64,000 nt of DNA, taken from positions 3,782,001 through 3,846,000 of the forward strand of contig NZ_AP024600.1 in NCBI RefSeq assembly GCF_036322585.1, read 5' to 3'. Shown here piece after piece: positions 1 to 64,000 of the stretch. The DNA is from Luteolibacter sp. LG18. GTDB lineage: Bacteria; Verrucomicrobiota; Verrucomicrobiia; Verrucomicrobiales; Akkermansiaceae. How positions within the stretch are numbered: the first letter of the stretch is position 1; every line of letters starts with the position of its first letter. The notes beneath the pieces were generated by a model that was not told the origin of the DNA, ran no database searches, and saw nothing but the letters and a program-made list of their open reading frames with translations. The position numbers and the translations under genes are program-made.

Positions 1-2
1 CG

Positions 3-236
3 CTGTGGGTGTTCACGCTGGCGAAACGCCACGGTGATCCGGGTCGCGTGGGGCGTGCGGTGCTTGGCATTGTGCTCGCCCAGATGGTGCTGGGCGTCAT
101 CATGTCGCAGGTCCATCTCTATGCATGGGTGCAGGTGGTACACGTCGTGTTGGCTGCGGTGCTGCTTGTCTTTATTTGGCTCTGGCTCTTTGGTGCGTGG
201 AGCAAGCGGGTGGAAGAACCACCTGCCGAGAGCTGA
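3..236 (+). CDS. Heme A synthase-like (COX15/CtaA) protein, C-terminal fragment
   Basis: This is the last ~77 codons of a gene that begins before the window. Two hydrophobic helices are visible (around LGIVLAQMVLGVIM and VQVVHVVLAAVLLVFIWLWL) separated by a short loop. The second carries a histidine in a VVHVVLAA context, which resembles the final haem-ligand helix of COX15/CtaA heme A synthases, the membrane enzymes that oxidise heme O to heme A for cytochrome oxidase. The protein ends with a short charged cytoplasmic tail. Only the end can be seen, so the family call rests on helix pattern and one histidine. Another polytopic haem-handling membrane protein is possible. The reading frame is open to the window edge, so no start can be assigned. 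Confidence 0.6.
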   Translation: MWVFTLAKRHGDPGRVGRAVLGIVLAQMVLGVIMSQVHLYAWVQVVHVVLAAVLLVFIWLWLFGAWSKRVEEPPAES

Positions 237-321
237 TCCGCATCAGCGGCGGGGGCGTTGAAAGCGAGAGGCCGGATCGGCCAATGAACGGGGTCCCATG
301 GACTGGGACGCCCTCATTGCC

Positions 322-2616
322 ATGCGCCCCCAGATCTCCTCCCGACCGTTTCCCGTCCGGATTTTCCTTTCCGCCATCGCATTCGCGGGAATCTCGACCC
401 AGCACGCCGGGGCTGCCGCCCAGACGTGGGTGGGCGACACCAGCACGGATTGGAATGATCCTCTCAATTGGACGACGGACGCGTTTCCAAGCGCCGGGAA
501 TGCCGTCATCAACACCAATACCGGTAACATCGCCACGATCACCGCGGACTCGGCTTTCACCCCGGTGGATATCGTTCTCGGAAGTGTCACCGGCACCAAC
601 GGCCGCGTGGACCATCGGGCGGGCACGTTGACGACCGGGCTCGGCAACTGGATGTATCTCGGCAATGCCGGGACCGCGACCGGCACCTACAACCTGGCGG
701 ACACTTCCACGACCGGAGCCGGCATCACTGGTTTCGGAACGGGCAGCGGCAGCCTGACGATCGGCGGAACGTCCACCACCAGCGGCCGCTTGCTCCTCGG
801 CAACGGCGGGACGACGAACGGCGTGTTCAACATGAACACGACCGGCACCCTGACCACGAAGGACACCACCATCGGCATGCTGATCGGCACCAACGGCGGC
901 GATGGCACGTTCAATCTCGAGAACGGCACGGTCAACACCGGCATCGTCTGGCTCGGCGACAACAACGTGGGCAGCGATGGTCTCATCCGCGTGTCGGGCG
1001 GCACATTCAATGGTACGAATCTTTATGCGGGCCGCAACGGCGGCAACGGTACGTTCACGATCACCGGCGGCTCCGCCAGCTTCACCGGCACCCAGTATTG
1101 GGTGGGCTACAAGACCGGCACCGGCGTGGTGAACGTGAACGGCGGCACGTTCACTGCCGCGGGTGAAATGCGTCTGGGCGGTTCCGATGCCAACGGCGCG
1201 ATCACGGCCAGCGGCACGCTCAACGTCACCGCCGGCACCGCCACCATCAATGGCATCACGCTCGGCCGGACGAACAACAGCGTCGCCTCCACGCCCTCCG
1301 GCTTCGTCAATGTCAGTGGGGGCACCCTCAATTCCCAGAGCTTCGTGCTGGTGGGGTGGCAGGGCAACGGGGCCACCGGCACGGTCACGGTGAACGGCGG
1401 CACGTTCAATGTCGGCACGGTGACCGCCGCGTCGAACATGGACATCGGCACCTTCGGGACGGCCGCGGGCACGGTGAACGTGAGCAGCGGCGCGCTGAAC
1501 CTCTACAACAACTCGAAGGTCCGCTTCGGCGCGGGCGCGGGGAACACCGGTATCAACACCTTCACCCAGAGCGGCGGCAACGTCTCGTTCTTCAGCGACG
1601 CGGGCACGACCTCCGGCGGCACCGGCTACCTCGACATGCAGGTGGCGGGCTCCGGCACCTACACCTACAATCTGGATGGTGGCACCTTGACCACGCCCAA
1701 GGTCCAGTCGACGGCGAACGGGGGCACGCGTGTGTTCAACTTCAACGGCGGCACGCTGAAAGCCACCACCGCGACCACGACCTTCTTCGATCTGAACCAG
1801 ACCGGCAGCCATCGGGCGAACGTCCGCAACGGCGGTGCGATCATCGACACCAACGGCGTGAACGTCACGGTGGCGGAAGCCCTCGTCCACAGCAACGTCA
1901 GCGGCGACAATGCCACCGACGGCGGTCTCACCAAGAAGGGCACGGGCACGCTCACACTCACCGGTGTGAACAGCTACACCGGCACCACCACCGTGCAGGG
2001 CGGCACGCTCGCGCTCGGGGTGAGTTCGACCATCAGTAATTCCCTGGTGCTGGGCACGAGCGGCGGTGCCACCGGCGTGCTGGATGTCACGTCGAAATCC
2101 GCGTTCACCCAGAGCAATATTTCCGGTCGGGGAACGATCAATATCGGCGCAGGGAAGACCCTCACCGCGGATGGCAACGTCGGTCCGGGATTCAGCCCCG
2201 GCACCCTCAACGTCACGGGCAACCTGGCCTATGCTAGTACGACGATCACCACGCTGGAGCTGGCGGGGAACGGTGGAGTCGCGGGGACGGACTCGGACTA
2301 CATCAATGTCACCGGCACCTTTTCGCTGACGGGGGCTCTCAACATCGTCAGCTACAACGGCTACGACATCACCCAGACGGGCGTTTACAACCTGCTCGAC
2401 GCAGGCACGTTCACGGGCGACTTCACCTCGGTGAGCGTGGGTGGCAACAGCCTGACCTACAACCTGCCGACGGACGACTGGACCGGCACGTTCGGCGGGA
2501 CGAGCTACACCTTCACCGAAGGGACCGGCGTGCTGAGTGTGGTGCCCGAGCCTGCCAGCCTGCTGCTCGGCGCGCTGGGTTCGTTGACGCTGCTGGCCCG
2601 CCGACGCCGGGCTTGA
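322..2616 (+). CDS. PEP-CTERM protein with autotransporter-associated beta-strand repeats
   Basis: A 764-residue secreted protein. The N-terminus has a signal peptide (basic MRPQISSRPFPVR, then a hydrophobic stretch ending near HAGAAAQ). I chose this ATG over one 24 bases upstream, because the upstream start would put acidic residues in front of the signal. The body is an array of Gly/Thr/Asn-rich strands predicting a long beta-helix. It includes one classical autotransporter-associated repeat (about residues 540-570, LTKKGTGTLTLTGVNSYTG and TTTVQGGTLAL). The C-terminus is VPEPASLLLGALGSLTLLA plus RRRR, a textbook PEP-CTERM sorting signal recognised by exosortase. No beta-barrel domain follows, so this is not a true autotransporter. 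No exosortase gene lies in the window. The likely role is a surface or extracellular-matrix protein. Confidence 0.88.
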   Translation: MRPQISSRPFPVRIFLSAIAFAGISTQHAGAAAQTWVGDTSTDWNDPLNWTTDAFPSAGNAVINTNTGNIATITADSAFTPVDIVLGSVTGTNGRVDHRAGTLTTGLGNWMYLGNAGTATGTYNLADTSTTGAGITGFGTGSGSLTIGGTSTTSGRLLLGNGGTTNGVFNMNTTGTLTTKDTTIGMLIGTNGGDGTFNLENGTVNTGIVWLGDNNVGSDGLIRVSGGTFNGTNLYAGRNGGNGTFTITGGSASFTGTQYWVGYKTGTGVVNVNGGTFTAAGEMRLGGSDANGAITASGTLNVTAGTATINGITLGRTNNSVASTPSGFVNVSGGTLNSQSFVLVGWQGNGATGTVTVNGGTFNVGTVTAASNMDIGTFGTAAGTVNVSSGALNLYNNSKVRFGAGAGNTGINTFTQSGGNVSFFSDAGTTSGGTGYLDMQVAGSGTYTYNLDGGTLTTPKVQSTANGGTRVFNFNGGTLKATTATTTFFDLNQTGSHRANVRNGGAIIDTNGVNVTVAEALVHSNVSGDNATDGGLTKKGTGTLTLTGVNSYTGTTTVQGGTLALGVSSTISNSLVLGTSGGATGVLDVTSKSAFTQSNISGRGTINIGAGKTLTADGNVGPGFSPGTLNVTGNLAYASTTITTLELAGNGGVAGTDSDYINVTGTFSLTGALNIVSYNGYDITQTGVYNLLDAGTFTGDFTSVSVGGNSLTYNLPTDDWTGTFGGTSYTFTEGTGVLSVVPEPASLLLGALGSLTLLARRRRA

Positions 2617-2628
2617 ACGGGCCCGGTG

Positions 2629-2655
2629 CGGGGGTGAAATTTCTCTTTCCCCCCG
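2629..2655 (+). terminator. G/C hairpin after the PEP-CTERM gene, terminator-like
   Basis: CGGGGG at 2629-2634 pairs with CCCCCG at 2650-2655, and GAAA (2636-2639) pairs with TTTC (2646-2649), leaving one bulged T. The hairpin lies 13 bases past the stop codon. There is no run of T after it, so it may protect the 3' end rather than terminate by itself. Confidence 0.35.
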
Positions 2656-2697
2656 TGCTCCGATAGGGATACTCCCCGCGTCGCCGCAAGGAGGCAT

Positions 2698-2772
<75 letters not shown>

Positions 2773-2787
2773 GTTTCCCGTGTATCC

Positions 2788-3273
2788 ATGAGTCCGGATT
2801 TCGAAACCGAGTTGGAACGATTGGAGAAGGAAGGGTGGAGACGGGTCTCGAACGAAACAAAGCGTCCAGTTCCCGCAAGTCTTCTCGCCCGGTATCCGTG
2901 GCTACCTGCGGAAATACTCGAGGTGTTGGAAGAGGTTGATGAAATGATCTCTGGCGATGCCACATGCTGGTTGCTCACCTCGAAGGACTATGCAGGAGAG
3001 GGGGATTCCGCTTTCGCGTGGAATGAGTGGGAACTCCAATCGCTGGAAGGTGCCGGAAGTGATGAGAGCTGGGCTGAAGAAATCCGTGCCTTTTGGGACC
3101 GCCATTTGCCTGTCGGGTTGTCGTTGGATGGTGGCTACGGATTTCATGCCATAAGGGATGACGGAGTGATTGTTTGGGGGAATGAGCCGGAATTCGAGGA
3201 AACCACGGAGGTTCCCGGGGGCTACCTAGGCCTTTTGAGGGCGATGGGGGCGGGGCGTTCCGGTTGTGCTTAA
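2788..3273 (+). CDS. SMI1/KNR4 (SUKH)-like protein
   Basis: A 161-residue soluble protein starting only 15 bases after tRNA-Thr. The pattern fits the SUKH fold: an N-terminal helix with LPAEILEVLEEVDE, a central FAWNEWELQSL segment, a WAEEIRAFWDRHLPVG stretch, then GYGFHAIRDDGVIVWGNEP leading to a C-terminal helix. SUKH proteins are often immunity proteins against contact-dependent or polymorphic toxins, but many free-standing members have unknown roles. No toxin gene is adjacent, so an orphan or housekeeping role is equally likely. Base composition is a little lower in GC at the 5' half than in its neighbours. Its stop overlaps the stop of the convergent protease gene by four bases. Confidence 0.72.
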   Translation: MSPDFETELERLEKEGWRRVSNETKRPVPASLLARYPWLPAEILEVLEEVDEMISGDATCWLLTSKDYAGEGDSAFAWNEWELQSLEGAGSDESWAEEIRAFWDRHLPVGLSLDGGYGFHAIRDDGVIVWGNEPEFEETTEVPGGYLGLLRAMGAGRSGCA

Positions 3274-4367
3274 TGTGTTTTCCATTCTGCTAGTGCGTGC
3301 CGGAGCAGGAGCAACTCGCCGATGTTTTCCGCGCTGAGCAGGCCCACCACGGCGTGCTCGCGGGAGTCCCGGACCGGTAGCACCTCCGACGGGATCGAGC
3401 GGAGCACTTCGAAAGCCTGCTTCAACGGGGTGGCGGGGAAGACCTTGGGGATGTCCGTCAGGATCAGGTCCGCCAGCGGATGGTCCGGACCGTGGTGGGT
3501 GAGCCCCTCGACCAAACGCCCACGGGTGAGAATGCCCGCCAGCGATCCATCCGCCGCGAGGATCGGGAAATCGTGCTGGGACCCCGCGATCAGGGCGTCG
3601 GCGGCATCTTGCAGCCGACCTTCGAGCGGCAGGGTGTGGAAATCGGTGATCATCGCGTCGGCGAGCGTGAGGTCGCGCATCGCCTCGCTGGTCTGGACCG
3701 ACTCGTTTTCGCCCCGCGCCGCGAAGAAGATGAAGACCGCGATCAGGAAAAACATCGGGTGCAGCCACATCAGGGCGAGGATGACTCCGAGGCCCGCCAG
3801 CATCTGCCCGATGGCGGCGGCGATCGCCGTGGCCTTCGCGTAGGGCAGGAACATCGCCAGCAGGGCGCGCAGCACCCGGCCACCGTCCATGGGAAAGGCC
3901 GGGATCATGTTGAAGACCACCAGCCAGACATTGATCACCATCAGCCGCTGACCGAGGCTCGCGGCGGACGAGAAATCCATCGTTTGGGGCATGTTCGGGT
4001 CCGGCATGCCGAGGATGGCGATCAGGATGGCGGCGATCACCACGTTCACCATGGGCCCGGCGAGGGCCACGATGAGTTCCTGGACGGGGCGCTCCGGGAT
4101 GCGCTCCAAGCGAGCCAGACCGCCGATGGGGAGCAGGGTGACATCCGGGGTGCGAATGCCGAAGGCCCGGGCCGCGAAGATGTGGCCGAACTCATGAAGC
4201 AGCACGCACAGGAACAACGCCCCGGTGAACACCAGTGCTCCGGCGGCCACGGCGGGCCCTCCATTGGCGAAGAACATCATGCCGACCGCCGCGAGCAGCA
4301 GCAGGAAGGTCACGTGGACCTTCACCACCGTGCCGGCGATCCTCGCGATGGGAATCGACCATTTCAC
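3270..4367 (-). CDS. Site-2 protease family (M50B) membrane protease with CBS pair
   Basis: A 365-residue intramembrane zinc metalloprotease of the site-2/SpoIVFB type. The zinc motif HEFGH is at residues 58-62 in a hydrophobic helix. The second metal-ligand motif is FPMDGGRVLRALL, equivalent to the family's NPxDGG motif. About five or six membrane segments are predicted. The last ~120 residues form two CBS domains (around MITDFHTLPLEGRLQDAADA and TDIPKVFPATPLKQAFEVL), which in this family bind adenine nucleotides and regulate the protease. The start is a GTG, the only one that keeps the first membrane segment intact. The substrate cannot be named from context. Genes of this architecture are usually annotated simply as site-2 protease family protein. 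Confidence 0.9.
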   Translation of the reverse strand: MKWSIPIARIAGTVVKVHVTFLLLLAAVGMMFFANGGPAVAAGALVFTGALFLCVLLHEFGHIFAARAFGIRTPDVTLLPIGGLARLERIPERPVQELIVALAGPMVNVVIAAILIAILGMPDPNMPQTMDFSSAASLGQRLMVINVWLVVFNMIPAFPMDGGRVLRALLAMFLPYAKATAIAAAIGQMLAGLGVILALMWLHPMFFLIAVFIFFAARGENESVQTSEAMRDLTLADAMITDFHTLPLEGRLQDAADALIAGSQHDFPILAADGSLAGILTRGRLVEGLTHHGPDHPLADLILTDIPKVFPATPLKQAFEVLRSIPSEVLPVRDSREHAVVGLLSAENIGELLLLRHALAEWKTH

Positions 4368-4836
4368 ACCTCATTCTAACACAGATGGGCGGGGAGGACA
4401 CGCGGCTTTTGGTGACAGTGGGGGGATCGGGGATTTCGCCGATGGCGGCCCCGGGAGTGGGGGATTTTACGCAGGGGATGCCTTGGTTTTAGATCGATTG
4501 CGCGCGAATGGCGGTCATTTCGGTCAAATCCATCGAAATTACTTTCTAACCCGGCTTTGCGGGAGTAATGCCCGCATTGTTCTAGGGTGGGAAACCGTCC
4601 GTGAACCACTCGTTCGTCTGCATTAAACCCAGAAACCCAAGAACCCAGGGCCGGTGATCGCACCGGCCATTCGACAGGGCCGCCGCGTCCGCGAGATTCT
4701 CCGTTTTTTTGTCCGATTCGCTGTTTGATTCGACAGGTGTCTTCGAGCCGTGGGGGACCTTTGCCATGACGCAGGGGGCTCAATTTCGGCCGTAGACCGC
4801 TGTTTTTGTTTGTTTTCTCTCAGGCTTTCCAAACCC
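4368..4836. other. 469-bp divergent intergenic region upstream of giant protease A
   Basis: No credible gene: the short open frames here look like neither coding sequence nor known families. It holds two clear hairpins. TGCGGG/CCCGCA lies at 4558-4576, and GGCCGGTG-atcg-CACCGGCC, a perfect 8-bp stem, lies at 4649-4668. A T-rich stretch sits at 4708-4714 and another at 4802-4816, just before the protease start. Promoters for both divergent genes should lie here, but no convincing -35/-10 pair was recognised. Confidence 0.5.
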
Positions 4837-7800
4837 ATGTCCCGTCGTTCCCGGCTTGTTCCAATGCTCGCCGCCTGTGGCGCGTGCGCCCTCGGCTTTT
4901 TGATTTTCGAGCACTCGAGATCTTCCTCAGATCGTTTGGAACGTCATGCCGCGGCAGAGCGGAAGGCGCTGGCGAAGGAGCCGGTGGCGCTGGCCGCCGA
5001 GGGTCCGGTGGATTTCTCGAAGATCGAGGCATTCGCGGCGTGGTCGCGGGGTTACAGGATGGCGTCTGCCGATGAGCGGTCGGCCAAGGTGGACGAGGGG
5101 CTTGCCCTGGCGAAGGCCCGCCGGCCCGAGTTTCTGAAGCTGATCAAGGCCGATCCGGAGCGGGCGTTGAAGGAAGCCGTGCCGATGGTGGTGCGGCAGG
5201 ACCTTCCGGCGAGGCTGGTTGCGCAGCTCGAGGAGCGGGTGCGCGGGGTGGGGGCCCTCCGGACCTATGCGAACACCGTGCTGCCGGGTTCGCCGGTGGT
5301 GCCCTCGGTGCATTACCTGGAGCTGAACGACGGCGTGACCTACCAGGCCTACACCTCGGGCCGCGAACAGTTCCTGATGGATTACAAGCCGAACCGCTCG
5401 GTGAACGGCGTGGCGATCCGGCCGGAGGGAGGCATGGCCCAGCTCGCGCTGGATCCGAGTCCGGTGCGTCCATTGGAGGTCGGCGAGCGTCCCGACCCGG
5501 CCTTGCCGAAGGTGGAGGTCTGCCCGGTTTCGGGAAACTCGACCGCCCTGCCCGCGGATCAGGCGAATGCCGCGGTGAAGGAGAATGAGCCGGTGGTGGA
5601 GGCGCAGGGCCAGGTCGTCTACCTCTGCAACGGTTCCCACACGACGATCTACGAGAACCAGCTCATCGCCGGGGAAGGCGTGGGTGGCGGTGGGGTGGGC
5701 TACAACGGCCCGCTGCCCTACGTTTCGACCAAGGCGCTCGGGGTGATGCGGGTGCTCTACATTCCCGCGACCTTCCCGGATGAGAACGTGGCCCCGACCA
5801 CGGAGGCGAACGCCTACAACACGATGAAGGACATCAGCGACTACTACAACAAGTCGTCCTTCGGAAAGCTGATGATCGCCACCACCGTCACGCCCTGCGT
5901 GATGATGCCGCACGACGGCAAGTGGTACCAGGCGAACGATTCGGCGAACGGCGGCAGCATCGACTGCCTCGGTCTCACCCACAGTGACGCCCGCGCGGCG
6001 GCGAAGGCGCTCGGCTACGATCCGGCGAACTACGATTGCATCATCGTGCTCCAGTCCTACGCCTACGGTGTTTCCCGCGGAGCGGGCGGCTGGGGCTCGG
6101 TCGGCGGCAACAGCGTGTGGATCTATAGCTCCACCTGGCGCGAGGTGGTGGCCCACGAGATGGGGCACACTTTCGGTCTGGCGCACGCGAACTTCTGGGA
6201 TTCCACCGATGGCTCGAACGGCACCGGCAATGGCGCGAACCAGGAGTACGGCGATGACTTCGACATCATGGGCGGCGGCAGCATTTCCACCGGCCACTAC
6301 AATATTGCCGCGAAGGAGCAGATCAAGTGGTTCACCGCGGACAACCTGACCAGCGTGGCCGCGAGTGGGACCTACCGGGTGGCAGCGCAGGATTCAAATG
6401 TGCTCGACCCTGCCCGCAGCTACGGGCTGAAGATCGTGAAGGACCCGCTGCGGACCTACTACGCCGAGGTGCGGCAGCTTTCCGACGCCGATGCCAACCA
6501 GCCGTGGCAGGCCAATGGCATCCGTCTGGAATGGAAGTATCCCTCGGGGGGCGGCAGCAACAACCAGCTCATCGACACCACTCCCGGGTCGATCAATGGC
6601 AAGGCCGACGGCAACATCATCGTGGGCCGCACGTTTTCCGATTTCGAGTCCGGCATCCACCTGACCCCGGTGGCGGTGCAGCCCGCCGCGAACGGCAATC
6701 CGAAGACCGTGGACGTGGTGGTGAATCTCGGCCAGTTCCCGGCGAATCAGGCACCGACTTTGGCTCTCAATGCCTCGGCGACCAATGTGCCGGTCGGCGC
6801 GAGCGTCACGTTCAACGCCACCGCCAGCGATCCCGATGGCGATGCGCTGTCTTACTATTGGAGCTACGGCAACGGCGACAAGACGGCCCTGCCGAATGCG
6901 TCCTCGATCACCCGCACTTTCAGCTCCGCCGGCCAGTATCAGGTGACCTGCACGGTGTCCGACATGAAGGGAAAGACGACGGTGCGCAGTGTCGTGATCA
7001 ATGTTGGCACCAACACCACCTTCAGCATCGGTGGCCGGGTGACGAAAGGCGGCCAGCCGGTGGCGAACATCCCGGTGGCGACCACGGGTAAGGAAACCAT
7101 GACCGATTCGGACGGCTACTACACCTTGGTGGGGCTCGCGGCGGGCAACTACACGATCACTCCGCGCCTGGACGGCTACACGTTCAATGGCAGCCTCGGT
7201 TCCACGATCACGGTGGGACCGAACACGGCCGATGCCAATTTCGAGACGGTGGCGGGCACGGTGGTGACCCTCACCGCCTCGGTGCCGACCTGCACCGAGG
7301 ATCTGGCCGGATCGACCGGGAAATTCACTCTGACCCGCACCGGCCCGACGGGGAGCGCGCTGGCGGTGACCATGCAATCCGTCACCGGCACCGCGACGAG
7401 TGCGGACTACACGCTGGCACCGGCAATCTCGTCGAACACGCTGACCATTCCCGCCGGAGCTTCCTCGCTGGATGTGACCGTGACGCCGAAGACCGACACC
7501 TCGGCCGAGGGTCCGGAGACGGTGCGGCTGCTGATGGCGCAGAATGCCTCCTATGTCATCGGAGGCTCTCAGGAGGCCACGGTCACCATTCTGGACAATG
7601 ACACGACGGTGCCGAAGGTCAGCATCGTGGCGGCCGTCCCGACCACGGTGGAAAACTCCGGATCTCCCGCGCTGCTCACCGTGAGCCGCACCGGCAGCAC
7701 CGCTGCGGCTTTGACGGTCAATTACAGCGTCACTGGCACGGCCACCAGCGGCAGCGACTTCACCGCTCTGCCGGGTTCCGTGACCATTCCGGCCGGTGCG

Positions 7801-10800
7801 TCTTCCGTGGACATCCCGGTGGCCACGGTGAACGACAACGCCTCGGAGACGAATGAGACCGTGGTGGTCACGCTGGCGTCGAACGCGGCGTATCTCATCG
7901 AGGCTTCTCCGCTCAACGCGGCGACCGCAACCCTCGTGGACGACGATCTCCAGATCATCACTGTTTCCGCATCCGATTCGATCGCTACGGAAGGGGCGAG
8001 TCCCGCTGACAACGGCACTTTCCTGGTGACTCGCACGGGTGACACCTCGCAGGACCTCACGCTTTATTACAGCGTGGCCGGCTCCGCGTTGCAGGGTGTC
8101 GACTACGTCATCCTGCCCGGCTCCGTGACGATCCCGGCGGGACAAAACTCTGCGGCGGTGACGATCGTGCCAATCGATGACGGCATCCTGGAGGATGACC
8201 AGACCGTCACGCTGCTGCTCGGATCGCTTGGCAGCAACTATAAGCTCGGCAGCAATGCCACCAGCACGCTCACCATCAAGAGCAACACCACCAACAAGCC
8301 CTTCGTCTCGGTGGCCGCGGCGGAGGATGGTTTCAGCGAGTCCGGTACCGCGGGGATTTTCCGTTTTGCGGTCAGCGGGGTGGTGACCACGCCGTTCACG
8401 GTGAACTACACGCTGGGTGGCAGCGCCACGTCGGGCGTCGACTACGTTACGCCCAGCGGTTCAGTGACGATCACGGCGGGCAGCGGCAACCGGACCTTCG
8501 ACGTGACCCTCACTCCGACCAACGATGGCACCGCGGAGGATCTGGAGGATGTCACTGTTTCGATCACGCCTTCCGCGTCCTACGTGACTTGGCCGTCCAG
8601 CGACCGCGCGGCGATGTGGCTCTACGATGGAAGCCTGCCGACCGTGTTCGTGGATGCTTCCAGTGCCACTCCGGCCGAGCCTTCGACCGGTAGCAAGTTC
8701 ACGCTGCTCCGCACCGGTGCGACCACCGATCCGCTGGTGGTGAACTACACGATGGGCGGCACGGCCACCAATGGCACCGATTACACCACGCTCAGCGGCA
8801 CGGCGACGATTCCGGCGGGAGCCTCGTTCGTCGATGTGGCCATCACGCCGATCAATGACACCACCGCGGAAGGCACTGAAACGATCATCATGTCGCTGGC
8901 TCCGGGGACGTATTCCCGGTCGCCCTTGCCCGCCACGCTTTACCTTGGGGACAACGACACCTCCACGGTGACGGTGGGCTTCAACGTGGCGGCCAGCACC
9001 ACGTCGGAAGGCGCGGGCACGGTGAGCATCCCGGTGAGCCTCTCCGCGGCGTCCGCGAATCCGGTGACAGTCGGCTACGTGGTGGGAAGCGGTTCGTTGA
9101 GCGCTTCCAACAACGACAGCTCCGGGCTCACCGCACCGTATTGGGTGCGGATGGTCCGCGCCGGCAGCACGGTGGCCGCTTATCGTTCGCCCGATGGCAC
9201 GACCTGGACGCAGCAGGGTTCCACCCAGACGGTGGGGATGGGGAACACGGCCTTCGTCGGGCTGTGCCTGGGCACGAACAACAGCAGCGCCTCGCAGGTG
9301 ACCGCCACCTTTGACAACGTCACGGTGACCCCGGCGGGCGGATCCTTCACCGGCACCGACGTGGGCTACACGCCGAAGCCGGGCACGTGGTCGGTGGCCT
9401 CCGGGACCTACACGCTCAAGGCGCAGACCAACAACATTTCCGGAAGCGCGGATTCCTGCTACCTGGTGTCCCAGCCGGTCACCGGCGATTGCACGATCAC
9501 GGCACGCGTCACCGGTATCACTGGCGGCGCGTCCTCGACCAAGGCCGGCGTGATGATCCGTGAGAGTCTGTTCGATGACGCGCGCCACGGCACCTGCGCG
9601 CTGACCTCGTCGAGCGGCACCACGTTCATCTGGCGCTCGGGATCGGTGACCAATGCCGCGGGCAGCGGGGTGGATTTCACCCTGGCGAGCGGCACGCTGA
9701 CTTTCCCGGCGGGAACGACCACGCTGAACATTCCTGTTTCGATCACCGATGACGCGATCGTGGAGACCACCGAGGCCGTGGTGGTGTCGCTGGTGAACGC
9801 GGGCAATGCCGGACTCGGCTCGATCTCGCAGCACATCCTTTCGATCTCTGACAACGATGTGCCGCCTTCCCAACCGACGCTGGGCTTCGCCGCCACGGCA
9901 TCGTCGGGTCCGGAGGCTTCCAGCCCGGTGAACATCCCGGTGGCGCTTAGTTTCGCGCCCACGGCTCCGGTCACGGTGGATTATGCGGTCACGGGAGGCA
10001 CGGCTGCCGACGGGGCGGATTACACGCTCGCCAGCGGCACGCTGACCTTCAATGCCGGGGAAACGGTGAAGTCCATCGCTCTCGCCGTGGTGGATGATGT
10101 GGTGATCGAGGCGAACAAGACGGTGGTCATCGGGCTTTCGAACGCCACCGGCGCGGTGATGGGTGGAAATTCGTCGCACACCTACACGATCCTCAACGAC
10201 GACACGCCCACGGTCACGGTGGTGGCCACCGATGCCACGGCTACCGAAGGTCCCTCGTCGGTGGATACGGGCACCTTCACGGTGAGCCGCACCGGGCCTG
10301 CGACCGATCCGCTCACGGTGAACTTCACCGTTTCCGGCACGGCGACCTCGGGCAGCGACTACACGGCGGTCGGGACCTCGGTGACGATTCCCGCGGGGGC
10401 CTCCAGCGCGCCGCTCACGGTGACTCCGCTGGACAATGCCACCGCCGAGTCCTCGGAAACCGTGATCGTCACGCTCGCGGCGAACGCAGCCTATACCGTG
10501 GGTTCTCCTTCCGCGGCCACGGTGACGATTGTCGACGACGACATGCCGGTGGTGACGCTGGTGGCGACCGACGACACCGCGACCGAGACCGGGACGACGA
10601 CAGGAACGTTCACCGTGACCCGCACCGGCGCGACCACCAGCGCACTCACCGTGAACTTCACGGTGGCGGGGAGTGCCACCAGTGGCACGGATTACACCTC
10701 GATCGGCACCTCGGTCACGATCCCGGCGGGCTCCGCCAGCAAGACGATCACGCTCACGCCGGTCAACGACCTGGCCAGCGAGGGGGATGAATACGTGCTG

Positions 10801-13800
10801 GTCACGCTTTCGACGAGTTCCAGCTACGCGCTGGGCGCGTCCTATTTCGCCTCGGTGACCATCGAGGACGACGACTTCGCGCCGTTCGTCCAGATCACCA
10901 GTCCGGTGAATCCCGGGGTGGTGTTGCCCACGGGTGCCGGGTTGCTGCTGGAGGCTACTGCCACCGATGATGGCCTGCCATCGCCGATGACCTACTCGTG
11001 GACGAAAGTGAGCGGGCCGGGCACGGTGACCTTCGGAACCGCGGCGGCTCTCAATACGACCGCAACCTTCTCCGCGACAGGCACCTATGTGCTGCGCTTC
11101 TCGGCTTACGATGGAAACCAGACCTCGACCGCGGACCAGACGGTCAATGTCGGCGGAACGGACACGCTGGTGGCGAAGGACATTGGCAGCAGCGTGAGCG
11201 CGGGGACCTATGCCCTGAACGAGGGCACCGGCGTGCACACGCTGGCGTGCCGGAGCGGCGATCTTTGGAACAGCGCGGACTCGTTCCGGTTTGCGTTCGA
11301 ACGTGCGCACGGCGATGTGGCGGTGACGGCGCGGGTGCTTTCGGTGACGAACACCTCGGGGTGGGCGAAGCCGGGCGTGATGATCCGTGAATCGCTGGCC
11401 GCGGGGTCGAAGCACGCGTTCATGTCGGTGACACCGGGAAACGGCACCGCGATGCAATGGCGCTCGTCCACCGACGGTAGCAGCAGCAACAGCAACACCG
11501 CCGGACCGGTGGCACCGTATTGGGTGCGGATCTCGCGGGTGGGGAACGTGCTCACCGGTGCGTCCTCGGCCGATGGCGTGACGTGGAGCGACCAGTCCAC
11601 CGCCACCATCACCATGGGCACGGACACCTACATCGGTCTCAGCCTATGTGCGAACAACACCAGCAGCACCTGTACGGCGACCTTCGACAGCTTCTCGGTG
11701 ACGCCGCTGGCGAACAAGGGCGCGCTGGTGTCCGCCGGTTCCGATCAGACCGTGGCTACCTCGTCGGTGAATCTCGCGGGCACCGTCAGCGATGACGGAC
11801 AGCCGCTTTCTACCCCGCTGCTGGCGTGGTCGCAGATTTCCGGCACCGGCACGACGACCTTCGGGAATGCGGCGATCGCCGCCACCTCGGCCACCTTCTC
11901 CGCCTCCGGCACCTACGTTCTCCGCCTGACCGCGGACGATGGCTGGGTGAAGACCTTCGATGATGTCACGGTGAACACGGCGATCACCACGGTGAGCCTC
12001 GCGACCACCGATGCGAACGCGGCCGAGGCGGGGCTGAATACCGGCGCGTTCACGGTGACGCGGGCCGGTGGCTCCACTGCGTCCGCCCTCACCGTGTTCT
12101 ATACGATTTCCGGCACGGCGACCAATGGCACCGACTATCAGACGCTGTCCGGGTCCGTGACCATTCCGGCAGGCCAAACCAGCGCCACCATCACGGTGAC
12201 TCCGATCGATGACTATCTCCAGGAGACCGGCGGTGAAACGTCGATTGTCACCCTCACGGCTGATCCGACCTACGGCCTCAACGGAACCGTGACGGGAACG
12301 GTTACCATCGCGGACAACGATGTGAACCCGGTGGTGACGATCACGTCGCCGACGGTCGCTAGCACGAGTATTCCCGCGGGCGTGGGAATGCTGCTGGAAG
12401 CCTCCGCCAGCGACGACGGCCAGCCATCCGCGCTGGTGACGACATGGAGCATGGTGAGTGGTCCTGGCACCGTGACCTTCGGTGACACGCACGCCTTGAA
12501 CACCACGGCGGTGTTTTCCGCAAACGGAGCTTACGTCCTGCGGCTCTCCGCCTACGACGGCGGCGTCACGACCACGGCGGACGTGACGGTGAATGTCGGC
12601 GTGGTGGCGGGCGGCAGTTTCACGAATGCCGGGATCGGCTCGCCGCCGCTGGCGGGATCCGGATCGGTGTCGAACGGCACCTACACCGTTTCGGGCAGCG
12701 GTGCGGACATCTATGGCACCAGCGACCAGTGCAATTTTTACTACCAGAGCCTGACGGGGGACTTCGACGTGAAGGCCCGGTTGGTGAGCAAATCGCAGTC
12801 CTCCAGCTCCGATCACACCGCGCTCATGGCCCGCGCCAGCACCGCCGCTGGTAACGTGCAGGCGACGATGACGAACGAGAGCGCGACGTCGTCGAGCTTC
12901 TCCACCTATCTGATGTCCCGTTCGTCCTCCGGGGCCAGCATCGTGACCGGTTCGTCCGTCAAGAAGGCGGCTCCGGTGTGGTTGCGTCTCCAGCGCGTGG
13001 GCAATGTGTTCTACGGCTATTACTCGGACGATGGTCTGACGTGGACGGGCAGCGGGTCCTACACGCTGGCATCGATGCCGGCCACGGCGCTGGTGGGTTT
13101 CGCGGTGTGCAATGGCAGCAGCAATTCGAATACGGCGCTGAACACGGCGACCTTCGACAGTGTCAGCGGCTTCGGCTACGCCGGGAACATCGGACCGCTG
13201 GTGAACGCGGGAGCCGATCAGCCGGTCTTGCTGCCAGCCAATGCCACGCTGGCCGGCACCGCGGCCGATGACGGCAAGCCGGTGTCGCCGGGCGCGCTCA
13301 CCACCACCTGGAGCCAAGTGTCCGGGCCGGGCACGACGAACTTTGGCAATGCTTCCTCGCCAAGTACCACCGCATCCTTCAGTCAGGCGGGTATTTACAC
13401 GCTCCGCCTCATCGGTTCCGATGGCGAGGTGAAGACCTTCGACGACATGGTGGCCACGGTGACCTCGCCACTGCCGGTGGTGACCGTTTCCACGCCGCTG
13501 CCGAATGCGGCGGAGAAGGGACCGGTGGCTGGGAAGTTTACGGTTTCACGCAGTGGCTCGACCTTGTCCGCGCTGACGGTGAAGTGCTCGTTGTCCGGCA
13601 CCGCCGGCAATAGCACCGACTACAGCTCCATTGGCTCGTCGGTCACGATTCCCGCCGGGGCTTCCTCGGTGGACGTGATGGTGACACCGGTGGTGGACGC
13701 CACGGCGGAAGGGGATGAAACCGCGATCTTCACCGCGACTTCCGATGCCGCCTACACGTTGGGAGCCACGGTTTCCGGAACGGTGACCATCGCCGATCTG

Positions 13801-14238
13801 CCGGTGGATGCGTGGAAGAAGACGAAGTTCGGGGCCTCGGCCAACGATCCGCTGGTGGCTGGGGACGCGGCTGATCCGGACCACGACGGGGTTTCGAACC
13901 TGATGGAGTATGGCCTGGGGACCGACCCGCTCGATGGCAAGACGGCGATGCCCGCCTTGAAGCCGGGGGCGACTCCGATGGCGCTGCACCTCGACTTGCC
14001 CGATCCCACGCCCGCCGATCTCACCTACACGGTGGAGGGCACGGGGTTGCTGGGTGGTTCGTGGTATGCCTTGGCAGGGAAGGCGGGCACGGCGGCATGG
14101 ACCTGGCAGGCGTCCGGAACGCCGCGGCTGACGGTCGGGACTCCGTCCGGTGGCCGGGTCGGAGTGGATGTGGGTTGCCCGGATTCCGCGGCAGGCAGTG
14201 CGAGTTATTTCCTCCACCTCAAGGTACAGAGGAATTGA
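4837..14238 (+). CDS. Giant secreted M6/M11-like zinc metalloprotease with Calx-beta/PKD mosaic (paralog A)
   Basis: 3133 residues. The start MSRRSRLV was chosen because it gives a basic n-region followed by a hydrophobic signal or anchor. Residues ~1-290 are a propeptide with CPVSG (C229) and LCNGSH (C264). The catalytic domain, ~300-620, has [11 protein letters not shown] at 440-450 and a downstream DIMGGG Met-turn-like segment, as in gluzincin/metzincin M6 and M11 peptidases. Then follow a PKD domain (~635-725), a carboxypeptidase-regulatory-like domain (~730-800), about eleven Calx-beta domains (first from nt ~7260), REJ/PKD-like blocks (nt ~10885, 11720, 12325, 13190), and DUF1349/concanavalin-like domains (nt ~11160, 12610). 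The tail has a thrombospondin-3-like DPDHDGVSN. One Calx-beta domain is split by inserted half-domains at ~9093-9660. There is no PEP-CTERM or obvious other sorting tail. It is an exported protease, probably acting on external protein. Confidence 0.88.
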
Positions 14239-14259
14239 GGACCAGCCCTTCGGAATGAT

Positions 14260-14278
14260 GCCGCGCCGATGGCGCGGC
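14260..14278 (+). terminator. Perfect 8-bp GC hairpin 22 bases after the paralog A stop
   Basis: GCCGCGCC (14260-14267), loop GAT, GGCGCGGC (14271-14278). The stem is very stable but is followed by GGTACCTTT rather than a T run. It may be a 3' end hairpin or a weak intrinsic terminator. Confidence 0.45.
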
Positions 14279-14970
14279 GGTACCTTTGGAGGGTTGTGGA
14301 TTCGCTAAAAGCGAATTTGTGAAATCATGATAAATTGAATGAAATTTTCTTGGCCGATGCGCGTCTTGAAATCGTGGAAAGGATGCATGATTGCGACTTC
14401 TCGAGTGGAGGAGTCTACCAGGTGGGGCCAAGGTGGTTTGAAGGATTTTTGGGGTCGGAACTTTGGAAATCCGTAGGTGTAATGCCAATTTTTGTAGCGG
14501 TAATGCCTGGTCGGTTACGGTTGCATATGGAGAGATGAGCTGGCGTGGATGATGCGGAATCATTGAATGGATATAGGATTGGGTCGCTTGATCGGTTGGG
14601 GGTTTGACTCGAGCGCAACCAAGGTTGGCTAAATCGCAAATGGGGAATCGGGTTCGGGATATTTTTTTACCCGACAAACTCAACAACCACGCTGATCGGG
14701 CGCGAACGGACCAGTTCTCTAACGTTTTGCCATTGACCCTTTGCGACAAAACCGCCATTTGCTTCCCTGAATTGGAAATCGTTTTGGTTTCCATTTTGGG
14801 GAATGGAAATTCCCCGTTTGCGTAGGTGCTCAAAACCCAATTTTGGACGCCGCACTATTGCATTTGGAAACCCAAGCTGTCCCGTTCCCGTGCGAAACCT
14901 GATCCGTCCCCACTCGATCCCTATACGGGTGTCGTTTGACAAATGGCGGATTTGTGTGGGGGCTGGTGGT
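14279..14970. other. AT-richer spacer between the two giant protease genes
   Basis: About 690 bases with markedly lower GC than the flanking genes. The longest open frame is on the minus strand and reads as low-quality composition with no signal or domain, so I do not call it. A small hairpin GGGGAA/TTCCCC lies at 14798-14815. A consensus-like TTGACA occurs at 14936-14941, but no good -10 follows at the usual distance. The region may contain the promoter for paralog B. Nothing else was recognised. Confidence 0.45.
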
Positions 14971-15096
14971 CCGATCCTCTCCGTGACCCTGGTGGTCCCG
15001 GATCGGGTCGCCCTGGGGCAGGTTGGAGGAACAGGTGCTCGCCTGCATCAGTGAGTCGCAAGCCGCGGACGGGATCACCTGTTTCGCGGCTTTTTC
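14971..15096 (+). promoter_or_regulatory. Structured 5' leader with interleaved alternative helices and a T tract
   Basis: Three elements are visible upstream of paralog B. First, a stem CCGATCC (14971-14977) with GGATCGG (15000-15006) encloses an inner GACC/GGTC hairpin. Second, AACAGGTG (15030-15037) is perfectly complementary to CACCTGTT (15076-15083). Third, AAGCCGCG (15060-15067) is perfectly complementary to CGCGGCTT (15085-15092), followed by TTTTTCG. The second and third helices interleave (A-B-A'-B') with only one base between A' and B', so they are hard to form together. This is the layout of an antiterminator/terminator pair or a pseudoknot. The T tract ends 29 bases before the start codon. 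I recognise no known riboswitch aptamer. Function as an attenuator is inference. Confidence 0.5.
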
Positions 15097-15124
15097 GTTC
15101 ATTCCATACCTCGCATCTAAACCC

Positions 15125-18100
15125 ATGAAACCCCGCCGATCCTCCGTGATCTGCCTTGGCGCGTTGCTTGCCGCCGGAACGGCTGTTGTCTTCCGGCCGC
15201 ATTCACCCGGCAACGCCACCCCGACCACTCCCGCTGCTTCAGCCCGCGCGAAGGCGCAGGCGGAGCAGGTCAATCCCGCCGCCGATCCGGTTTCCGGAGC
15301 CGTCGCCGCCGTTCAAGAGGTGGCCGCCGACGTGGCGAATGTCGAACCCGCCCGCGATTTCGGCGCGTGGGCTACCGAGAAACCCCGTGAGCCGGACTTC
15401 GCGAAACTCGATGCGTTCGACGCATGGAAGGTGAAGTGGAAGAACGCCACGCCGGAAGAGCGGCAGGCGCTGGTGGAGGAGGGGAGCCGGCTGGCCGGTG
15501 AGCGCCGTCCGGAATACCGCGCGCTGATCTCCTTCGATCCACGCCAGGCGGTGGACCGCGCGGTGACCCGCGTGGAGCGGCAGGATCTTCCCAAGGAGAT
15601 CGTGAGCCAGCTCGAGACCCCGGTTTCCACCGTGGGCAGTTTCGAAGTTTACAAGGGCCGTCCGCAACCGGGAGTCGAGATTCCCGCGGAGGCGCTGACG
15701 ATGCGCTATTTCGAAGCCAATGGCGTGAGCTACAAGGCGCACGTTCCGGAGGAGCTGAAGGATCTGTCCTCGCTGCCGAACACCCCGCTGCAGGGCTACG
15801 CGGATGGCCGTGAGTTCGCGGTGGCATCGAACGCGGTGCGCGCGCTGGATGTCGGCGAGAAGATTCCCGCGGGAGCCACGGTGCAGGAGACCTGCCCGGT
15901 GTCCGGGAAGACCACCGAGTCCGTCTCGACCGGCGCGGCGGTGACCCAGGACACGCCGACTGTGCAGATCGGCGAGACGATCATCACGCTTTGCAACGGC
16001 TCGCACGTGGCCGTGCTGGAGGACAACTACCGCACTTACGTCCAGGCCAGCGGCTCGGGTGGCGGCGGCTTCTTCATGGACAATTACCCCGGCACCTCGT
16101 CGCGCTCGATCGGCGCGTTCAAGTGCCTCTACATCCGGGTGATCTACCAGGAGCAGACGAGCCCTCCGAACACCGAGGAGGGCGCGTACAACGACATGCG
16201 CAACAACGCGCGTTACTACATCGAGAGCTCCTACGGGAAGATGACCCAGACCACGACGTTCACGCCGCTGGTCACGCTGCCGCACACGCAGAAGTGGTAC
16301 ATCGACAAGGACAGTGAGGTGAACGGCCTGGGCCTTGTTCACAATGATTCCCGGGCCGCGGCGAAGGCGCTCGGATATGATCCGGGGCAGTTCGACTGCA
16401 TCATCGTCCGCGTCAACGGCGGCCCGCGTCTCGGCGGTGCCTCGTGGGGTGGCGGCAGCAGCGTGTGGGTGAGCTGGGACGGCATGGACGTGCTGAACCA
16501 CGAGTGCGGCCACTCGCTCGGACTGAGTCACGCGAACTACTGGAGCACCACCGACGGCACGGCCTACGGCACCGGCGCGAACCAGGAATACGGTAACCCG
16601 TATGACGTGATGGGCGGCAGCGGTGGTTTCTCCGCGCACTACAACACGATCAGCAAGCGCCAGCTCGGCTGGCTCCCATCGAACTATTTCCACTCGCCGA
16701 AGACCAGCGGCCTGTACCGCATCTACGCCTACGACCAGCCGCAGCTGGAGGAAGGGAAGCGCTACGCGATCAACGTCGCGAAGGACAGCATCCGCGGCTA
16801 CAACATCGAGTACCATCCGGCCCGCGGCGGTTTGCTCGCGGACCAGGCGCTGGTGCTCTACAACGGCATGGGTAGCAACGCCGGCCATTTGGTCGACACC
16901 ACGCCCGGCACGCCGAGCGGCAAGAGCGACGCCGGCATCGCGGAGGGGCGCACCTATTCCGACTGGGAATCCGACCAGCACTTCACCGTGGTGGCCGAAA
17001 ACGCGACCACGCCGCCGTCCCTGGATGTCGTTTACAACCGTGGTCCATTTCCGGGCAATGTGGCGCCGACCGCCACGCTCGGTGCATCCGCCACGACGAT
17101 CTCGGCGGGTGGCAGCGTGACCTTCACGGCCACCGCCTCGGATGCCAATGGCGACCCGCTCGCCTACTTCTGGCAGTTCGATGACGGCGTCTACGGCACG
17201 AACACTTCCACCTTCACCCGTACCTTCAGCACCGCCGCGCAAGTCAACGCGATGCTGACCGTTTCCGACATGAAGGGCGGCTCGGTGCGGCGCTCGGTGG
17301 TGATCAACGTTGGCTCGCACGGCAAGCAGGCGATCACCGGCACGGTGACCGACGGCACCAACCCGCTGGCGGGCGTGATGATCGGCAACGGCAGCAAGTA
17401 TGCCTTCACCAATGCCGACGGCACCTACTCGCTGCCGGGGCTGGCCACCGGCTCCACCACGCTCACGGCTTCGCTGCCTGGCTACACCTTCACCCCGTCC
17501 ACCGCGAATCCCTACACGGTGGTCGCGGGCACGAACACGGTGAACTGGACCAGCGCCGTGCCGACCTTGGTGACGCTGACGAAGACCGCGGACCCGACCG
17601 AGGGTGGCTCGAACGGAAACTTCCGCCTGACCCGCACCGGTGACACTTCCGCGGATCTGGTGGTGCTCGTTTCGCCCGTGGGCGGCACGGCCACCATGAC
17701 CACGGACTACACCTTCACGCCGGCCTACGTGGCGTCGGGTTCCTACAAGTCGTTCACAATTCCGGCCGGTTCCGCCACGCTCGATGTGGCGGTGGCCGCG
17801 GTCAACGACACCGCCGCCGAAGGCCCGGAAACCATCACCCTCCAGCTCGCCTCGTCCGCCGGTTATGTTTCCGGCAGTTCGAACTCGGTGGTGATGACGC
17901 TCAATGACAACGACACCACGCTGCCGCTGGTGGCCGTGACCGCGCCCGATCCTTACGCGACGGAAGCGCCGTCCAGCACCGACACCGGCAAGTTCACCTT
18001 CACCCGCACCGGTTCGACGGCGGCGGCGCTGAATGTGACTGTCGCCTGGAGCGGTGCCGCCACCAATGGCACCGATTGCACCACGCTGCCGACCACGGTG

Positions 18101-21100
18101 ACGATTCCCACGGGCCAGAGCTCGGTGGATGTGGTGGTGACTCCGACCAACGACAGCCTCATCGAGGTGCCGGAGGACGTGGTGGCCACCATCAGCACGA
18201 ACGCCGCCTACCTCCGCGATGCCAGCGCCACCACGGCCAGCGTCATCATCACCGATGACGACACACCGGTGGTGACCGTGAGCGTTCCGGATCCGGATGC
18301 GTCGGAAGGGAGCCAGGATACCGGCACCTTCCTTCTCACCCGCACCGGCGACACCTCGGCTCCGCTGACCGTTTACTACGGCCTCACCGGCACCGCTTCC
18401 TACGGCACCGACTACATGGCCCTCACCGGCCAGGTGACGATCCCGGCCGGGGCCACCAGCGCTCCGGTGGTGATCACGCCGTATGACGATGACATCGGCG
18501 AGCCGGCGGAAACCGTCGTGCTTTCGCTGAGCACCTTCAACAACGCCTACAGCATCGGTTCCGCCTATCAGGGAACGGTTACGATCACGGACAACAACGA
18601 TCCGGTGCTCGTCACCGTTCGCGCGGGATCGATCGGCACGGAAGGTGGCTCGAACGCGACGCTGATCTTCCACACCATCGGCACGGGAAGCGGCAACGTC
18701 ACGGTGAACTACACCGTCGGCGGCACCGCCACCGCGGGCAGCGACTACACCGCGCTTTCCGGCAGTGTCAGTGTTCCGGTGAATGGATCGAACGACACCA
18801 CCGTCACGATCCCGATCACCAACGACACCACCGCCGAGCCGACTGAAACCGTGGTGGCGACGATCACCCCGGGAACCGGCTACAAGGTCTACAACGACCC
18901 GTCCGCCACCGCGCTGATCCGCGACAACGACAGCGGCAGCGAACGCGTGATGGTCTCGACCTACAACCAGACCCCGTCCGAATCCGGGCCGACCACGGCG
19001 AACTTCTACTTCTCCCGCGCGGTCGGCACCACCGGTGCGCTGACGGTGAACTACACCATGTCCGGCACCGCCACGAACGGCACCGACTACGCCACCATGA
19101 GCGGCACCTGCGTGATTGCGGATGGCGATTCAGGCGTGCTCGTCCCGGTCACCCCGGTGGATGACGCGCTGGTGGAGGGAACGGAAACCGTCACCGCGAC
19201 GGTGGCCGCCGGCACCGGTTACAGCGTGGACTTCCCGGCCTCGGCCACCTTCGAGATCACGGACAACGATGCCGCCACGGTCACCGTGGGCTTCCAACAG
19301 ACGGCGATTTCCACCAGCGAGCAACCCGGCGCGCTCGGTGAATACCGCGACCTGCCGGTGGTGCTCTCCGCGTCTTCCGCGAACACGATCACGGTCCGGG
19401 TCATCGCGAACGGTGGCGATGCCATGGGCGACGACGTCGACTGGGGCTTCGTGGATGCCGCCAATGGCAATGCTCCGATTCCCTACGCCACGCTGACGTT
19501 CGCCCCGGGCACAACCTCGAAGAACGTCCGCATCCGCGTGAAGAACGACGGTTATGTGGAAGGTGGCGAGACCGCGGTCCTGCAACTGACGGCGGCCACG
19601 AATGCCAGCATCACGGCGAACAAGGGCACGGAGAGCGTTTTGATCTTCGATGATCAGATTCCGGCCCTTGTCACCGAGGAACGCTGGAATACCGGTTCCG
19701 TTTACACCAACAACACCTGGAACTCGGTGACGCCGGATTACACCGGCCTGTTGGAATCGTTCACTCCGGCCCAGGATGTCGCGGACAGTTATTCGCGCCG
19801 TCTCACCGGTCTGATCACCGCTCCCACCACCGGCACCTACACCTTCTGGGTTGCTTCCGATGATGCCTCCCGTCTCTACCTGAGCACGGACGCCACCGCT
19901 GCGAACAAGGTGCAGATTGCCACCGTCAGCGGCTGGACGAATTTCCAGGACTGGGATGCGAACACCTCGCAGAAGTCTGCGAACATCACGCTGACTGCGG
20001 GCCAGAGCTACTACATGGAGGTCCAGCACCAGGAAGGTGGAGGGGGCGACCACGTCTCCGTCGCCTGGCAGGGTCCGGGCTTCAGCCGCACGCCGATCGT
20101 TTCGCCGATCGCCGATACCGCGCCGCGCACCGTCCGCATGCTCACCGCCTCGACCACGCGTGTGGAGGGCGATGGCTCCGAGCCGATGCTCCAGGTGCTG
20201 CTCGATCGCCCGGCCGGCTCCACGCCGATCACGGTGAACTACAGCTCCACCGGCACGGCGACCAATGGCAGCGACTACTCGCTGACAAACGGCACGCTGA
20301 CCTTCAACAGCGGCGAGCAGATGAAGGCCCTGCCGCTGAGCATTCTCACCGATGCGATCGGTGAAGCGCCGGAAGGCATCGTGGTGTCGCTGTCGAGCCC
20401 GTCCGGTGCCTCGCTCACCGCGCCGTCCTCGACGACCATCACCCTGCTCGACGCGAACGCGCCGGTCGTGGGTGCCACCCAGGTGAACGCCACCTCCGCC
20501 ATGAGTGTGGGCACGGTGCTGGGAACGGCGACCGCCACCCCGGCGTCCGGCCGCAGCATCACCGGTTGGACGATCGTTGCGGGCAATGAAAGCAACCTGT
20601 TCGCGATCAACTCCAGCGGCCAGGTGACCCTCCAGGTTCCCGGCTCGCTGCCGAATCCGGGCGTCCGCCATCTCATCGTCCGCGCGATCGACAACGCGGG
20701 CTCGACCGGTGACGGTTCGTTCAAGGTGGTGTGCAATCCGCCCGCAGTGGCGGGTGTGAGCGAGAAGCGCTTCGCGGGTGCCACGGCCTACAACACCAAC
20801 ACCTGGACTGGAACGACCAACTACACCGGTTCGCTGACGACGTTCACCACGCCTCAGAACGTGGCGGACAGCTACTCGCGCCAGCTCACGGGCTACATCC
20901 AGGTGCCGACCACCGGCGACTACACGTTCTGGATCGCCTCGGACGATGATTCCCGCCTCTACCTGAGCACGGATGAAACCGCGGCGAACAAGGCGCAGAT
21001 CGCGAACGTCAGCGGCTACACCGGATTCCAGTCGTGGGATTCGCAGTCGTCGCAGAAGTCCGCGACCTTCACGCTCACCGCGGGCAAGGTGTATTACATG

Positions 21101-24100
21101 GAGGTCCAGCACTACGAGGGCGGTGGCGGTGACCATGCTTCGGTGGCCTGGCAGGGTCCCGGCATCAGCCGTGCGGCCATCCCGACCACGGCGATCTTCC
21201 CGCAGTTCCTGGCAGCTCCAGTGGTGCCGAGCGTCAATGTCGGGGCTCCGGCGGATGGCAGCAGCCTGACCTCCGGCACCAGCGTGACCGTTTCGGCGAA
21301 CGTGGTGGCTGTGGGCTTGCCGGTGACGTCGGTGGAGTTCTACGTGGATGGCTCGCTTGTCGGTTCCGACGGCAGCTCCCCGTATTCCATCAACTGGACG
21401 AACAATGCCACCGTGGGCAGCCATAGCTTCACCGCGAAGGCGGTCTACAGCGGCGGCTCGGTGACATCCATCGCCTCCTCGTTCACGGTGCCGAACGCGG
21501 CTCCGACCTTCACGGCGAATCCGATCAGCGGCAGCAATGCTACTGAAGATAGCGCCTACTCCGGTTCCATCGCCTCCTACGGTGCCGACATCAACCCGGG
21601 CGACACGCTCACCTTCTCGAAGGTGTCCGGTCCGGCCTGGCTGAGCGTTGCTTCCAATGGCGGACTTTCCGGCACGCCGGGTAACAGCGACGTCGGTGCG
21701 AACGCCTTCACTGTGAAGGTGACGGATGCCGCCGGTGCGAACGTCAATGCCGCGCTGAACATCACGGTGATCAACGTGAACGATGCCCCGACCTTCACCG
21801 CGAACCCGATCACGGGTGCCGGTGCCACGGAAGACAGCGCGTATTCCGGATCGATCGCCAGCTACGGCTCCGACATCGATGCGGGCGACACGCTCACCTT
21901 CTCGAAGGTGTCCGGTCCGTCTTGGCTCAGCGTGGCCTCGAATGGCGCGCTCTCCGGCACGCCGCTCAACGGTGACGTGGGTGCGAACGCCTTCACCGTG
22001 AAGGTGACCGATGCCGCCGGTGCCAATGTCAACGCGACGCTCAACATCGCGGTGGCCAATGTGAACGATGCTCCGGTCTTCACCGCGAACCCGATCACCG
22101 GCGGCAATGCCACCGAGGACAGCGCGTATTCCGGATCGATCGCCAGCTATGGCACCGATGTGGATGCGGGCGACAGCCTCACCTTCTCGAAGGTGAGCGG
22201 TCCGGCCTGGTTGTCCGTTGCCTCGAATGGAGCGCTCTCCGGCACGCCCGGAAACTCCGATGTGGGGGCAAACGGCTTCACCGTGAAGGTGACCGATGCC
22301 GCGGGTGCCAACGTCAACGCGACGCTCAACATCACGGTGGTGAACGTGAACGATGCCCCGACCTTCGCCTCCGCCCTCACGGCTCCGGATGCGACTTCGG
22401 GCATGCCTTACACCGGCAACACGATCGCGGGCAGCGCCAGCGACATCGATGCCGGTGACACGCTCACTTACACCAAGGTGTCCGGTCCAGCGTGGCTCAC
22501 GGTGGCTTCGAATGGTGCGCTCTCCGGTACTCCGGGGCTCGCCGACGGCGGCAGCGCCAACGTCTTCACGGTGCGCGCCACCGATGGAACGGGGGCCTAT
22601 GCCGAGACCACGCTGACGATCAACGTGATCATCCCCGACCTCGCCGCCGATCCGGATGGCGATGGCTCGCCGACCGGCTTGGAGTTCACCGTTGGCACAG
22701 CGCCGTTCGACAACGCTTCGGTTCCGGGTTCGATCTACACCAACCTCCGCGGCTGGTGGAAACTCGACGAAACCTCCGGCACCAATGCCGATGACGCCAC
22801 CGGCCGCGTGCAGGATGGCACCCTCGCCGGCAGCCCGGCATCCACCGCCGGCATCGTGGGCAATGCCCTGAACCTCGACGGCACCGATGACGGCATCACG
22901 CTCGGCAACGCCCCGTCGCTGTCCGGCACCGGTGACTTCACGGTCGGTGCCTGGGTGAAGATCGCTTCGGGCTCCGGCACGGGCGTGATCATCCAGCAGC
23001 GCGATGCGACCGGCTCCGGCTACAACGGGGAGTATGGACTCCAGGTGCTGTCCAACGGCACCGTCGAGTTCTACATCTACAACGGCGGCTACCAGTTCGA
23101 CATCACCACCCCGACGACCTACGGCCTGGTGAACGACAACCAGTGGCACTACGTCGCCGCCACCCGCAGCGGCACCACCGGCACCGTCTATGTGGATGGC
23201 AACCCGCTGGCCACCGCCTCCGGCACGGCCAAGAGCCTGGTGTCCACGCTCACCATGTCGATCGGCTGGGACCAGCGTGACAACAACAAGCGATTCAAGG
23301 GCCTGCTCGATGAAGTGCGTCTCTACACCCGTGCGCTCAGCGCCAGCGAGCTCAACGGGATCCATGACGGTCTGATCGCCAACCGCGCGCCGGCCTTCAC
23401 CGCTGGCTCGTATACCCTCACCAATGCCACCGTGGGTTCCACCTACGCCGGCACCCTGGTGGGCAAGGCGACCGACGCCGACACCGACGTGCTGACCTTC
23501 GCCAAGGTCTCCGGCCCGTCGTGGCTCACGGTCGCCTCGAATGGCACGCTGTCCGGCACACCGGCGGCGGGCGACGCGGGCACCGGCAGCTACTCGGTGA
23601 GCGTCACCGATCCGGATGGCCAGAGCGCCACCGCCTCGCTGAGTGTCACGGTCTACGGCGCCTTGCCCTCCGGCTGGACCGCCGGGGACATCGGCAGCAC
23701 CGGTGTCGTGGGTTCCAGCGGCTACACCTCGGGCACCGGCCTCTACACGATCAGTGGAGCAGGCGCGGACATCTGGGGCACGGCCGATGCGTTCCAATAC
23801 GCCTCCACCTCGATGACGGGTGACGGCGAGATCCGCGCCCGCGTGACCTCGCAGACGAATACCGGTGGCTGGGCGAAGGCCGGTGTCATGATGCGTGACA
23901 CCACCGCCGCCGGATCGGCCCACGCGATGATGGTGGTGACGCCGTCCAACGGCTTCGCCAACCAGTATCGAGCGACCACGGGTGCAAGCAGCAGCCACAT
24001 CGCCGGACCGGCGCTCAACGCCTACCCGAACAACTGGGTGCGCGTGACGCGCTGCGGTTCCCTGTTCACCACCTACGTGTCGTCCAACGGCACGACGTGG

Positions 24101-24769
24101 ACGCAGGTCGGCCAGGAAACGGTGACGATGGGCAGCACGATCCGCGTGGGTCTGGCGGTGGACTCCACCTCCACCACCACGGCCAGCACGGCGACCTTCG
24201 ACAACGTGACGGTCACGCCGTATCCCTCGCCATGGGTGACCGGTGACATCGGCACCACCGGTGTGGCGGGCCGCTCGGAGTTCTTCAACAACGTCCATAC
24301 CTTGAACGGCGCGGGCGTGGTGGGAGGGACCGCGGACGGACTGCGCTACACCTACCAGGCGCTGACCGCGGATGGCGACATCACGGTGCGCATCCCGAGC
24401 TTCGCCAACACCGGCACCAGCTCGCGGATCGGGGTGATGATCCGCGACACGCTGTCGGCGAATTCGGCGCACGTGTTCCTCGGCACGGATGGCTCGGGTG
24501 CCTTCACCTGGACCTACCGCACCACGGCGGGCGGCAGCACGACCACCGCGAACAGCGGCACGGCGACGGCTCCGAACGTGTGGGTGCGCCTGACCCGCGT
24601 GGGCAATGTCATCACGGCCTACAGCAGCACGAATGGGACGAGCTGGACGACGGTGGGCAGCCAGACGGTGACGATGGCGAGCAACTGCTACATCGGCGTG
24701 GCCGTGGGCAGCGGCAACACGACCGGGCTGAACGCCTCGACCTTCGACAATATCACGGTGACTCCGTGA
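15125..24769 (+). CDS. Giant secreted M6/M11-like zinc metalloprotease with Calx-beta/PA14/LamG mosaic (paralog B)
   Basis: 3214 residues, a paralog of the 4837-14238 gene. The start MKPRRSSVICLGALL gives a basic n-region and hydrophobic core, and both paralogs share the start context AAACCCATG. The propeptide carries CPVSG (C257) and LCNGSH (C290). The zinc motif is HECGHSLGLSH at 459-469, followed by DVMGGSGG. Domains after the protease are PKD (nt ~17050), carboxypeptidase-regulatory-like (~17325), six Calx-beta (~17565-19650), PA14 (~19660), Calx-beta (~20130), a cadherin-like block, a second PA14 (~20740), an Ig-like domain (~21220), four putative-Ig (He_PIG) repeats (~21495-22620), LamG (~22730-23370), another He_PIG, and two DUF1349-like domains ending at the stop. 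The thrombospondin-3-like tail of the paralog is absent. PA14 and LamG suggest carbohydrate binding. It ends at a strong terminator. Confidence 0.88.
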   Translation: MKPRRSSVICLGALLAAGTAVVFRPHSPGNATPTTPAASARAKAQAEQVNPAADPVSGAVAAVQEVAADVANVEPARDFGAWATEKPREPDFAKLDAFDAWKVKWKNATPEERQALVEEGSRLAGERRPEYRALISFDPRQAVDRAVTRVERQDLPKEIVSQLETPVSTVGSFEVYKGRPQPGVEIPAEALTMRYFEANGVSYKAHVPEELKDLSSLPNTPLQGYADGREFAVASNAVRALDVGEKIPAGATVQETCPVSGKTTESVSTGAAVTQDTPTVQIGETIITLCNGSHVAVLEDNYRTYVQASGSGGGGFFMDNYPGTSSRSIGAFKCLYIRVIYQEQTSPPNTEEGAYNDMRNNARYYIESSYGKMTQTTTFTPLVTLPHTQKWYIDKDSEVNGLGLVHNDSRAAAKALGYDPGQFDCIIVRVNGGPRLGGASWGGGSSVWVSWDGMDVLNHECGHSLGLSHANYWSTTDGTAYGTGANQEYGNPYDVMGGSGGFSAHYNTISKRQLGWLPSNYFHSPKTSGLYRIYAYDQPQLEEGKRYAINVAKDSIRGYNIEYHPARGGLLADQALVLYNGMGSNAGHLVDTTPGTPSGKSDAGIAEGRTYSDWESDQHFTVVAENATTPPSLDVVYNRGPFPGNVAPTATLGASATTISAGGSVTFTATASDANGDPLAYFWQFDDGVYGTNTSTFTRTFSTAAQVNAMLTVSDMKGGSVRRSVVINVGSHGKQAITGTVTDGTNPLAGVMIGNGSKYAFTNADGTYSLPGLATGSTTLTASLPGYTFTPSTANPYTVVAGTNTVNWTSAVPTLVTLTKTADPTEGGSNGNFRLTRTGDTSADLVVLVSPVGGTATMTTDYTFTPAYVASGSYKSFTIPAGSATLDVAVAAVNDTAAEGPETITLQLASSAGYVSGSSNSVVMTLNDNDTTLPLVAVTAPDPYATEAPSSTDTGKFTFTRTGSTAAALNVTVAWSGAATNGTDCTTLPTTVTIPTGQSSVDVVVTPTNDSLIEVPEDVVATISTNAAYLRDASATTASVIITDDDTPVVTVSVPDPDASEGSQDTGTFLLTRTGDTSAPLTVYYGLTGTASYGTDYMALTGQVTIPAGATSAPVVITPYDDDIGEPAETVVLSLSTFNNAYSIGSAYQGTVTITDNNDPVLVTVRAGSIGTEGGSNATLIFHTIGTGSGNVTVNYTVGGTATAGSDYTALSGSVSVPVNGSNDTTVTIPITNDTTAEPTETVVATITPGTGYKVYNDPSATALIRDNDSGSERVMVSTYNQTPSESGPTTANFYFSRAVGTTGALTVNYTMSGTATNGTDYATMSGTCVIADGDSGVLVPVTPVDDALVEGTETVTATVAAGTGYSVDFPASATFEITDNDAATVTVGFQQTAISTSEQPGALGEYRDLPVVLSASSANTITVRVIANGGDAMGDDVDWGFVDAANGNAPIPYATLTFAPGTTSKNVRIRVKNDGYVEGGETAVLQLTAATNASITANKGTESVLIFDDQIPALVTEERWNTGSVYTNNTWNSVTPDYTGLLESFTPAQDVADSYSRRLTGLITAPTTGTYTFWVASDDASRLYLSTDATAANKVQIATVSGWTNFQDWDANTSQKSANITLTAGQSYYMEVQHQEGGGGDHVSVAWQGPGFSRTPIVSPIADTAPRTVRMLTASTTRVEGDGSEPMLQVLLDRPAGSTPITVNYSSTGTATNGSDYSLTNGTLTFNSGEQMKALPLSILTDAIGEAPEGIVVSLSSPSGASLTAPSSTTITLLDANAPVVGATQVNATSAMSVGTVLGTATATPASGRSITGWTIVAGNESNLFAINSSGQVTLQVPGSLPNPGVRHLIVRAIDNAGSTGDGSFKVVCNPPAVAGVSEKRFAGATAYNTNTWTGTTNYTGSLTTFTTPQNVADSYSRQLTGYIQVPTTGDYTFWIASDDDSRLYLSTDETAANKAQIANVSGYTGFQSWDSQSSQKSATFTLTAGKVYYMEVQHYEGGGGDHASVAWQGPGISRAAIPTTAIFPQFLAAPVVPSVNVGAPADGSSLTSGTSVTVSANVVAVGLPVTSVEFYVDGSLVGSDGSSPYSINWTNNATVGSHSFTAKAVYSGGSVTSIASSFTVPNAAPTFTANPISGSNATEDSAYSGSIASYGADINPGDTLTFSKVSGPAWLSVASNGGLSGTPGNSDVGANAFTVKVTDAAGANVNAALNITVINVNDAPTFTANPITGAGATEDSAYSGSIASYGSDIDAGDTLTFSKVSGPSWLSVASNGALSGTPLNGDVGANAFTVKVTDAAGANVNATLNIAVANVNDAPVFTANPITGGNATEDSAYSGSIASYGTDVDAGDSLTFSKVSGPAWLSVASNGALSGTPGNSDVGANGFTVKVTDAAGANVNATLNITVVNVNDAPTFASALTAPDATSGMPYTGNTIAGSASDIDAGDTLTYTKVSGPAWLTVASNGALSGTPGLADGGSANVFTVRATDGTGAYAETTLTINVIIPDLAADPDGDGSPTGLEFTVGTAPFDNASVPGSIYTNLRGWWKLDETSGTNADDATGRVQDGTLAGSPASTAGIVGNALNLDGTDDGITLGNAPSLSGTGDFTVGAWVKIASGSGTGVIIQQRDATGSGYNGEYGLQVLSNGTVEFYIYNGGYQFDITTPTTYGLVNDNQWHYVAATRSGTTGTVYVDGNPLATASGTAKSLVSTLTMSIGWDQRDNNKRFKGLLDEVRLYTRALSASELNGIHDGLIANRAPAFTAGSYTLTNATVGSTYAGTLVGKATDADTDVLTFAKVSGPSWLTVASNGTLSGTPAAGDAGTGSYSVSVTDPDGQSATASLSVTVYGALPSGWTAGDIGSTGVVGSSGYTSGTGLYTISGAGADIWGTADAFQYASTSMTGDGEIRARVTSQTNTGGWAKAGVMMRDTTAAGSAHAMMVVTPSNGFANQYRATTGASSSHIAGPALNAYPNNWVRVTRCGSLFTTYVSSNGTTWTQVGQETVTMGSTIRVGLAVDSTSTTTASTATFDNVTVTPYPSPWVTGDIGTTGVAGRSEFFNNVHTLNGAGVVGGTADGLRYTYQALTADGDITVRIPSFANTGTSSRIGVMIRDTLSANSAHVFLGTDGSGAFTWTYRTTAGGSTTTANSGTATAPNVWVRLTRVGNVITAYSSTNGTSWTTVGSQTVTMASNCYIGVAVGSGNTTGLNASTFDNITVTP
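21495..22350 (+). repeat. Three near-identical 285-bp coding repeats (He_PIG domains)
   Basis: Within paralog B three successive 95-residue units start near 21495, 21780 and 22065. They share ATEDSAYSGSIASYG, LTFSKVSGP, GANAFTVKVTDAAGANVNA and similar blocks almost unchanged, also at the DNA level. A fourth, more diverged unit follows to ~22620. The closeness of the copies indicates recent tandem duplication or gene conversion. Confidence 0.85.
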
Positions 24770-24796
24770 CGGCCGGGTTGAGTTGAGTGAATCCAA

Positions 24797-24849
24797 GCGG
24801 GCGGCGGTATCGGTCGGGGAACGACTGGTCCGCCGCCCGCCCCTTTTTC
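24797..24849 (+). terminator. Intrinsic terminator of paralog B
   Basis: GCGGGCGGCGG (24797-24807) is perfectly complementary to CCGCCGCCCGC (24830-24840). An inner helix CGGTCG/CGACTG caps the loop, and CCCTTTTT follows. It lies 27 bases after the stop and ends about 50 bases before the next start codon. Confidence 0.88.
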
Positions 24850-24897
24850 GGGAAATCGATGCTGGCGGAATGCCGCGATCCGCGCTTGGATGGATCG

Positions 24898-25620
24898 ATG
24901 CGTCCGCTCCGGTTTGTCCTGTTCGCCGCGCCCCTGCTGCTCCTCGCCGCTTGCGACGGGAAGAAGGGGAATGATGGAATCGATCCGGGCAAGCCATCGC
25001 ATGCCGCCTCGGCCAGTGTGTCCGGCAGCGGCCGTCCGGACCGCCGTGCGCGCCCTGCCGCGGTGGCGACCGAAGTGGTCACGACCGCCGGCGACGATGC
25101 CGCGGCGAAACGGGCGGAAGAGGTGGCTCGTTACGCGGAGAAGGATCCGGCGGCGGGTTTGGCCTGGGCGAAGGGCCTCGAGGATGAGCGCGAACGTCTC
25201 GCCGTTTTGGAACAGCTTTCCTGGAACTGTGTCGCCACCGACCTAGCCACCGCGCTCGATGCGGCGGAGGAGTTGCCTCCCGGCGACAAGCGGAAGCAAT
25301 TGATGTCCCACCTGGTGGCCGAGTGGTCCGTGCAGGATCAGGCCTCCGCCCTGGCGTGGGCGAAGGGCAGGAGCGATCCCGATGAACGGGACGAGGCGAT
25401 CACCGGCTGGGTCACCGCGACCGGTGAGAAATCCCCGGCCAATGCCGCCACCCTGGCGGCCGACGAGATCCGTCCCGGTGCCGTGCAGAACCGCGCGGTG
25501 GTGTCCGTGATCCAGCGCTGGGCGCGGGCCGATTACGAGGAAGCTAGTAGATGGGTGGAGGATTTCCCGGATGGCTCGCTGAAGAACGACGCCCTCCGGG
25601 AATTACAGGCGGTGAAGTAG
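24898..25620 (+). CDS. DP-repeat lipoprotein
   Basis: A 240-residue exported lipoprotein. The start MRPLRFVLFAAPLLLLAAC gives a clean lipobox (LAAC, lipidated Cys at 19); in-frame starts further upstream run through the preceding terminator and were rejected. The mature part has helical repeats of about 35 residues with the signature D/E-P-x-x-A-L-A-W-A-K, as in KDPAAGLAWAKGLEDERERL and VQDQASALAWAKGRSDPDER. These are the same kind of repeat as in the large protein at 40365-42581. They predict a TPR/HEAT-like alpha-solenoid, often seen in Verrucomicrobia, of unknown role. No partner can be named from the neighbourhood. A REP-like hairpin begins at its stop codon. Confidence 0.7.
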   Translation: MRPLRFVLFAAPLLLLAACDGKKGNDGIDPGKPSHAASASVSGSGRPDRRARPAAVATEVVTTAGDDAAAKRAEEVARYAEKDPAAGLAWAKGLEDERERLAVLEQLSWNCVATDLATALDAAEELPPGDKRKQLMSHLVAEWSVQDQASALAWAKGRSDPDERDEAITGWVTATGEKSPANAATLAADEIRPGAVQNRAVVSVIQRWARADYEEASRWVEDFPDGSLKNDALRELQAVK

Positions 25621-25721
25621 CGTAAGTTTGCAACTTGCGCATGGGCGAGCGGAATCCCGGGGCAGCTTGCGGGTATTTCTCCACGCTCCGCCGCCCACGC
25701 TCACAAGTTGAAAACTTGTGA
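25620..25721. repeat. Inverted pair of REP-like hairpins (family 1)
   Basis: The first hairpin is GCGTAAGTT-TGC-AACTTGCGC (25620-25640, one G-U pair) followed by ATGGGCG. The second is TCACAAGTT-GAA-AACTTGTGA (25701-25721), which on the minus strand is also followed by a GTGGGCG motif. The same unit therefore occurs twice in opposite orientation about 60 bases apart, the layout of a REPIN. It fills the gap between two convergent genes and could also end both transcripts. Confidence 0.6.
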
Positions 25722-25724
25722 TAC

Positions 25725-26648
25725 CTAGGCGAACGCCTTCCTCAGCATTTCAAGGCTCTTCGGGATCGCGGTGAGCGGGTCTTCCTTGCCCTCGAACTCC
25801 AGAGACACGTAGCCGGTGTATCCGGCGTCCTTCATGATTTTCGCGATGCGCGGGTAATCGAGTTCGAGCGTGTACCACACGCCTCCGCCGTAATACGTCT
25901 TCGCCTGCATGAGCACCGTATCCTTCGCCAGCATGGCGAGGCGGTCGTAGGGATCCTCCAGGAAATTGCCCGTATCGAGCGTGACCTTCAGCCAGGGCGA
26001 ATTGACAGCATCCACCACGCGCTTCACGCCCTGCGGCGTGCGGCCGAGGCCCCAGTGGTTTTCAAGGCCCATCACCACGCCGCGTTTGCCGGCTTCCCCG
26101 GCGAGCTTGCCATAGGCCTCGATCACCCAAGGGTAGGCATCGTCTTCGGTGAAGCCTGGGAGCGGATCATCCGCGCCGCGCTTCTGCATGAGTTCGTCGA
26201 AGTCCTTGGTGGTGCCCCAGGTGCCGGAGTTCACCCGCATCGTCGGGATGCCGAGGTTGTAGGCTTGTTCCAAGCAGGCGAGGGTGTGGTCGTGGTTCTT
26301 CTGCCGCTTTTCCTTGTCCGGGGACAGGAACCCCTGGTGGGTGGAGTAGCCCATCAGGTCGAGCCCGAGCAGGAACGCGCGGCGCTTGATCTTCATCAGC
26401 TCCGCCGGTTCCCACGAAGTGAGCTGCTTCTGGAGGATCTCGAAGCCATCGAAGCCCATCCGCGCCGCGTGCTCGATGCAGACATCGATCGGGCGCAGGT
26501 CCTCGCGGTTGAATCCCCAGAACGAGTAGGACGAGATGCCGATCCGGTTCGGGCGAGATGCCGGAGCGGGGGCCGGTGTCTCATCGGCGTGGAGAACGGA
26601 AGGCAGGGCGGCGAGGGCCCCGGTGGCGAGGAAATGGCGGCGGTTCAT
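25725..26648 (-). CDS. Exported sugar phosphate isomerase/epimerase (xylose isomerase-like TIM barrel)
   Basis: 307 residues. The start was set at MNRRHFLATGALAAL, a Tat-type signal peptide (RRHFL) followed by a cleavage region near LHADE. The body is an AP-endonuclease-2/xylose-isomerase-like TIM barrel. Family features are ISSYSFWGF near the start, MGFDGFEILQK, VMGLENHWG with a metal-ligand Glu, VTLDTGNF with ligand Asp, and the C-terminal GYVSLEFEGKEDP with a ligand Glu. Such proteins isomerise or epimerise sugars or inositol derivatives using a divalent metal. Periplasmic Tat-exported members are common in Verrucomicrobia and Planctomycetes, where their substrates are mostly unknown. It is convergent with the DP-repeat lipoprotein and separated from it by a REP-like pair. 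Confidence 0.85.
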   Translation of the reverse strand: MNRRHFLATGALAALPSVLHADETPAPAPASRPNRIGISSYSFWGFNREDLRPIDVCIEHAARMGFDGFEILQKQLTSWEPAELMKIKRRAFLLGLDLMGYSTHQGFLSPDKEKRQKNHDHTLACLEQAYNLGIPTMRVNSGTWGTTKDFDELMQKRGADDPLPGFTEDDAYPWVIEAYGKLAGEAGKRGVVMGLENHWGLGRTPQGVKRVVDAVNSPWLKVTLDTGNFLEDPYDRLAMLAKDTVLMQAKTYYGGGVWYTLELDYPRIAKIMKDAGYTGYVSLEFEGKEDPLTAIPKSLEMLRKAFA

Positions 26649-26786
26649 GACAGACGTACAAAAGTGCGGTGTCGATACAGCGCGATCGTGCACCGGCTTT
26701 CAAGGAGGGAAGTCTGTTCCCATGCCGATCCACATCCGGAGCCTCCGCCTCCCGGAAGACCTTCCTCGGCTGAAGCCTCAACTCCC

Positions 26787-27335
26787 TCAATCCATCTCGA
26801 CGCGGTAGCGCGGCAGCGATTTGTCGACCTCGCGGCTCCAGGCATCGATGCCACCGGTCACGCCGTAGGTCTCTTTCAGCCCGTGGCCGCGGAACCAGGC
26901 GACCATGTCGAGGACGTTGCGGCCGCTGTGGTCGAGCAACAGGACGACGGTGGCCGGATCGCTGGCGAAAAGCTGCTGTTGGAGTTCTTGGGTGAAGAAT
27001 TCGGAGCCGGGCACGGCGACGGCTTCGAATTCCTCGCGGGTGCGGATGTCGACCAGCCGCGGCGGGGCGGGGGAGTCGAGCTTCGCTTTGGCACCGGCGG
27101 GGGACACGAGCATTTCCAGGTCGTGGGAGTGGCTGTCCAGCAGATGGGCGATTACTTCGTCCACCGGCAGGTTTTCCGCGCGGAGGCAGAGCTCGGCCAG
27201 GGTTTCGTCGTTGGAAAAGGCGCAGCTCGAGCAGCCACCGAGATGGTAGCGGGCGAAGAGGGCGCGGCGCGCTCCGGGGAGAGCGTCCATGATGTCTCCC
27301 ATCTTCGTGTCGGGGGTGATCGGCGGCTGCGGCAT
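26787..27335 (-). CDS. DUF1858-like plus rhodanese-domain protein with Cys-to-Asp active-site change
   Basis: 182 cytoplasmic residues. Residues ~1-75 resemble the DUF1858/hybrid-cluster-associated N-terminal domain (KMGDIMDALPGARRALF) with a C35-x2-C38 pair in HLGGCSSCAF. Residues ~88-178 are a rhodanese domain: PPRLVDIRTREEFEAVAVPGS, then the active-site loop, then GLKETYGVTGGIDAW. The catalytic loop of rhodaneses normally begins with the sulfur-accepting Cys. Here the loop reads VVLLLDHSGRN, placing Asp135 where the Cys belongs. The protein is therefore unlikely to transfer sulfur by the usual persulfide route and may bind or sense something instead. It is divergent from the pssA gene. Confidence 0.78.
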   Translation of the reverse strand: MPQPPITPDTKMGDIMDALPGARRALFARYHLGGCSSCAFSNDETLAELCLRAENLPVDEVIAHLLDSHSHDLEMLVSPAGAKAKLDSPAPPRLVDIRTREEFEAVAVPGSEFFTQELQQQLFASDPATVVLLLDHSGRNVLDMVAWFRGHGLKETYGVTGGIDAWSREVDKSLPRYRVEMD

Positions 27336-27474
27336 GGACGCAGGCTAATACCCTACCGGCGAAATTGAACCGTGAATGTGAGGAAATCGGCCATATCCCG
27401 GTTACCGGGATTTCCCGGCACCGGTCCTGATTTTTCTGTCTCCCCGGGCGGTCCTGTGGGAGAAAGGCCGCACG

Positions 27475-28368
27475 ATGCCCCGCGAGAGAGACCCGGACGA
27501 ACCGAAGATCTACTTCCTGCCGAACCTGATGACGGCGGGCAATCTGGCGTGCGGGTTTTTCGCCGTGCTGATGATTTTCAAGGGCTTGCTGGAAGTCCAG
27601 CGGGCGGCGGGCGACGGGGCGCTGGTGGCGAAGGAGTACTACGAGGTCTCCCGGCAATACTATGAGTATGCCATACTGCTGATCTTCGGCTCGTGCCTGT
27701 TCGACCTGCTCGATGGTCGCCTGGCGCGGCTGGGCGGGCAGGATTCCCCCTTTGGCCGTGAGTTCGACTCGCTGGCGGACATCGTGTCCTTCGGCATGGC
27801 GCCGGCGATGCTGGTGTCGAAGGCGGTGCTGTTCCCGCTTCCAGCCAATGTCGGCTGGATCCTGGCCTTCGTGTATCTGCTCTGCGGCGCGATGCGCCTC
27901 GCGCGGTTCAACTGCCTCGCGCTGCTGCCGAAGAAACCGGGCGACAAGGCCGAGTTCCGCGGGATTCCGATCCCGATGGCCGCGGGCTTCATCGCCTCGC
28001 TGACCTTCCTGATCATCGACCTTTACCGCACCGACCGTGAACTGGGTTTCTGGAAATACGGCTTGGCCGGGGCGATGCTGGGCCTCTCCGCCCTGATGAT
28101 CAGCGACGTGCGCTATCCGAGCTTCAAGAAGGTGGACTTCCGCACGCGGGGCACCCTGTGGGCCATCGTCCTCGCCGCGGTACTGATCGTGGTCACGGTG
28201 AAGTTCCGCTACGTGATGCCGGTGGTGCTGTTCAGCATGTACCTGCTGTATGGGCTGATCCGTCCGCTCATTTCGAAGCGCCTGCGCCGCGAGATCGAAT
28301 CCTCGGTGGATGAGGATATCGACGACGATGACAATCCGGAGGACACGACGCCGCTGAGCCCGAGCTAG
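27475..28368 (+). CDS. pssA: CDP-diacylglycerol--serine O-phosphatidyltransferase
   Basis: A 297-residue membrane enzyme of the CDP-alcohol phosphatidyltransferase family. It makes phosphatidylserine, the precursor of phosphatidylethanolamine, from CDP-diacylglycerol and serine. The full family signature D-x2-DG-x2-AR-x8-G-x3-D-x3-D is present: D77, D80-G81, A84-R85, G94, D98 and D102. The N-terminal FLPNLMTAGNLACGFFAV is typical of PssA. About seven or eight membrane segments follow. The C-terminal ~30 residues are very acidic (DEDIDDDDNPED), an extension beyond the core. An AG-rich GAGAAAGG lies upstream of the ATG, one of the few genes here with a Shine-Dalgarno-like sequence. A 7-bp hairpin ATCCCGG/CCGGGAT sits at 27395-27411 in the divergent promoter region. 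Confidence 0.92.
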   Translation: MPRERDPDEPKIYFLPNLMTAGNLACGFFAVLMIFKGLLEVQRAAGDGALVAKEYYEVSRQYYEYAILLIFGSCLFDLLDGRLARLGGQDSPFGREFDSLADIVSFGMAPAMLVSKAVLFPLPANVGWILAFVYLLCGAMRLARFNCLALLPKKPGDKAEFRGIPIPMAAGFIASLTFLIIDLYRTDRELGFWKYGLAGAMLGLSALMISDVRYPSFKKVDFRTRGTLWAIVLAAVLIVVTVKFRYVMPVVLFSMYLLYGLIRPLISKRLRREIESSVDEDIDDDDNPEDTTPLSPS

Positions 28369-28417
28369 CTTTCCGTGGCGGCTTGGGTGACAACGCAGTT
28401 GCGGAAAGCGGCCTCGC

Positions 28418-29176
28418 TCAGAACGTCGAGGCGTTGTTCAGCGCGCCGGTGATGTCGATCCGGCTGGAGCGGTCTTCCACGAAGCGGTAGCCGGTGCCGC
28501 CGTTGCCATCCCGGACGAGCTTGTAGAGGCGCGGCTGGATGAAGACGGGCTCCTTCTGGCCCTGCCAGGAGGCTTCCTTGGCGCTGGTGAAGGTAACCTT
28601 GTAGTCCTTGCCCGCCACGCTCACCACGAGTCCGTTGTCCTTGCCCTCCGGGGTGCCGGAGGAGATGTGCACCTCGTCTGCCTTGGTGGCTCCGGCGATG
28701 AACAGGAAACGGACGCCCGGAGCGCCGGCATATTGCTGGCCCAACTCGGTGCGGTGGGTGGCGTAGTCAGCCTCGTTGAGTATGAATTCCGGATCCGAGA
28801 AGCGCGAGGACACGAACTGCTTCAGCGTCACGGAGGTCTGCTTGGCGATATTCGCCTGCACCTCGGCGGGCACTCCACCGGCGGGCACGGCGCCGCTGAT
28901 GGCGAGGCCGGAGGAGGCGCTGGAGATGAGTTCCGTGCCGCCGGGGCCGGAGACCAGCGAATTGTTCGCGATGTCCGGGGACGGCAGCAGGGTGAGCTTC
29001 TTGTCATCGGCTGCCGCGGGATCGACCAGCAGCAGCGTGCCGGGGCTGATGAGCTTGGAATTCAGGTAGCCGTTCTGGAAGCGGGCGTTGTCCAGGCCCA
29101 CGGTGATCGTGGAGGTGGAGCAGGAAGCGAGCGCCAGGGACAGCAGGGCGAGGGCCGCGGGACCGGAGGATTTCAT
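28418..29176 (-). CDS. Uncharacterised lipoprotein
   Basis: 252 residues beginning MKSSGPAALALLSLALASC, a clear lipoprotein signal (LASC, lipidated Cys at 19), so it is exported and membrane anchored. The mature part has no motif I recognise. It contains a Gly/Ser/Pro-rich central segment (SGPGGTELISSASSGLAISG), then a mixed alpha/beta part with FLFIAGATKADEVHISSGTPEG and a basic, beta-rich end. I assign no function. It is convergent with pssA across a 49-base gap holding an imperfect terminator-like stem, GCTTTCCG (28368-28375) with CGGAAAGC (28402-28409). tRNA-Leu lies upstream on the same strand. Confidence 0.7.
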   Translation of the reverse strand: MKSSGPAALALLSLALASCSTSTITVGLDNARFQNGYLNSKLISPGTLLLVDPAAADDKKLTLLPSPDIANNSLVSGPGGTELISSASSGLAISGAVPAGGVPAEVQANIAKQTSVTLKQFVSSRFSDPEFILNEADYATHRTELGQQYAGAPGVRFLFIAGATKADEVHISSGTPEGKDNGLVVSVAGKDYKVTFTSAKEASWQGQKEPVFIQPRLYKLVRDGNGGTGYRFVEDRSSRIDITGALNNASTF

Positions 29177-29288
29177 CGGGACGGGATGGCAAGGGTGGAG
29201 CCGGATGACATGTCATCCGCTGTTAGGCTAGCCTCCGCTGTCATCGAAAGGCAAGACGCCAGACAGTCCTCATTCGTCACCGAGGTGA

Positions 29289-29373
29289 TGGTGCCGGGAA
29301 CAGGACTCGAACCTGCACGCCTTGCGGCTCCTGATCCTAAGTCAGGCGCGTCTACCAATTTCGCCATCCCGGC
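29289..29373 (-). tRNA. tRNA-Leu (anticodon TAG)
   Basis: On the minus strand the gene runs from GCCGGGA at 29373 to an encoded CCA at 29291-29289. It has the long variable arm of a class II tRNA (AGCCGCAAGGCGT), an anticodon stem CCTGA/TCAGG and the loop CTTAGGA, giving anticodon TAG. The T arm is CAGG-TTCGAGT-CCTG. All stems pair properly. Confidence 0.95.
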
Positions 29374-29527
29374 ATCGCGGTGGGCAAGGTATGACAGAAT
29401 CCCGCCGCGGGTCAACCGGACCGGTGCCCGCCGATGGTTTTGATGGAATCCGGATCCGCGCTGCGCTACCCAGTGGGATCGCGGGAGGCGTGACTCCCGC
29501 CCTTCATTTCCCGAACCACCCGAATCC

Positions 29528-29740
29528 ATGAAAGAACTCGAAGACAAGCTCGCGTCCCTCGGTCTCAGCCCCGAGCAATCCCACCAGGCCATCCAGGCGG
29601 TGGTGGATTTCATCAAGTCCAAGGTGCCTTCCGAATACCAGGGCATGGTGGACGAGGTGATGGCTGGCAACATGCCGGACCTCGGTGCGCTCGGCGGCCT
29701 CATGGGCGGCCTGAAGGGGCTTTTCGGCGGCAAGGAGTAA
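29528..29740 (+). CDS. Small hypothetical protein with Gly-rich tail
   Basis: A 70-residue protein. The first ~50 residues are amphipathic helices (MKELEDKLASLGLSPEQ, then HQAIQAVVDFIKSKVPSEY). The last 20 are hydrophobic and Gly-rich (LGALGGLMGGLKGLFGGKE), which looks like a membrane-associating or glycine-zipper tail. It begins with ATG directly after CCGAATCC and has no Shine-Dalgarno sequence. A hairpin GCGGGAG/CTCCCGC (29481-29500) lies upstream, and a good intrinsic terminator follows 15 bases after the stop, so it appears to be an independent transcript. I recognise no named family. Confidence 0.68.
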   Translation: MKELEDKLASLGLSPEQSHQAIQAVVDFIKSKVPSEYQGMVDEVMAGNMPDLGALGGLMGGLKGLFGGKE

Positions 29741-29755
29741 CCTTTGTTTCTCCAG

Positions 29756-29788
29756 CGCGGGCATCCTACCGGCGGTGCCCGCGGTTTT
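29756..29788 (+). terminator. Intrinsic terminator after the 70-aa gene
   Basis: CGCGGGCA (29756-29763) pairs perfectly with TGCCCGCG (29776-29783), followed by GTTTT. It sits between the small gene and the end of the first tRNA-Ala gene on the other strand. Confidence 0.78.
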
Positions 29789-29811
29789 CCGAAATGAACG
29801 GAAGGGAAGGG

Positions 29812-29887
29812 TGGTGGAGCATAGCGGGTTCGAACCGCTGACCTCCTGCATGCCATGCAGGCGCTCTACCAACTGAGCTAATGCCCC
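29812..29887 (-). tRNA. tRNA-Ala (anticodon GGC), copy 1
   Basis: A complete 76-nt tRNA with encoded CCA at 29814-29812. The acceptor stem is GGGGCAT/ATGCTCC with the G3-U70 pair that marks alanine tRNAs. The anticodon stem is CCTGC/GCAGG with loop ATGGCAT, anticodon GGC. It is identical to the copy 66 bases upstream. Confidence 0.96.
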
Positions 29888-29953
29888 ATAAGATATCGGG
29901 GCCCTTCTTTCACGGGATCCACCCTGACTTCCAAAACGATCGGAAGGAAAGGA

Positions 29954-30029
29954 TGGTGGAGCATAGCGGGTTCGAACCGCTGACCTCCTGCATGCCATGC
30001 AGGCGCTCTACCAACTGAGCTAATGCCCC
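29954..30029 (-). tRNA. tRNA-Ala (anticodon GGC), copy 2
   Basis: Identical in sequence to the tRNA at 29812-29887, with the same G3-U70 pair and encoded CCA (29956-29954). The two copies are head-to-tail on the minus strand. The bases after each 3' end are also similar (CGGAAGGGAAGGG versus CGGAAGGAAAGGA read on the plus strand), so the duplication unit includes flanking DNA. Confidence 0.96.
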
Positions 30030-30092
30030 GTGAGGTGCGGGCGCGTTGTAAGGCTCCCCGACCCGGCTACGCAAGACGTTTTTATGGAAATG

Positions 30093-31040
30093 TTACTTTT
30101 TCGACGCGAGGCGGCGGATCAGCTCCACGAGCTGGCCGCAGATCGGGGTGAGCGGATCTTCATCGGCTTCCTCCGCGGCGCTTGAAGACACACGGACGGC
30201 TGGCAGACCCGCCTGGTACAGGGCATTGACGGGCATTTCGTCGTCGTGATCGGACGACAAGGTGCCGAAGGACGAGGGCACGATGGAAAGTACGTGATTC
30301 GTCGTATCTGGCGTCGAAATGCTCACGAACTGGCCGGCGGAGAAATTCCGGAGGACGAGGATGGAAGAGGTCGGCCCGGCCTCGCGGACCAAGGTCGTGA
30401 GTTTGTCGAGGCAGGCTTTTTCGCGGTCGGAAGCGGCCTTTCGGGAAGCTTCGTCGCCTTTTGGTCGATCAAAGGGAGCACTCCCGGACCGGGTTTCATT
30501 GCCGTGGGGCAGGAAGACGAAGTGGACGGTGGCGGGAAAGGACTGGCCTGCGATGGCCTGCGTGGCGGCAATCTGGGCGACCACGGCGGTGGCATCGCGG
30601 ATCTCGCCGGGGGAGGCGTCGGCCGGGGTATCGTAGGCGCACACCACCCACAGCGCGGGGGCGTTCTCGTCGGTGCCGCGCAGGTCCGCGTGGAGGATCG
30701 GCCACTGGGAGGGGCCGGGAATTTGTTTCACGGTGTAGCCGGTGTTCGAGGGGCCGATGTTGCCCTCGATCCACGAGACCGCGCGGGTGAGGCCGATGCC
30801 CTCGTTCACGGCGGGGTTCCGGGGGCCGATGACCTTGGCGAGCTTGTTGAGGTCGTCGGCGATGGACTTCGCGGACACGGCCTTGGCGAATTTCACGCTC
30901 TGCTTCCGCTCCTGATCCTTCTTCGCTTGGAAATACATCCAGATGCCGGCTCCGGCCGAAATCAACAGCCACGCCGGAACCAGCCACAGCAACACCACCA
31001 CCCAACGGCTCTTCTTCACCGGTTCCTGAACGTCCTCCAT
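30093..31040 (-). CDS. Membrane-anchored M28-like protein lacking canonical zinc ligands
   Basis: 315 residues. A short cytoplasmic N-terminus is followed by one membrane segment (residues ~13-36, VVVLLWLVPAWLLISAGAGIW) and an extracytoplasmic domain. The arrangement resembles M28 aminopeptidases: an N-terminal helix that reads like DDLNKLAKVIGPRN, then the strand ALWVVCAYDTPADASP and the helix DATAVVAQIAATQAI. In active M28 enzymes the strand ends in a His-x-Asp zinc motif and the helix begins with a conserved ligand Asp. Here the His position is Ala135 (A-Y-D137), and only D149 is kept. The later Glu-Glu ligand pair is not evident. It is therefore probably a pseudo-peptidase. Family assignment is by architecture and is moderately sure. 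Confidence 0.6.
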   Translation of the reverse strand: MEDVQEPVKKSRWVVVLLWLVPAWLLISAGAGIWMYFQAKKDQERKQSVKFAKAVSAKSIADDLNKLAKVIGPRNPAVNEGIGLTRAVSWIEGNIGPSNTGYTVKQIPGPSQWPILHADLRGTDENAPALWVVCAYDTPADASPGEIRDATAVVAQIAATQAIAGQSFPATVHFVFLPHGNETRSGSAPFDRPKGDEASRKAASDREKACLDKLTTLVREAGPTSSILVLRNFSAGQFVSISTPDTTNHVLSIVPSSFGTLSSDHDDEMPVNALYQAGLPAVRVSSSAAEEADEDPLTPICGQLVELIRRLASKK

Positions 31041-31096
31041 GCGCGTTTCTCGCCCCGGGCCCGCGACCCGGCAAGAGTGGAGGAGTGGGCGAATAA

Positions 31097-31144
31097 TTTA
31101 CCCGGATAAAAATGCTTGCGATCGGTAAATTATCCGGGTAAAAA
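31097..31144 (+). promoter_or_regulatory. Twin TTAyCCGGrTAA operators around a promoter
   Basis: TTTACCCGGATAA (31097-31109) is perfectly repeated in inverted form as TTATCCGGGTAAA (31130-31142). Each arm is itself a near-palindrome of the form TTAyCCGGrTAA. Between them lies TTGCGA (31116-31121), and TAAAAA (31139-31144) follows at a 17-base spacing, a plausible -35/-10 pair. A protein bound to both arms would block this promoter. The start codon of the DUF2239 gene is only 10 bases further on. The cognate regulator is not identified. Confidence 0.65.
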
Positions 31145-31154
31145 TCCGTGCAAG

Positions 31155-31727
31155 ATGATTGCGGAGAGTTTCACGGCGTTTTCAGGGACCCGGCGCATCG
31201 CCTCGGGGGATTTGCGGACGGTGGCCCTTGCGTTGAAGGGGCTGGACGAGCTGGCGGCACCACTGGTGTTCAACGACCGCACCGCGCGGCGGGTCGAATT
31301 GGATCTACGTGGCAGCGCGGAGGAAGTGCTGGAGCGGCTCGGGCCCATTGAACCTGTCCGCACCGGACCGGGTCGACCGAAGCTGGGAGTGGTGGCGCGG
31401 GAGGTGACCTTGCTGCCGCGTCATTGGGAATGGTTGGCGGCGCAGCCGGGCGGAGCCTCGGTGGCCCTGCGGAAACTGGTCGAGGTGGCTCGCCGGGCCA
31501 GCGCCGGTGCCGATGAACTCCGGGTCGCACGGGAGGCGGCCTACCGTTTCATGCATGAAGTGGCCGGGAACCTGCCGGGATATGAGGAGGCGACCCGGGC
31601 CTTGTTTGCCGGGGATCGGGACGCCTTTTCGGCTCACGTCTCGACCTGGCCGGAAGATGTGAGGGACTATGTCGGGAAGCTCGCGGAGGAGGGCTTTTCT
31701 CCATCGACGTCACCCATGGCTTCCTGA
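31155..31727 (+). CDS. DUF2239 family protein
   Basis: 190 residues. Family hallmarks run throughout: SFTAFSGTRRIASGDL at the start, RRVELDLRGSAEEVL, then GRPKLGVVAREVTLLPRHW and EWLAAQPGGASVALRKLVE, and finally YRFMHEVAGNLPGYEEATR with a WPEDVRDYVGKLA end. The family is widespread but uncharacterised. The basic central part and the GRPKLGV segment hint at nucleic acid or phosphate binding, but this is not established. The chosen ATG matches the family start; the upstream in-frame start would run through the operator. Expression is likely controlled by the twin palindromes directly upstream. Only 11 bases separate it from the DUF4145-like gene, so the two may be cotranscribed. Confidence 0.9.
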   Translation: MIAESFTAFSGTRRIASGDLRTVALALKGLDELAAPLVFNDRTARRVELDLRGSAEEVLERLGPIEPVRTGPGRPKLGVVAREVTLLPRHWEWLAAQPGGASVALRKLVEVARRASAGADELRVAREAAYRFMHEVAGNLPGYEEATRALFAGDRDAFSAHVSTWPEDVRDYVGKLAEEGFSPSTSPMAS

Positions 31728-31738
31728 TATGTAGCATC

Positions 31739-32449
31739 ATGCAAAAGATCGCATTGGAGGCGGTGCGCAGGTGGACGGTGTTTGAGGAGTATCATGTGCC
31801 GCAGGTGATCCGGCAGCGGTGCTCGCATTGCCCGGAGCGCACCTCCTTCGATTGTTCTTCCTGGGCGAAGGCGGGAGACCACTCCTGTCTCGTTGGCGTG
31901 ATGGCCTGCAATGCCTGCGGTCATCACGCGAAGGTATTCGTGATGGATCCCCACGACAAGGAGGCGGCTTATGCCGGGGCGGGGGAGATCCATTGCACGA
32001 TGGTGCTGTCGTCGAAGGATGATCCGAAGGAGTATCCGAACGCGCCGGCGCCAGTCCAGCGGGCCTATCATGACGGTGTGGATTGCCTGAACAGCGGGCT
32101 TTATTCCCCGGGCTCGGCCTCGTTCCGGCGCTTGCTGGAAGGGATTTGCCGGATGCCTTCGAAGTCATCGGATTCCGTGCGTCATCTCGCGGCTCAGATC
32201 GAGCACCTAGCGGAGCTCGACGAGTTCCGCCAGCCTTTGAAGAACCTGGCTCATTCGTTGCGGTTCGCCGGCAGCCTGGGGCCGCATTTCGATTCGGATG
32301 GCGAGCCCACCGGGGAGGCTTGCGGGTTGATCCGCCAGCTCTCGGAGCACCTGCTCGATTACTTCTACCGCATTCCCGCGTTGTCCGCGGCGCTGCTGGA
32401 GCTCGGAAAGAAAGAGGCGGAGGAAGTGCGGACTCCGATCCGAGCGTGA
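31739..32449 (+). CDS. DUF4145-like domain protein with N-terminal zinc ribbon
   Basis: 236 cytoplasmic residues. An N-terminal zinc ribbon is formed by C-x2-C in RCSHCPERTSFDC and a second C-x2-C in ACNACGHH. The C-terminal ~140 residues are helical and resemble the DUF4145 domain, which is common in restriction and other defence-associated proteins but also free-standing: APVQRAYHDGVDCLNSGLYS, FRRLLEGICR, LAAQIEHLAEL, and LIRQLSEHLLDYFYRIP. No restriction or methylase gene is nearby. It follows the DUF2239 gene by 11 bases and may share its operator-controlled promoter. Function is unknown. Confidence 0.65.
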   Translation: MQKIALEAVRRWTVFEEYHVPQVIRQRCSHCPERTSFDCSSWAKAGDHSCLVGVMACNACGHHAKVFVMDPHDKEAAYAGAGEIHCTMVLSSKDDPKEYPNAPAPVQRAYHDGVDCLNSGLYSPGSASFRRLLEGICRMPSKSSDSVRHLAAQIEHLAELDEFRQPLKNLAHSLRFAGSLGPHFDSDGEPTGEACGLIRQLSEHLLDYFYRIPALSAALLELGKKEAEEVRTPIRA

Positions 32450-32480
32450 GAGAGGTGGATTCCTCTATCTGCCGTGATCG

Positions 32481-32509
32481 TTGGTGTTTGTTCTAATGAA
32501 CAGTATTTT
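32481..32509 (+). promoter_or_regulatory. LexA (SOS) box within a promoter
   Basis: TGTTC-TAAT-GAACA at 32489-32502 is an exact match to the LexA-binding consensus established for Verrucomicrobia (TGTTC-N4-GAACA). It lies in the spacer between TTGGTG (32481-32486) and TATTTT (32504-32509), which are 17 bases apart. This is the position expected for repression. The downstream gene is the ribbon-helix-helix protein, whose start is 73 bases past the -10. Confidence 0.72.
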
Positions 32510-32581
32510 GCTTGCCCGGAAGGAGGGGAATGGATACTTCCTCTCTTCACAAACTACACGGTTCTAAAGTATCCATCGGCC

Positions 32582-32929
32582 ATGTCAGGGTTCTCACGGG
32601 TCTCTCTCTACATTTCGAATGATGAAAAACGCATCCTGGATGCGACGGCGTCGCGGCTGGGGATTTCGCGTTCCGAGGTGATCCGGCATCTGGCGCTGTA
32701 TCACGGTCTGTGCGGGGGAGACTTTCCGCTCACTGCTCGCATCTTGGCCCTGCCGGTGAAGGATCGGGAGCGGGTCATCCAGGAGATCCGCGAGCGCGCC
32801 GAATCCGGGGACCCCGCCAAGCCGCAGTCTTTCCGCCAGTGGGTGAAGGAGACGGTCGGCAACGACGATTCCGAATCGATCGAAAAGGGCGCGGAATCGC
32901 TGCTGCGGAAGCTGCTGAATGGGGCGTGA
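32582..32929 (+). CDS. Ribbon-helix-helix (CopG/MetJ-like) DNA-binding protein behind a LexA box
   Basis: 115 residues. The N-terminus FSRVSLYISNDEKRILDATASR followed by LGISRSEVIRHLA is a ribbon-helix-helix fold: a short strand with alternating residues that contacts DNA, then two helices joined by a turn. The C-terminal ~60 residues are charged and helical, with VKDRERVIQEIRERAESGD and a W (FRQWVKETVG), likely for oligomerisation or partner binding. I chose the ATG at 32582 because the upstream in-frame stretch contains the promoter. A 10-bp inverted repeat ATGGATACTT/AAGTATCCAT (32530-32539 and 32567-32576) lies in the leader just before the start and could be an autoregulatory operator. 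The protein may be an antitoxin-like or stand-alone repressor. No toxin gene is adjacent. Confidence 0.75.
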   Translation: MSGFSRVSLYISNDEKRILDATASRLGISRSEVIRHLALYHGLCGGDFPLTARILALPVKDRERVIQEIRERAESGDPAKPQSFRQWVKETVGNDDSESIEKGAESLLRKLLNGA

Positions 32930-32955
32930 GGGCCGGATGGGAAGAGTGGTAATCG

Positions 32956-33090
32956 AGGAGTGGCGGATTTCGATCCGCCATGCTGGGGAGGAGTTGCATC
33001 GCCTCGCGGCTACCGGACGCTGGAAGGCTCCGTGTGTGAGGAAGCGAAGAGGGACTTTAGGGACATGGCTCCTCGAAAGGAGCCACTCCT
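32956..33090. repeat. Inverted pair of REP-like hairpins (family 2)
   Basis: AGGAG-TGGCGGAT-TTCG-ATCCGCCA-TG (from 32956, perfect 8-bp stem) recurs in opposite orientation at 33066-33090 as AGGAG-TGGCTCCT-TTCG-AGGAGCCA-TG read on the minus strand. The flanks AGGAG and ATG, the TGGC/GCCA base and the TTCG tetraloop are conserved while the inner stem differs. That is the signature of a mobile REP family with compensatory changes. The pair fills the gap between two convergent genes. Confidence 0.65.
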
Positions 33091-33108
33091 TGAGGCGGGA
33101 GCCCCGCG

Positions 33109-34260
33109 TTACTCTCCAAGGGCCAGTCTGGCGGCGGCGCGGGCACGGGCCGCTTCGTCGGCCACCTCGTTCACCGAAAGCTCCAGCACATGGAACCGCG
33201 CGCCGAGGTGGGCGGGGTGGACAAGGGTCTGGAATTGGCGGATCGCTGCCGGGTCCGGGTGTTGCTCAAGATGGCGGAGCCAGGTGCCCGCCTGCCGGGT
33301 CAGCCAGCTTCCCTGGTCACGGAAATCGGTCGGGACGATCCCAAGGGAAAGGGCGGCCTCGGCCACGGCGGTGAAGTCGACATGGGCGGTGATGTCGCGC
33401 TCGCCGGGCGAATCCAGCGGATCATCACCGGCGCGATGCCGGGTGAAGGTCCGCAGCGTGCCGGCGGTGCGCTCCGGAAGCAGATATTCCGGGCGGGCGA
33501 ATCCGTAGTCGATCCACAGCATCAGGCCGCGTTCCAAGGTGGGAGCAAGGGAGGCGAGCAGGTCCCGGTAGCCGGTGCGGGTTTCGGTACGATACCCAGA
33601 GGGTAGCGGCACCGACGGCTGAGGAGATGGTCCGTCCCAGCGGATGTTGAAATTCCATTGGAAATGACCGTTTGATGCATCAATCCGGCCCTCCCACCAA
33701 AAGGCTTCCCGCCATTCCAAGACGTGGCAGGGCAGGGCATCGAGGAGTTCGTTTCCGAAAATGATGCCGGGCAGGGGGGCGAGCTCCGCGGGAGAGGCGA
33801 CGGATTGAAAGCGGTCTCCGTAATCGGAAAGGCGCTCGGTCTGTGCAGCGGCGAGCGACGGCAGTTGCTCCAGAATGGCGTAGGTCAGTCCCGCGAAGGC
33901 GGTCGGGGAGGAGGCGGCGAGGGTTTCGAGGATGTCCCGTGCCAGCGTGCCATCATGAGCCCCCATTTCCAGGATCCGCCAGCGGGCGGGTTCCCCGGCT
34001 CCGGTCCACCAATCGGCGAAACGCCGGGCAAGGAGCTGGCCGAAGGCCGGGCCGACGCTCACGCTGGTGAAGAAATCCCCCTTTCGCCCCACTTGGCGGG
34101 TTCCGCGGGCGTAGTAGCCGCGGGTGGGGTCGTAGAGGGCGGCGGCCATGAAGCGGTCGAACGGCATCGGGCCGTGGCGGGCAATCTCCGCCGCGAGGTC
34201 ATCCGCCAAAGTGGGGGTTGCCGAGCTTCCGGGGGCCGGGTATGGATTGGGGACGGTCAC
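33109..34260 (-). CDS. SAM-dependent methyltransferase, MidA/NDUFAF7 family
   Basis: 383 residues starting with GTG. The family signature is clear: FDRFMAAALYDPTRGYYA, then GRKGDFFTSVSVGPAFGQLLA, a SAM-binding segment RILEMGAHDGTLARDIL, YAILEQLPSL, and GIIFGNELLDALPCHVLEW. MidA proteins are Rossmann-fold methyltransferases. The human homologue NDUFAF7 dimethylates an arginine of a complex I subunit; the bacterial substrate is not firmly known. The glycine-rich loop reads EMGAHDGTL rather than the commoner ExGxGxG, a substitution seen in this family. It is divergent from the PBP gene with only 36 bases between the starts, so the two promoters must overlap. Confidence 0.9.
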   Translation of the reverse strand: MTVPNPYPAPGSSATPTLADDLAAEIARHGPMPFDRFMAAALYDPTRGYYARGTRQVGRKGDFFTSVSVGPAFGQLLARRFADWWTGAGEPARWRILEMGAHDGTLARDILETLAASSPTAFAGLTYAILEQLPSLAAAQTERLSDYGDRFQSVASPAELAPLPGIIFGNELLDALPCHVLEWREAFWWEGRIDASNGHFQWNFNIRWDGPSPQPSVPLPSGYRTETRTGYRDLLASLAPTLERGLMLWIDYGFARPEYLLPERTAGTLRTFTRHRAGDDPLDSPGERDITAHVDFTAVAEAALSLGIVPTDFRDQGSWLTRQAGTWLRHLEQHPDPAAIRQFQTLVHPAHLGARFHVLELSVNEVADEAARARAAARLALGE

Positions 34261-34296
34261 TGGCGACAGGCCCCGTTCTCACTTTCCGGAACCCGC

Positions 34297-36729
34297 ATGG
34301 CAACACGAGACACGAATATCCGCAAGACCGGGCGCAAACGCCGTTTCTACAAGAAGAAGCGGTTTTGGTTCGGTCTGCTGCTGTTCGGGCTCTTGCTTGC
34401 CGTCGGCGGGGCCGCGGTGTTTTGGGAGTATTCCCGTCCTTACCGCGAGCACGCCGAGACGTACGATCTTTCGAAGATCAACTACATCGAGGTGCCGAGC
34501 GTGATTCTGGACCGGAATGACAAGGAGATCGGGCGCATCTTCGTCCAGAACCGCAGTGTCATCCCGTATGCGAAGATCCCGCCGAAGCTGATCAACACGC
34601 TGATCGCCGGGGAGGACTCCCGCTATTGGACCCACGATGGGGTCGACTACATCGGCATCTGCCGCGCCGCGTTTTTCAATAAAGTGACCGGCCGCGAGAG
34701 CCAGGGGGCCAGCACCCTGACCCAGCAGCTTGCGCGCAATGCCTATGATCTCAAGGACGAGGCGCTCCGGAACAAGCAGACGAAATACGAGCGCAAGCTG
34801 ATCGAGGTCTTCCTCGCCCGGCGCATCAACAAGGTCTACAAGAAGGAAGAGGTGCTCGAGTTTTACCTCAACCGCATCTACTTCGGCAGCGGCTTCCACG
34901 GCATCCGCTCGGCCTCGCTCGGGTATTTCGGCAAGGAGCCCGAGGATCTCACCACGGAGGAATGCGCCTCGATCGTGGGCCTGATCAAGAACCCCACCGG
35001 CCTGTCCCCGCTGAACAACCTGGCGGAGAACACCCGTTCCCGGAACAACGTCCTGGAGCGGATGAAGGTGGAAGGCTTCATCGACGCCAACGAGCTGGCG
35101 CGCCTGAAACTCCAGCCGGTGAAGCTTAATCCGAAGCCTCTGCAGCGCGGCACCTCCCACCTCTACGAGCGGGTGGCGGACGAGATCCGCGAGGAGCTGG
35201 GGGACGATGCCCTGGCGGCGGGCGGCTACCGTATCCACACCACCATTCTCTCGGAAGCCCAGAACGCGGCCCAGGAAGCGCTGGGCAAGACGCTGGCTGC
35301 GGCCGAGGCGCGGCCGGGGTATGCGAATCCAAAGTACGTGGACTACCGTAAATCCTCCGGAAAGCCCGCGGAGTATCTCCAGGGGGCGGTGTTGATGATT
35401 GATCACCGCACCGGCGGGGTGCTCGCCCACGTGGGGGGGCGCGATTACGCGCAGGTGCCGTTCGACTTCATCGAAATGGGCCGCCGGCCGCTGGGTACGG
35501 CATTCTTCCCGTTCATCTACGCCGCCGGATTGTCGGGCGGACTGACTCCGGCGACCACCGTGGCGGACGAGGCGATGGACAATCGCTCGGTGATGGTGGG
35601 CGGTCGCGAGGGCATCCTCGGCGAGTGGGGCATGGAGATTGCCTCCCCCACCTACGAGGGTATGATCCCGGCCCGCCGCGCGTTGGAGCAGTCGAAGATC
35701 GCGGCGACGGTGCGGTTCGGCCAGCAGGCCGGCCTCCAGCGGGTGATCGACACCGCCGCGGCCATGGGCTTGCCCGCCAAGGGTGTGGAGGCCCTGCCGC
35801 GCCTGTGCGTGGGATGGGACAGCTTTTCGATGAAGGAAGCGCTCCGCGCGATCGCCACCTTTGGCCGTGGTGGCGTGCCGGGGCCGGCGTCCGTGCACTA
35901 CGTGGAGAGCGTGGAATCGCTGAAGGGAGAGACCGTTTACCGCCGCTCCTCCGGGACGAAGGAAAGCGCCCCGGCGATTGACTCGGCCACGGCCTTCCAG
36001 GTGCACTCGATGCTCGCCGGATCGCTCGCCCGCGGCAGTTCGAAGGGCGCGCTCGACGGCCTGATCGAGCGTCCGTTCCTCGGTGGCGGCAAGGGCGGCA
36101 CGACCGCGGATTTCCAGGACACCTGGTTCCTCGGCTACAACAGCCGGATCTCCTGCGGGGTGTGGACGGGCTTCCTTCAGAACAACGGTCGGCCGATCTA
36201 TGACGGTGCCTTCAGCCGCGATCTCGCGATGCCGGTGTGGCAGGCGGTGATGAACGCGGCCGCTCCCTCCTTCGGCGGGGAAGAACTCAAGGCTCCGTCC
36301 AATGTGGTGGAGGTGCCGGTGTGCCGTGTCTCCGGCCAGCGCGCCACCGACTTCTGCTATGAAATGGCGGAGGATCCGGCCACGAAGCAGGTGCGCTCCC
36401 GCAGCGCCACCTTCTACGAGTATTTCCGAAAGGGTACCGAGAACCTGCCGTTCTGCCACGTGCATTCCGGCGCCGATGGAGCCACCTCCGGCGGCGGACT
36501 GGCGCTGAACAGCGTGCAGGCCATGGACGTGATCCCGATCCGGCCGAAGGCTCCCTCGCTGCTGGGGGATGATCCCTACCACTCCGAGCAGCCGGACACC
36601 ACGCCGGTGAGTGGGGACGGGGCGTTCTTCCGCCGCCGCACCAACGTGCTCGACAGCCTGGATCTCAAGGACAACGAGGAGAAGATCAAACTCCAGCGCC
36701 CCGGCAAGCTGCCGATCCAGGGAGATTGA
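34297..36729 (+). CDS. Class A penicillin-binding protein (PBP1a-like) with degenerate transpeptidase motifs
   Basis: 810 residues. Cytoplasmic basic N-terminus, one membrane segment (~27-48), then a glycosyltransferase-51 domain (~65-260) that looks active: E106-DSRYWTHDG with the catalytic Glu, GASTLTQQLARN, and KYERKLIEVFLARRI. It should polymerise lipid II into glycan strands. The transpeptidase domain (~300-680) keeps the fold, with VGGRDYAQVPFDF and DFQDTWFLGYNSRISCGVW. However, the SxxK motif reads T401-AF-F404 (LGTAFFPF), SxN reads S466-K-I468, and KTG reads K599-G-G601. All three catalytic motifs are changed, so peptide cross-linking is unlikely. A long C-terminal tail (~90 residues) follows. 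Start chosen because the upstream frame runs through the divergent gene. Confidence 0.9.
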   Translation: MATRDTNIRKTGRKRRFYKKKRFWFGLLLFGLLLAVGGAAVFWEYSRPYREHAETYDLSKINYIEVPSVILDRNDKEIGRIFVQNRSVIPYAKIPPKLINTLIAGEDSRYWTHDGVDYIGICRAAFFNKVTGRESQGASTLTQQLARNAYDLKDEALRNKQTKYERKLIEVFLARRINKVYKKEEVLEFYLNRIYFGSGFHGIRSASLGYFGKEPEDLTTEECASIVGLIKNPTGLSPLNNLAENTRSRNNVLERMKVEGFIDANELARLKLQPVKLNPKPLQRGTSHLYERVADEIREELGDDALAAGGYRIHTTILSEAQNAAQEALGKTLAAAEARPGYANPKYVDYRKSSGKPAEYLQGAVLMIDHRTGGVLAHVGGRDYAQVPFDFIEMGRRPLGTAFFPFIYAAGLSGGLTPATTVADEAMDNRSVMVGGREGILGEWGMEIASPTYEGMIPARRALEQSKIAATVRFGQQAGLQRVIDTAAAMGLPAKGVEALPRLCVGWDSFSMKEALRAIATFGRGGVPGPASVHYVESVESLKGETVYRRSSGTKESAPAIDSATAFQVHSMLAGSLARGSSKGALDGLIERPFLGGGKGGTTADFQDTWFLGYNSRISCGVWTGFLQNNGRPIYDGAFSRDLAMPVWQAVMNAAAPSFGGEELKAPSNVVEVPVCRVSGQRATDFCYEMAEDPATKQVRSRSATFYEYFRKGTENLPFCHVHSGADGATSGGGLALNSVQAMDVIPIRPKAPSLLGDDPYHSEQPDTTPVSGDGAFFRRRTNVLDSLDLKDNEEKIKLQRPGKLPIQGD

Positions 36730-36808
36730 ACGCAAATGACCTTGTGACACCGTGTATTTGGCGGTGCCGGGGCTTGCGTGGGCGGGACGCGGCGGCCATC
36801 GTTCGCGC

Positions 36809-37966
36809 GTGGCGGAGATTCCGGAAAGCAGCACGCGGCGGTGGAGCGGATATGTATGTCCGGACTGCCGGTTTGTGTTCCGGGTGCCTCGCGGCCACGA
36901 TGGTATTGGCTTGGTGTGTCCATCCTGCCGGAGGATGTTGAAGCTTCCGGTGGCGGGTGAGGTGCTGCCTCCGCTGGTGGCGGAAACGCCGGTGATTCAG
37001 CCCTCGCCGGAGGGAGATGCTGTTCCCGTGGAAGGTGCTCCTCGCCACCACGGGCGACGCCGTCATCGTGGAGGGCATGATTCATCCCGGCCCTCTTGGG
37101 AAAAGGAACAGGGCCGTCGTTCGGCTGGCTCCGACAGACTGCTGGTCGGCGGCATCGTTGCTCTCCTGCTGGTTGTGAGCGCGGGATCCTTGTTGTTCCT
37201 GCGGACGAAACCCCAGGCAGCTCCTGTCGCTTATCTACCATCGGTGGTGCCTGGCACGGAGGCCACCCCACCGGAGGTGAAAAAAACGCCCGTGCCCCCC
37301 CAGGACCTTCCCCGGCGGGATGACCCGAAGAGCGTGCTGGAGGTCGTCGAGCCGATGGCGAAGTCATTTCTGACTGCCGTGCGGGTGGAGGACATCCTTC
37401 CGCTCATTGATCACCGTTCGGTGAGCGAGCCTCGCCTGAAACAGCGGTGGCCCTCCGGAAGGGTTGTGCCGCAGGGACTGTCGTCGTTCGCGGAGGACGG
37501 CAATGTCAACCTGACAGACAGCCAGGCGGTGATCCTCGCGGTGACCTCGGACTTCAAACCGAGGCCCATGTATTTCGTGAGGGTGGCCGGGAGCTGGAAG
37601 ATCGATTGGGAAGCCTGGACGGGATGGTCCGAGATGCCATGGGGCGATTTCACGGCCCGCAAGCCGGTGGAGTCGGCCCGCTTCCGGGTGATGGCCACGG
37701 AGAGCAACTACTATAACTTTGGTTTCACCGACGAGAAGAAGTGGCGGGTGATCCGCCTGGAGTCTCCCGACGAACAATATCACCTCTACGGCTACCTCGA
37801 GCGTGGTTCCGAACTGGACCACGCCCTCGACTTCACCGACAAGCCGCGCGGCCTCCAATTGATCCTCGATCTGAGTTTCCCGCCCGGAGCGGCGGCGGAC
37901 CAGGTCCTGGTCCGGAAGGTCGTCTCCACCGGCTGGGTGGACCCGGACACCAAGGGCAAACCATGA
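36809..37966 (+). CDS. Zinc-ribbon single-pass membrane protein
   Basis: 385 residues. An N-terminal zinc ribbon has C17-x2-C20 (YVCPDC) and C37-x2-C40 (VCPSC). After a basic, disordered linker (GRRRHRGGH) comes one membrane segment at ~111-131 and an exported domain of ~240 residues with several Trp (VAGSWKIDWEAWTGWSEMPW) and a C-terminal beta part. I recognise no named family. The GTG start at 36809 was preferred to one 57 bases upstream, because the extra residues are low complexity and the ribbon then begins near the N-terminus. Its stop overlaps the next start as ATGA, implying translational coupling. Confidence 0.65.
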   Translation: MAEIPESSTRRWSGYVCPDCRFVFRVPRGHDGIGLVCPSCRRMLKLPVAGEVLPPLVAETPVIQPSPEGDAVPVEGAPRHHGRRRHRGGHDSSRPSWEKEQGRRSAGSDRLLVGGIVALLLVVSAGSLLFLRTKPQAAPVAYLPSVVPGTEATPPEVKKTPVPPQDLPRRDDPKSVLEVVEPMAKSFLTAVRVEDILPLIDHRSVSEPRLKQRWPSGRVVPQGLSSFAEDGNVNLTDSQAVILAVTSDFKPRPMYFVRVAGSWKIDWEAWTGWSEMPWGDFTARKPVESARFRVMATESNYYNFGFTDEKKWRVIRLESPDEQYHLYGYLERGSELDHALDFTDKPRGLQLILDLSFPPGAAADQVLVRKVVSTGWVDPDTKGKP

Positions 37967-39363
37967 ACGAATCCAACTCCGTCTCCACCTACGACAAGGT
38001 CCTCGCGCTGAACCTCGATCCCACGATCTATGGCACCTTCGCCGAGATCGGCGCGGGCCAGGAAACCGCCAACCGCTTCTTCAGCGCGTCCGGTGCCGCG
38101 GGCATGGTGGCGAAGTCGATCTCAGCGTATGACATGACGATGAGCGACGCGATCTACGGGCGCACGGACCGCTACGTGTCGCGCCAGCGTCTGACGGCGA
38201 TGCTCGAACATGAATACGCCATCCTCACCGAGCGCCTCGGTCCGAAGCGCGGGGAGGAAACGACGTTCTTCTCATTTTGCAACACGGTGCGCGCCCGCGG
38301 CTGGCAGGATACCGCCGAGTGCCACGGCTGGATGGGCATCCGCTTCCAGCGCAAGCCCGGCGATCCGCCGTCCGACATCATCCTGCACATCCGCCTGCTG
38401 GATGCCGCGGCCACCGAGCAGCGCGAGGCGCTGGGTATCGTGGGCGTGAACCTGATCCACGCCACCTTCCGCGAGCGCGGTCACCTCCGGCATTTCGTCG
38501 AGTCGCTGGTGGACGATCTCGCGCCGGGGCGAGTGGAGGTGGACATGCTTTCTTTCAGCGGTCACGGCTACGGCTACTTCGACAACCGCCTGTGCGCGCT
38601 CCAGCTCGTGGAAAGCGGCCTGACGGAGGCGACCCTGTTCCTGCCGGATGGCGAGGTGGTGCAGCCCGCGGAGACCCTCTACAAGCGCCCGGTGCTGCTG
38701 CTGCGCGGCAGCTTCGATCCGGTGATGAATCTGCACCTGGAGATGATCGAGCAAGCGCGCGGCGTCTTTCACAAGGTCGTCGATCCCGCGGACCGCGGCA
38801 ACGAGCTGGAGATCTGCGAGATCTCGATGTCCAACCTGCTGCGCGGTGCCGCCCTCGATCCGGTGGATTTCATCGACCGCGCGGACGCGCTCCAGGCGCT
38901 CGGCAAGACGGTGCTGGTGTCGAAGTTCGCGGAGTTTCACCGTCTTGCGGCGTTCCTGAACCGCTGCACCAACAAGCCGCTCGGCATCGTGCTGAGCATC
39001 GGCCTGCTCAACGAGCTGTTCAAGGCGAAGTGGTCGGAGAACCTCGCGGGTGGTCTGCTCGAATCGTTCGGCCGCCTCTTCAAGTCCGGCCTTTCGCTGT
39101 ATGTCTTCCCATGGAGCAACCTGCGGAATGGCGAGCTGGTCACCGCGGAGACGTTCATCGCGCCGGAGGGCGAGAAGCATCTCTACCGTCACTTCCTGGA
39201 GAACGGCATGATCCGCAGCGTGCCCTGCAAGGATGAGAAGCTGCTCCAATACACCGGCCGGGATATCCAGCAGATGATCGAGACGGGCGATGAGACCTGG
39301 ATCGATTACGTGCCGGAGGAGGCCCGCGCCATTGCCGCACGGCGCGGAAACATCTCCCGCTGA
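37963..39363 (+). CDS. Conserved nucleotidyltransferase-like protein (NadD-like segment)
   Basis: 466 cytoplasmic residues. It begins YDKVLALNLDPTIYGTFAEIGAGQE and keeps blocks such as AKSISAYDMTMSDAIYG, TAECHGWMGIRF, EALGIVGVNLIHATF and VDNRLCALQLV-like text. This is a widespread conserved family often labelled nicotinate-nucleotide adenylyltransferase, because of a segment LLRGSFDPVMNLHLEM that resembles the GSFDPxHxGH motif of NadD-type enzymes. In true NadD enzymes the motif has HxGH; here it reads NLHL, so the catalytic histidines are not conserved as expected and the label should be treated with care. It overlaps the zinc-ribbon gene by four bases (ATGA). Confidence 0.68.
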   Translation: MNESNSVSTYDKVLALNLDPTIYGTFAEIGAGQETANRFFSASGAAGMVAKSISAYDMTMSDAIYGRTDRYVSRQRLTAMLEHEYAILTERLGPKRGEETTFFSFCNTVRARGWQDTAECHGWMGIRFQRKPGDPPSDIILHIRLLDAAATEQREALGIVGVNLIHATFRERGHLRHFVESLVDDLAPGRVEVDMLSFSGHGYGYFDNRLCALQLVESGLTEATLFLPDGEVVQPAETLYKRPVLLLRGSFDPVMNLHLEMIEQARGVFHKVVDPADRGNELEICEISMSNLLRGAALDPVDFIDRADALQALGKTVLVSKFAEFHRLAAFLNRCTNKPLGIVLSIGLLNELFKAKWSENLAGGLLESFGRLFKSGLSLYVFPWSNLRNGELVTAETFIAPEGEKHLYRHFLENGMIRSVPCKDEKLLQYTGRDIQQMIETGDETWIDYVPEEARAIAARRGNISR

Positions 39364-39444
39364 CCGGTTTCCGGCGCGGGGCGTATGAATCGCTTGGCGG
39401 GATTCGTATCGGGTGCTTGTTTAGGGCTTTCCGTTATCGACTTT

Positions 39445-40359
39445 ATGAAACTCCGCGCCTTCCTGTCCGCCTGTGTGGCCCTCACGGCCCTGCCTCTTTT
39501 CACCCCGCTGGCGAATGCCCAGGACGCGCAGCGCCGCGCGGAGCACGTTTTCATCATCAGCTTCGACCAGGCCTCGCCGGACGGGATCGAGCGCGCGGAG
39601 ATGCCGTTGTTCAAGGAGATGGCGGGCCAGGGCGCCCACACCTGGGAGGCCTACACCATCGTGCCGAGCCTGACCCTGCCGTCCCACACCTCCATGTTGA
39701 CGGGCGTGGGCATCCAGAAGCACCAGATCCTGTGGAATGACTACCAGCCCGCGAAGGGGGTGGTGAAAGTGCCGACCATTTTCAGCCTAGCGAAGGAGAA
39801 GGGGATGAAGACCGCGATGTTCGTGGCGAAGGAGAAGTTCCATCACCTCGAGCTGCCCGGCAGCGTGGACAAGTTCGTGTGCCCGCAGGACGTCACGGCG
39901 GCGGGCGTGTCGCAGGCCTTCGCGGAGAACGTGGGCGTCCTGAAGCCGGACCTGTGCTTCATCCACTTCGGTGATCCCGATGTGAAGGGGCATGAATTCG
40001 GCATCCATTCCCCGGAGAAAATGAAGGCCTTCGCCGACACCGACGTGGCCTTGAAGACCGTGCGCGATGCGATCAAGGCGGCGGGCCTGGAGGACAGCAG
40101 CGTGATCATCCTCACCGCGGACCACGGCTGCCATGACATCAAGGACAAGAACGGCATTACCCGCGGCACGCATGGCGACGCCACTCCGGACGATGTGACC
40201 ATTCCATGGATCGCGTGGGGCAAGGGCGTGAAACCGAAGTTCACGATCACCGCGCCGGTGGTGCAGTACGACACCGCGGCCACCGCACTGTGGCTGCTGG
40301 GTGTGCCGGTGCCGGAAGGCTTCTGGGGTCGCCCGGTGACGAGCGCTTTCCAGCCGTGA
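39445..40359 (+). CDS. Secreted alkaline phosphatase-superfamily phosphodiesterase
   Basis: 304 residues. The start MKLRAFLSACVALTALPLF gives a signal peptide cleaved after PLANAQ; an in-frame ATG 60 bases upstream lacks this. The mature protein belongs to the type I phosphodiesterase/nucleotide pyrophosphatase group. HVFIISFDQASPDGI carries the first metal-ligand Asp, and PSLTLPSHTSMLTG carries the catalytic Thr and second motif. FGDPDVKGHEFGIHS, LTADHGCHDIK and RGTHGD supply the remaining Asp/His ligands. It should hydrolyse phosphodiester or phosphate-ester bonds in the periplasm. Its stop is only five bases from the convergent DP-repeat gene. Confidence 0.88.
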   Translation: MKLRAFLSACVALTALPLFTPLANAQDAQRRAEHVFIISFDQASPDGIERAEMPLFKEMAGQGAHTWEAYTIVPSLTLPSHTSMLTGVGIQKHQILWNDYQPAKGVVKVPTIFSLAKEKGMKTAMFVAKEKFHHLELPGSVDKFVCPQDVTAAGVSQAFAENVGVLKPDLCFIHFGDPDVKGHEFGIHSPEKMKAFADTDVALKTVRDAIKAAGLEDSSVIILTADHGCHDIKDKNGITRGTHGDATPDDVTIPWIAWGKGVKPKFTITAPVVQYDTAATALWLLGVPVPEGFWGRPVTSAFQP

Positions 40360-40364
40360 GCCGT

Positions 40365-42581
40365 CTATTGATCCGCGAATGGATCGGAGGACGGGGCTGG
40401 GGAACTCTTCTCCCTGTCCAGAATCTGTAACAACGAGGCGCGCTGTTCGTTCGAGATGTCGGCCTTTTCGGCGGCGGCGCGGGCGGCGGACGGATCGGTG
40501 CTGTTCCAATTCTGGATCACATTGCTGATCGAGGCTTCTCGTTGCCGGTCATCGGCGATGCTTTCGGCCCATTGGTAGGCGGTGGCGGGATCGCGCTGGA
40601 GTTTCGTGCCCACCATGGCCCCCACGGCGTTGTCCCGCGTTTTGCCATCGGGCATGCTGTTGATCCATTTCGAGGCACCGTCGGGATCGCTGTTGCACCA
40701 GGAGTAGACCAGGGATTGAACGGTGTTGTCGCGGGTCGAGCCTTCCGGCAGTGCCGTCGCCCACTGCGCGGCGGCGTCCGGGTCCTGTTCGAACCATTGG
40801 GACGCGATTTGGCTGGCAGTGCTGGACAGGCGACCATCGGTATCCTTCTGCGCCGGGTTGGAGAGCAGGGGCATGAGAGCCTCCGCGGCGGCCGGGCTAT
40901 CCGAACGGGCCATGGCGGGAAGTACGCTGAGCATCGTTTTTGAACGCTCCTCCGCCGGCAGCGACTGCACCCATGCGAGTGCGGCGGTCGGATCGGAGGC
41001 TCCCCAGCCCTGTGCGAGTGAGGTGAGGCCGGCGTCGCGAACGGGGCCGGCCGGCAGCTTGGAGAGCTCGCTGCGTGCGGCCTCGGGATCGTTCTTGGCC
41101 ATCTGGCCCAGCACCCGGCCGATGGCCTTGCCCTGCTCGGCGGGGTTGGTCAGGCCCTTGGCGGCTTTCATCGCGGCCTCGGGATCGATGGGCGCGAGAT
41201 GTTCGAGGATATTCTCGAAGGTATAGGAGCCCGAGGAGCCCTGCTTGCTTGTGGGGAGGGATTGATAGATCTCCAGGGCCCGGGCGGGATCGTTGTAGCT
41301 CAGATTCGAAAGCATTTGGGTCTGCATCCGCTGCCGCTCCCCCTCCGGGAACGATTGGAGGATGCGTTCGGCTTCCTCGCGGGATGCGTAACCGAGGCGG
41401 CTGCCGAGTTGGGTGATCGCCTGGTCCCGCAGGGTACCTTCGGGCAGCTTGCCGATGATGGAATGGAGTTCGGTTGCGGTCCGGCTGGAGGACTCGCTGG
41501 AGTAGGGATCGTTGTTATCGGCCCCCATCAGCACCTGGAAGGCGGCGCGCTGGTCGGTGGGGTCGGAGAGGGCGGTGGCCCGGGCGAGCGCCGAATCGAA
41601 ATCCCGGTCGGCCAGGGTGCCGAAGATCGAGTTGACCCCGGAGCGCCGCGCGGTCGAGGACAAAGAGGAAAGGGACGCGAGCGCGGCATCCGGATCGGAG
41701 GCGGCGATACCGGCGGCGACCGCGACGAGGGCCTTGGTGCGCTGCGCGCCCTCGGGCAGTGAATTCGCCCACGCGGTGGCGGCGGCCCGGTCTTTCGCTC
41801 CCCAGACCTTTCCCAGCGTGGAAAGGGCGCCGAACTGCTGGCCCGCGGGGAGCTTCGCCAGCCGTGCAGCGGCCGCCGCCGGATCATCGACCGCCCATTC
41901 ACCGACATATCCGGCGACGGACCATCTTTGGCCCGCGGTGGGGTCTTCCGCCATCATCGCGATCCAGGCATCCGGTTGGGAAACCGCGAGCGCGGACATC
42001 AGTTGGGAACGCGCGGCGGACTTGAGGCTCGAATCCTGGATCGCCTCCAGCTTTTGCCGGGCGAGGGCCGGATCCGTCTGCGCGATGCTGGCGAGCACGC
42101 CGCCGATGGCGGCGCTGCGGAAGGAGCTTTGTTTCGCAGACAGCACGAAACGCAGGGCTGCCTCTGGATCGATGGCGGCCCATCGCGAGCACGCGGTGCC
42201 GATTTCAAGACTGTAGCCGTAGCCAGGTGTGGAGGCCTGGGCATCGGCGAGATCCGCGACGAGTTGCGAGAGTTCGTTGGCGTTCATCTTCGACAAGGCG
42301 GCTTCCGCCATCGCCTTGCCGTTCTCATAGTTGCCGCCGCTGTGCTTGAAGAAATCGCGGAGCTGGAGCGCGGTGGTGATGGCCTCGCCGCCCGCTCCCG
42401 GCAGCACGATTTTCTGGAGACGTGTGCTGGTGGTCGAGCGGGAGGCGGAACGGGTGGCGCGCTTCTCCGGCTCCGTTTTGCCGGAGTGGAGGTCCGGCGT
42501 GCTGGCGCGTCCGGCCCAGAACGCGAGCGCCAATGCGGTGCACAGAATTCCGATCCGACCACCCGAGCTCAACTTATTCAT
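40365..42581 (-). CDS. Large DP-repeat alpha-solenoid protein, membrane anchored or secreted
   Basis: 738 residues. The N-terminus MNKLSSGGRIGILCTALALA is a signal or anchor sequence. A disordered Ser/Arg-rich linker follows, then more than ten helical repeats of about 35 residues. The repeats carry a D-P-x-A-A motif and a W or hydrophobic residue, ending in LPxGxxRDxA, for instance DPDAAAQWATALPEGSTRDN and DPTAALAWVQSLPAEERS. This predicts a TPR/HEAT-like solenoid, so a protein-binding scaffold is the likely role. The lipoprotein at 24898-25620 has the same repeat. An ATG nine bases inside the longest frame was preferred to the GTG start. It is convergent with the phosphodiesterase. Confidence 0.72.
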   Translation of the reverse strand: MNKLSSGGRIGILCTALALAFWAGRASTPDLHSGKTEPEKRATRSASRSTTSTRLQKIVLPGAGGEAITTALQLRDFFKHSGGNYENGKAMAEAALSKMNANELSQLVADLADAQASTPGYGYSLEIGTACSRWAAIDPEAALRFVLSAKQSSFRSAAIGGVLASIAQTDPALARQKLEAIQDSSLKSAARSQLMSALAVSQPDAWIAMMAEDPTAGQRWSVAGYVGEWAVDDPAAAAARLAKLPAGQQFGALSTLGKVWGAKDRAAATAWANSLPEGAQRTKALVAVAAGIAASDPDAALASLSSLSSTARRSGVNSIFGTLADRDFDSALARATALSDPTDQRAAFQVLMGADNNDPYSSESSSRTATELHSIIGKLPEGTLRDQAITQLGSRLGYASREEAERILQSFPEGERQRMQTQMLSNLSYNDPARALEIYQSLPTSKQGSSGSYTFENILEHLAPIDPEAAMKAAKGLTNPAEQGKAIGRVLGQMAKNDPEAARSELSKLPAGPVRDAGLTSLAQGWGASDPTAALAWVQSLPAEERSKTMLSVLPAMARSDSPAAAEALMPLLSNPAQKDTDGRLSSTASQIASQWFEQDPDAAAQWATALPEGSTRDNTVQSLVYSWCNSDPDGASKWINSMPDGKTRDNAVGAMVGTKLQRDPATAYQWAESIADDRQREASISNVIQNWNSTDPSAARAAAEKADISNEQRASLLQILDREKSSPAPSSDPFADQ

Positions 42582-42697
42582 CGCTCTCACGCTGACAGGT
42601 CGCGTGGAGAGGAAAAGAATTGTTGTGTCAAAGTTGTGTCAAAGCGGGGCGCCCGCCCATCGGTATCCGTCGTCCACTCCGGCGGAGCCCGCGCGCC

Positions 42698-44155
42698 TCA
42701 GGCGAGGATGTCGCGCACCACCTTGCAGGGCTCGACGCCGGTGAGCTTCATGTCCAGCCCCTGGAACCGGCTGGTGAGCCGTGTGTGGTCGATCCCCAGG
42801 CAATGGAGCATCGTCGCATGGAGGTCGTGGGCGGTCACGGGGTTGGCTTGCACGTTGTAGGAGAAGTCGTCGGTCTCCCCGTAGGTGATGCCCGGCTTGA
42901 TACCGCCGCCCGCCAGCCACATGGTGAAACAGCGCGGGTGATGATCGCGTCCGTATTGGGTGGGGGTGAGCTTTCCCTGGCAATAGACGGTGCGACCGAA
43001 CTCGCCGCCCCACACCACGAGCGTGTCCTCGAGCAATCCCCGCTGCTTCAAATCCTGGAGCAATCCCGCCTGGGCCTGGTCGACATCCTGGCATTGCAGC
43101 GGGAGGTCCCGCACCACGCTGCCGTGGTGGTCCCAGCCGCGGTGGTAGAGCTGGATGAAGCGCACGCCGCGTTCGGCCATCCGGCGGGCCATGAGGCAAT
43201 TGTAGGCGTAGGTGCCGGGCTTCCTGACGTCCGGGCCGTAGAGGGCGAGGGTGGATTCGCGTTCGCCGCGGAGATCGCTCAGCTCCGGCACGCTGGCCTG
43301 CATGCGGTAGGCCATTTCGTATTGGGCGATGCGGGCCAGCACCTGGCTGTCGCCGTTCCTCTCCGCTTCGCGGCGGTTCATCTCGGAGAGCATGTCGAGC
43401 ATCTTCCTGCGGTCCGAACGCTGCATCCCCTTGGGATCGTTCAGATAAAGCACCGGATCCGCCGAGGCTCGGAACTGCACGCCCTGGTGCTCGCCGGGCA
43501 GGAAGCCGGCGCCCCACAGGTGGGAGAACAGCGCCTGCATCTGGCCCTTTCCCTGGCTGATCATCACCACGAAGGCGGGCAGGTTCTGGTTCGCGCTGCC
43601 GAGGCCGTAGGAAAGCCACGCGCCGATCGACGGGCGGCCGGGAATCTGGTGCCCGGTCTGCATGAAGGTGACGCCCGGGCCGTGGTTGATTTGCTCGGTG
43701 GTCATCGACTTCACCACGCACATCTCGCCCGCCATCCGGCCGGTGTGCCGGAGGAGCTCGGACACCCATAGCCCGTCCTGGTGGTTCGGATACTTCTCGA
43801 ACTTGAAGATCGAGGGCGCGATGGGCAGGCGGGATTGCCCGGAGGTCATGCCGGTGAGGCGCTGGCCGCCACGTATGGAATCGGGCAGTTCCTTGTCGAA
43901 GAAATCCTTCAGTCCCGGCTTGTGGTCGAAGGTGTCGAGCTGCGACGGCGCGCCTTCCTGATAGAGATAGATGACGCGTTTGGCCTTCGGCGCGAAGTTC
44001 GGAAACAGAGGTGCCGCCGCGGTCGCCCCGCGCTCGTCCGCGGCGAACAGTTGGGAAAGGGCGGTGCTGCCGAGGAAGGCGAGCCCGCCGGCCGTCATGC
44101 CCTTGAGGATCTGGCGGCGGTTGATGTTGAGGAGGTGGTCGTCGTGCGGGTTCAT
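42698..44155 (-). CDS. DUF1501 protein, module 1 (sulfatase-like, Tat-exported)
   Basis: 485 residues. The start was placed at [19 protein letters not shown], which gives a Tat-type signal and keeps the gene clear of the preceding DUF1553 gene, 14 bases upstream. DUF1501 proteins have an alkaline-phosphatase/sulfatase-like fold. Seen here are [21 protein letters not shown] near the start, [53 protein letters not shown], and [19 protein letters not shown]. They always pair with DUF1549/DUF1553 haem-type proteins in PVC bacteria. The enzymatic activity is not established. Likely forms an operon with the gene upstream of it. Confidence 0.9.
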
Positions 44156-44169
44156 GGCATGGGGTGCGG

Positions 44170-46410
44170 TCAATCCCGCACGAGGGTTTGGTCGAGGTTG
44201 AGGATGGTCGAAGCCACTAGCATCCAGGCCGCGAGCTCCGGCTGGTCGAGGGACGCATCGGCAGGCGTGGCTCCCTGGCCCAGCAACTCCGCGGCATCGG
44301 CGGGAGCTCCGCGGTAGCGGGCCAAAAGAGTATCGAATCCCCGCGCGAGGATTTCCTGGTCCTCGGGGGAGATGGGCCGCGAAGTCACCCGTCGGTGGAG
44401 AAAATCGATTCGTCCGCGGGTGTCGCCCGGCTGCTTGAGTGCGAGCGCCGCGAGATGCTTCGCGCACTCCAGCATCTGCTCGTCATTGAGGGTGGCGAGG
44501 GCTTGCAGCGGCGTGTTCGTGGGGAGGCGCTTCACCGAACAGGACATGCGGTCGGGCGCGTCGAAGACGCTCATGAAAGGCGGCGGCGCGGTGCGTTTCC
44601 AAAAGGTGTAGAGGCTGCGGCGATACAGGTCCTTTCCCCGGCTCCGGTGATAGGCCTTGGTGTTGCTGCCTTCGTTGGACCGTTCCTCCCACAGGCCGTC
44701 GGGTTGGTAGGGGAACACCGGCGGGCCACCCATTTCATCCGTCATCAGGCCGGAGACGAACAAGGCCTGGTCCCGGATTTCCTCGGCGGTCAGCCGCCGC
44801 CGCGGGAAACTGGCAAGCAGGCGGTTCTCCGGGTCCCGGGCCGTTGCTTCCGGGCTGGTGGCCGAAGATTGGCGATAGGTGGCGCTGGTCACGATCAAGC
44901 GGATGACGTGCCGGAGACTCCAGGGCGGCGCACCATTGCTCCCGTCCCTCAGTTCCACGGCCAGCCAGTCGAGGAGCTCGGGGTGGACCGGGTATTCTCC
45001 CTGGAACCCGAAGTCGTCCACCGTCTTGACGATGCCGGTGCCGAAGAGCTGCTGCCAGAGCCGGTTGGCGGTCACGCGCGCGAGCAGCGGATCGCCAGGT
45101 GACACGAGCCAGCGCGCGAACCCGAGGCGGTTCGCGGGCTCACCCGGGAGCGCATTTCCCAGCACCAGAGGTGGACGCCGCGATACGGGGCGCGAGGTGT
45201 CCGGCTGGTCATATTGGCCCCGGCCGAGCACGTAGGTGGCCACCGGAGCCGCGGCTTCCTGCATCACCATGACCTTGGCCTTCGCCCCGTCCGGTGCGAG
45301 TGGCGACGCGATCTCGATGAGCGGTGGATAGGCGGCTGACTTGTCGTTCTCGACGTGTTTCTCGGTGATGGAATTGAAATAAGCCTCCAGGCTGTAGAAG
45401 TCCTCCTGCGTGAGCGGATCGAACTTGTGATCGTGGCAGCGGCAGCAGTTGAAGGTGAGGCCGAGGAAAGCGGTGCCGACGGTTTGGACGCGGTCCGCCG
45501 CATACTCGTTGAGATACTCCGCCGCCAGCGAGCCGCCCTCCGCCGTGATCGGATGATTCCGGCAGAACGCGGTGGCCAGCACCTGATCAGGCGTCGCACC
45601 GGGAAGGAGATCGCCTGCCACCTGTTCGGTTACGAAACGATCGAAGGGCATGTCCTCGTTGAACGCGCGGATCAGCCAGTCCCGCCACGGCCATCCGGTG
45701 CGCAGGATGTCGTGGAGGTAGCCGTTCGTGTCGCCGTAGCGCGAGAGATCCAGCCAGAACGACGTCATCCGTTCGCCATACCGCGGTGATGCCAGCAGGC
45801 GATCCACTACCCGCTCGTAAGCACCGGGCCGGTTATCGGCCAGGAAGTCATCGAGTTCCTGCTCCGTGGGCGGCAGCCCGGTGAGATCGAAGGTGACGCG
45901 CCGGATCAAGGTCTCCTTATCCGCTTCCGCCGATCGCCGGAGACCCGCCGCGGCCAGTTTCGTGGAGAGGAACGCGTCCACGGGATTCCCGGCTTCGGGA
46001 ACCATCGGACGCTCCGGCGGAACGAAGGCCCAGTGCTTTTCATAACGGGCTCCGGCCCCGATCCATTTCCGGATGAGATCCTTTTCATCCTTGGTGAGTT
46101 CCTTGTGGGATTCGGGCGGAGGCATGACTTCGTCGCGGTCCGTGGAGACGATGCGCCGCCATGCCTCGCTCTCCGCGGAAGAGCCGGGCTTGATGCCGGC
46201 GAGCCCGCTGTCGGTCCGTGCGGCGGAGCCCTCCGCGGTGTCGAGGCGGAAGTCCGCCTTGCGGTGCTTCGCGTCGAAGCCGTGGCAGAAGAAGCACTTT
46301 TCCGAAAGGATCGGGCGGATGTCCCGGTTGTATGCCGGAGCCTGTTCCTCGCCTGCCGCCGTTCCATGCAGGACTCCTCCTGCCAACACGATCGCAACCC
46401 GGAAACTCAT
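44170..46410 (-). CDS. PSCyt1/DUF1549/DUF1553 protein, module 1
   Basis: 746 residues. A signal peptide is followed by a planctomycete-type cytochrome c domain: [18 protein letters not shown] with C39-x2-C42-H43, the haem-attachment motif, and later [19 protein letters not shown]1549 follows ([71 protein letters not shown]), then a second haem-like motif [21 protein letters not shown]1553 ends the protein ([69 protein letters not shown]). It is probably a periplasmic electron-transfer or redox partner of the downstream DUF1501 protein. The two are spaced by 14 bases. It diverges from the PAS-AraC regulator. Confidence 0.9.
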
Positions 46411-46481
46411 ATCCGTGCATCGTGGCCGATGGGGCTTCTGATGTCTTGGAAGCGGCCCGCGAATGATTGTAAAAAAGCAGC

Positions 46482-47285
46482 ATGAATCCTTTCGTCTCCC
46501 AGCAGGACTTTCTCGCGGCGCTGGCGCCCGGTGAACTACTGCGTCTCTACGATCTGATGCCGGACGTGTCGTTTTTCATGAAGGACACGGAAGGCCGGTT
46601 CGTGGCCCTCAACCGGTTGGGCTGCCAGTTCTGCGGCGTGCGATCAGAACAAGATGCATTCGGTTGCACCGACCGGGATTTCTTTCCCAGCCGCCGTGCC
46701 GAGGAATACATGGCGGATGACCGGGCGGTGATCGCCACGGGACATCCGATCGTCAACCGGATGGAACCGGCCCCCGAGATGGAAGGATCGCCTCATCTGG
46801 TGGTCACCCACAAGGTTCCCGTGCGGAACCGGGACGGGGCGGTCATTGGCGTGGCGGGCTTTTCCCGGAGAGTCGAGGAGATCCGCTGTGCCAGCAGCGT
46901 GATCCGGAAGCTGGCCGAGGTGGTGGACCGCCTCCACGAGCGGTTCGCGGAAACGGTCAGCACCGCGGAGCTGGCGAAGCAAGCCGGCCTTTCAGAGAGC
47001 CAGTTCGAACGGATTTTCAAGAAGGCCCTCGGCACCAGCCCGCGGCAGTATCTCCAGCGCATCCGGATCGAGCACGCTTCGCGGCTCCTGCTGGAGACCG
47101 AGGAAACGATCGCCTCGATCGCGCAACGGTGCGGCTATTACGATCACTCCCACTTTTGCAAAACCTTCGCCGCCCAGCTCGGGAGCGCTCCTTCCGAATA
47201 CCGCAAGGAGCGCCAGACTTCGCCGGTGAGCGGTGGCTTGCCGGAATCCGCCGGGGATGCCCCGGCGGCCGGTTCACGCGAATAG
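46482..47285 (+). CDS. AraC-family transcriptional regulator with N-terminal PAS domain
   Basis: 267 residues. Residues ~15-135 form a PAS-like sensor ([60 protein letters not shown]). Residues ~150-250 form two AraC helix-turn-helix units ([41 protein letters not shown] followed by [16 protein letters not shown]). The PAS domain probably binds a small ligand or haem. It lies divergently next to the module 1 DUF1553 gene with 71 bases between starts, so it most likely controls that module. Its end overlaps the stop of the convergent module 2 DUF1501 gene by 12 bases. Confidence 0.9.
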
Positions 47286-48737
47286 ATCTTTCACCACCTT
47301 CGCCGGTTCGGTGCCGGTGAGCTTCTGGTCGAGGCCTTGGAATTTGTAGGTCAGGCGCTCGTGGTCGAGGCCCAGCGCGTGGAGAATGGTGGCGTGGAGG
47401 TCGCGGATGTGCACCGGATCCTTGGTGATGTTGTAGGACATCTCGTCGGTGTCGCCGTAGACCTGGCCGCCCTTGATGCCGCCGCCAGCCATCCAGATGC
47501 TGAAGCAGCGCGGGTGGTGGTCCCGGCCGTAGTCGGTCTCCGTCAGGTTTCCCTGGCAGTAGATGGTGCGGCCGAACTCGCCGCCGAAGATCACCAGCGT
47601 GTCCTCCAGCATGCCGCGCTGCTTGAGATCCTGGATCAGGCCGTAGCAGCCCTGGTCCACGTCCTTGCACTGGGAGGCCAGGTCGCGCGGCAGATTGCCG
47701 TGCTGGTCCCAGCCGCGGTGGAAGATCTGCACGAAGCGCACGCCGCGCTCCATCAGACGGCGGGCCATGAGAGCCGAGTTCGCGAAGGTGCCACGCTTTT
47801 TGCTGTCCTCGCCGTAGAGCGCGTGGACCTTCTCGGATTCGCCGGAGAAGTCGGTGAGCTCCGGCACGGAGGCCTGCATGCGGAAGGCCATCTCGTATTG
47901 CTGGATGCGGGTCTGCGTTTCCGGATCGCCGACGGCCTCGTAGGATTTCCGGTTCAGGTCGTTGAGTCCGTCCAGCATCTGGCGGCGCACGTCGCGGGAA
48001 ACGCCGGGCGTGTCCTCGAGGAACAGCACTGGATCCCCCAGCGAACGCAGCGCCACCCCGGCGTATTTCCCGGGGAGGTAGCCGGAACCCCACAAGCGCG
48101 AGGAAATGGCCTGCACGTTCGAGTAGGGCGAGGAATGGGTGGCGTGGAGGACGACGAAGGACGGCAGGTCCTGGTTCATCGAGCCGAGGCCGTAGGACAT
48201 CCACGAGCCCATCGAGGCCTTGCCGGATTGCATCGAGCCGGTACACACGAGCTGGTTGGCCGGCTCGTGGTTGATGGCGTCGGTGTGCATCGATTTGATG
48301 ATGCAGAGGTCGTCCACCATCTTGCCGGTCCACGGCAGCAACTCGCTCACCCAGGTCCCGGACTGGCCGTGCTGGTTGAACTTGAACATGGTGGGCGCGA
48401 GTGGGAATGCCTTCTGGCCGGAGGTCATGCCGGTGAGGCGCTGGCCCTGCGACTTCAGCCAGTCGTTGAGGTCCTCCTTGAAGCGCTTCCGCAGCTCCGG
48501 CTTGTAGTCGAAGGTGTCGAGCTGGGACGGCGCGCCGATCAGCGAGATGTAGATCACGCGCTTCGCCTTCGGGGCGATCTGCGGCAGGCCGGCGAGGAAA
48601 CCGGCGGCATCGGCCACGCCACCCGAGGCGGTGCGGCCCATCAGCGCGGCGAGCGCCGCCACGCCGAGACCGGTGCCGGACTTCCGGAAAAACTGACGGC
48701 GTGTCAGCGCGCCGTTGTAGGTTTCGATCGGGTTCAT
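47274..48737 (-). CDS. DUF1501 protein, module 2 (sulfatase-like, Tat-exported)
   Basis: 487 residues. The N-terminus [20 protein letters not shown] followed by [14 protein letters not shown] is a Tat signal (RRQFF). Family blocks include [84 protein letters not shown] and [19 protein letters not shown]. It is clearly paralogous to the protein at 42698-44155, although the two are well diverged outside these blocks. Its start codon overlaps the stop of the upstream DUF1553 gene as ATGA, so translation is coupled. It overlaps the AraC gene end by 12 bases. Confidence 0.9.
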
Positions 48738-51700
48738 CGGGTCACGGTTTCGTCGAGGTTCAGGATCTGGCTCGAAACGACCGTCCAGGCCGCGAGCTCG
48801 GGGGCATCAAGTTGAGTGGGCGCGGCGGTCGCGCCGGTAGCGAGGAGCTTTTTCGCTTCCTCCGGCTTGGCCTTGTAGGTGGCCAGCAGACGGTCAAGCG
48901 AGCGTTTGACGATCTGGCGTTCGTCATCCTTCAGTGTCCGGTCGAGCAGGCGGCCGGTGATGAAATCGAGGCGGGTGTCGAACGACGGCCCGGTTTCGAT
49001 GGCGTGGGCGGCGAGCATCTTGGCAGCCTCCACGAACTGTGGATCGTTCAGCATCACCAGCGCCTGGAGCGGCGTGTTGGTGCGCTCGCGGCGGACGCAG
49101 AACACCTCGCGGCTCGGGGCGTTGAAGAGCTCCATGGACGGCGGGGCCGCGCTGCGTTTCCAGAAGGTGTAGAGGGAGCGCCGGTAGAGGGCGGTTCCGC
49201 TGTCCTGGCGGTAGTTCCGCGTGTTCGATTCCTTCATCGCCACCGCTTCCCAGATGCCTTCCGGCTGGTAGGGCTTCACGGATGGGCCGCCCACCTTGTC
49301 CGCGAGCAGGTCGGACGCGGAAAGGGCGAGGTCCCGAAGTTGCTCGGCCTCGAGCCGCACGCGCGGGCCGCGGGAGAGCAGGCGGTTGAGCGGATCCTTT
49401 TCCAGCTTCTCCGGAGTGATGGCGCCGGACTGGCGGTAGGTGGCGGAGGTGACGAAGAGCTTCACCATGTGGCGGTAGTTCCACTTCGACGCCACGAACT
49501 CGGTGGCCAGCCAATCGAGGAGCTGCGGGTGGCTCGGGCGGGCGCCCATGATGCCGAAGTCCTCGGTGGTCTCCACGATGCCGGTGCCGAAGAAATAGTA
49601 CCACGCGCGGTTCATGGTCACGCGGGCGGGCAGGGGATTGGCGGGATCGACCAACCACCGGGCGAGGCCGAGGCGGTTGTGGGGCGCATCCGCGGGCATC
49701 GGCGGCAGGGCGGCGGGCACATTGGCGTCCACCTTCTCACCCTTGTCCGAATACACGCCGCGGGCGAGCACGTGGGCAAAGGGCATGACGTTTTTCTTCT
49801 CCTCCATCACCAGGCTGGCGGACCCGCGGGCACGCAGTGTGGCCTGCTCGGTCTTGAGCGTGTCGAGCGTGGTCCGCAGTTCGCGCGAGCGGACGTCGAC
49901 ATTGTTGATGAAGTGGCGGAAGAGCTGGTCGTTCTGCACCTTCGTGCGCTGGGTGGCGGGGATGGTGGCCAGACTTCGCAGCATGCTGTTGTCCGCGATG
50001 TCCTTGATCTCCTCCGGGCCGAGCAGGCGGCGGTAGAAGCGGAAGTCCTGGAGGGCGACCTTGCCATTGAGCTTCGAGTCGTTGTTGGCCCGGGAACCAA
50101 GGCGCAGCGGAACTTCGGTCTCGATCGTGCCTCCGACGGAACTCGGGCTCAGCGAGCCATTCTGCTTCTTCCCGTCCACGTAGATCGTGCAGGTCTGGTG
50201 GCTGGGGCGGCTGCCGTCATAGGTCATCATGACATGATGCCACACTCCGGGGGAGAGGGGATCGTTCGCTGTGAGCTTGTTCGCCGCCTTGTCCCACGAG
50301 TCGATCACATGGGTGGCGGGCTTCCCGCTCTGGAGGTAGATGTCCCAGCCGCGGAAGGACTGGGCGGGATTCATCCGCGCCACGATCGCGCCGGTGGGCG
50401 TGCCCTCGATGCGGACGAAACCGCCGTAGGTCACACGGTCACCGCGCGAGAACGAGCCGAGGTCGCCGAGTTCGACGGGCTTGTCGCTGACCACCACGGC
50501 TTTGCCGAGCGGGCCATCGATGCGGGCGGGCTGGTCAAGCCACACGCGTTCCTTGCCCTCCACGGAGCCCTTGATGGCGCCCTCGCTCTCATTGAGCGGA
50601 AGGTGCAGGACCAGGGTGGAATCGATGTCCTTCGAAGCGGTGATGACCGGATTGGAAACCCACTTCTGGAAATCGGGCTGGGCGGTCTTGTCCCGCTCCG
50701 CGATGTCCTTGTTGGTGCCGTCGATGGCGGAAGCCAGTTCGTCCCAGCGCGTGCGGTCATTCATCAGCGGCACGAACACGTTCGGCGGATGCTCGGCGTT
50801 GTTGCCGTCCAGCGCGGACATGGTGGTGTTCCGGAAGAACGCGGACAACGCGTAGAACTCCTTCGTCGAGACCGGGTCGAACTTGTGGTCGTGGCAGGCC
50901 GCGCAGCCGGTGGTCAGGCCGAGCCACACGGCGGAGGTGGTTTCAGTACGATCCTTGGCGTAGATCGCGTCGTATTCCTCCGCGATCGCTCCGCCCTCGC
51001 CGGTGGTGGCCAGGCAACGGTTGAAGCCGGTGGCCACCTTCTGGTCGAGCGTCGCCTCCGGCAGCAGGTCGCCGGCGATCTGCTCGGTGGTGAACTGGTC
51101 CCACGGCATGTTCGCCTGGAAGGCGCGGATCACCCAATCGCGGTACGGCCAGATGGCGCGGTAGTTGTCGATGTGGATGCCGTGGGTGTCGGCATAGCGC
51201 GCGGCGTCCAGCCACTGGCGGGTGAAATGCTCCGCGCTGGAGGACGTGGCCAGCAGCTTGTCGGCGGCCTCGTCCACCGCCTTGACCGGATCTTCCGCGG
51301 AACGCTTCACGAACGCATCCGTGTCCGCCACCGAGGGCGGCAGGCCGGTGAGATCGAACACGAGACGGCGGTAAAAGCGGCGTGGCTCCTCCGGCGGACT
51401 CGGCTTGAGGCCGTTGTCGGAAAGTTTTTGCGCGATGAAGCGGTCGATCGGGTTCGTGGCGAAACCCTCGCCGGCCTGCGGCGGTTCCGGGTGCTTCACC
51501 GGGGCGAACGACCAGTGGGGCTCGTACTTCGCGCCCTGCTTCACCCACTCCTCGATCATGGCGATGTCATGCGGCTTGAGCTCCTTGTGGCTCTCCCGCG
51601 GCGGCATGATTTCCTTCTCGTCGTGGGTCTTGAGCAGCTTCACCAGCAGCGAGGCGTCCGGATCGCCCTTCACGATCACCGGCTGGCCGTTCTCGCGTTT

Positions 51701-52009
51701 CACGAAGGCATCGGCCTCGCGATCAAGTCGCAGCGGCGCGTCCTTCGGCTTGCGGGTGCCGGAGTCCGGCCCGTGGCAGTGGTAGCAGTTCTCCGAGAGG
51801 ATCGGCTGGATGTGCTCGTTGAAGGTGATCTCCTTCGGCAGGGCGGCTTCTGCCGCGGCGGGCGCTTCAGGCCGGGGCGCGGTGGACGCTTCCGGAGGCG
51901 CGGCCTTGCGGTCGCACGAAACCAGCGCAACGGAGATCGCGAGAAGGCTGGCGAACGGCAGCGCGTGCATTCTCAGACATCGGGATCTGAATCGGGTGAA
52001 GTCGGGCAT
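48734..52009 (-). CDS. PSCyt1/DUF1549/LamG/DUF1553 lipoprotein, module 2
   Basis: 1091 residues. The N-terminus shows a lipoprotein signal (LVSC, Cys32 with the chosen start); a start 39 bases later would also give one, shorter. Cytochrome-type domain next: [21 protein letters not shown]75-x2-C78-H79, then [18 protein letters not shown]1549 follows ([56 protein letters not shown]), and a second CxxCH ([18 protein letters not shown]). Unlike module 1 a LamG-type jellyroll is inserted ([20 protein letters not shown] to [17 protein letters not shown]). The DUF1553 part ends it ([49 protein letters not shown]). The jellyroll suggests carbohydrate binding. It sits between the PA14-like gene and DUF1501 in a likely three-gene operon. 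Confidence 0.9.
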
Positions 52010-52065
52010 AATCGGACAAAAACAAGCAATGATGGGGAGTAATACGAATAGGGTAGGCGGAGCTT

Positions 52066-53307
52066 TCAAATTCCGCCAATGGCGGTGCCGCCCTTCACTT
52101 CGAACACCGGACCTTGGAGCGCGGCGGCAGGCCACTGGTCCTTGAAGAAATTCTGCTCTTCGGCGGAGAAGTCGGAGGTGCGGAAGATCGGCAGATTGGG
52201 CAGGCCGCTGGCTCCCTTCGTAAGGTCCTGGTCCTTGGCCTGGAGCAGGACTCCGGCGGCGAAAATGCCACCCTCGTCCCCGATCAGGATGTCCACGGTG
52301 ACCGTCTGTCCGGCGCGGATCTGGAACCAATCGCCGGCGAAGACGGCGGCTCCCGGTTTGCCCTTCAGGTTCGCACTGCCGAGGCTTTCCCGCTTCTCGC
52401 CGGTATAGCCGTGGTCGGAGGCGTCGAGCCGGACATTCCCGTTCACACCGACGACCAGGCAGTTGTCGCCCCAGCCGACGAAGCGGAACATGCCGCTCTG
52501 GCTCGGCGTGACATTCGCGGTGTAATGGGCGATCCACAGGCCCGGCGCGGTGTCCGGGGCTTTGAAGGCCTTTCCAGCTTCGGTGTCCGGCACCCCGGGG
52601 AAAAACGCGGCGCGGGTGCTCAGGCGGACGGGCGAGGTGTAGTGGGGAATGGTCCTTGGTTCGCGCCACGAGCGCCCTTTCGTGAACTCCTTCACGATCT
52701 TCGCGGCGGTGGCGGCATCCAGCGCTTTCACCCCGGTCGGCTTGCCGTCCTTGTCGCGCTTGAAATCATAAAACGTCCCGGTGAGCCCGGCTTTCTTCGG
52801 ATCCGGCAGCATGCCGAAGGGATTGAATTTTCCGGCTCCTCCGCCGAGGCCCGGTCCCATGCCGTTGCCAAATCCCGTGCCTTGCCCGTCGCCGCGGCCC
52901 CCACCGGAGCCACTGCCGCCGAGACCGCCCGAAAGCCCACCGGAGGTGAGGGTGCCCACCGAGGACATGGAGGATGCCGCATCCGGCTCCGGAAGCGTGA
53001 AGGTGCTCGCCGTGCCCTTCGCCGCCAGTCGCGGGGCATTCGGCATCGCGATCGTGGCGCGTTGCTTCCGGTTGCTGACGTCCTTCACGCCCGGCGACCC
53101 ACCACCACCGCCGCTCGGCATGAAGTCCACGTCCTGCTTCTTCTCCGGGATGATCTGGAAGATCCACACCACGCCGATGAGCAGCAGGATGGCGTGGACG
53201 ATGATCGAGATCGAGAGCGAGCCGCCGCCCATCTTTTTCCATATGGAGGGGGTGGCGGATCGCTGGGAAACCGGCTCTTGCGGAGGTTGGGAAAGGGGCT
53301 GGGTCAT
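52066..53307 (-). CDS. Single-pass membrane protein with C-terminal PA14-like domain
   Basis: 413 residues. Residues ~1-30 are cytoplasmic and ~30-52 form a membrane segment (SLSISIIVHAILLLIGVVWI). Then comes a Gly/Ser-rich linker (GGLSGGLGGSGSGGGRGDG) and an extracytoplasmic domain of ~250 residues that resembles a PA14/beta-sandwich carbohydrate-binding domain (LWIAHYTANVTPSQSGMFRF, VVGVNGNVRLDASDHG, GDWFQIRAGQTVTVDILIGD). The N-terminus with a short SIWKKMGGGSLSISIIVHA segment looks like a TonB-type anchor, though no TonB C-terminal domain is present. It lies 56 bases upstream of the DUF1553 gene and is likely the first gene of the module 2 operon. Confidence 0.7.
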   Translation of the reverse strand: MTQPLSQPPQEPVSQRSATPSIWKKMGGGSLSISIIVHAILLLIGVVWIFQIIPEKKQDVDFMPSGGGGGSPGVKDVSNRKQRATIAMPNAPRLAAKGTASTFTLPEPDAASSMSSVGTLTSGGLSGGLGGSGSGGGRGDGQGTGFGNGMGPGLGGGAGKFNPFGMLPDPKKAGLTGTFYDFKRDKDGKPTGVKALDAATAAKIVKEFTKGRSWREPRTIPHYTSPVRLSTRAAFFPGVPDTEAGKAFKAPDTAPGLWIAHYTANVTPSQSGMFRFVGWGDNCLVVGVNGNVRLDASDHGYTGEKRESLGSANLKGKPGAAVFAGDWFQIRAGQTVTVDILIGDEGGIFAAGVLLQAKDQDLTKGASGLPNLPIFRTSDFSAEEQNFFKDQWPAAALQGPVFEVKGGTAIGGI

Positions 53308-53965
53308 GACGGGACAAAAGAGAATGAGCCCCTATAATCTGCGGGATTTTGCCCGACCCATCAAACCGCTTGAGTCCTTGGATTGCGCCGATCCGGCGAC
53401 CATGTGATCGCCCGCATTTCCGATGGCCATGGGAGTCGACGCTACCGGAACGAGTCGCCGCAATTCGCAGGGACACCGAAGGGGGTAACCACGGAGCATG
53501 AGAAAGGTCGGAAGCATAGATGCTTGGAAACGGGAGATCCGTGGTTCGGACCGATTTTGCAAACGGGGTGAAGCGAACGGTATTCCTCTCCCTCCGCTCT
53601 CCATGAAGGCGTTCCCGGTCACAAACCAACGACTTTATAGGTACGCTCCAAAATCCGATTTATCCCATACTCGCTGCACAAATTAGCGATACTCGCTTCA
53701 CGTCCCGGACTGAGCCCGCCGAACGCTGGATTCATTCGAGGGCGACCGGCAACGGCGAGGGTATCGTCAACATCGCAATGCCGAGCACGCCCGGCTCTTA
53801 TGCCTTTCAATCTCCCTTGGGGGCCATGAAGGCAATTTTTCATTACCTTTCGATCATACCGGTATCGTTCCGGATGATTGCCTCGGTCCGGTGGTGGCGC
53901 TACCATCATTCTCTCCCATTCTTTGTGAAAAGATGCCGTTCCCTCGCCGGTATGGCGCAATCCTC
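53308..53965. other. 658-bp divergent regulatory region between module 2 and an AraC gene
   Basis: No convincing gene. GC content is lower than in the flanks, and short open frames here lack coding character. The palindrome ATACCGGTAT lies within an imperfect inverted repeat ATCATACCGG/CCGGATGAT at about 53856-53881, a candidate binding site for the divergent AraC regulator. The promoters of both the module 2 operon and the AraC gene must lie here; I could not define them. Confidence 0.45.
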
Positions 53966-54868
53966 ATGAGCCTACACGAACCATTCCACCATGTGCTGCC
54001 GGTCCGCGAGGACCTGTTCAACGGTGGTCTCTACGTCACCCACGTCGGCTGGGAAAAGGTGCTGCCGGGCGAGCCGTATCCGAAACAGCGGCATCATCCG
54101 GAGTTCTATTGGCACTCCTGGGAGGAGGGCCGCGTGCTGCCGGAATTCTGTCTCGCCCACGTGATCGAAGGCCGTGGCGAATCGCAGACTCGGCAGGGAC
54201 AGCGGAGGCTCGAAGCCGGGAGCACCTTCTTCATCTGCCCCGGCGAATGGCATCGGCATCGCCCGGATCCGGAGATCGGATGGTCGCTGGTGTGGATCCA
54301 TTTCAATGGCGGGGTGCCGTGCCGCTGGGTCGCCGATGGTGCCTTCGGTGCGAACCACAACTTTCCCGTCATCGAGAATCCGCGATTGTTCCGTGAAGAG
54401 TTCGAGCGGCTGCTGCTCAAGGCCCACGCCGAGCCCACCCGGAACTCGATCCATCTCTCGTGGATGGCCGTCGGCCTGTTGTCCCACTTTTGCGAATCGA
54501 AACCGGAAGATCCGAAGGAACCCGAGACCACCACCGGTGACGCGCTGGTGGATGCCGCGGTCCAGCACATCTGGAATTTCAGCCACGGCATGCTCGATGT
54601 GCCGGGCGTCGTCGCCGCGGTGGGAGCGGGACGCCGCACGCTGGAGCGGCGCTTCCTCGCGGCGAAAGGCCACAGCTTGCTGGAAGAAATCCAGCACTGC
54701 CGCTTCACCCGCGCCGCGTGGCTACTGGTGGAAACGGACCTGCCGGTGAAGGTGATCGTGGGCCGCGCCGGCTTCGGCAGCCACGAGCAGATGCGCCTGG
54801 TGTTCCGGAAGCGCACCGGTGTTTCTCCCGAGGCCTACCGGGAGGCCGAGGGCAGCGCGCGGGCATGA
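53966..54868 (+). CDS. AraC/XylR-family transcriptional regulator
   Basis: 300 residues. The N-terminal ~150 are a cupin-type ligand-binding domain (PKQRHHPEFYWHSW, LAHVIEGRGESQTRQG, EAGSTFFICPGEWHRHRPDP). Residues ~190-295 contain two AraC helix-turn-helix units (LDVPGVVAAVGAGRRTLERRF and LPVKVIVGRAGFGSHEQMRLVF followed by FRKRTGVSPEAYR). The cupin part normally senses a sugar or related ligand. The start MSLHEPFHHV was chosen from the domain boundary; a longer frame adds non-domain residues. It is divergent from the module 2 operon and convergent with the ThuA fusion gene, so it may control one or both. Confidence 0.88.
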   Translation: MSLHEPFHHVLPVREDLFNGGLYVTHVGWEKVLPGEPYPKQRHHPEFYWHSWEEGRVLPEFCLAHVIEGRGESQTRQGQRRLEAGSTFFICPGEWHRHRPDPEIGWSLVWIHFNGGVPCRWVADGAFGANHNFPVIENPRLFREEFERLLLKAHAEPTRNSIHLSWMAVGLLSHFCESKPEDPKEPETTTGDALVDAAVQHIWNFSHGMLDVPGVVAAVGAGRRTLERRFLAAKGHSLLEEIQHCRFTRAAWLLVETDLPVKVIVGRAGFGSHEQMRLVFRKRTGVSPEAYREAEGSARA

Positions 54869-54901
54869 AAAAGGCGGCCCGGACTTTCGTCCGGACCGCC
54901 T
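54868..54901 (-). terminator. Intrinsic terminator of the ThuA fusion gene
   Basis: Read on the minus strand, AGGCGG(T)CCGGAC (54901-54889) pairs with GTCCGG(G)CCGCCT (54884-54872) around the loop GAAA, with one mismatch, and is followed by TTTTT. It lies 33 bases past the stop of the 54934-58521 gene and overlaps the stop codon of the AraC gene on the other strand. It may act in both directions, but the T run serves the minus strand. Confidence 0.85.
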
Positions 54902-54933
54902 CATCTCATCGGGCTAGCAAAATCGGCTCGCGC

Positions 54934-57900
54934 TTACTTGCGGAGTTCCCCGGCCGTCCACATCGTCGTGCGCTTGTTGGCGGCACGGGCCTTGGTGACG
55001 GTGGCGACATCAACGGCGGCGGCGTCGTTGTCCCAGCTCTGGCGGACGTAGGTCAGCACATCGGAGATCTGCTGGTCGTTCAGGTTCGAGAGCGGGGCCA
55101 TGATGTTGTTGAACTTGTGCTCGCCGACCTGGATCGGTCCCTGGAGACCGTTCAGGACGATGTTGATCGGGATGCCCGGATCGCCGGTCAGCCAATCGGA
55201 GCCATCGAGCGGCGGGAAGGTTTCCGGCACACCCTTGCCGTCCGGACCGTGGCAGGCGATGCAGATCATGCTGAACACCTCGGCGCCACGCTTGTGGACC
55301 TCGGCATCCGGCTTGAACTTCTTCACCTTCGCGACCTCGGCGACCGGAGCGGTGCCGATGGCGGCCACCAGGGCCTTGCCGGTTTCATCGCCGCGGCGGT
55401 TGAGCGCGTCCACCGCGGCCTGCTTCTGGGCGGGAGTGCCCTTCGCGGCTAGGAAGGTGGCGACCGGGGTCACCCAGCCGGTGAGATCATCCTTGGTGCC
55501 GGCGGAACCGGTTTCCACCAGGGAGACGTCATCCCAGTAGGCGGTGCCGGTGGAGCCACCGTAGCCGCCGAAGAGGCAGTGGATGAGGATCTGGCTCTGG
55601 TCGCCGGTGTCGAACTCGGACTGGACCTGGGTCCAGTCCTTGGTGCCGGTTACCGCCTGGGTGGAGGCATCCATGCCGTGGACGTTCATCATCGCGCCGC
55701 GGCCGCCCTTGTTCTCCAGGTTCTGGGTCTTGATCCAGCCGGAGAGGCGGTAGTGGGTGTTCGGCTTCACGTTGACCTCGATGCCGGCACCCACGTCGGC
55801 GCGGGCGCTGCTTTCAATCTTCAGGCAGGTGCCACCGCTGCGGCCACCATCGCTGACGGTCATCTTCACCGAATCCGGACGGTCGGTGACGTAGGAGCGG
55901 AGCGTCCAGCCGGTCGGCTGGTCACCGGCCTTCTGGGAGAAGTCGGCGTTCGAGATCAGGTTTGGAGCTGGAGCGGCTTCCTGCTTCTTCTCGCCGACCG
56001 GGAGTTCCGTGGCGGCAGCCACCAGCACACCGGAGGCCTGCAAGCGGGCACCGATCTGCCAGGCATCGCGCAGCACCGAGTCCTTGGAGAACTGATCCTG
56101 CTGGGCCTTCAGCGTGGCGAGGATCGCCTTGCCGGTTTTCTCGGACTGGGCGGAATTGCCGAGCGCGACGAGCGTTTCGGCAAGCTCGCGGCCATCCGAG
56201 GCCTTCACGAGGCCGTCCTGGATCACCACGTCGGCGACGGTGCTGTCACCGGCCGGAGCGGCTTGGAGGGCGGCACGGCGCAGGCCGCGGTCTTTCGAGG
56301 AGAGGGCGGTCTTGATCAGCTCGGCATCGACCAAGCCGAGGCCGGCGAGGGAGTTGAACGCCTGGACGGCACCGGGTTGGCCGGAGGACACGAATTCCTT
56401 CAACGAGGCAGCCATCGAGGTGAGCTTGTTCTCCACGATCAGGCGCTGAGATTGGAGACGCCAGAACAGGTTCGGGTGCTTCAGGCCGGCGGCGAGGGAG
56501 GCCGGGTTCTTGATGTCCAGCTTCGGATTCGCCTCGTTGGCGGAGCCCTTCGGGTAGACGCGGTAGATGCGGCCGGCGTGGCGGTCGCGGATCGGGGATT
56601 CGTAGGCGTTGCCGCGGCCGGTCTTCGCTTCCAGACCCGCGGACTTCACGCTCGGGGTCGGGTTGTGCTGGATGATGAGGTTGTACCAGTCGCACACCCA
56701 CACGGCACCGTCCGGACCTTCCTCGGCGCAGACCGGGGAGGACCAGGCATCGGCGCTGGAGAACAGGTTGTTCGGAAGCTGCTTCGAGATGAACTTCGCG
56801 CCGTTGCGGGTCACATCGAACTCACCCACCAGCTTGCCGGTCGGCTCGCACACGAAGGCGATGCGGTCCTTGTAGGATTCCGGCATGCGGGTGGAGGTCA
56901 CGAAACCGTGGCCGGCACCGGCGGTGTAACGGTCGAACTGGTCCACCTGGCGGATGTCCAGCGAGCTTGGGAAGAACATCGGGTTGTTGTCGCCCGCCGG
57001 GGTCTTCGACTGCGGCAGGTTCACGGCGGCGTACTGGGCCTTCGAGAAGGTGTAGAACCAGGAGGGGTTGCCGTTGGCGGTGGAACCGAGCACGTCGAAG
57101 TCCGAGGTGAAACCAAGACCCCAGGTGTTATTGGTGGTGCTCTGGAGCACTTCCAGCTTGGAGGCATCCGGCTTGAAGCGGAAGACCACTTGGTTGAACG
57201 AGTGGTGCTCGCCGCCCACGGTGCCGTCGAAGCCCGCGTAGCCGATGGTGGCGTAGATCCAGTTGTCCGAGCCGTAGCGGAGGTTCGAGACACCGGCGTG
57301 GGTGTCATGGACCTTGAAGCCGGAGAAGAGCACCTTGCGGACATCGGCCTTGCCGTCGCCGTTGGTGTCCTGGAGGAACAGCATCTCCGTGCCGTTGGTG
57401 CAGATCACACCGCCGTTCGCGCAGACCAGTGAGGTCGGCAGGGAGAGCTTGTCGGCGAAGACGGTGAACTTGTCCGCCTTGCCGTCGCCGTTGGTGTCCT
57501 CGCAGATCTTGATGCTGTCGTGGCCGAGGTCATTGGTCTGGATGTTGTTCGGGTAGTCCACGGTCTGGACGACGTAGGCGCGGCCCTTTTCATCCCAGGC
57601 GACATTGATTGGATTGACGATGTCCGGTTCGCTGGCGAAGAGCGAGATCTCGAAACCCTGCGGCACCTGGGCGAGCTTGATGGACTCGGCCGGCGGCAGC
57701 GGTTTCTGCGCGCGGGTGATCATCTGGTGGTTGCGGTAGCCGGGAAGCTGCACTTCCTCGGTCTCCAGGGCCGGCAGTTTCAGAGCGAGCACCTTGGCGC
57801 GCACCGAATCACCCACCGCCCACATGATGCCGCGGCGGAGCAGGTCCTCGAACGCGGGCTGGGACCAGCAGCGCATGTCGTGGCCGTAAGCGGTGTAGAA

Positions 57901-58521
57901 CACGCGGCCCTTGCCCTGGTTGCGGGTCCAGCTCCACGGCTCTTCCTCGCGCTTCTGGAGCAGGGTGCGGTCGTTGGTGAGCTTGTCGTGGACGTAGGTT
58001 TCATCCCAGGTCTCGAAGCCCTCGAAGCCTCGCATCACCGGATGGTTCGCGTCGACGATGGTGGTCTTGAAGACCCCGGTGCCGTGGGACTTGAAGTGGC
58101 CGCCCACCAGGCCGAGGTAGGCGTCCGAGTTTTCGAAACAGGCGGAAGCGCAGTGGATCGGCAGGAAGCCGTGGCCGGCCTCGACGTATTCGACGAGCGA
58201 GGTGATGGCCTTCTGCTGATCGCCGGTGACCTTCGGCCAGTTGCCGTAGAGCAGCACTGCGTCGTAGCGGTTCAGCTCGGACGGATTCAGGTCGGCGAGG
58301 CTTTCGCTGTAGCTGAGGTTGATGCCGGAAACCCCGAGGTGCTTCTTGGCTTCACGATAGCGCTCGATCGGATCGTGGTGGGGACCATTGGCGGTGGGTG
58401 CTCCGAAGAAGAGCACCTCCAGACGGCGGGCGTTTTCCTGGGGCATGACAACACCGGCGGGGGCCGCGGAGGCCATGCGGGCGATCAGCAGGAATGAGGT
58501 GAATATGAAAGCAGCTTTCAT
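54934..58521 (-). CDS. ThuA / PVC membrane-bound-dehydrogenase / CBM / cytochrome c fusion protein
   Basis: 1195 residues with a signal peptide (MKAAFIFTSFLLIARMASA). Residues ~30-235 are a ThuA-type domain (RLEVLFFGAPTANGPHHDP, YDAVLLYGNWP, FLPIHCASACFE, RVFYTAYGHDMRCW). Residues ~265-640 are the PVC-type membrane-bound dehydrogenase beta-propeller (TNGDGKADKFTVFADKLSLP, NLRYGSDNWIYATIGYAG, GPDGAVWVCDWYNLIIQHN, RIYRVYP). Helical HEAT-like repeats come next, then a CBM-like beta-sandwich (~850-1000, NLISNADFSQKAGDQPTGW, YRLSGWIKTQN, AYWDDVSLVE). The C-terminus has a cytochrome c domain with CIACH at 1087-1091 and GVPETFPPLDGSDWL. It should bind a carbohydrate and pass electrons. This is a typical PVC multidomain enzyme of unknown substrate. 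Confidence 0.9.
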   Translation of the reverse strand: MKAAFIFTSFLLIARMASAAPAGVVMPQENARRLEVLFFGAPTANGPHHDPIERYREAKKHLGVSGINLSYSESLADLNPSELNRYDAVLLYGNWPKVTGDQQKAITSLVEYVEAGHGFLPIHCASACFENSDAYLGLVGGHFKSHGTGVFKTTIVDANHPVMRGFEGFETWDETYVHDKLTNDRTLLQKREEEPWSWTRNQGKGRVFYTAYGHDMRCWSQPAFEDLLRRGIMWAVGDSVRAKVLALKLPALETEEVQLPGYRNHQMITRAQKPLPPAESIKLAQVPQGFEISLFASEPDIVNPINVAWDEKGRAYVVQTVDYPNNIQTNDLGHDSIKICEDTNGDGKADKFTVFADKLSLPTSLVCANGGVICTNGTEMLFLQDTNGDGKADVRKVLFSGFKVHDTHAGVSNLRYGSDNWIYATIGYAGFDGTVGGEHHSFNQVVFRFKPDASKLEVLQSTTNNTWGLGFTSDFDVLGSTANGNPSWFYTFSKAQYAAVNLPQSKTPAGDNNPMFFPSSLDIRQVDQFDRYTAGAGHGFVTSTRMPESYKDRIAFVCEPTGKLVGEFDVTRNGAKFISKQLPNNLFSSADAWSSPVCAEEGPDGAVWVCDWYNLIIQHNPTPSVKSAGLEAKTGRGNAYESPIRDRHAGRIYRVYPKGSANEANPKLDIKNPASLAAGLKHPNLFWRLQSQRLIVENKLTSMAASLKEFVSSGQPGAVQAFNSLAGLGLVDAELIKTALSSKDRGLRRAALQAAPAGDSTVADVVIQDGLVKASDGRELAETLVALGNSAQSEKTGKAILATLKAQQDQFSKDSVLRDAWQIGARLQASGVLVAAATELPVGEKKQEAAPAPNLISNADFSQKAGDQPTGWTLRSYVTDRPDSVKMTVSDGGRSGGTCLKIESSARADVGAGIEVNVKPNTHYRLSGWIKTQNLENKGGRGAMMNVHGMDASTQAVTGTKDWTQVQSEFDTGDQSQILIHCLFGGYGGSTGTAYWDDVSLVETGSAGTKDDLTGWVTPVATFLAAKGTPAQKQAAVDALNRRGDETGKALVAAIGTAPVAEVAKVKKFKPDAEVHKRGAEVFSMICIACHGPDGKGVPETFPPLDGSDWLTGDPGIPINIVLNGLQGPIQVGEHKFNNIMAPLSNLNDQQISDVLTYVRQSWDNDAAAVDVATVTKARAANKRTTMWTAGELRK

Positions 58522-58825
58522 GAATGGAATGGGGCAACGCCATGTGGCGCGATGGTTCTTTCATGCTGTACGAGGAACGCCAAAACAGCTTGTAGGAATC
58601 CGTTAATGGTGTGTATTTTTACGCCATTAGGTGAATTGAGGTGGCTGCCTGGGTTCACGGCTAATCCCTAGGATAGCCTTGGTTGAACGGATGTTCTAGC
58701 CCATTCTTGGAATGTCGTTTTTCGCCAAGGCGGGCAGGCAAAACTACCTCGTCCGGACTAGTGCCGGGGTCGTTTTTCAAGGGCGGACTTGCCCTTCCCG
58801 GGATTCGCGCAAGAGTGCGGTCCTG
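58522..58825. other. 304-bp divergent intergenic region
   Basis: Lies between the divergent ThuA fusion gene and the DsbD-like gene. It holds a hairpin AATGG/CCATT near 58603-58628, a short T-rich run (58614-58619) and a hairpin AAGGGC/GCCCTT (about 58779-58796) ahead of the DsbD-like start. No gene or firm promoter was recognised. Confidence 0.45.
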
Positions 58826-59620
58826 ATGAAATTCCTTTATACCCTCGCATCCTTGGCGGTGGTGTCCGGTGCCTCCGCCGCCACCCATTCCGGGCATGCC
58901 TCGGCGGAGCTGGTCGCCGCGTCTTCTTCTTATCAGGGCGCGAAGCCGGTGGAGGCTGCGATCCGGCTGGTGGTCGATCCGGAGTGGCACACCTATTGGA
59001 CGAATCCCGGCGAGGGCGGGATGAAACTCGGGATCGAGTGGAACCTTCCGGAAGGCTGGAAAGCGGGGGAGGTGGGGTGGCCCGTGCCCGGCCGCTTCAT
59101 GACCGGGGAGCTGCCGGGTTTCGGCTACTTCGGCGAGATCATCCTGCCGGTGACGCTCACCCCTCCGGCGGACGCGAAAGGGGAGGTGAAGATCGGCCTG
59201 AAAGTCGATTGGCTGACCTGCAATGACTCGGCCTGCATCCCCGGGGATGCAGCGCTGGATCTCTCGCTCACCGCCGCCGATCCGGCTCCGACTCCTTCTG
59301 CGGCGCTGATCGCAAAGGCGAAGGAAAAGGTGCCGCGCCCGGTGGAGGGACTGGTGCTCGACGTGAAAGAGGACGGCAAGAATCTGGTGCTGACGCTTAC
59401 GGCTCCCGCGGCCAGTGATCCGGCGGCGTTCCAAGCATTCCCCGCAACGCCCCAGGTGGTCGATGCGGCGGCGAAGATCCAGTTTGCCAAGACCGGGGAC
59501 GGCTGGACCGCCACGGTGGCGAAGAGCGAGTATCTCAGCGGCGCTCCCAAAGCCCTGGAGCTGGTGTTGGACGGCGGCAAGCTGCCTCACCCGGCGAGGG
59601 TGGTGTGGGAGAAGAAATGA
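58826..59620 (+). CDS. DsbD-alpha-like (N-terminal DsbD) exported protein
   Basis: 264 residues with a signal peptide (MKFLYTLASLAVVSGASA) that fixes the start. The mature protein matches the N-terminal immunoglobulin-like domain of DsbD: AAIRLVVDPEWHTYWTNPGE, GIEWNLPEGW, FGYFGEIILPVTLTPP, and the conserved DWLTCNDSACIPG loop with its two cysteines. In DsbD this domain receives electrons from the membrane part and reduces periplasmic partners. The membrane and thioredoxin-like domains are missing here, so it is a free-standing alpha domain. The redoxin gene 77 bases downstream is a likely partner. Confidence 0.85.
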   Translation: MKFLYTLASLAVVSGASAATHSGHASAELVAASSSYQGAKPVEAAIRLVVDPEWHTYWTNPGEGGMKLGIEWNLPEGWKAGEVGWPVPGRFMTGELPGFGYFGEIILPVTLTPPADAKGEVKIGLKVDWLTCNDSACIPGDAALDLSLTAADPAPTPSAALIAKAKEKVPRPVEGLVLDVKEDGKNLVLTLTAPAASDPAAFQAFPATPQVVDAAAKIQFAKTGDGWTATVAKSEYLSGAPKALELVLDGGKLPHPARVVWEKK

Positions 59621-59697
59621 AATCTTCCGCGAAAGTCATTGGACAAAACCGACGTCCTTTCCACGTTACGGACGGATATTCCCATCCACCAACCTCA

Positions 59698-60294
59698 ATG
59701 AAAACGCTCATTACCTCCGCCATCGCGGGCATCGTTGCCCTCGCCGCCGCCCATGCCGCCGACGTCGGCAAGCCCGCTCCGGACTTCTCCGCGAAGGACG
59801 CCAAGGGTGCCACCGTTTCCCTCGCCGACCTCAAGGGCAAGGTCGTCGTGCTCGAGTGGAACAACTTCGGCTGCCCCTTCGTGAAGAAGCACTACGGCAG
59901 CGGCAACATGCAGAAGCTCCAGGAAACCTACACCGGCAAGGGCGTGGTCTGGCTCACCGTGAACTCCTCCGCCACCGGCAAGGAAGGCTCCCTCGACGCC
60001 GCCGCGGCGCTGAGCAAGACCTCCGAGGAAAAGTGGAAGGGCTCCCACTACCTCATCGATGGCGATGGCAAGGTCGGCAAGGCCTACGGTGCCAAGACCA
60101 CCCCGCACATGTTCGTGATCGGCAAGGACGGCACGCTGGTCTACAACGGCGCGATCGACTCCAAGCCCACCCCGAAGCCGGACGACATCGCGTCCTCCGA
60201 GAACTATGTGGCCGCCGCCGCGGATGCCGCGCTCGCCGGCAAGCCCGTCACCACTTCCAAGACCGAGCCCTACGGCTGCGGCGTGAAGTACTAA
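59698..60294 (+). CDS. Exported thioredoxin-like redoxin (AhpC/TSA type)
   Basis: 198 residues with a signal peptide (MKTLITSAIAGIVALAAA, then HAAD). The body is a redoxin fold: VGKPAPDFSAKDAKGATVSL, KVVVLEWNNFGCPFVKKHYG, GKGVVWLTVNSSA, YLIDGDGKVGKAYGAKTTPH and MFVIGKDGTLVYNGAID. The active site has a single Cys in GCPFVKKHY rather than CxxC, as in peroxiredoxin-like relatives. A second Cys near the C-terminus (YGCGVKY) could resolve a disulfide. It follows the DsbD-alpha-like gene by 77 bases and is closed by a strong terminator. A role in envelope thiol or peroxide handling is likely. Confidence 0.87.
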   Translation: MKTLITSAIAGIVALAAAHAADVGKPAPDFSAKDAKGATVSLADLKGKVVVLEWNNFGCPFVKKHYGSGNMQKLQETYTGKGVVWLTVNSSATGKEGSLDAAAALSKTSEEKWKGSHYLIDGDGKVGKAYGAKTTPHMFVIGKDGTLVYNGAIDSKPTPKPDDIASSENYVAAAADAALAGKPVTTSKTEPYGCGVKY

Positions 60295-60322
60295 TCGGAT
60301 CGTAGATCATCCGGATTTTCCC

Positions 60323-60349
60323 AAGGGACGGCGCGAGCCGTCCCTTTTT
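60323..60349 (+). terminator. Intrinsic terminator after the redoxin gene
   Basis: AAGGGACGG (60323-60331), loop CGCGAG, CCGTCCCTT (60338-60346), followed by TTT. A perfect 9-bp stem 28 bases past the redoxin stop. The convergent sufS gene ends 22 bases further on. Confidence 0.88.
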
Positions 60350-60371
60350 GTAGCTGGCAGCGCCGCTAGGG

Positions 60372-61589
60372 CTACCCCAGCATCAGCGCCGCTTTCTTCA
60401 CCGCGGAGACGAGTGCGGCCACGTCCTCCTCCGTGTTGTAGAGCGCGAACGAGGCGCGGGTGGTGCCGGTGATACCGAAGCGTGCCATCAGCGGCTGGCA
60501 GCAATGGTGGCCGGTGCGGACGGCCACGCCCATCTGGTCCAGCAGGGTGCCGAGATCGTAGTGGTGCACGCCCTTGATGGCGAAGGAGAGCGCGCCCGCG
60601 CGGTCGTCCGGGCCGTAGAAGCGGATGCCCTCGATATCCGAAAGGGCAGCGGCAGCGGCGCGGATGAGCTTCGTTTCGTGAGCCCGGATTGCATCGAGGC
60701 CGATGCCATTCACATAGTCCAGCGCGGCCGCGAGCGTGATGCCTCCCTCGATGTTCGGGGTGCCGGCCTCGAACTTGAACGGCAGGTCGTTGTAGGTGGT
60801 TTTCTCGAAGGTGACCTCCTTGATCATTTCGCCACCGCCGCGGAAGGGCGGGATCGCTTCCAGCACGGAGCGCCGTCCCCACAGCACGCCGGTGCCGGTG
60901 GGCGCGTAAACCTTGTGGCCGGAGAAGGCGAGGAAGTCGCTGCCGAGCGCCTGCACATCCATCTTCAGATGCGGTGCGGCCTGGGCGGCATCGATCAGCA
61001 CCAGCGCGCCCGCGGCTTTCGCCTTGGCGGTCATCTCGACCACCGGATTGACGGTGCCGAAGGCGTTCGAGATCCAGTTGAAAGCCACGAGCTTCGGCTG
61101 TTCTTCCAGCAGCTTCGCGTAGGCGTCCTGGTCGAGCGAGCCGTCGTCGTGGCAGGGAATCACCCGCAGCGTCGCGCCGGTCTGCTCGCACAGCATCTGC
61201 CACGGCACGATGTTGGAATGGTGCTCCAGGGTGGAAATCAGCACCTTGTCGCCGGGGCCGATCAGTCCGGAGCGGGAGAGAGAGACGGAGACCAGATTGA
61301 TGCCATCGGTGCAGCCGGAGGTGAAGATCACCTCGTCCGGGGATTCGGCGTTGAGGTGGGCGGCGACGGTATTCCGGGCGGCCTCGAAGCCCTCGGTGGC
61401 CAGGCGGGCCAGGAAATGAGCCCCGCGGTGGATGTTCGAATTGGTCTCCTCGTAGTAGCGCCGGGAGGCCTCCAGCACGGCCAGCGGTTTCTGGGTGGTG
61501 GCCGCGTTGTCCAGATACACGAGCGGGCGACCGTTCACGGTTTGGCTCAGAATCGGGAAATCACGGCGAAGGGAGGCGGCATCCAGCAT
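60372..61589 (-). CDS. sufS: Cysteine desulfurase, SufS/Csd type
   Basis: 405 residues, the normal length for SufS. A PLP-dependent enzyme that removes sulfur from cysteine for Fe-S cluster assembly. Visible motifs are DFPILSQTVNGRPLVYLDNAA, EHHSNIVPW, VLIDAAQAAPH, the PLP lysine K226 in FSGHKVYAPTGTGVLWG, and the catalytic cysteine C363 in RTGHHC. The ATG that gives MLDAASLRRDFP was chosen because it matches the family; a GTG 33 bases upstream adds a non-conserved extension. No other suf or isc gene is in the window, so it is a lone copy here. It is divergent from the small membrane protein gene across a hairpin-bearing spacer. Confidence 0.9.
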   Translation of the reverse strand: MLDAASLRRDFPILSQTVNGRPLVYLDNAATTQKPLAVLEASRRYYEETNSNIHRGAHFLARLATEGFEAARNTVAAHLNAESPDEVIFTSGCTDGINLVSVSLSRSGLIGPGDKVLISTLEHHSNIVPWQMLCEQTGATLRVIPCHDDGSLDQDAYAKLLEEQPKLVAFNWISNAFGTVNPVVEMTAKAKAAGALVLIDAAQAAPHLKMDVQALGSDFLAFSGHKVYAPTGTGVLWGRRSVLEAIPPFRGGGEMIKEVTFEKTTYNDLPFKFEAGTPNIEGGITLAAALDYVNGIGLDAIRAHETKLIRAAAAALSDIEGIRFYGPDDRAGALSFAIKGVHHYDLGTLLDQMGVAVRTGHHCCQPLMARFGITGTTRASFALYNTEEDVAALVSAVKKAALMLG

Positions 61590-61699
61590 GGCGTGCGGGG
61601 ACCATGGCATGGGAGATTCCACCCGCCAAGGCTTAGGGGCGGATTTGAAAGGTATGGCGGTTTGGCCACCTGTTCACTTGGCGCTCCACCGAACCGGTC

Positions 61700-61766
61700 C
61701 CTAAAATCCGTCCGTTCATCCGTGAACCCGGGCACGGCGTTCCCGGATGAACGGACGGATTTTAGG
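61700..61766. repeat. Long near-perfect inverted repeat (23-bp arms)
   Basis: CCTAAAATCCGTCCGTTCAT plus CCG (61700-61722) is exactly complementary to 61744-61766. GAAC (61724-61727) and GTTC (61739-61742) extend the stem inward after a single mismatch. It lies between the divergent sufS and small membrane protein genes. A stem this long and AT-containing at its base is not a normal terminator. It may be a MITE-like relic or a large cis-acting hairpin. Confidence 0.8.
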
Positions 61767-61850
61767 TCGGTGGCCGGGGGAGGTGGGTTGGAGGAATTCC
61801 GCCCGGAGATTGTAGCGGACTCCTTCGATGGGACGCGCTATCCCTTTCCC

Positions 61851-62093
61851 ATGGAGGGCGGGAAGAAAATCTGGTTTCCGGCGAAGCGCTACGGTTGGGG
61901 ATGGGGGCCGCCGGTGTGCTGGCAGGGCTGGCTCGTGCTCGGCCTTTGGACCGCAATGGTGGCGGTCGGCGCGATCTGGCTGCGGGAAAACCTTTCTGCC
62001 TACTTTCTTTTCATGGCGATTGAAATAATCGCTTTAATCGCCATTTGCTGGTGGAAAGGCGAGACTCCGAAGTGGCGCTGGGGTGGAAAATAG
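61851..62093 (+). CDS. Small two-helix membrane protein
   Basis: 80 residues starting MEGGKKIWFPAKRYGWGWGP. After this aromatic, basic N-terminus come two membrane segments (WLVLGLWTAMVAVGAIWL and AYFLFMAIEIIALIAICWW) and a short basic tail (KGETPKWRWGG). The WFPAKRYGWGWG start is a recurrent pattern in small uncharacterised bacterial membrane proteins. The ATG is preceded by a pyrimidine-rich stretch without a Shine-Dalgarno sequence. It lies 63 bases ahead of dnaB. No function is assigned. Confidence 0.75.
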   Translation: MEGGKKIWFPAKRYGWGWGPPVCWQGWLVLGLWTAMVAVGAIWLRENLSAYFLFMAIEIIALIAICWWKGETPKWRWGGK

Positions 62094-62156
62094 ATTCATA
62101 GGAGGGGTCGCTGATTGACCCGGGGGGAGGGCATCGGGCATGCTCCCGCCCCGCTG

Positions 62157-63596
62157 ATGCCGCCCGAGATTCTGAGTTCCCCGTCCGCCGCTCCCTCCCT
62201 CCAACAGTCCTCGACCGCGGTGGAAGACGTGATGCGGTCGCTGCCTCATGCGCTGGGGCCGGAGAAGAGCATCCTCAGCTCCATGCTTCAGGACGGGCAG
62301 GAGTACATCGGCGCGGCGATCGAGGAAAAGCTCACCAAGGACCACTTCTACCTTCCGGCGCACGCCACCCTCTACGGGTTCCTCGTGGATCTCTACGAGG
62401 CCGGACAGGAGGTCGAACTCGTCTCGCTGGTCCAGAAGCTGCACGACAAGGCGCTGATCGACCACGTCGGCGGCCCGTCCTCGATCTACGATCTTTTCAC
62501 CTACGCGCCGTCCGCGGGGCATTTCCGCCACCACCTCCAACTGGTGAAGGACAAGCACGTCCTGCGCGCCATCATCCAGACCGCGAACTCCGCCATCGCC
62601 CGCGCCCACGAATCCCCGGACGAGGTGAACGAGCTGCTGGATTCCGTGGAGGCCAGCGTGCTGGGCATCCGCGAGGGCTCGGAAACGAACAAGGCTCCGA
62701 GCACCAAGCAATCGGTGACGGAGGTCATCGAGCAGTTCGAGGCGCTCCTTTCCGGCGACCGCGGCGCGCAGGGCATTCCGACCGGCTACGAGATGCTGGA
62801 CAAGATGTGCAGCGGCCTGAAACCCGGTGAAATGTTCGTCGTCGCGGCCCGTCCCTCGATGGGTAAGACCTCGTTCATGATGAACATCGTGGAGCACATC
62901 TGCATCGACCAGGGGAAGCCCGCGATGGTGTTCTCCTGCGAAATGAGCACGTTCCAGATCGTGCAGCGTCTGCTGTTCTCGCGTGCCCGTTTCGCCATGA
63001 GCCAGCTCAACCGCGGCTACACCCCGAGCAAGGGCGACCTGCAGCGGATCCAGCGCGCGGCCTTGGAAATTTCCGCCGCGAAGCTGTTCGTGGACGATAC
63101 CGCCGGCATCACGATCAACGAGATGCGCGCCAAGGCCCGCCGCAAGAAGCGCGACGAGGACATCCAGCTCATCGCGATCGACTACCTCCAGCTCATGAAG
63201 TCCCGCACCAAGCAGGCGGAAAACTCCCGTGAGCGTGAAATCGCGGAAATCTCCGCCGGCATCAAGGGCCTGGCCAAGGAACTCGGCATCCCAATCGTCA
63301 TCCTCGCCCAGCTCAACCGTGGTCCGGAAGGCCGAACCGGCAAGAACGTCGGTGTGCCCCGCATGTCCGACCTCCGTGAATCCGGCTCCATCGAGCAGGA
63401 CGCCGACATGGTGGGCCTGCTCTACCGAACCGCCTACTACGCCGAGGACGCCGAGGCAAAGGCTGCCGAGGAAGGCCGTGCCGAGCTGGTGCTGGCGAAG
63501 AACCGTAACGGTGAAACCGGCCACATTCCGCTCACCTTCATCGCGGACCTGATGCGCTTCGAAACCGGTCGCCCGGCGGATGAGCCGCAGTCCTGA
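62157..63596 (+). CDS. dnaB: Replicative DNA helicase DnaB
   Basis: 479 residues. It unwinds DNA at replication forks as a hexameric ring. The N-terminal collar domain (~30-150) has ALGPEKSILSSMLQDGQEYI and HFYLPAHATLYGFLVDLYEA. After a linker (~170-195), the RecA-like helicase domain begins at IPTGYEMLDKMCSGLKPGEM. The Walker A motif is ARPSMGKTS (231-239), Walker B is in IQLIAIDYLQLMKS, and later blocks include LAQLNRGPEGR, MSDLRESGSIEQDADMVGLL and LVLAKNRNGETGHIPLTF. No intein is present. The ATG at 62157 matches the family; an upstream GTG-initiated extension is not conserved. A full-length, normal DnaB. Confidence 0.95.
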   Translation: MPPEILSSPSAAPSLQQSSTAVEDVMRSLPHALGPEKSILSSMLQDGQEYIGAAIEEKLTKDHFYLPAHATLYGFLVDLYEAGQEVELVSLVQKLHDKALIDHVGGPSSIYDLFTYAPSAGHFRHHLQLVKDKHVLRAIIQTANSAIARAHESPDEVNELLDSVEASVLGIREGSETNKAPSTKQSVTEVIEQFEALLSGDRGAQGIPTGYEMLDKMCSGLKPGEMFVVAARPSMGKTSFMMNIVEHICIDQGKPAMVFSCEMSTFQIVQRLLFSRARFAMSQLNRGYTPSKGDLQRIQRAALEISAAKLFVDDTAGITINEMRAKARRKKRDEDIQLIAIDYLQLMKSRTKQAENSREREIAEISAGIKGLAKELGIPIVILAQLNRGPEGRTGKNVGVPRMSDLRESGSIEQDADMVGLLYRTAYYAEDAEAKAAEEGRAELVLAKNRNGETGHIPLTFIADLMRFETGRPADEPQS

Positions 63597-63655
63597 CGTC
63601 GTTCTTGAGACAAAAAGGGGCTGTCATCCGGCACGCCATCCGCTAGAAGGGCCCT

Positions 63656-64000
63656 GTGTTTCAAACGCGATCCATGGTTCTGGCGGCGGTCTGCCTGATG
63701 CAGGCGAGCTGCGCCACGCACTACTACAACGTCCGGGAAGAGCGGGAGGCTCCGGTGCTGGCGAAGCGTCTGGAAAGCCCGATCAACCGCGCCCCCGCCG
63801 ATCCAGCCGGTCGTGTGCTGGTCCATTCGGGCATCGCCACCTTCCGCGGCTACAGCCGCCCACCGGCGAAGGCTCATGATCTCGGGGAAACCACGCCCGC
63901 GAAACGTCCGCGGCTCGCGCTCTACACCGCCGGCCTGTGGCCCGCCAAGACACCTGCGAGCCGCACCCTGCGCCTGGTGGAGAAAACGCCCGCGCGGGAC
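63656..64000 (+). CDS. Lipoprotein, truncated at the window end
   Basis: The first 115 codons of a gene that continues past the window. With the GTG start, which has an AAGG element five bases upstream, the N-terminus reads MFQTRSMVLAAVCLMQASC, a lipoprotein signal with lipidated Cys at 19. An ATG 18 bases later would remove the basic residue. The visible mature part is Pro-, Ala- and Arg-rich (LAKRLESPINRAPADPAGRV, ATFRGYSRPPAKAHDLGE) and shows no family I recognise. Confidence 0.65.
   Translation, partial: MFQTRSMVLAAVCLMQASCATHYYNVREEREAPVLAKRLESPINRAPADPAGRVLVHSGIATFRGYSRPPAKAHDLGETTPAKRPRLALYTAGLWPAKTPASRTLRLVEKTPARD

Follow-up and report, generated by a model that had tools for sequence, protein, structure and literature searches.

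A predicted LexA-controlled ribbon-helix-helix gene of likely phage origin in Luteolibacter sp. LG18

We analysed a 64,000-nt stretch of the genome of Luteolibacter sp. LG18 (contig NZ_AP024600.1, positions 3,782,001 to 3,846,000), referred to as the window, with attention to a small ribbon-helix-helix (RHH) gene and the DNA around it. The features of the locus, in window positions, are as follows.

29289–29373, minus strand: tRNA-Leu(TAG) gene, one side of the junction discussed below
31739–32449, plus strand: gene for a DUF4145 protein, upstream of the RHH gene; found only in this genome (G000) and G082 among 73 genus genomes (E <= 1e-10)
32489–32502, plus strand: predicted LexA box TGTTC-TAAT-GAACA (TGTTCTAATGAACA), starting 93 bp 5' of the RHH start codon
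32503–32518, plus strand: GTATTTTGCTTGCCCG, a possible -35 region, picked out by eye as resembling recA promoters, e.g., TCTTTTTGGCTTG
32530–32539 and 32567–32576, no strand assigned: 10-bp inverted repeat ATGGATACTT-N27-AAGTATCCAT, arms exact, left arm unconserved
32582–32929, plus strand: RHH protein gene (ATG at 32582, 115 aa), with an N-terminal RHH_1 domain (Pfam) and a conserved C-terminal module
33109–34260, minus strand: Methyltransf_28 gene, which borders the junction opposite the tRNA

The protein scored 25.2 bits against the Pfam RHH_1 model (cut-off 20.5), which bears out the earlier description of the downstream gene as encoding a ribbon-helix-helix protein. A single-chain structure model contained helices only and was of low confidence (mean pLDDT 62.5). 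Profiles for a mobilization protein of the NikA/MobC type remained below cut-off (NikA-like, 19.9 bits vs. 27; MbpA, 17.4 vs. 90). A short ORF (32530–32622, 30 codons) began with an ATG at 32530 behind a strong ribosome-site-like sequence and overlapped the RHH start. This ATG was dismissed as the true start of the RHH gene, being out of frame with it and opening so short an ORF.

Conservation of the protein was assessed at two levels. Between the window and its orthologue in G082, the RHH protein was 91% identical with a dN/dS of 0.073 (90 synonymous sites), compared with 66–76% identity and a dN/dS of 0.137–0.277 for four neighbouring genes, the ends of which are approximate. Judged by these rates, the RHH gene is kept under purifying selection. 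A residue-conservation profile was drawn up from nine copies of full length, leaving out the incomplete G137b row. Within the RHH domain, mean pairwise identity was lowest (42%) in the beta strand expected to read DNA; no stretch was as constant as GLCGGDFPLT (89%), and the C-terminal module reached 64%. A variable beta strand combined with a constant GLCGGDFPLT stretch and C-terminal module fits changing DNA targets and a kept interaction surface, so the family may have shifted its targets while retaining that surface. A search for a shared RHH operator between the RHH promoters and nearby DNA yielded nothing consistent.

MazE9 chains showed weak profile similarity (E 0.0033), and a VapB model scored 17.9 bits, far below its cut-off of 60; these matches could hint at an SOS-controlled RHH antitoxin of a toxin–antitoxin pair, or at another stress antitoxin. 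We consider this very unlikely: the gene has no conserved co-directional partner, the two ORFs after it match G082 only antisense to Methyltransf_28, and the genes downstream differ among homologues (integrase, exonuclease, YbjQ-type).

The LexA box proposed in the sequence-only reading was found exactly as described, at 32489–32502, and among the 14 matches to TGTTC-N4-GAACA listed for the window it was the sole site with fewer than two mismatches. Background models built from the window gave 0.02–0.08 exact matches per 64 kb, the range depending on the model, and the earlier figure of about 0.06 was therefore about right. In the whole 5.8-Mb genome, six exact matches were found vs. two to seven expected by chance, with none for a reversed-pattern control; with one mismatch, there were 68 places vs. 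20 for the reversed control. As chance alone predicts as many exact matches per genome as were seen, an exact match is weak evidence by itself, and we rejected the motif count as proof of LexA control. We judged the box to be non-chance from its conservation and from the genes at which such boxes sit, rather than from their number.

The six exact boxes in the genome were located at recA, an splB-like gene (a PA0069-type radical SAM gene), lexA, imuA/imuB, the RHH gene and one intergenic gap. The LexA, RecA and PA0069 proteins of this genome exceeded their NCBIfam cut-offs, whereas the labels imuA, imuB and ssb are presumptive, having been assigned by reading the sequences without a family search. 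The intergenic box, at genome position 4368687 (L004:1501-1514), had a PRC-barrel gene on one side and a sensor-kinase-like gene on the other. We then surveyed seven genomes, namely G000 and six relatives carrying the RHH family, and in all seven the motif was present upstream of both lexA and recA. Exact boxes numbered 43, of which seven preceded RHH family genes and 31 preceded SOS-type genes: recA (7), lexA (7), imuA (6), splB-like (4), ssb (4), and another radical SAM gene (3; this label has a Pfam basis for one of the three). Of the remaining five, four had no assigned gene and one lay at the 5' end of a ParB-methylase gene from a phage.

A few boxes outside these groups are of separate interest. 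A gene for a ParB_N–DNA methylase fusion had an exact box, the second of its phage, at its 5' end in two related phages (L044:13590-13603 and L093:1501-1514), the proteins being 78% identical; as the box overlaps a possible GTG start, it could sit inside the coding sequence. In G108 (L100:1467-1480), an exact box lay ~14 bp ahead of an ATG; the gene concerned scored above cut-off for a Whirly domain and is possibly a new SOS gene. Another exact box, in G082 (L115:1502-1515), was found ~45 bp ahead of a short ORF (~46 aa) that matched nothing in Pfam, and one on contig 21 of G108 (L098:1527-1540) was 38 kb from the second RHH copy of that genome.

Homologues of the RHH gene were sparse. The family was present in 7 of 195 family, 4 of 73 genus, 6 of 386 order, and 2 of 384 class genomes, as well as in two IMG/VR contigs that were identical to each other over the 6.6 kb compared. 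For the order and the class, the genomes were sampled, and these sets overlap the others. Plasmid and phage records contained no homologue at E 0.01, and of two further queries for viral homologues, one had no matches and one returned only the same IMG/VR contigs. Removing repeat entries of any one locus left ten distinct copies, among which G000/G082 and G036/G141 are close, non-independent pairs.

All ten copies had the box upstream, in answer to whether it is conserved at RHH orthologues: seven had an exact box within 200 bp, one (G137a) an exact box at -598, and two a box with one mismatch (G036 at -153 and G141 at -130). Among 13,312 dyads scored in the ten 200-bp upstream regions, the LexA dyad ranked first, with exact matches in seven of the ten regions, compared with a maximum of one in 12 sets obtained by simple shuffling of bases. 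Across the ten boxes, nine of the ten fixed positions were invariant and the first was T in eight, and all four spacer positions varied. That the box match is due to chance and the gene outside LexA control is extremely improbable: the genome-wide chance expectation would allow it, as would the promoter search described below, but the box accompanies every distinct homologue with drifting spacers, and most exact boxes in the seven genomes sit at SOS-type genes.

Given a box kept in ten homologues and the same motif at lexA and recA, a LexA-controlled DNA-binding protein is a fair reading. The gene is predicted to be LexA-controlled, which the sequences support well, and we infer that LexA binds at 32489–32502. 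The earlier proposal of a LexA-run DNA-binding regulator thus stands in its core, and two of its details do not. The first is the placement of the box between -35 and -10 elements. The DNA directly 3' of the box resembles the recA promoters of these genomes by eye, but a search for a sigma-70-like consensus promoter in 32380–33200 was empty, leaving that placement unproven, and by eye it is not conserved among homologues. The second is the reading of the 10-bp inverted repeat before the start codon as a second operator or RNA hairpin. The repeat is present with exact arms; however, it is among 23 such 10-bp hits (raw count, with some overlap) that the window has at a loop of up to 40, and its left arm is not kept, by eye, in the 91%-identical G082 orthologue. 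The operator or hairpin was rejected as unconserved, and the repeat is probably incidental. The pair did not recur elsewhere in the genome within three mismatches.

Next, we considered the surroundings of the other copies. Leaving aside G000 and G082, eight copies remain, and six of these had phage-type genes nearby, with an integrase in three of the six. The IMG/VR contig encoded an integrase, a RecE-like exonuclease, a major head protein and a tape measure protein near the RHH gene; box, RHH gene and integrase followed in a row, and the RHH gene and integrase ORF overlapped by four bases. In G108, the copy on contig 6 (G108a) lay end to end with an integrase and had a RecE-like gene nearby, and the copy on contig 21 (G108b) was accompanied by a helicase–methylase gene and an exonuclease. 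The G114 locus had an integrase one gene from the RHH gene, the ParB-methylase gene, and further genes in the same order as in the IMG/VR phage (by eye). A terminase small subunit was present in G141 and a replication-type gene near the RHH gene in G036. The phage setting is less certain for the two G137 copies, which lie on short contigs without an integrase match. Only the G114 integrase met the Pfam cut-off (58.9 bits); those of the IMG/VR phage (19.1) and G108a (25.4) were below it and clear in PHROGs. No att repeats were found at G114, where the far prophage end lies beyond the contig.

Four loci had HTH_3-type or Arc-like genes beside the box or one gene off: an HTH gene adjacent to the box in G137b (below the Pfam cut-off) and one gene away in G108a (above it), and weak Arc-like matches (E 0.009 and 0.0004) in G108b and G137a. 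Most of these repressor-like matches are thus weak. A LexA/S24-type peptidase was absent from the nine loci searched with a profile from six LexA sequences, which a distant S24 protein could escape. The predicted LexA box precedes the RHH gene inside prophage-type loci, and the window copy lies outside any recognisable prophage. The sequence-only reading missed what is likely a phage origin of the gene.

Proximity to integrases raises the alternative that the RHH protein acts as an excisionase (recombination directionality factor) that, once released from LexA, binds att and steers the integrase to excise the prophage, with the window copy as a relic or re-used. The four-base overlap in one phage and the adjacent or near-adjacent integrases of G108a and G114 suit such a role. 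We nevertheless regard it as rather unlikely. Queries with the three phage integrases found nothing in the G108b, G036 and G141 stretches; the early regions of G114 and G108b contain small genes with weak, below-cut-off similarity to HTH_17, a type often found in excisionases; and excision alone would hardly account for purifying selection on a solitary copy.

The window copy itself sits at an altered junction. Among 18 genomes of the genus that lack the RHH gene, seven had the Methyltransf_28 match 43–462 bp from tRNA-Leu(TAG), whereas the corresponding distances for the window and G082 were ~3.7 kb and 4 kb; in the other 11 loci, no tRNA-Leu was found within up to 1.5 kb. Any tRNA was absent from three (G098, G170 and G182) of six longer stretches around Methyltransf_28. 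The window interval comprised two tRNA-Ala genes, an M28-like gene (our own assignment), DUF2239, DUF4145 and the RHH gene; G082 had the same protein order and one tRNA-Ala. The two tRNA-Ala(GGC) genes of the window (29812–30029) lie beside tRNA-Leu(TAG) in this lengthened junction. RHH, DUF4145 and DUF2239 genes were absent beside Methyltransf_28 in the other 29 loci, and neither these nor the M28-like gene occurred in the six longer stretches. As the DUF4145 gene occurs in no other of the 73 genus genomes than G000 and G082, it may have arrived with the RHH gene; the tRNA-Ala, M28-like and DUF2239 genes need not be phage.

These observations suggest, without proof, that the altered junction is a decayed phage insertion. 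In G114, ~60 bp separate the start of the integrase ORF from a tRNA-Leu(TAG), and the ORF is on the same side of the tRNA. Near the window gene no integrase was found, the closest Pfam match in the genome being >200 kb away; the three phage integrases had no match in the window, and no att repeat was detected at its junction. Since the short junction is not universal among same-genus loci, a plain rearrangement is possible.

Its shared place in two species and low dN/dS could also mean that the RHH gene was originally a host SOS gene captured by phages. This is improbable, as only 4 of 73 genus genomes carry the gene and two of these (G036 and G141) have it elsewhere, with no Methyltransf_28 gene within 18 kb. 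In addition, on a midpoint-rooted tree the solitary copies nested among phage copies, grouping with the IMG/VR copy with moderate support (93/91), and the gene occupies a tRNA junction of which several relatives have a short version.

The phage-type neighbours and the position in a tRNA-Leu junction that several relatives have in short form together indicate that the circuit probably began as a prophage switch. We thus favour, with a probability of roughly 0.7, the reading that LexA represses a phage-derived RHH regulator of prophage induction or excision that is now a solitary SOS gene in the window. LexA bound to TGTTC-N4-GAACA upstream would keep the RHH gene off, and DNA damage, through RecA-stimulated cleavage of LexA, would free it. 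In a prophage, the RHH protein, encoded near integrase or repressor-like genes, would most likely bind phage control DNA and tip the switch to induction and excision. The window copy would have outlived its phage and would act in trans on host or phage DNA. More tentatively, it may be a domesticated phage SOS-switch gene, tied to LexA as before by its phage promoter and serving as a host second-tier SOS regulator or as a trans switch over other prophages, a step we hold to be possible though somewhat doubtful.

The locus provides a candidate for a prophage switch run by LexA with an RHH protein at its core, and a case in which such a gene remains under selection once the phage has apparently been lost. 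It suggests a route by which host SOS networks gain regulators from phages, and predicts that the RHH transcript rises with recA after DNA damage. A verrucomicrobial SOS regulon with the motif TGTTC-N4-GAACA was reportedly described by Erill et al. 2016, and we observed this motif at the lexA, recA, imuA, splB-like, ssb and radical SAM genes. The literature searched showed no such switch in the phylum and no LexA-controlled RHH gene or phage target in Verrucomicrobia, although the main motif paper may contain one.

Arc/Mnt and CopG-type proteins are phage and plasmid RHH repressors. The protein described here shares with them an RHH_1 domain and a phage control region, and differs in ~70 extra C-terminal residues, conserved across homologues, and in its predicted LexA control.

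LexA-controlled antirepressors, as presented in PMC3121763, include Tum of phage 186, AntC of N15, and GfoA and GftA of the Gifsy prophages, where the lysogenic repressor is not cleaved. We liken the RHH gene to these without claiming membership: it too is a small phage gene under (here predicted) LexA repression and, as in Gifsy, no self-cleaving peptidase was found near it in the nine loci. Unlike the antirepressors as described there, it has an RHH DNA-binding product, relatives in Verrucomicrobia and, in the window, a copy without a phage. Host LexA is used directly by phages GIL01 (PMC4551915) and CTX (PMC3121763), and in the proposed circuit host LexA would likewise be part of the lysogeny switch. 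In GIL01 and CTX, LexA acts on a lysogenic promoter or repressor gene, whereas here its predicted target is the RHH gene, which in some phages lies beside the integrase.
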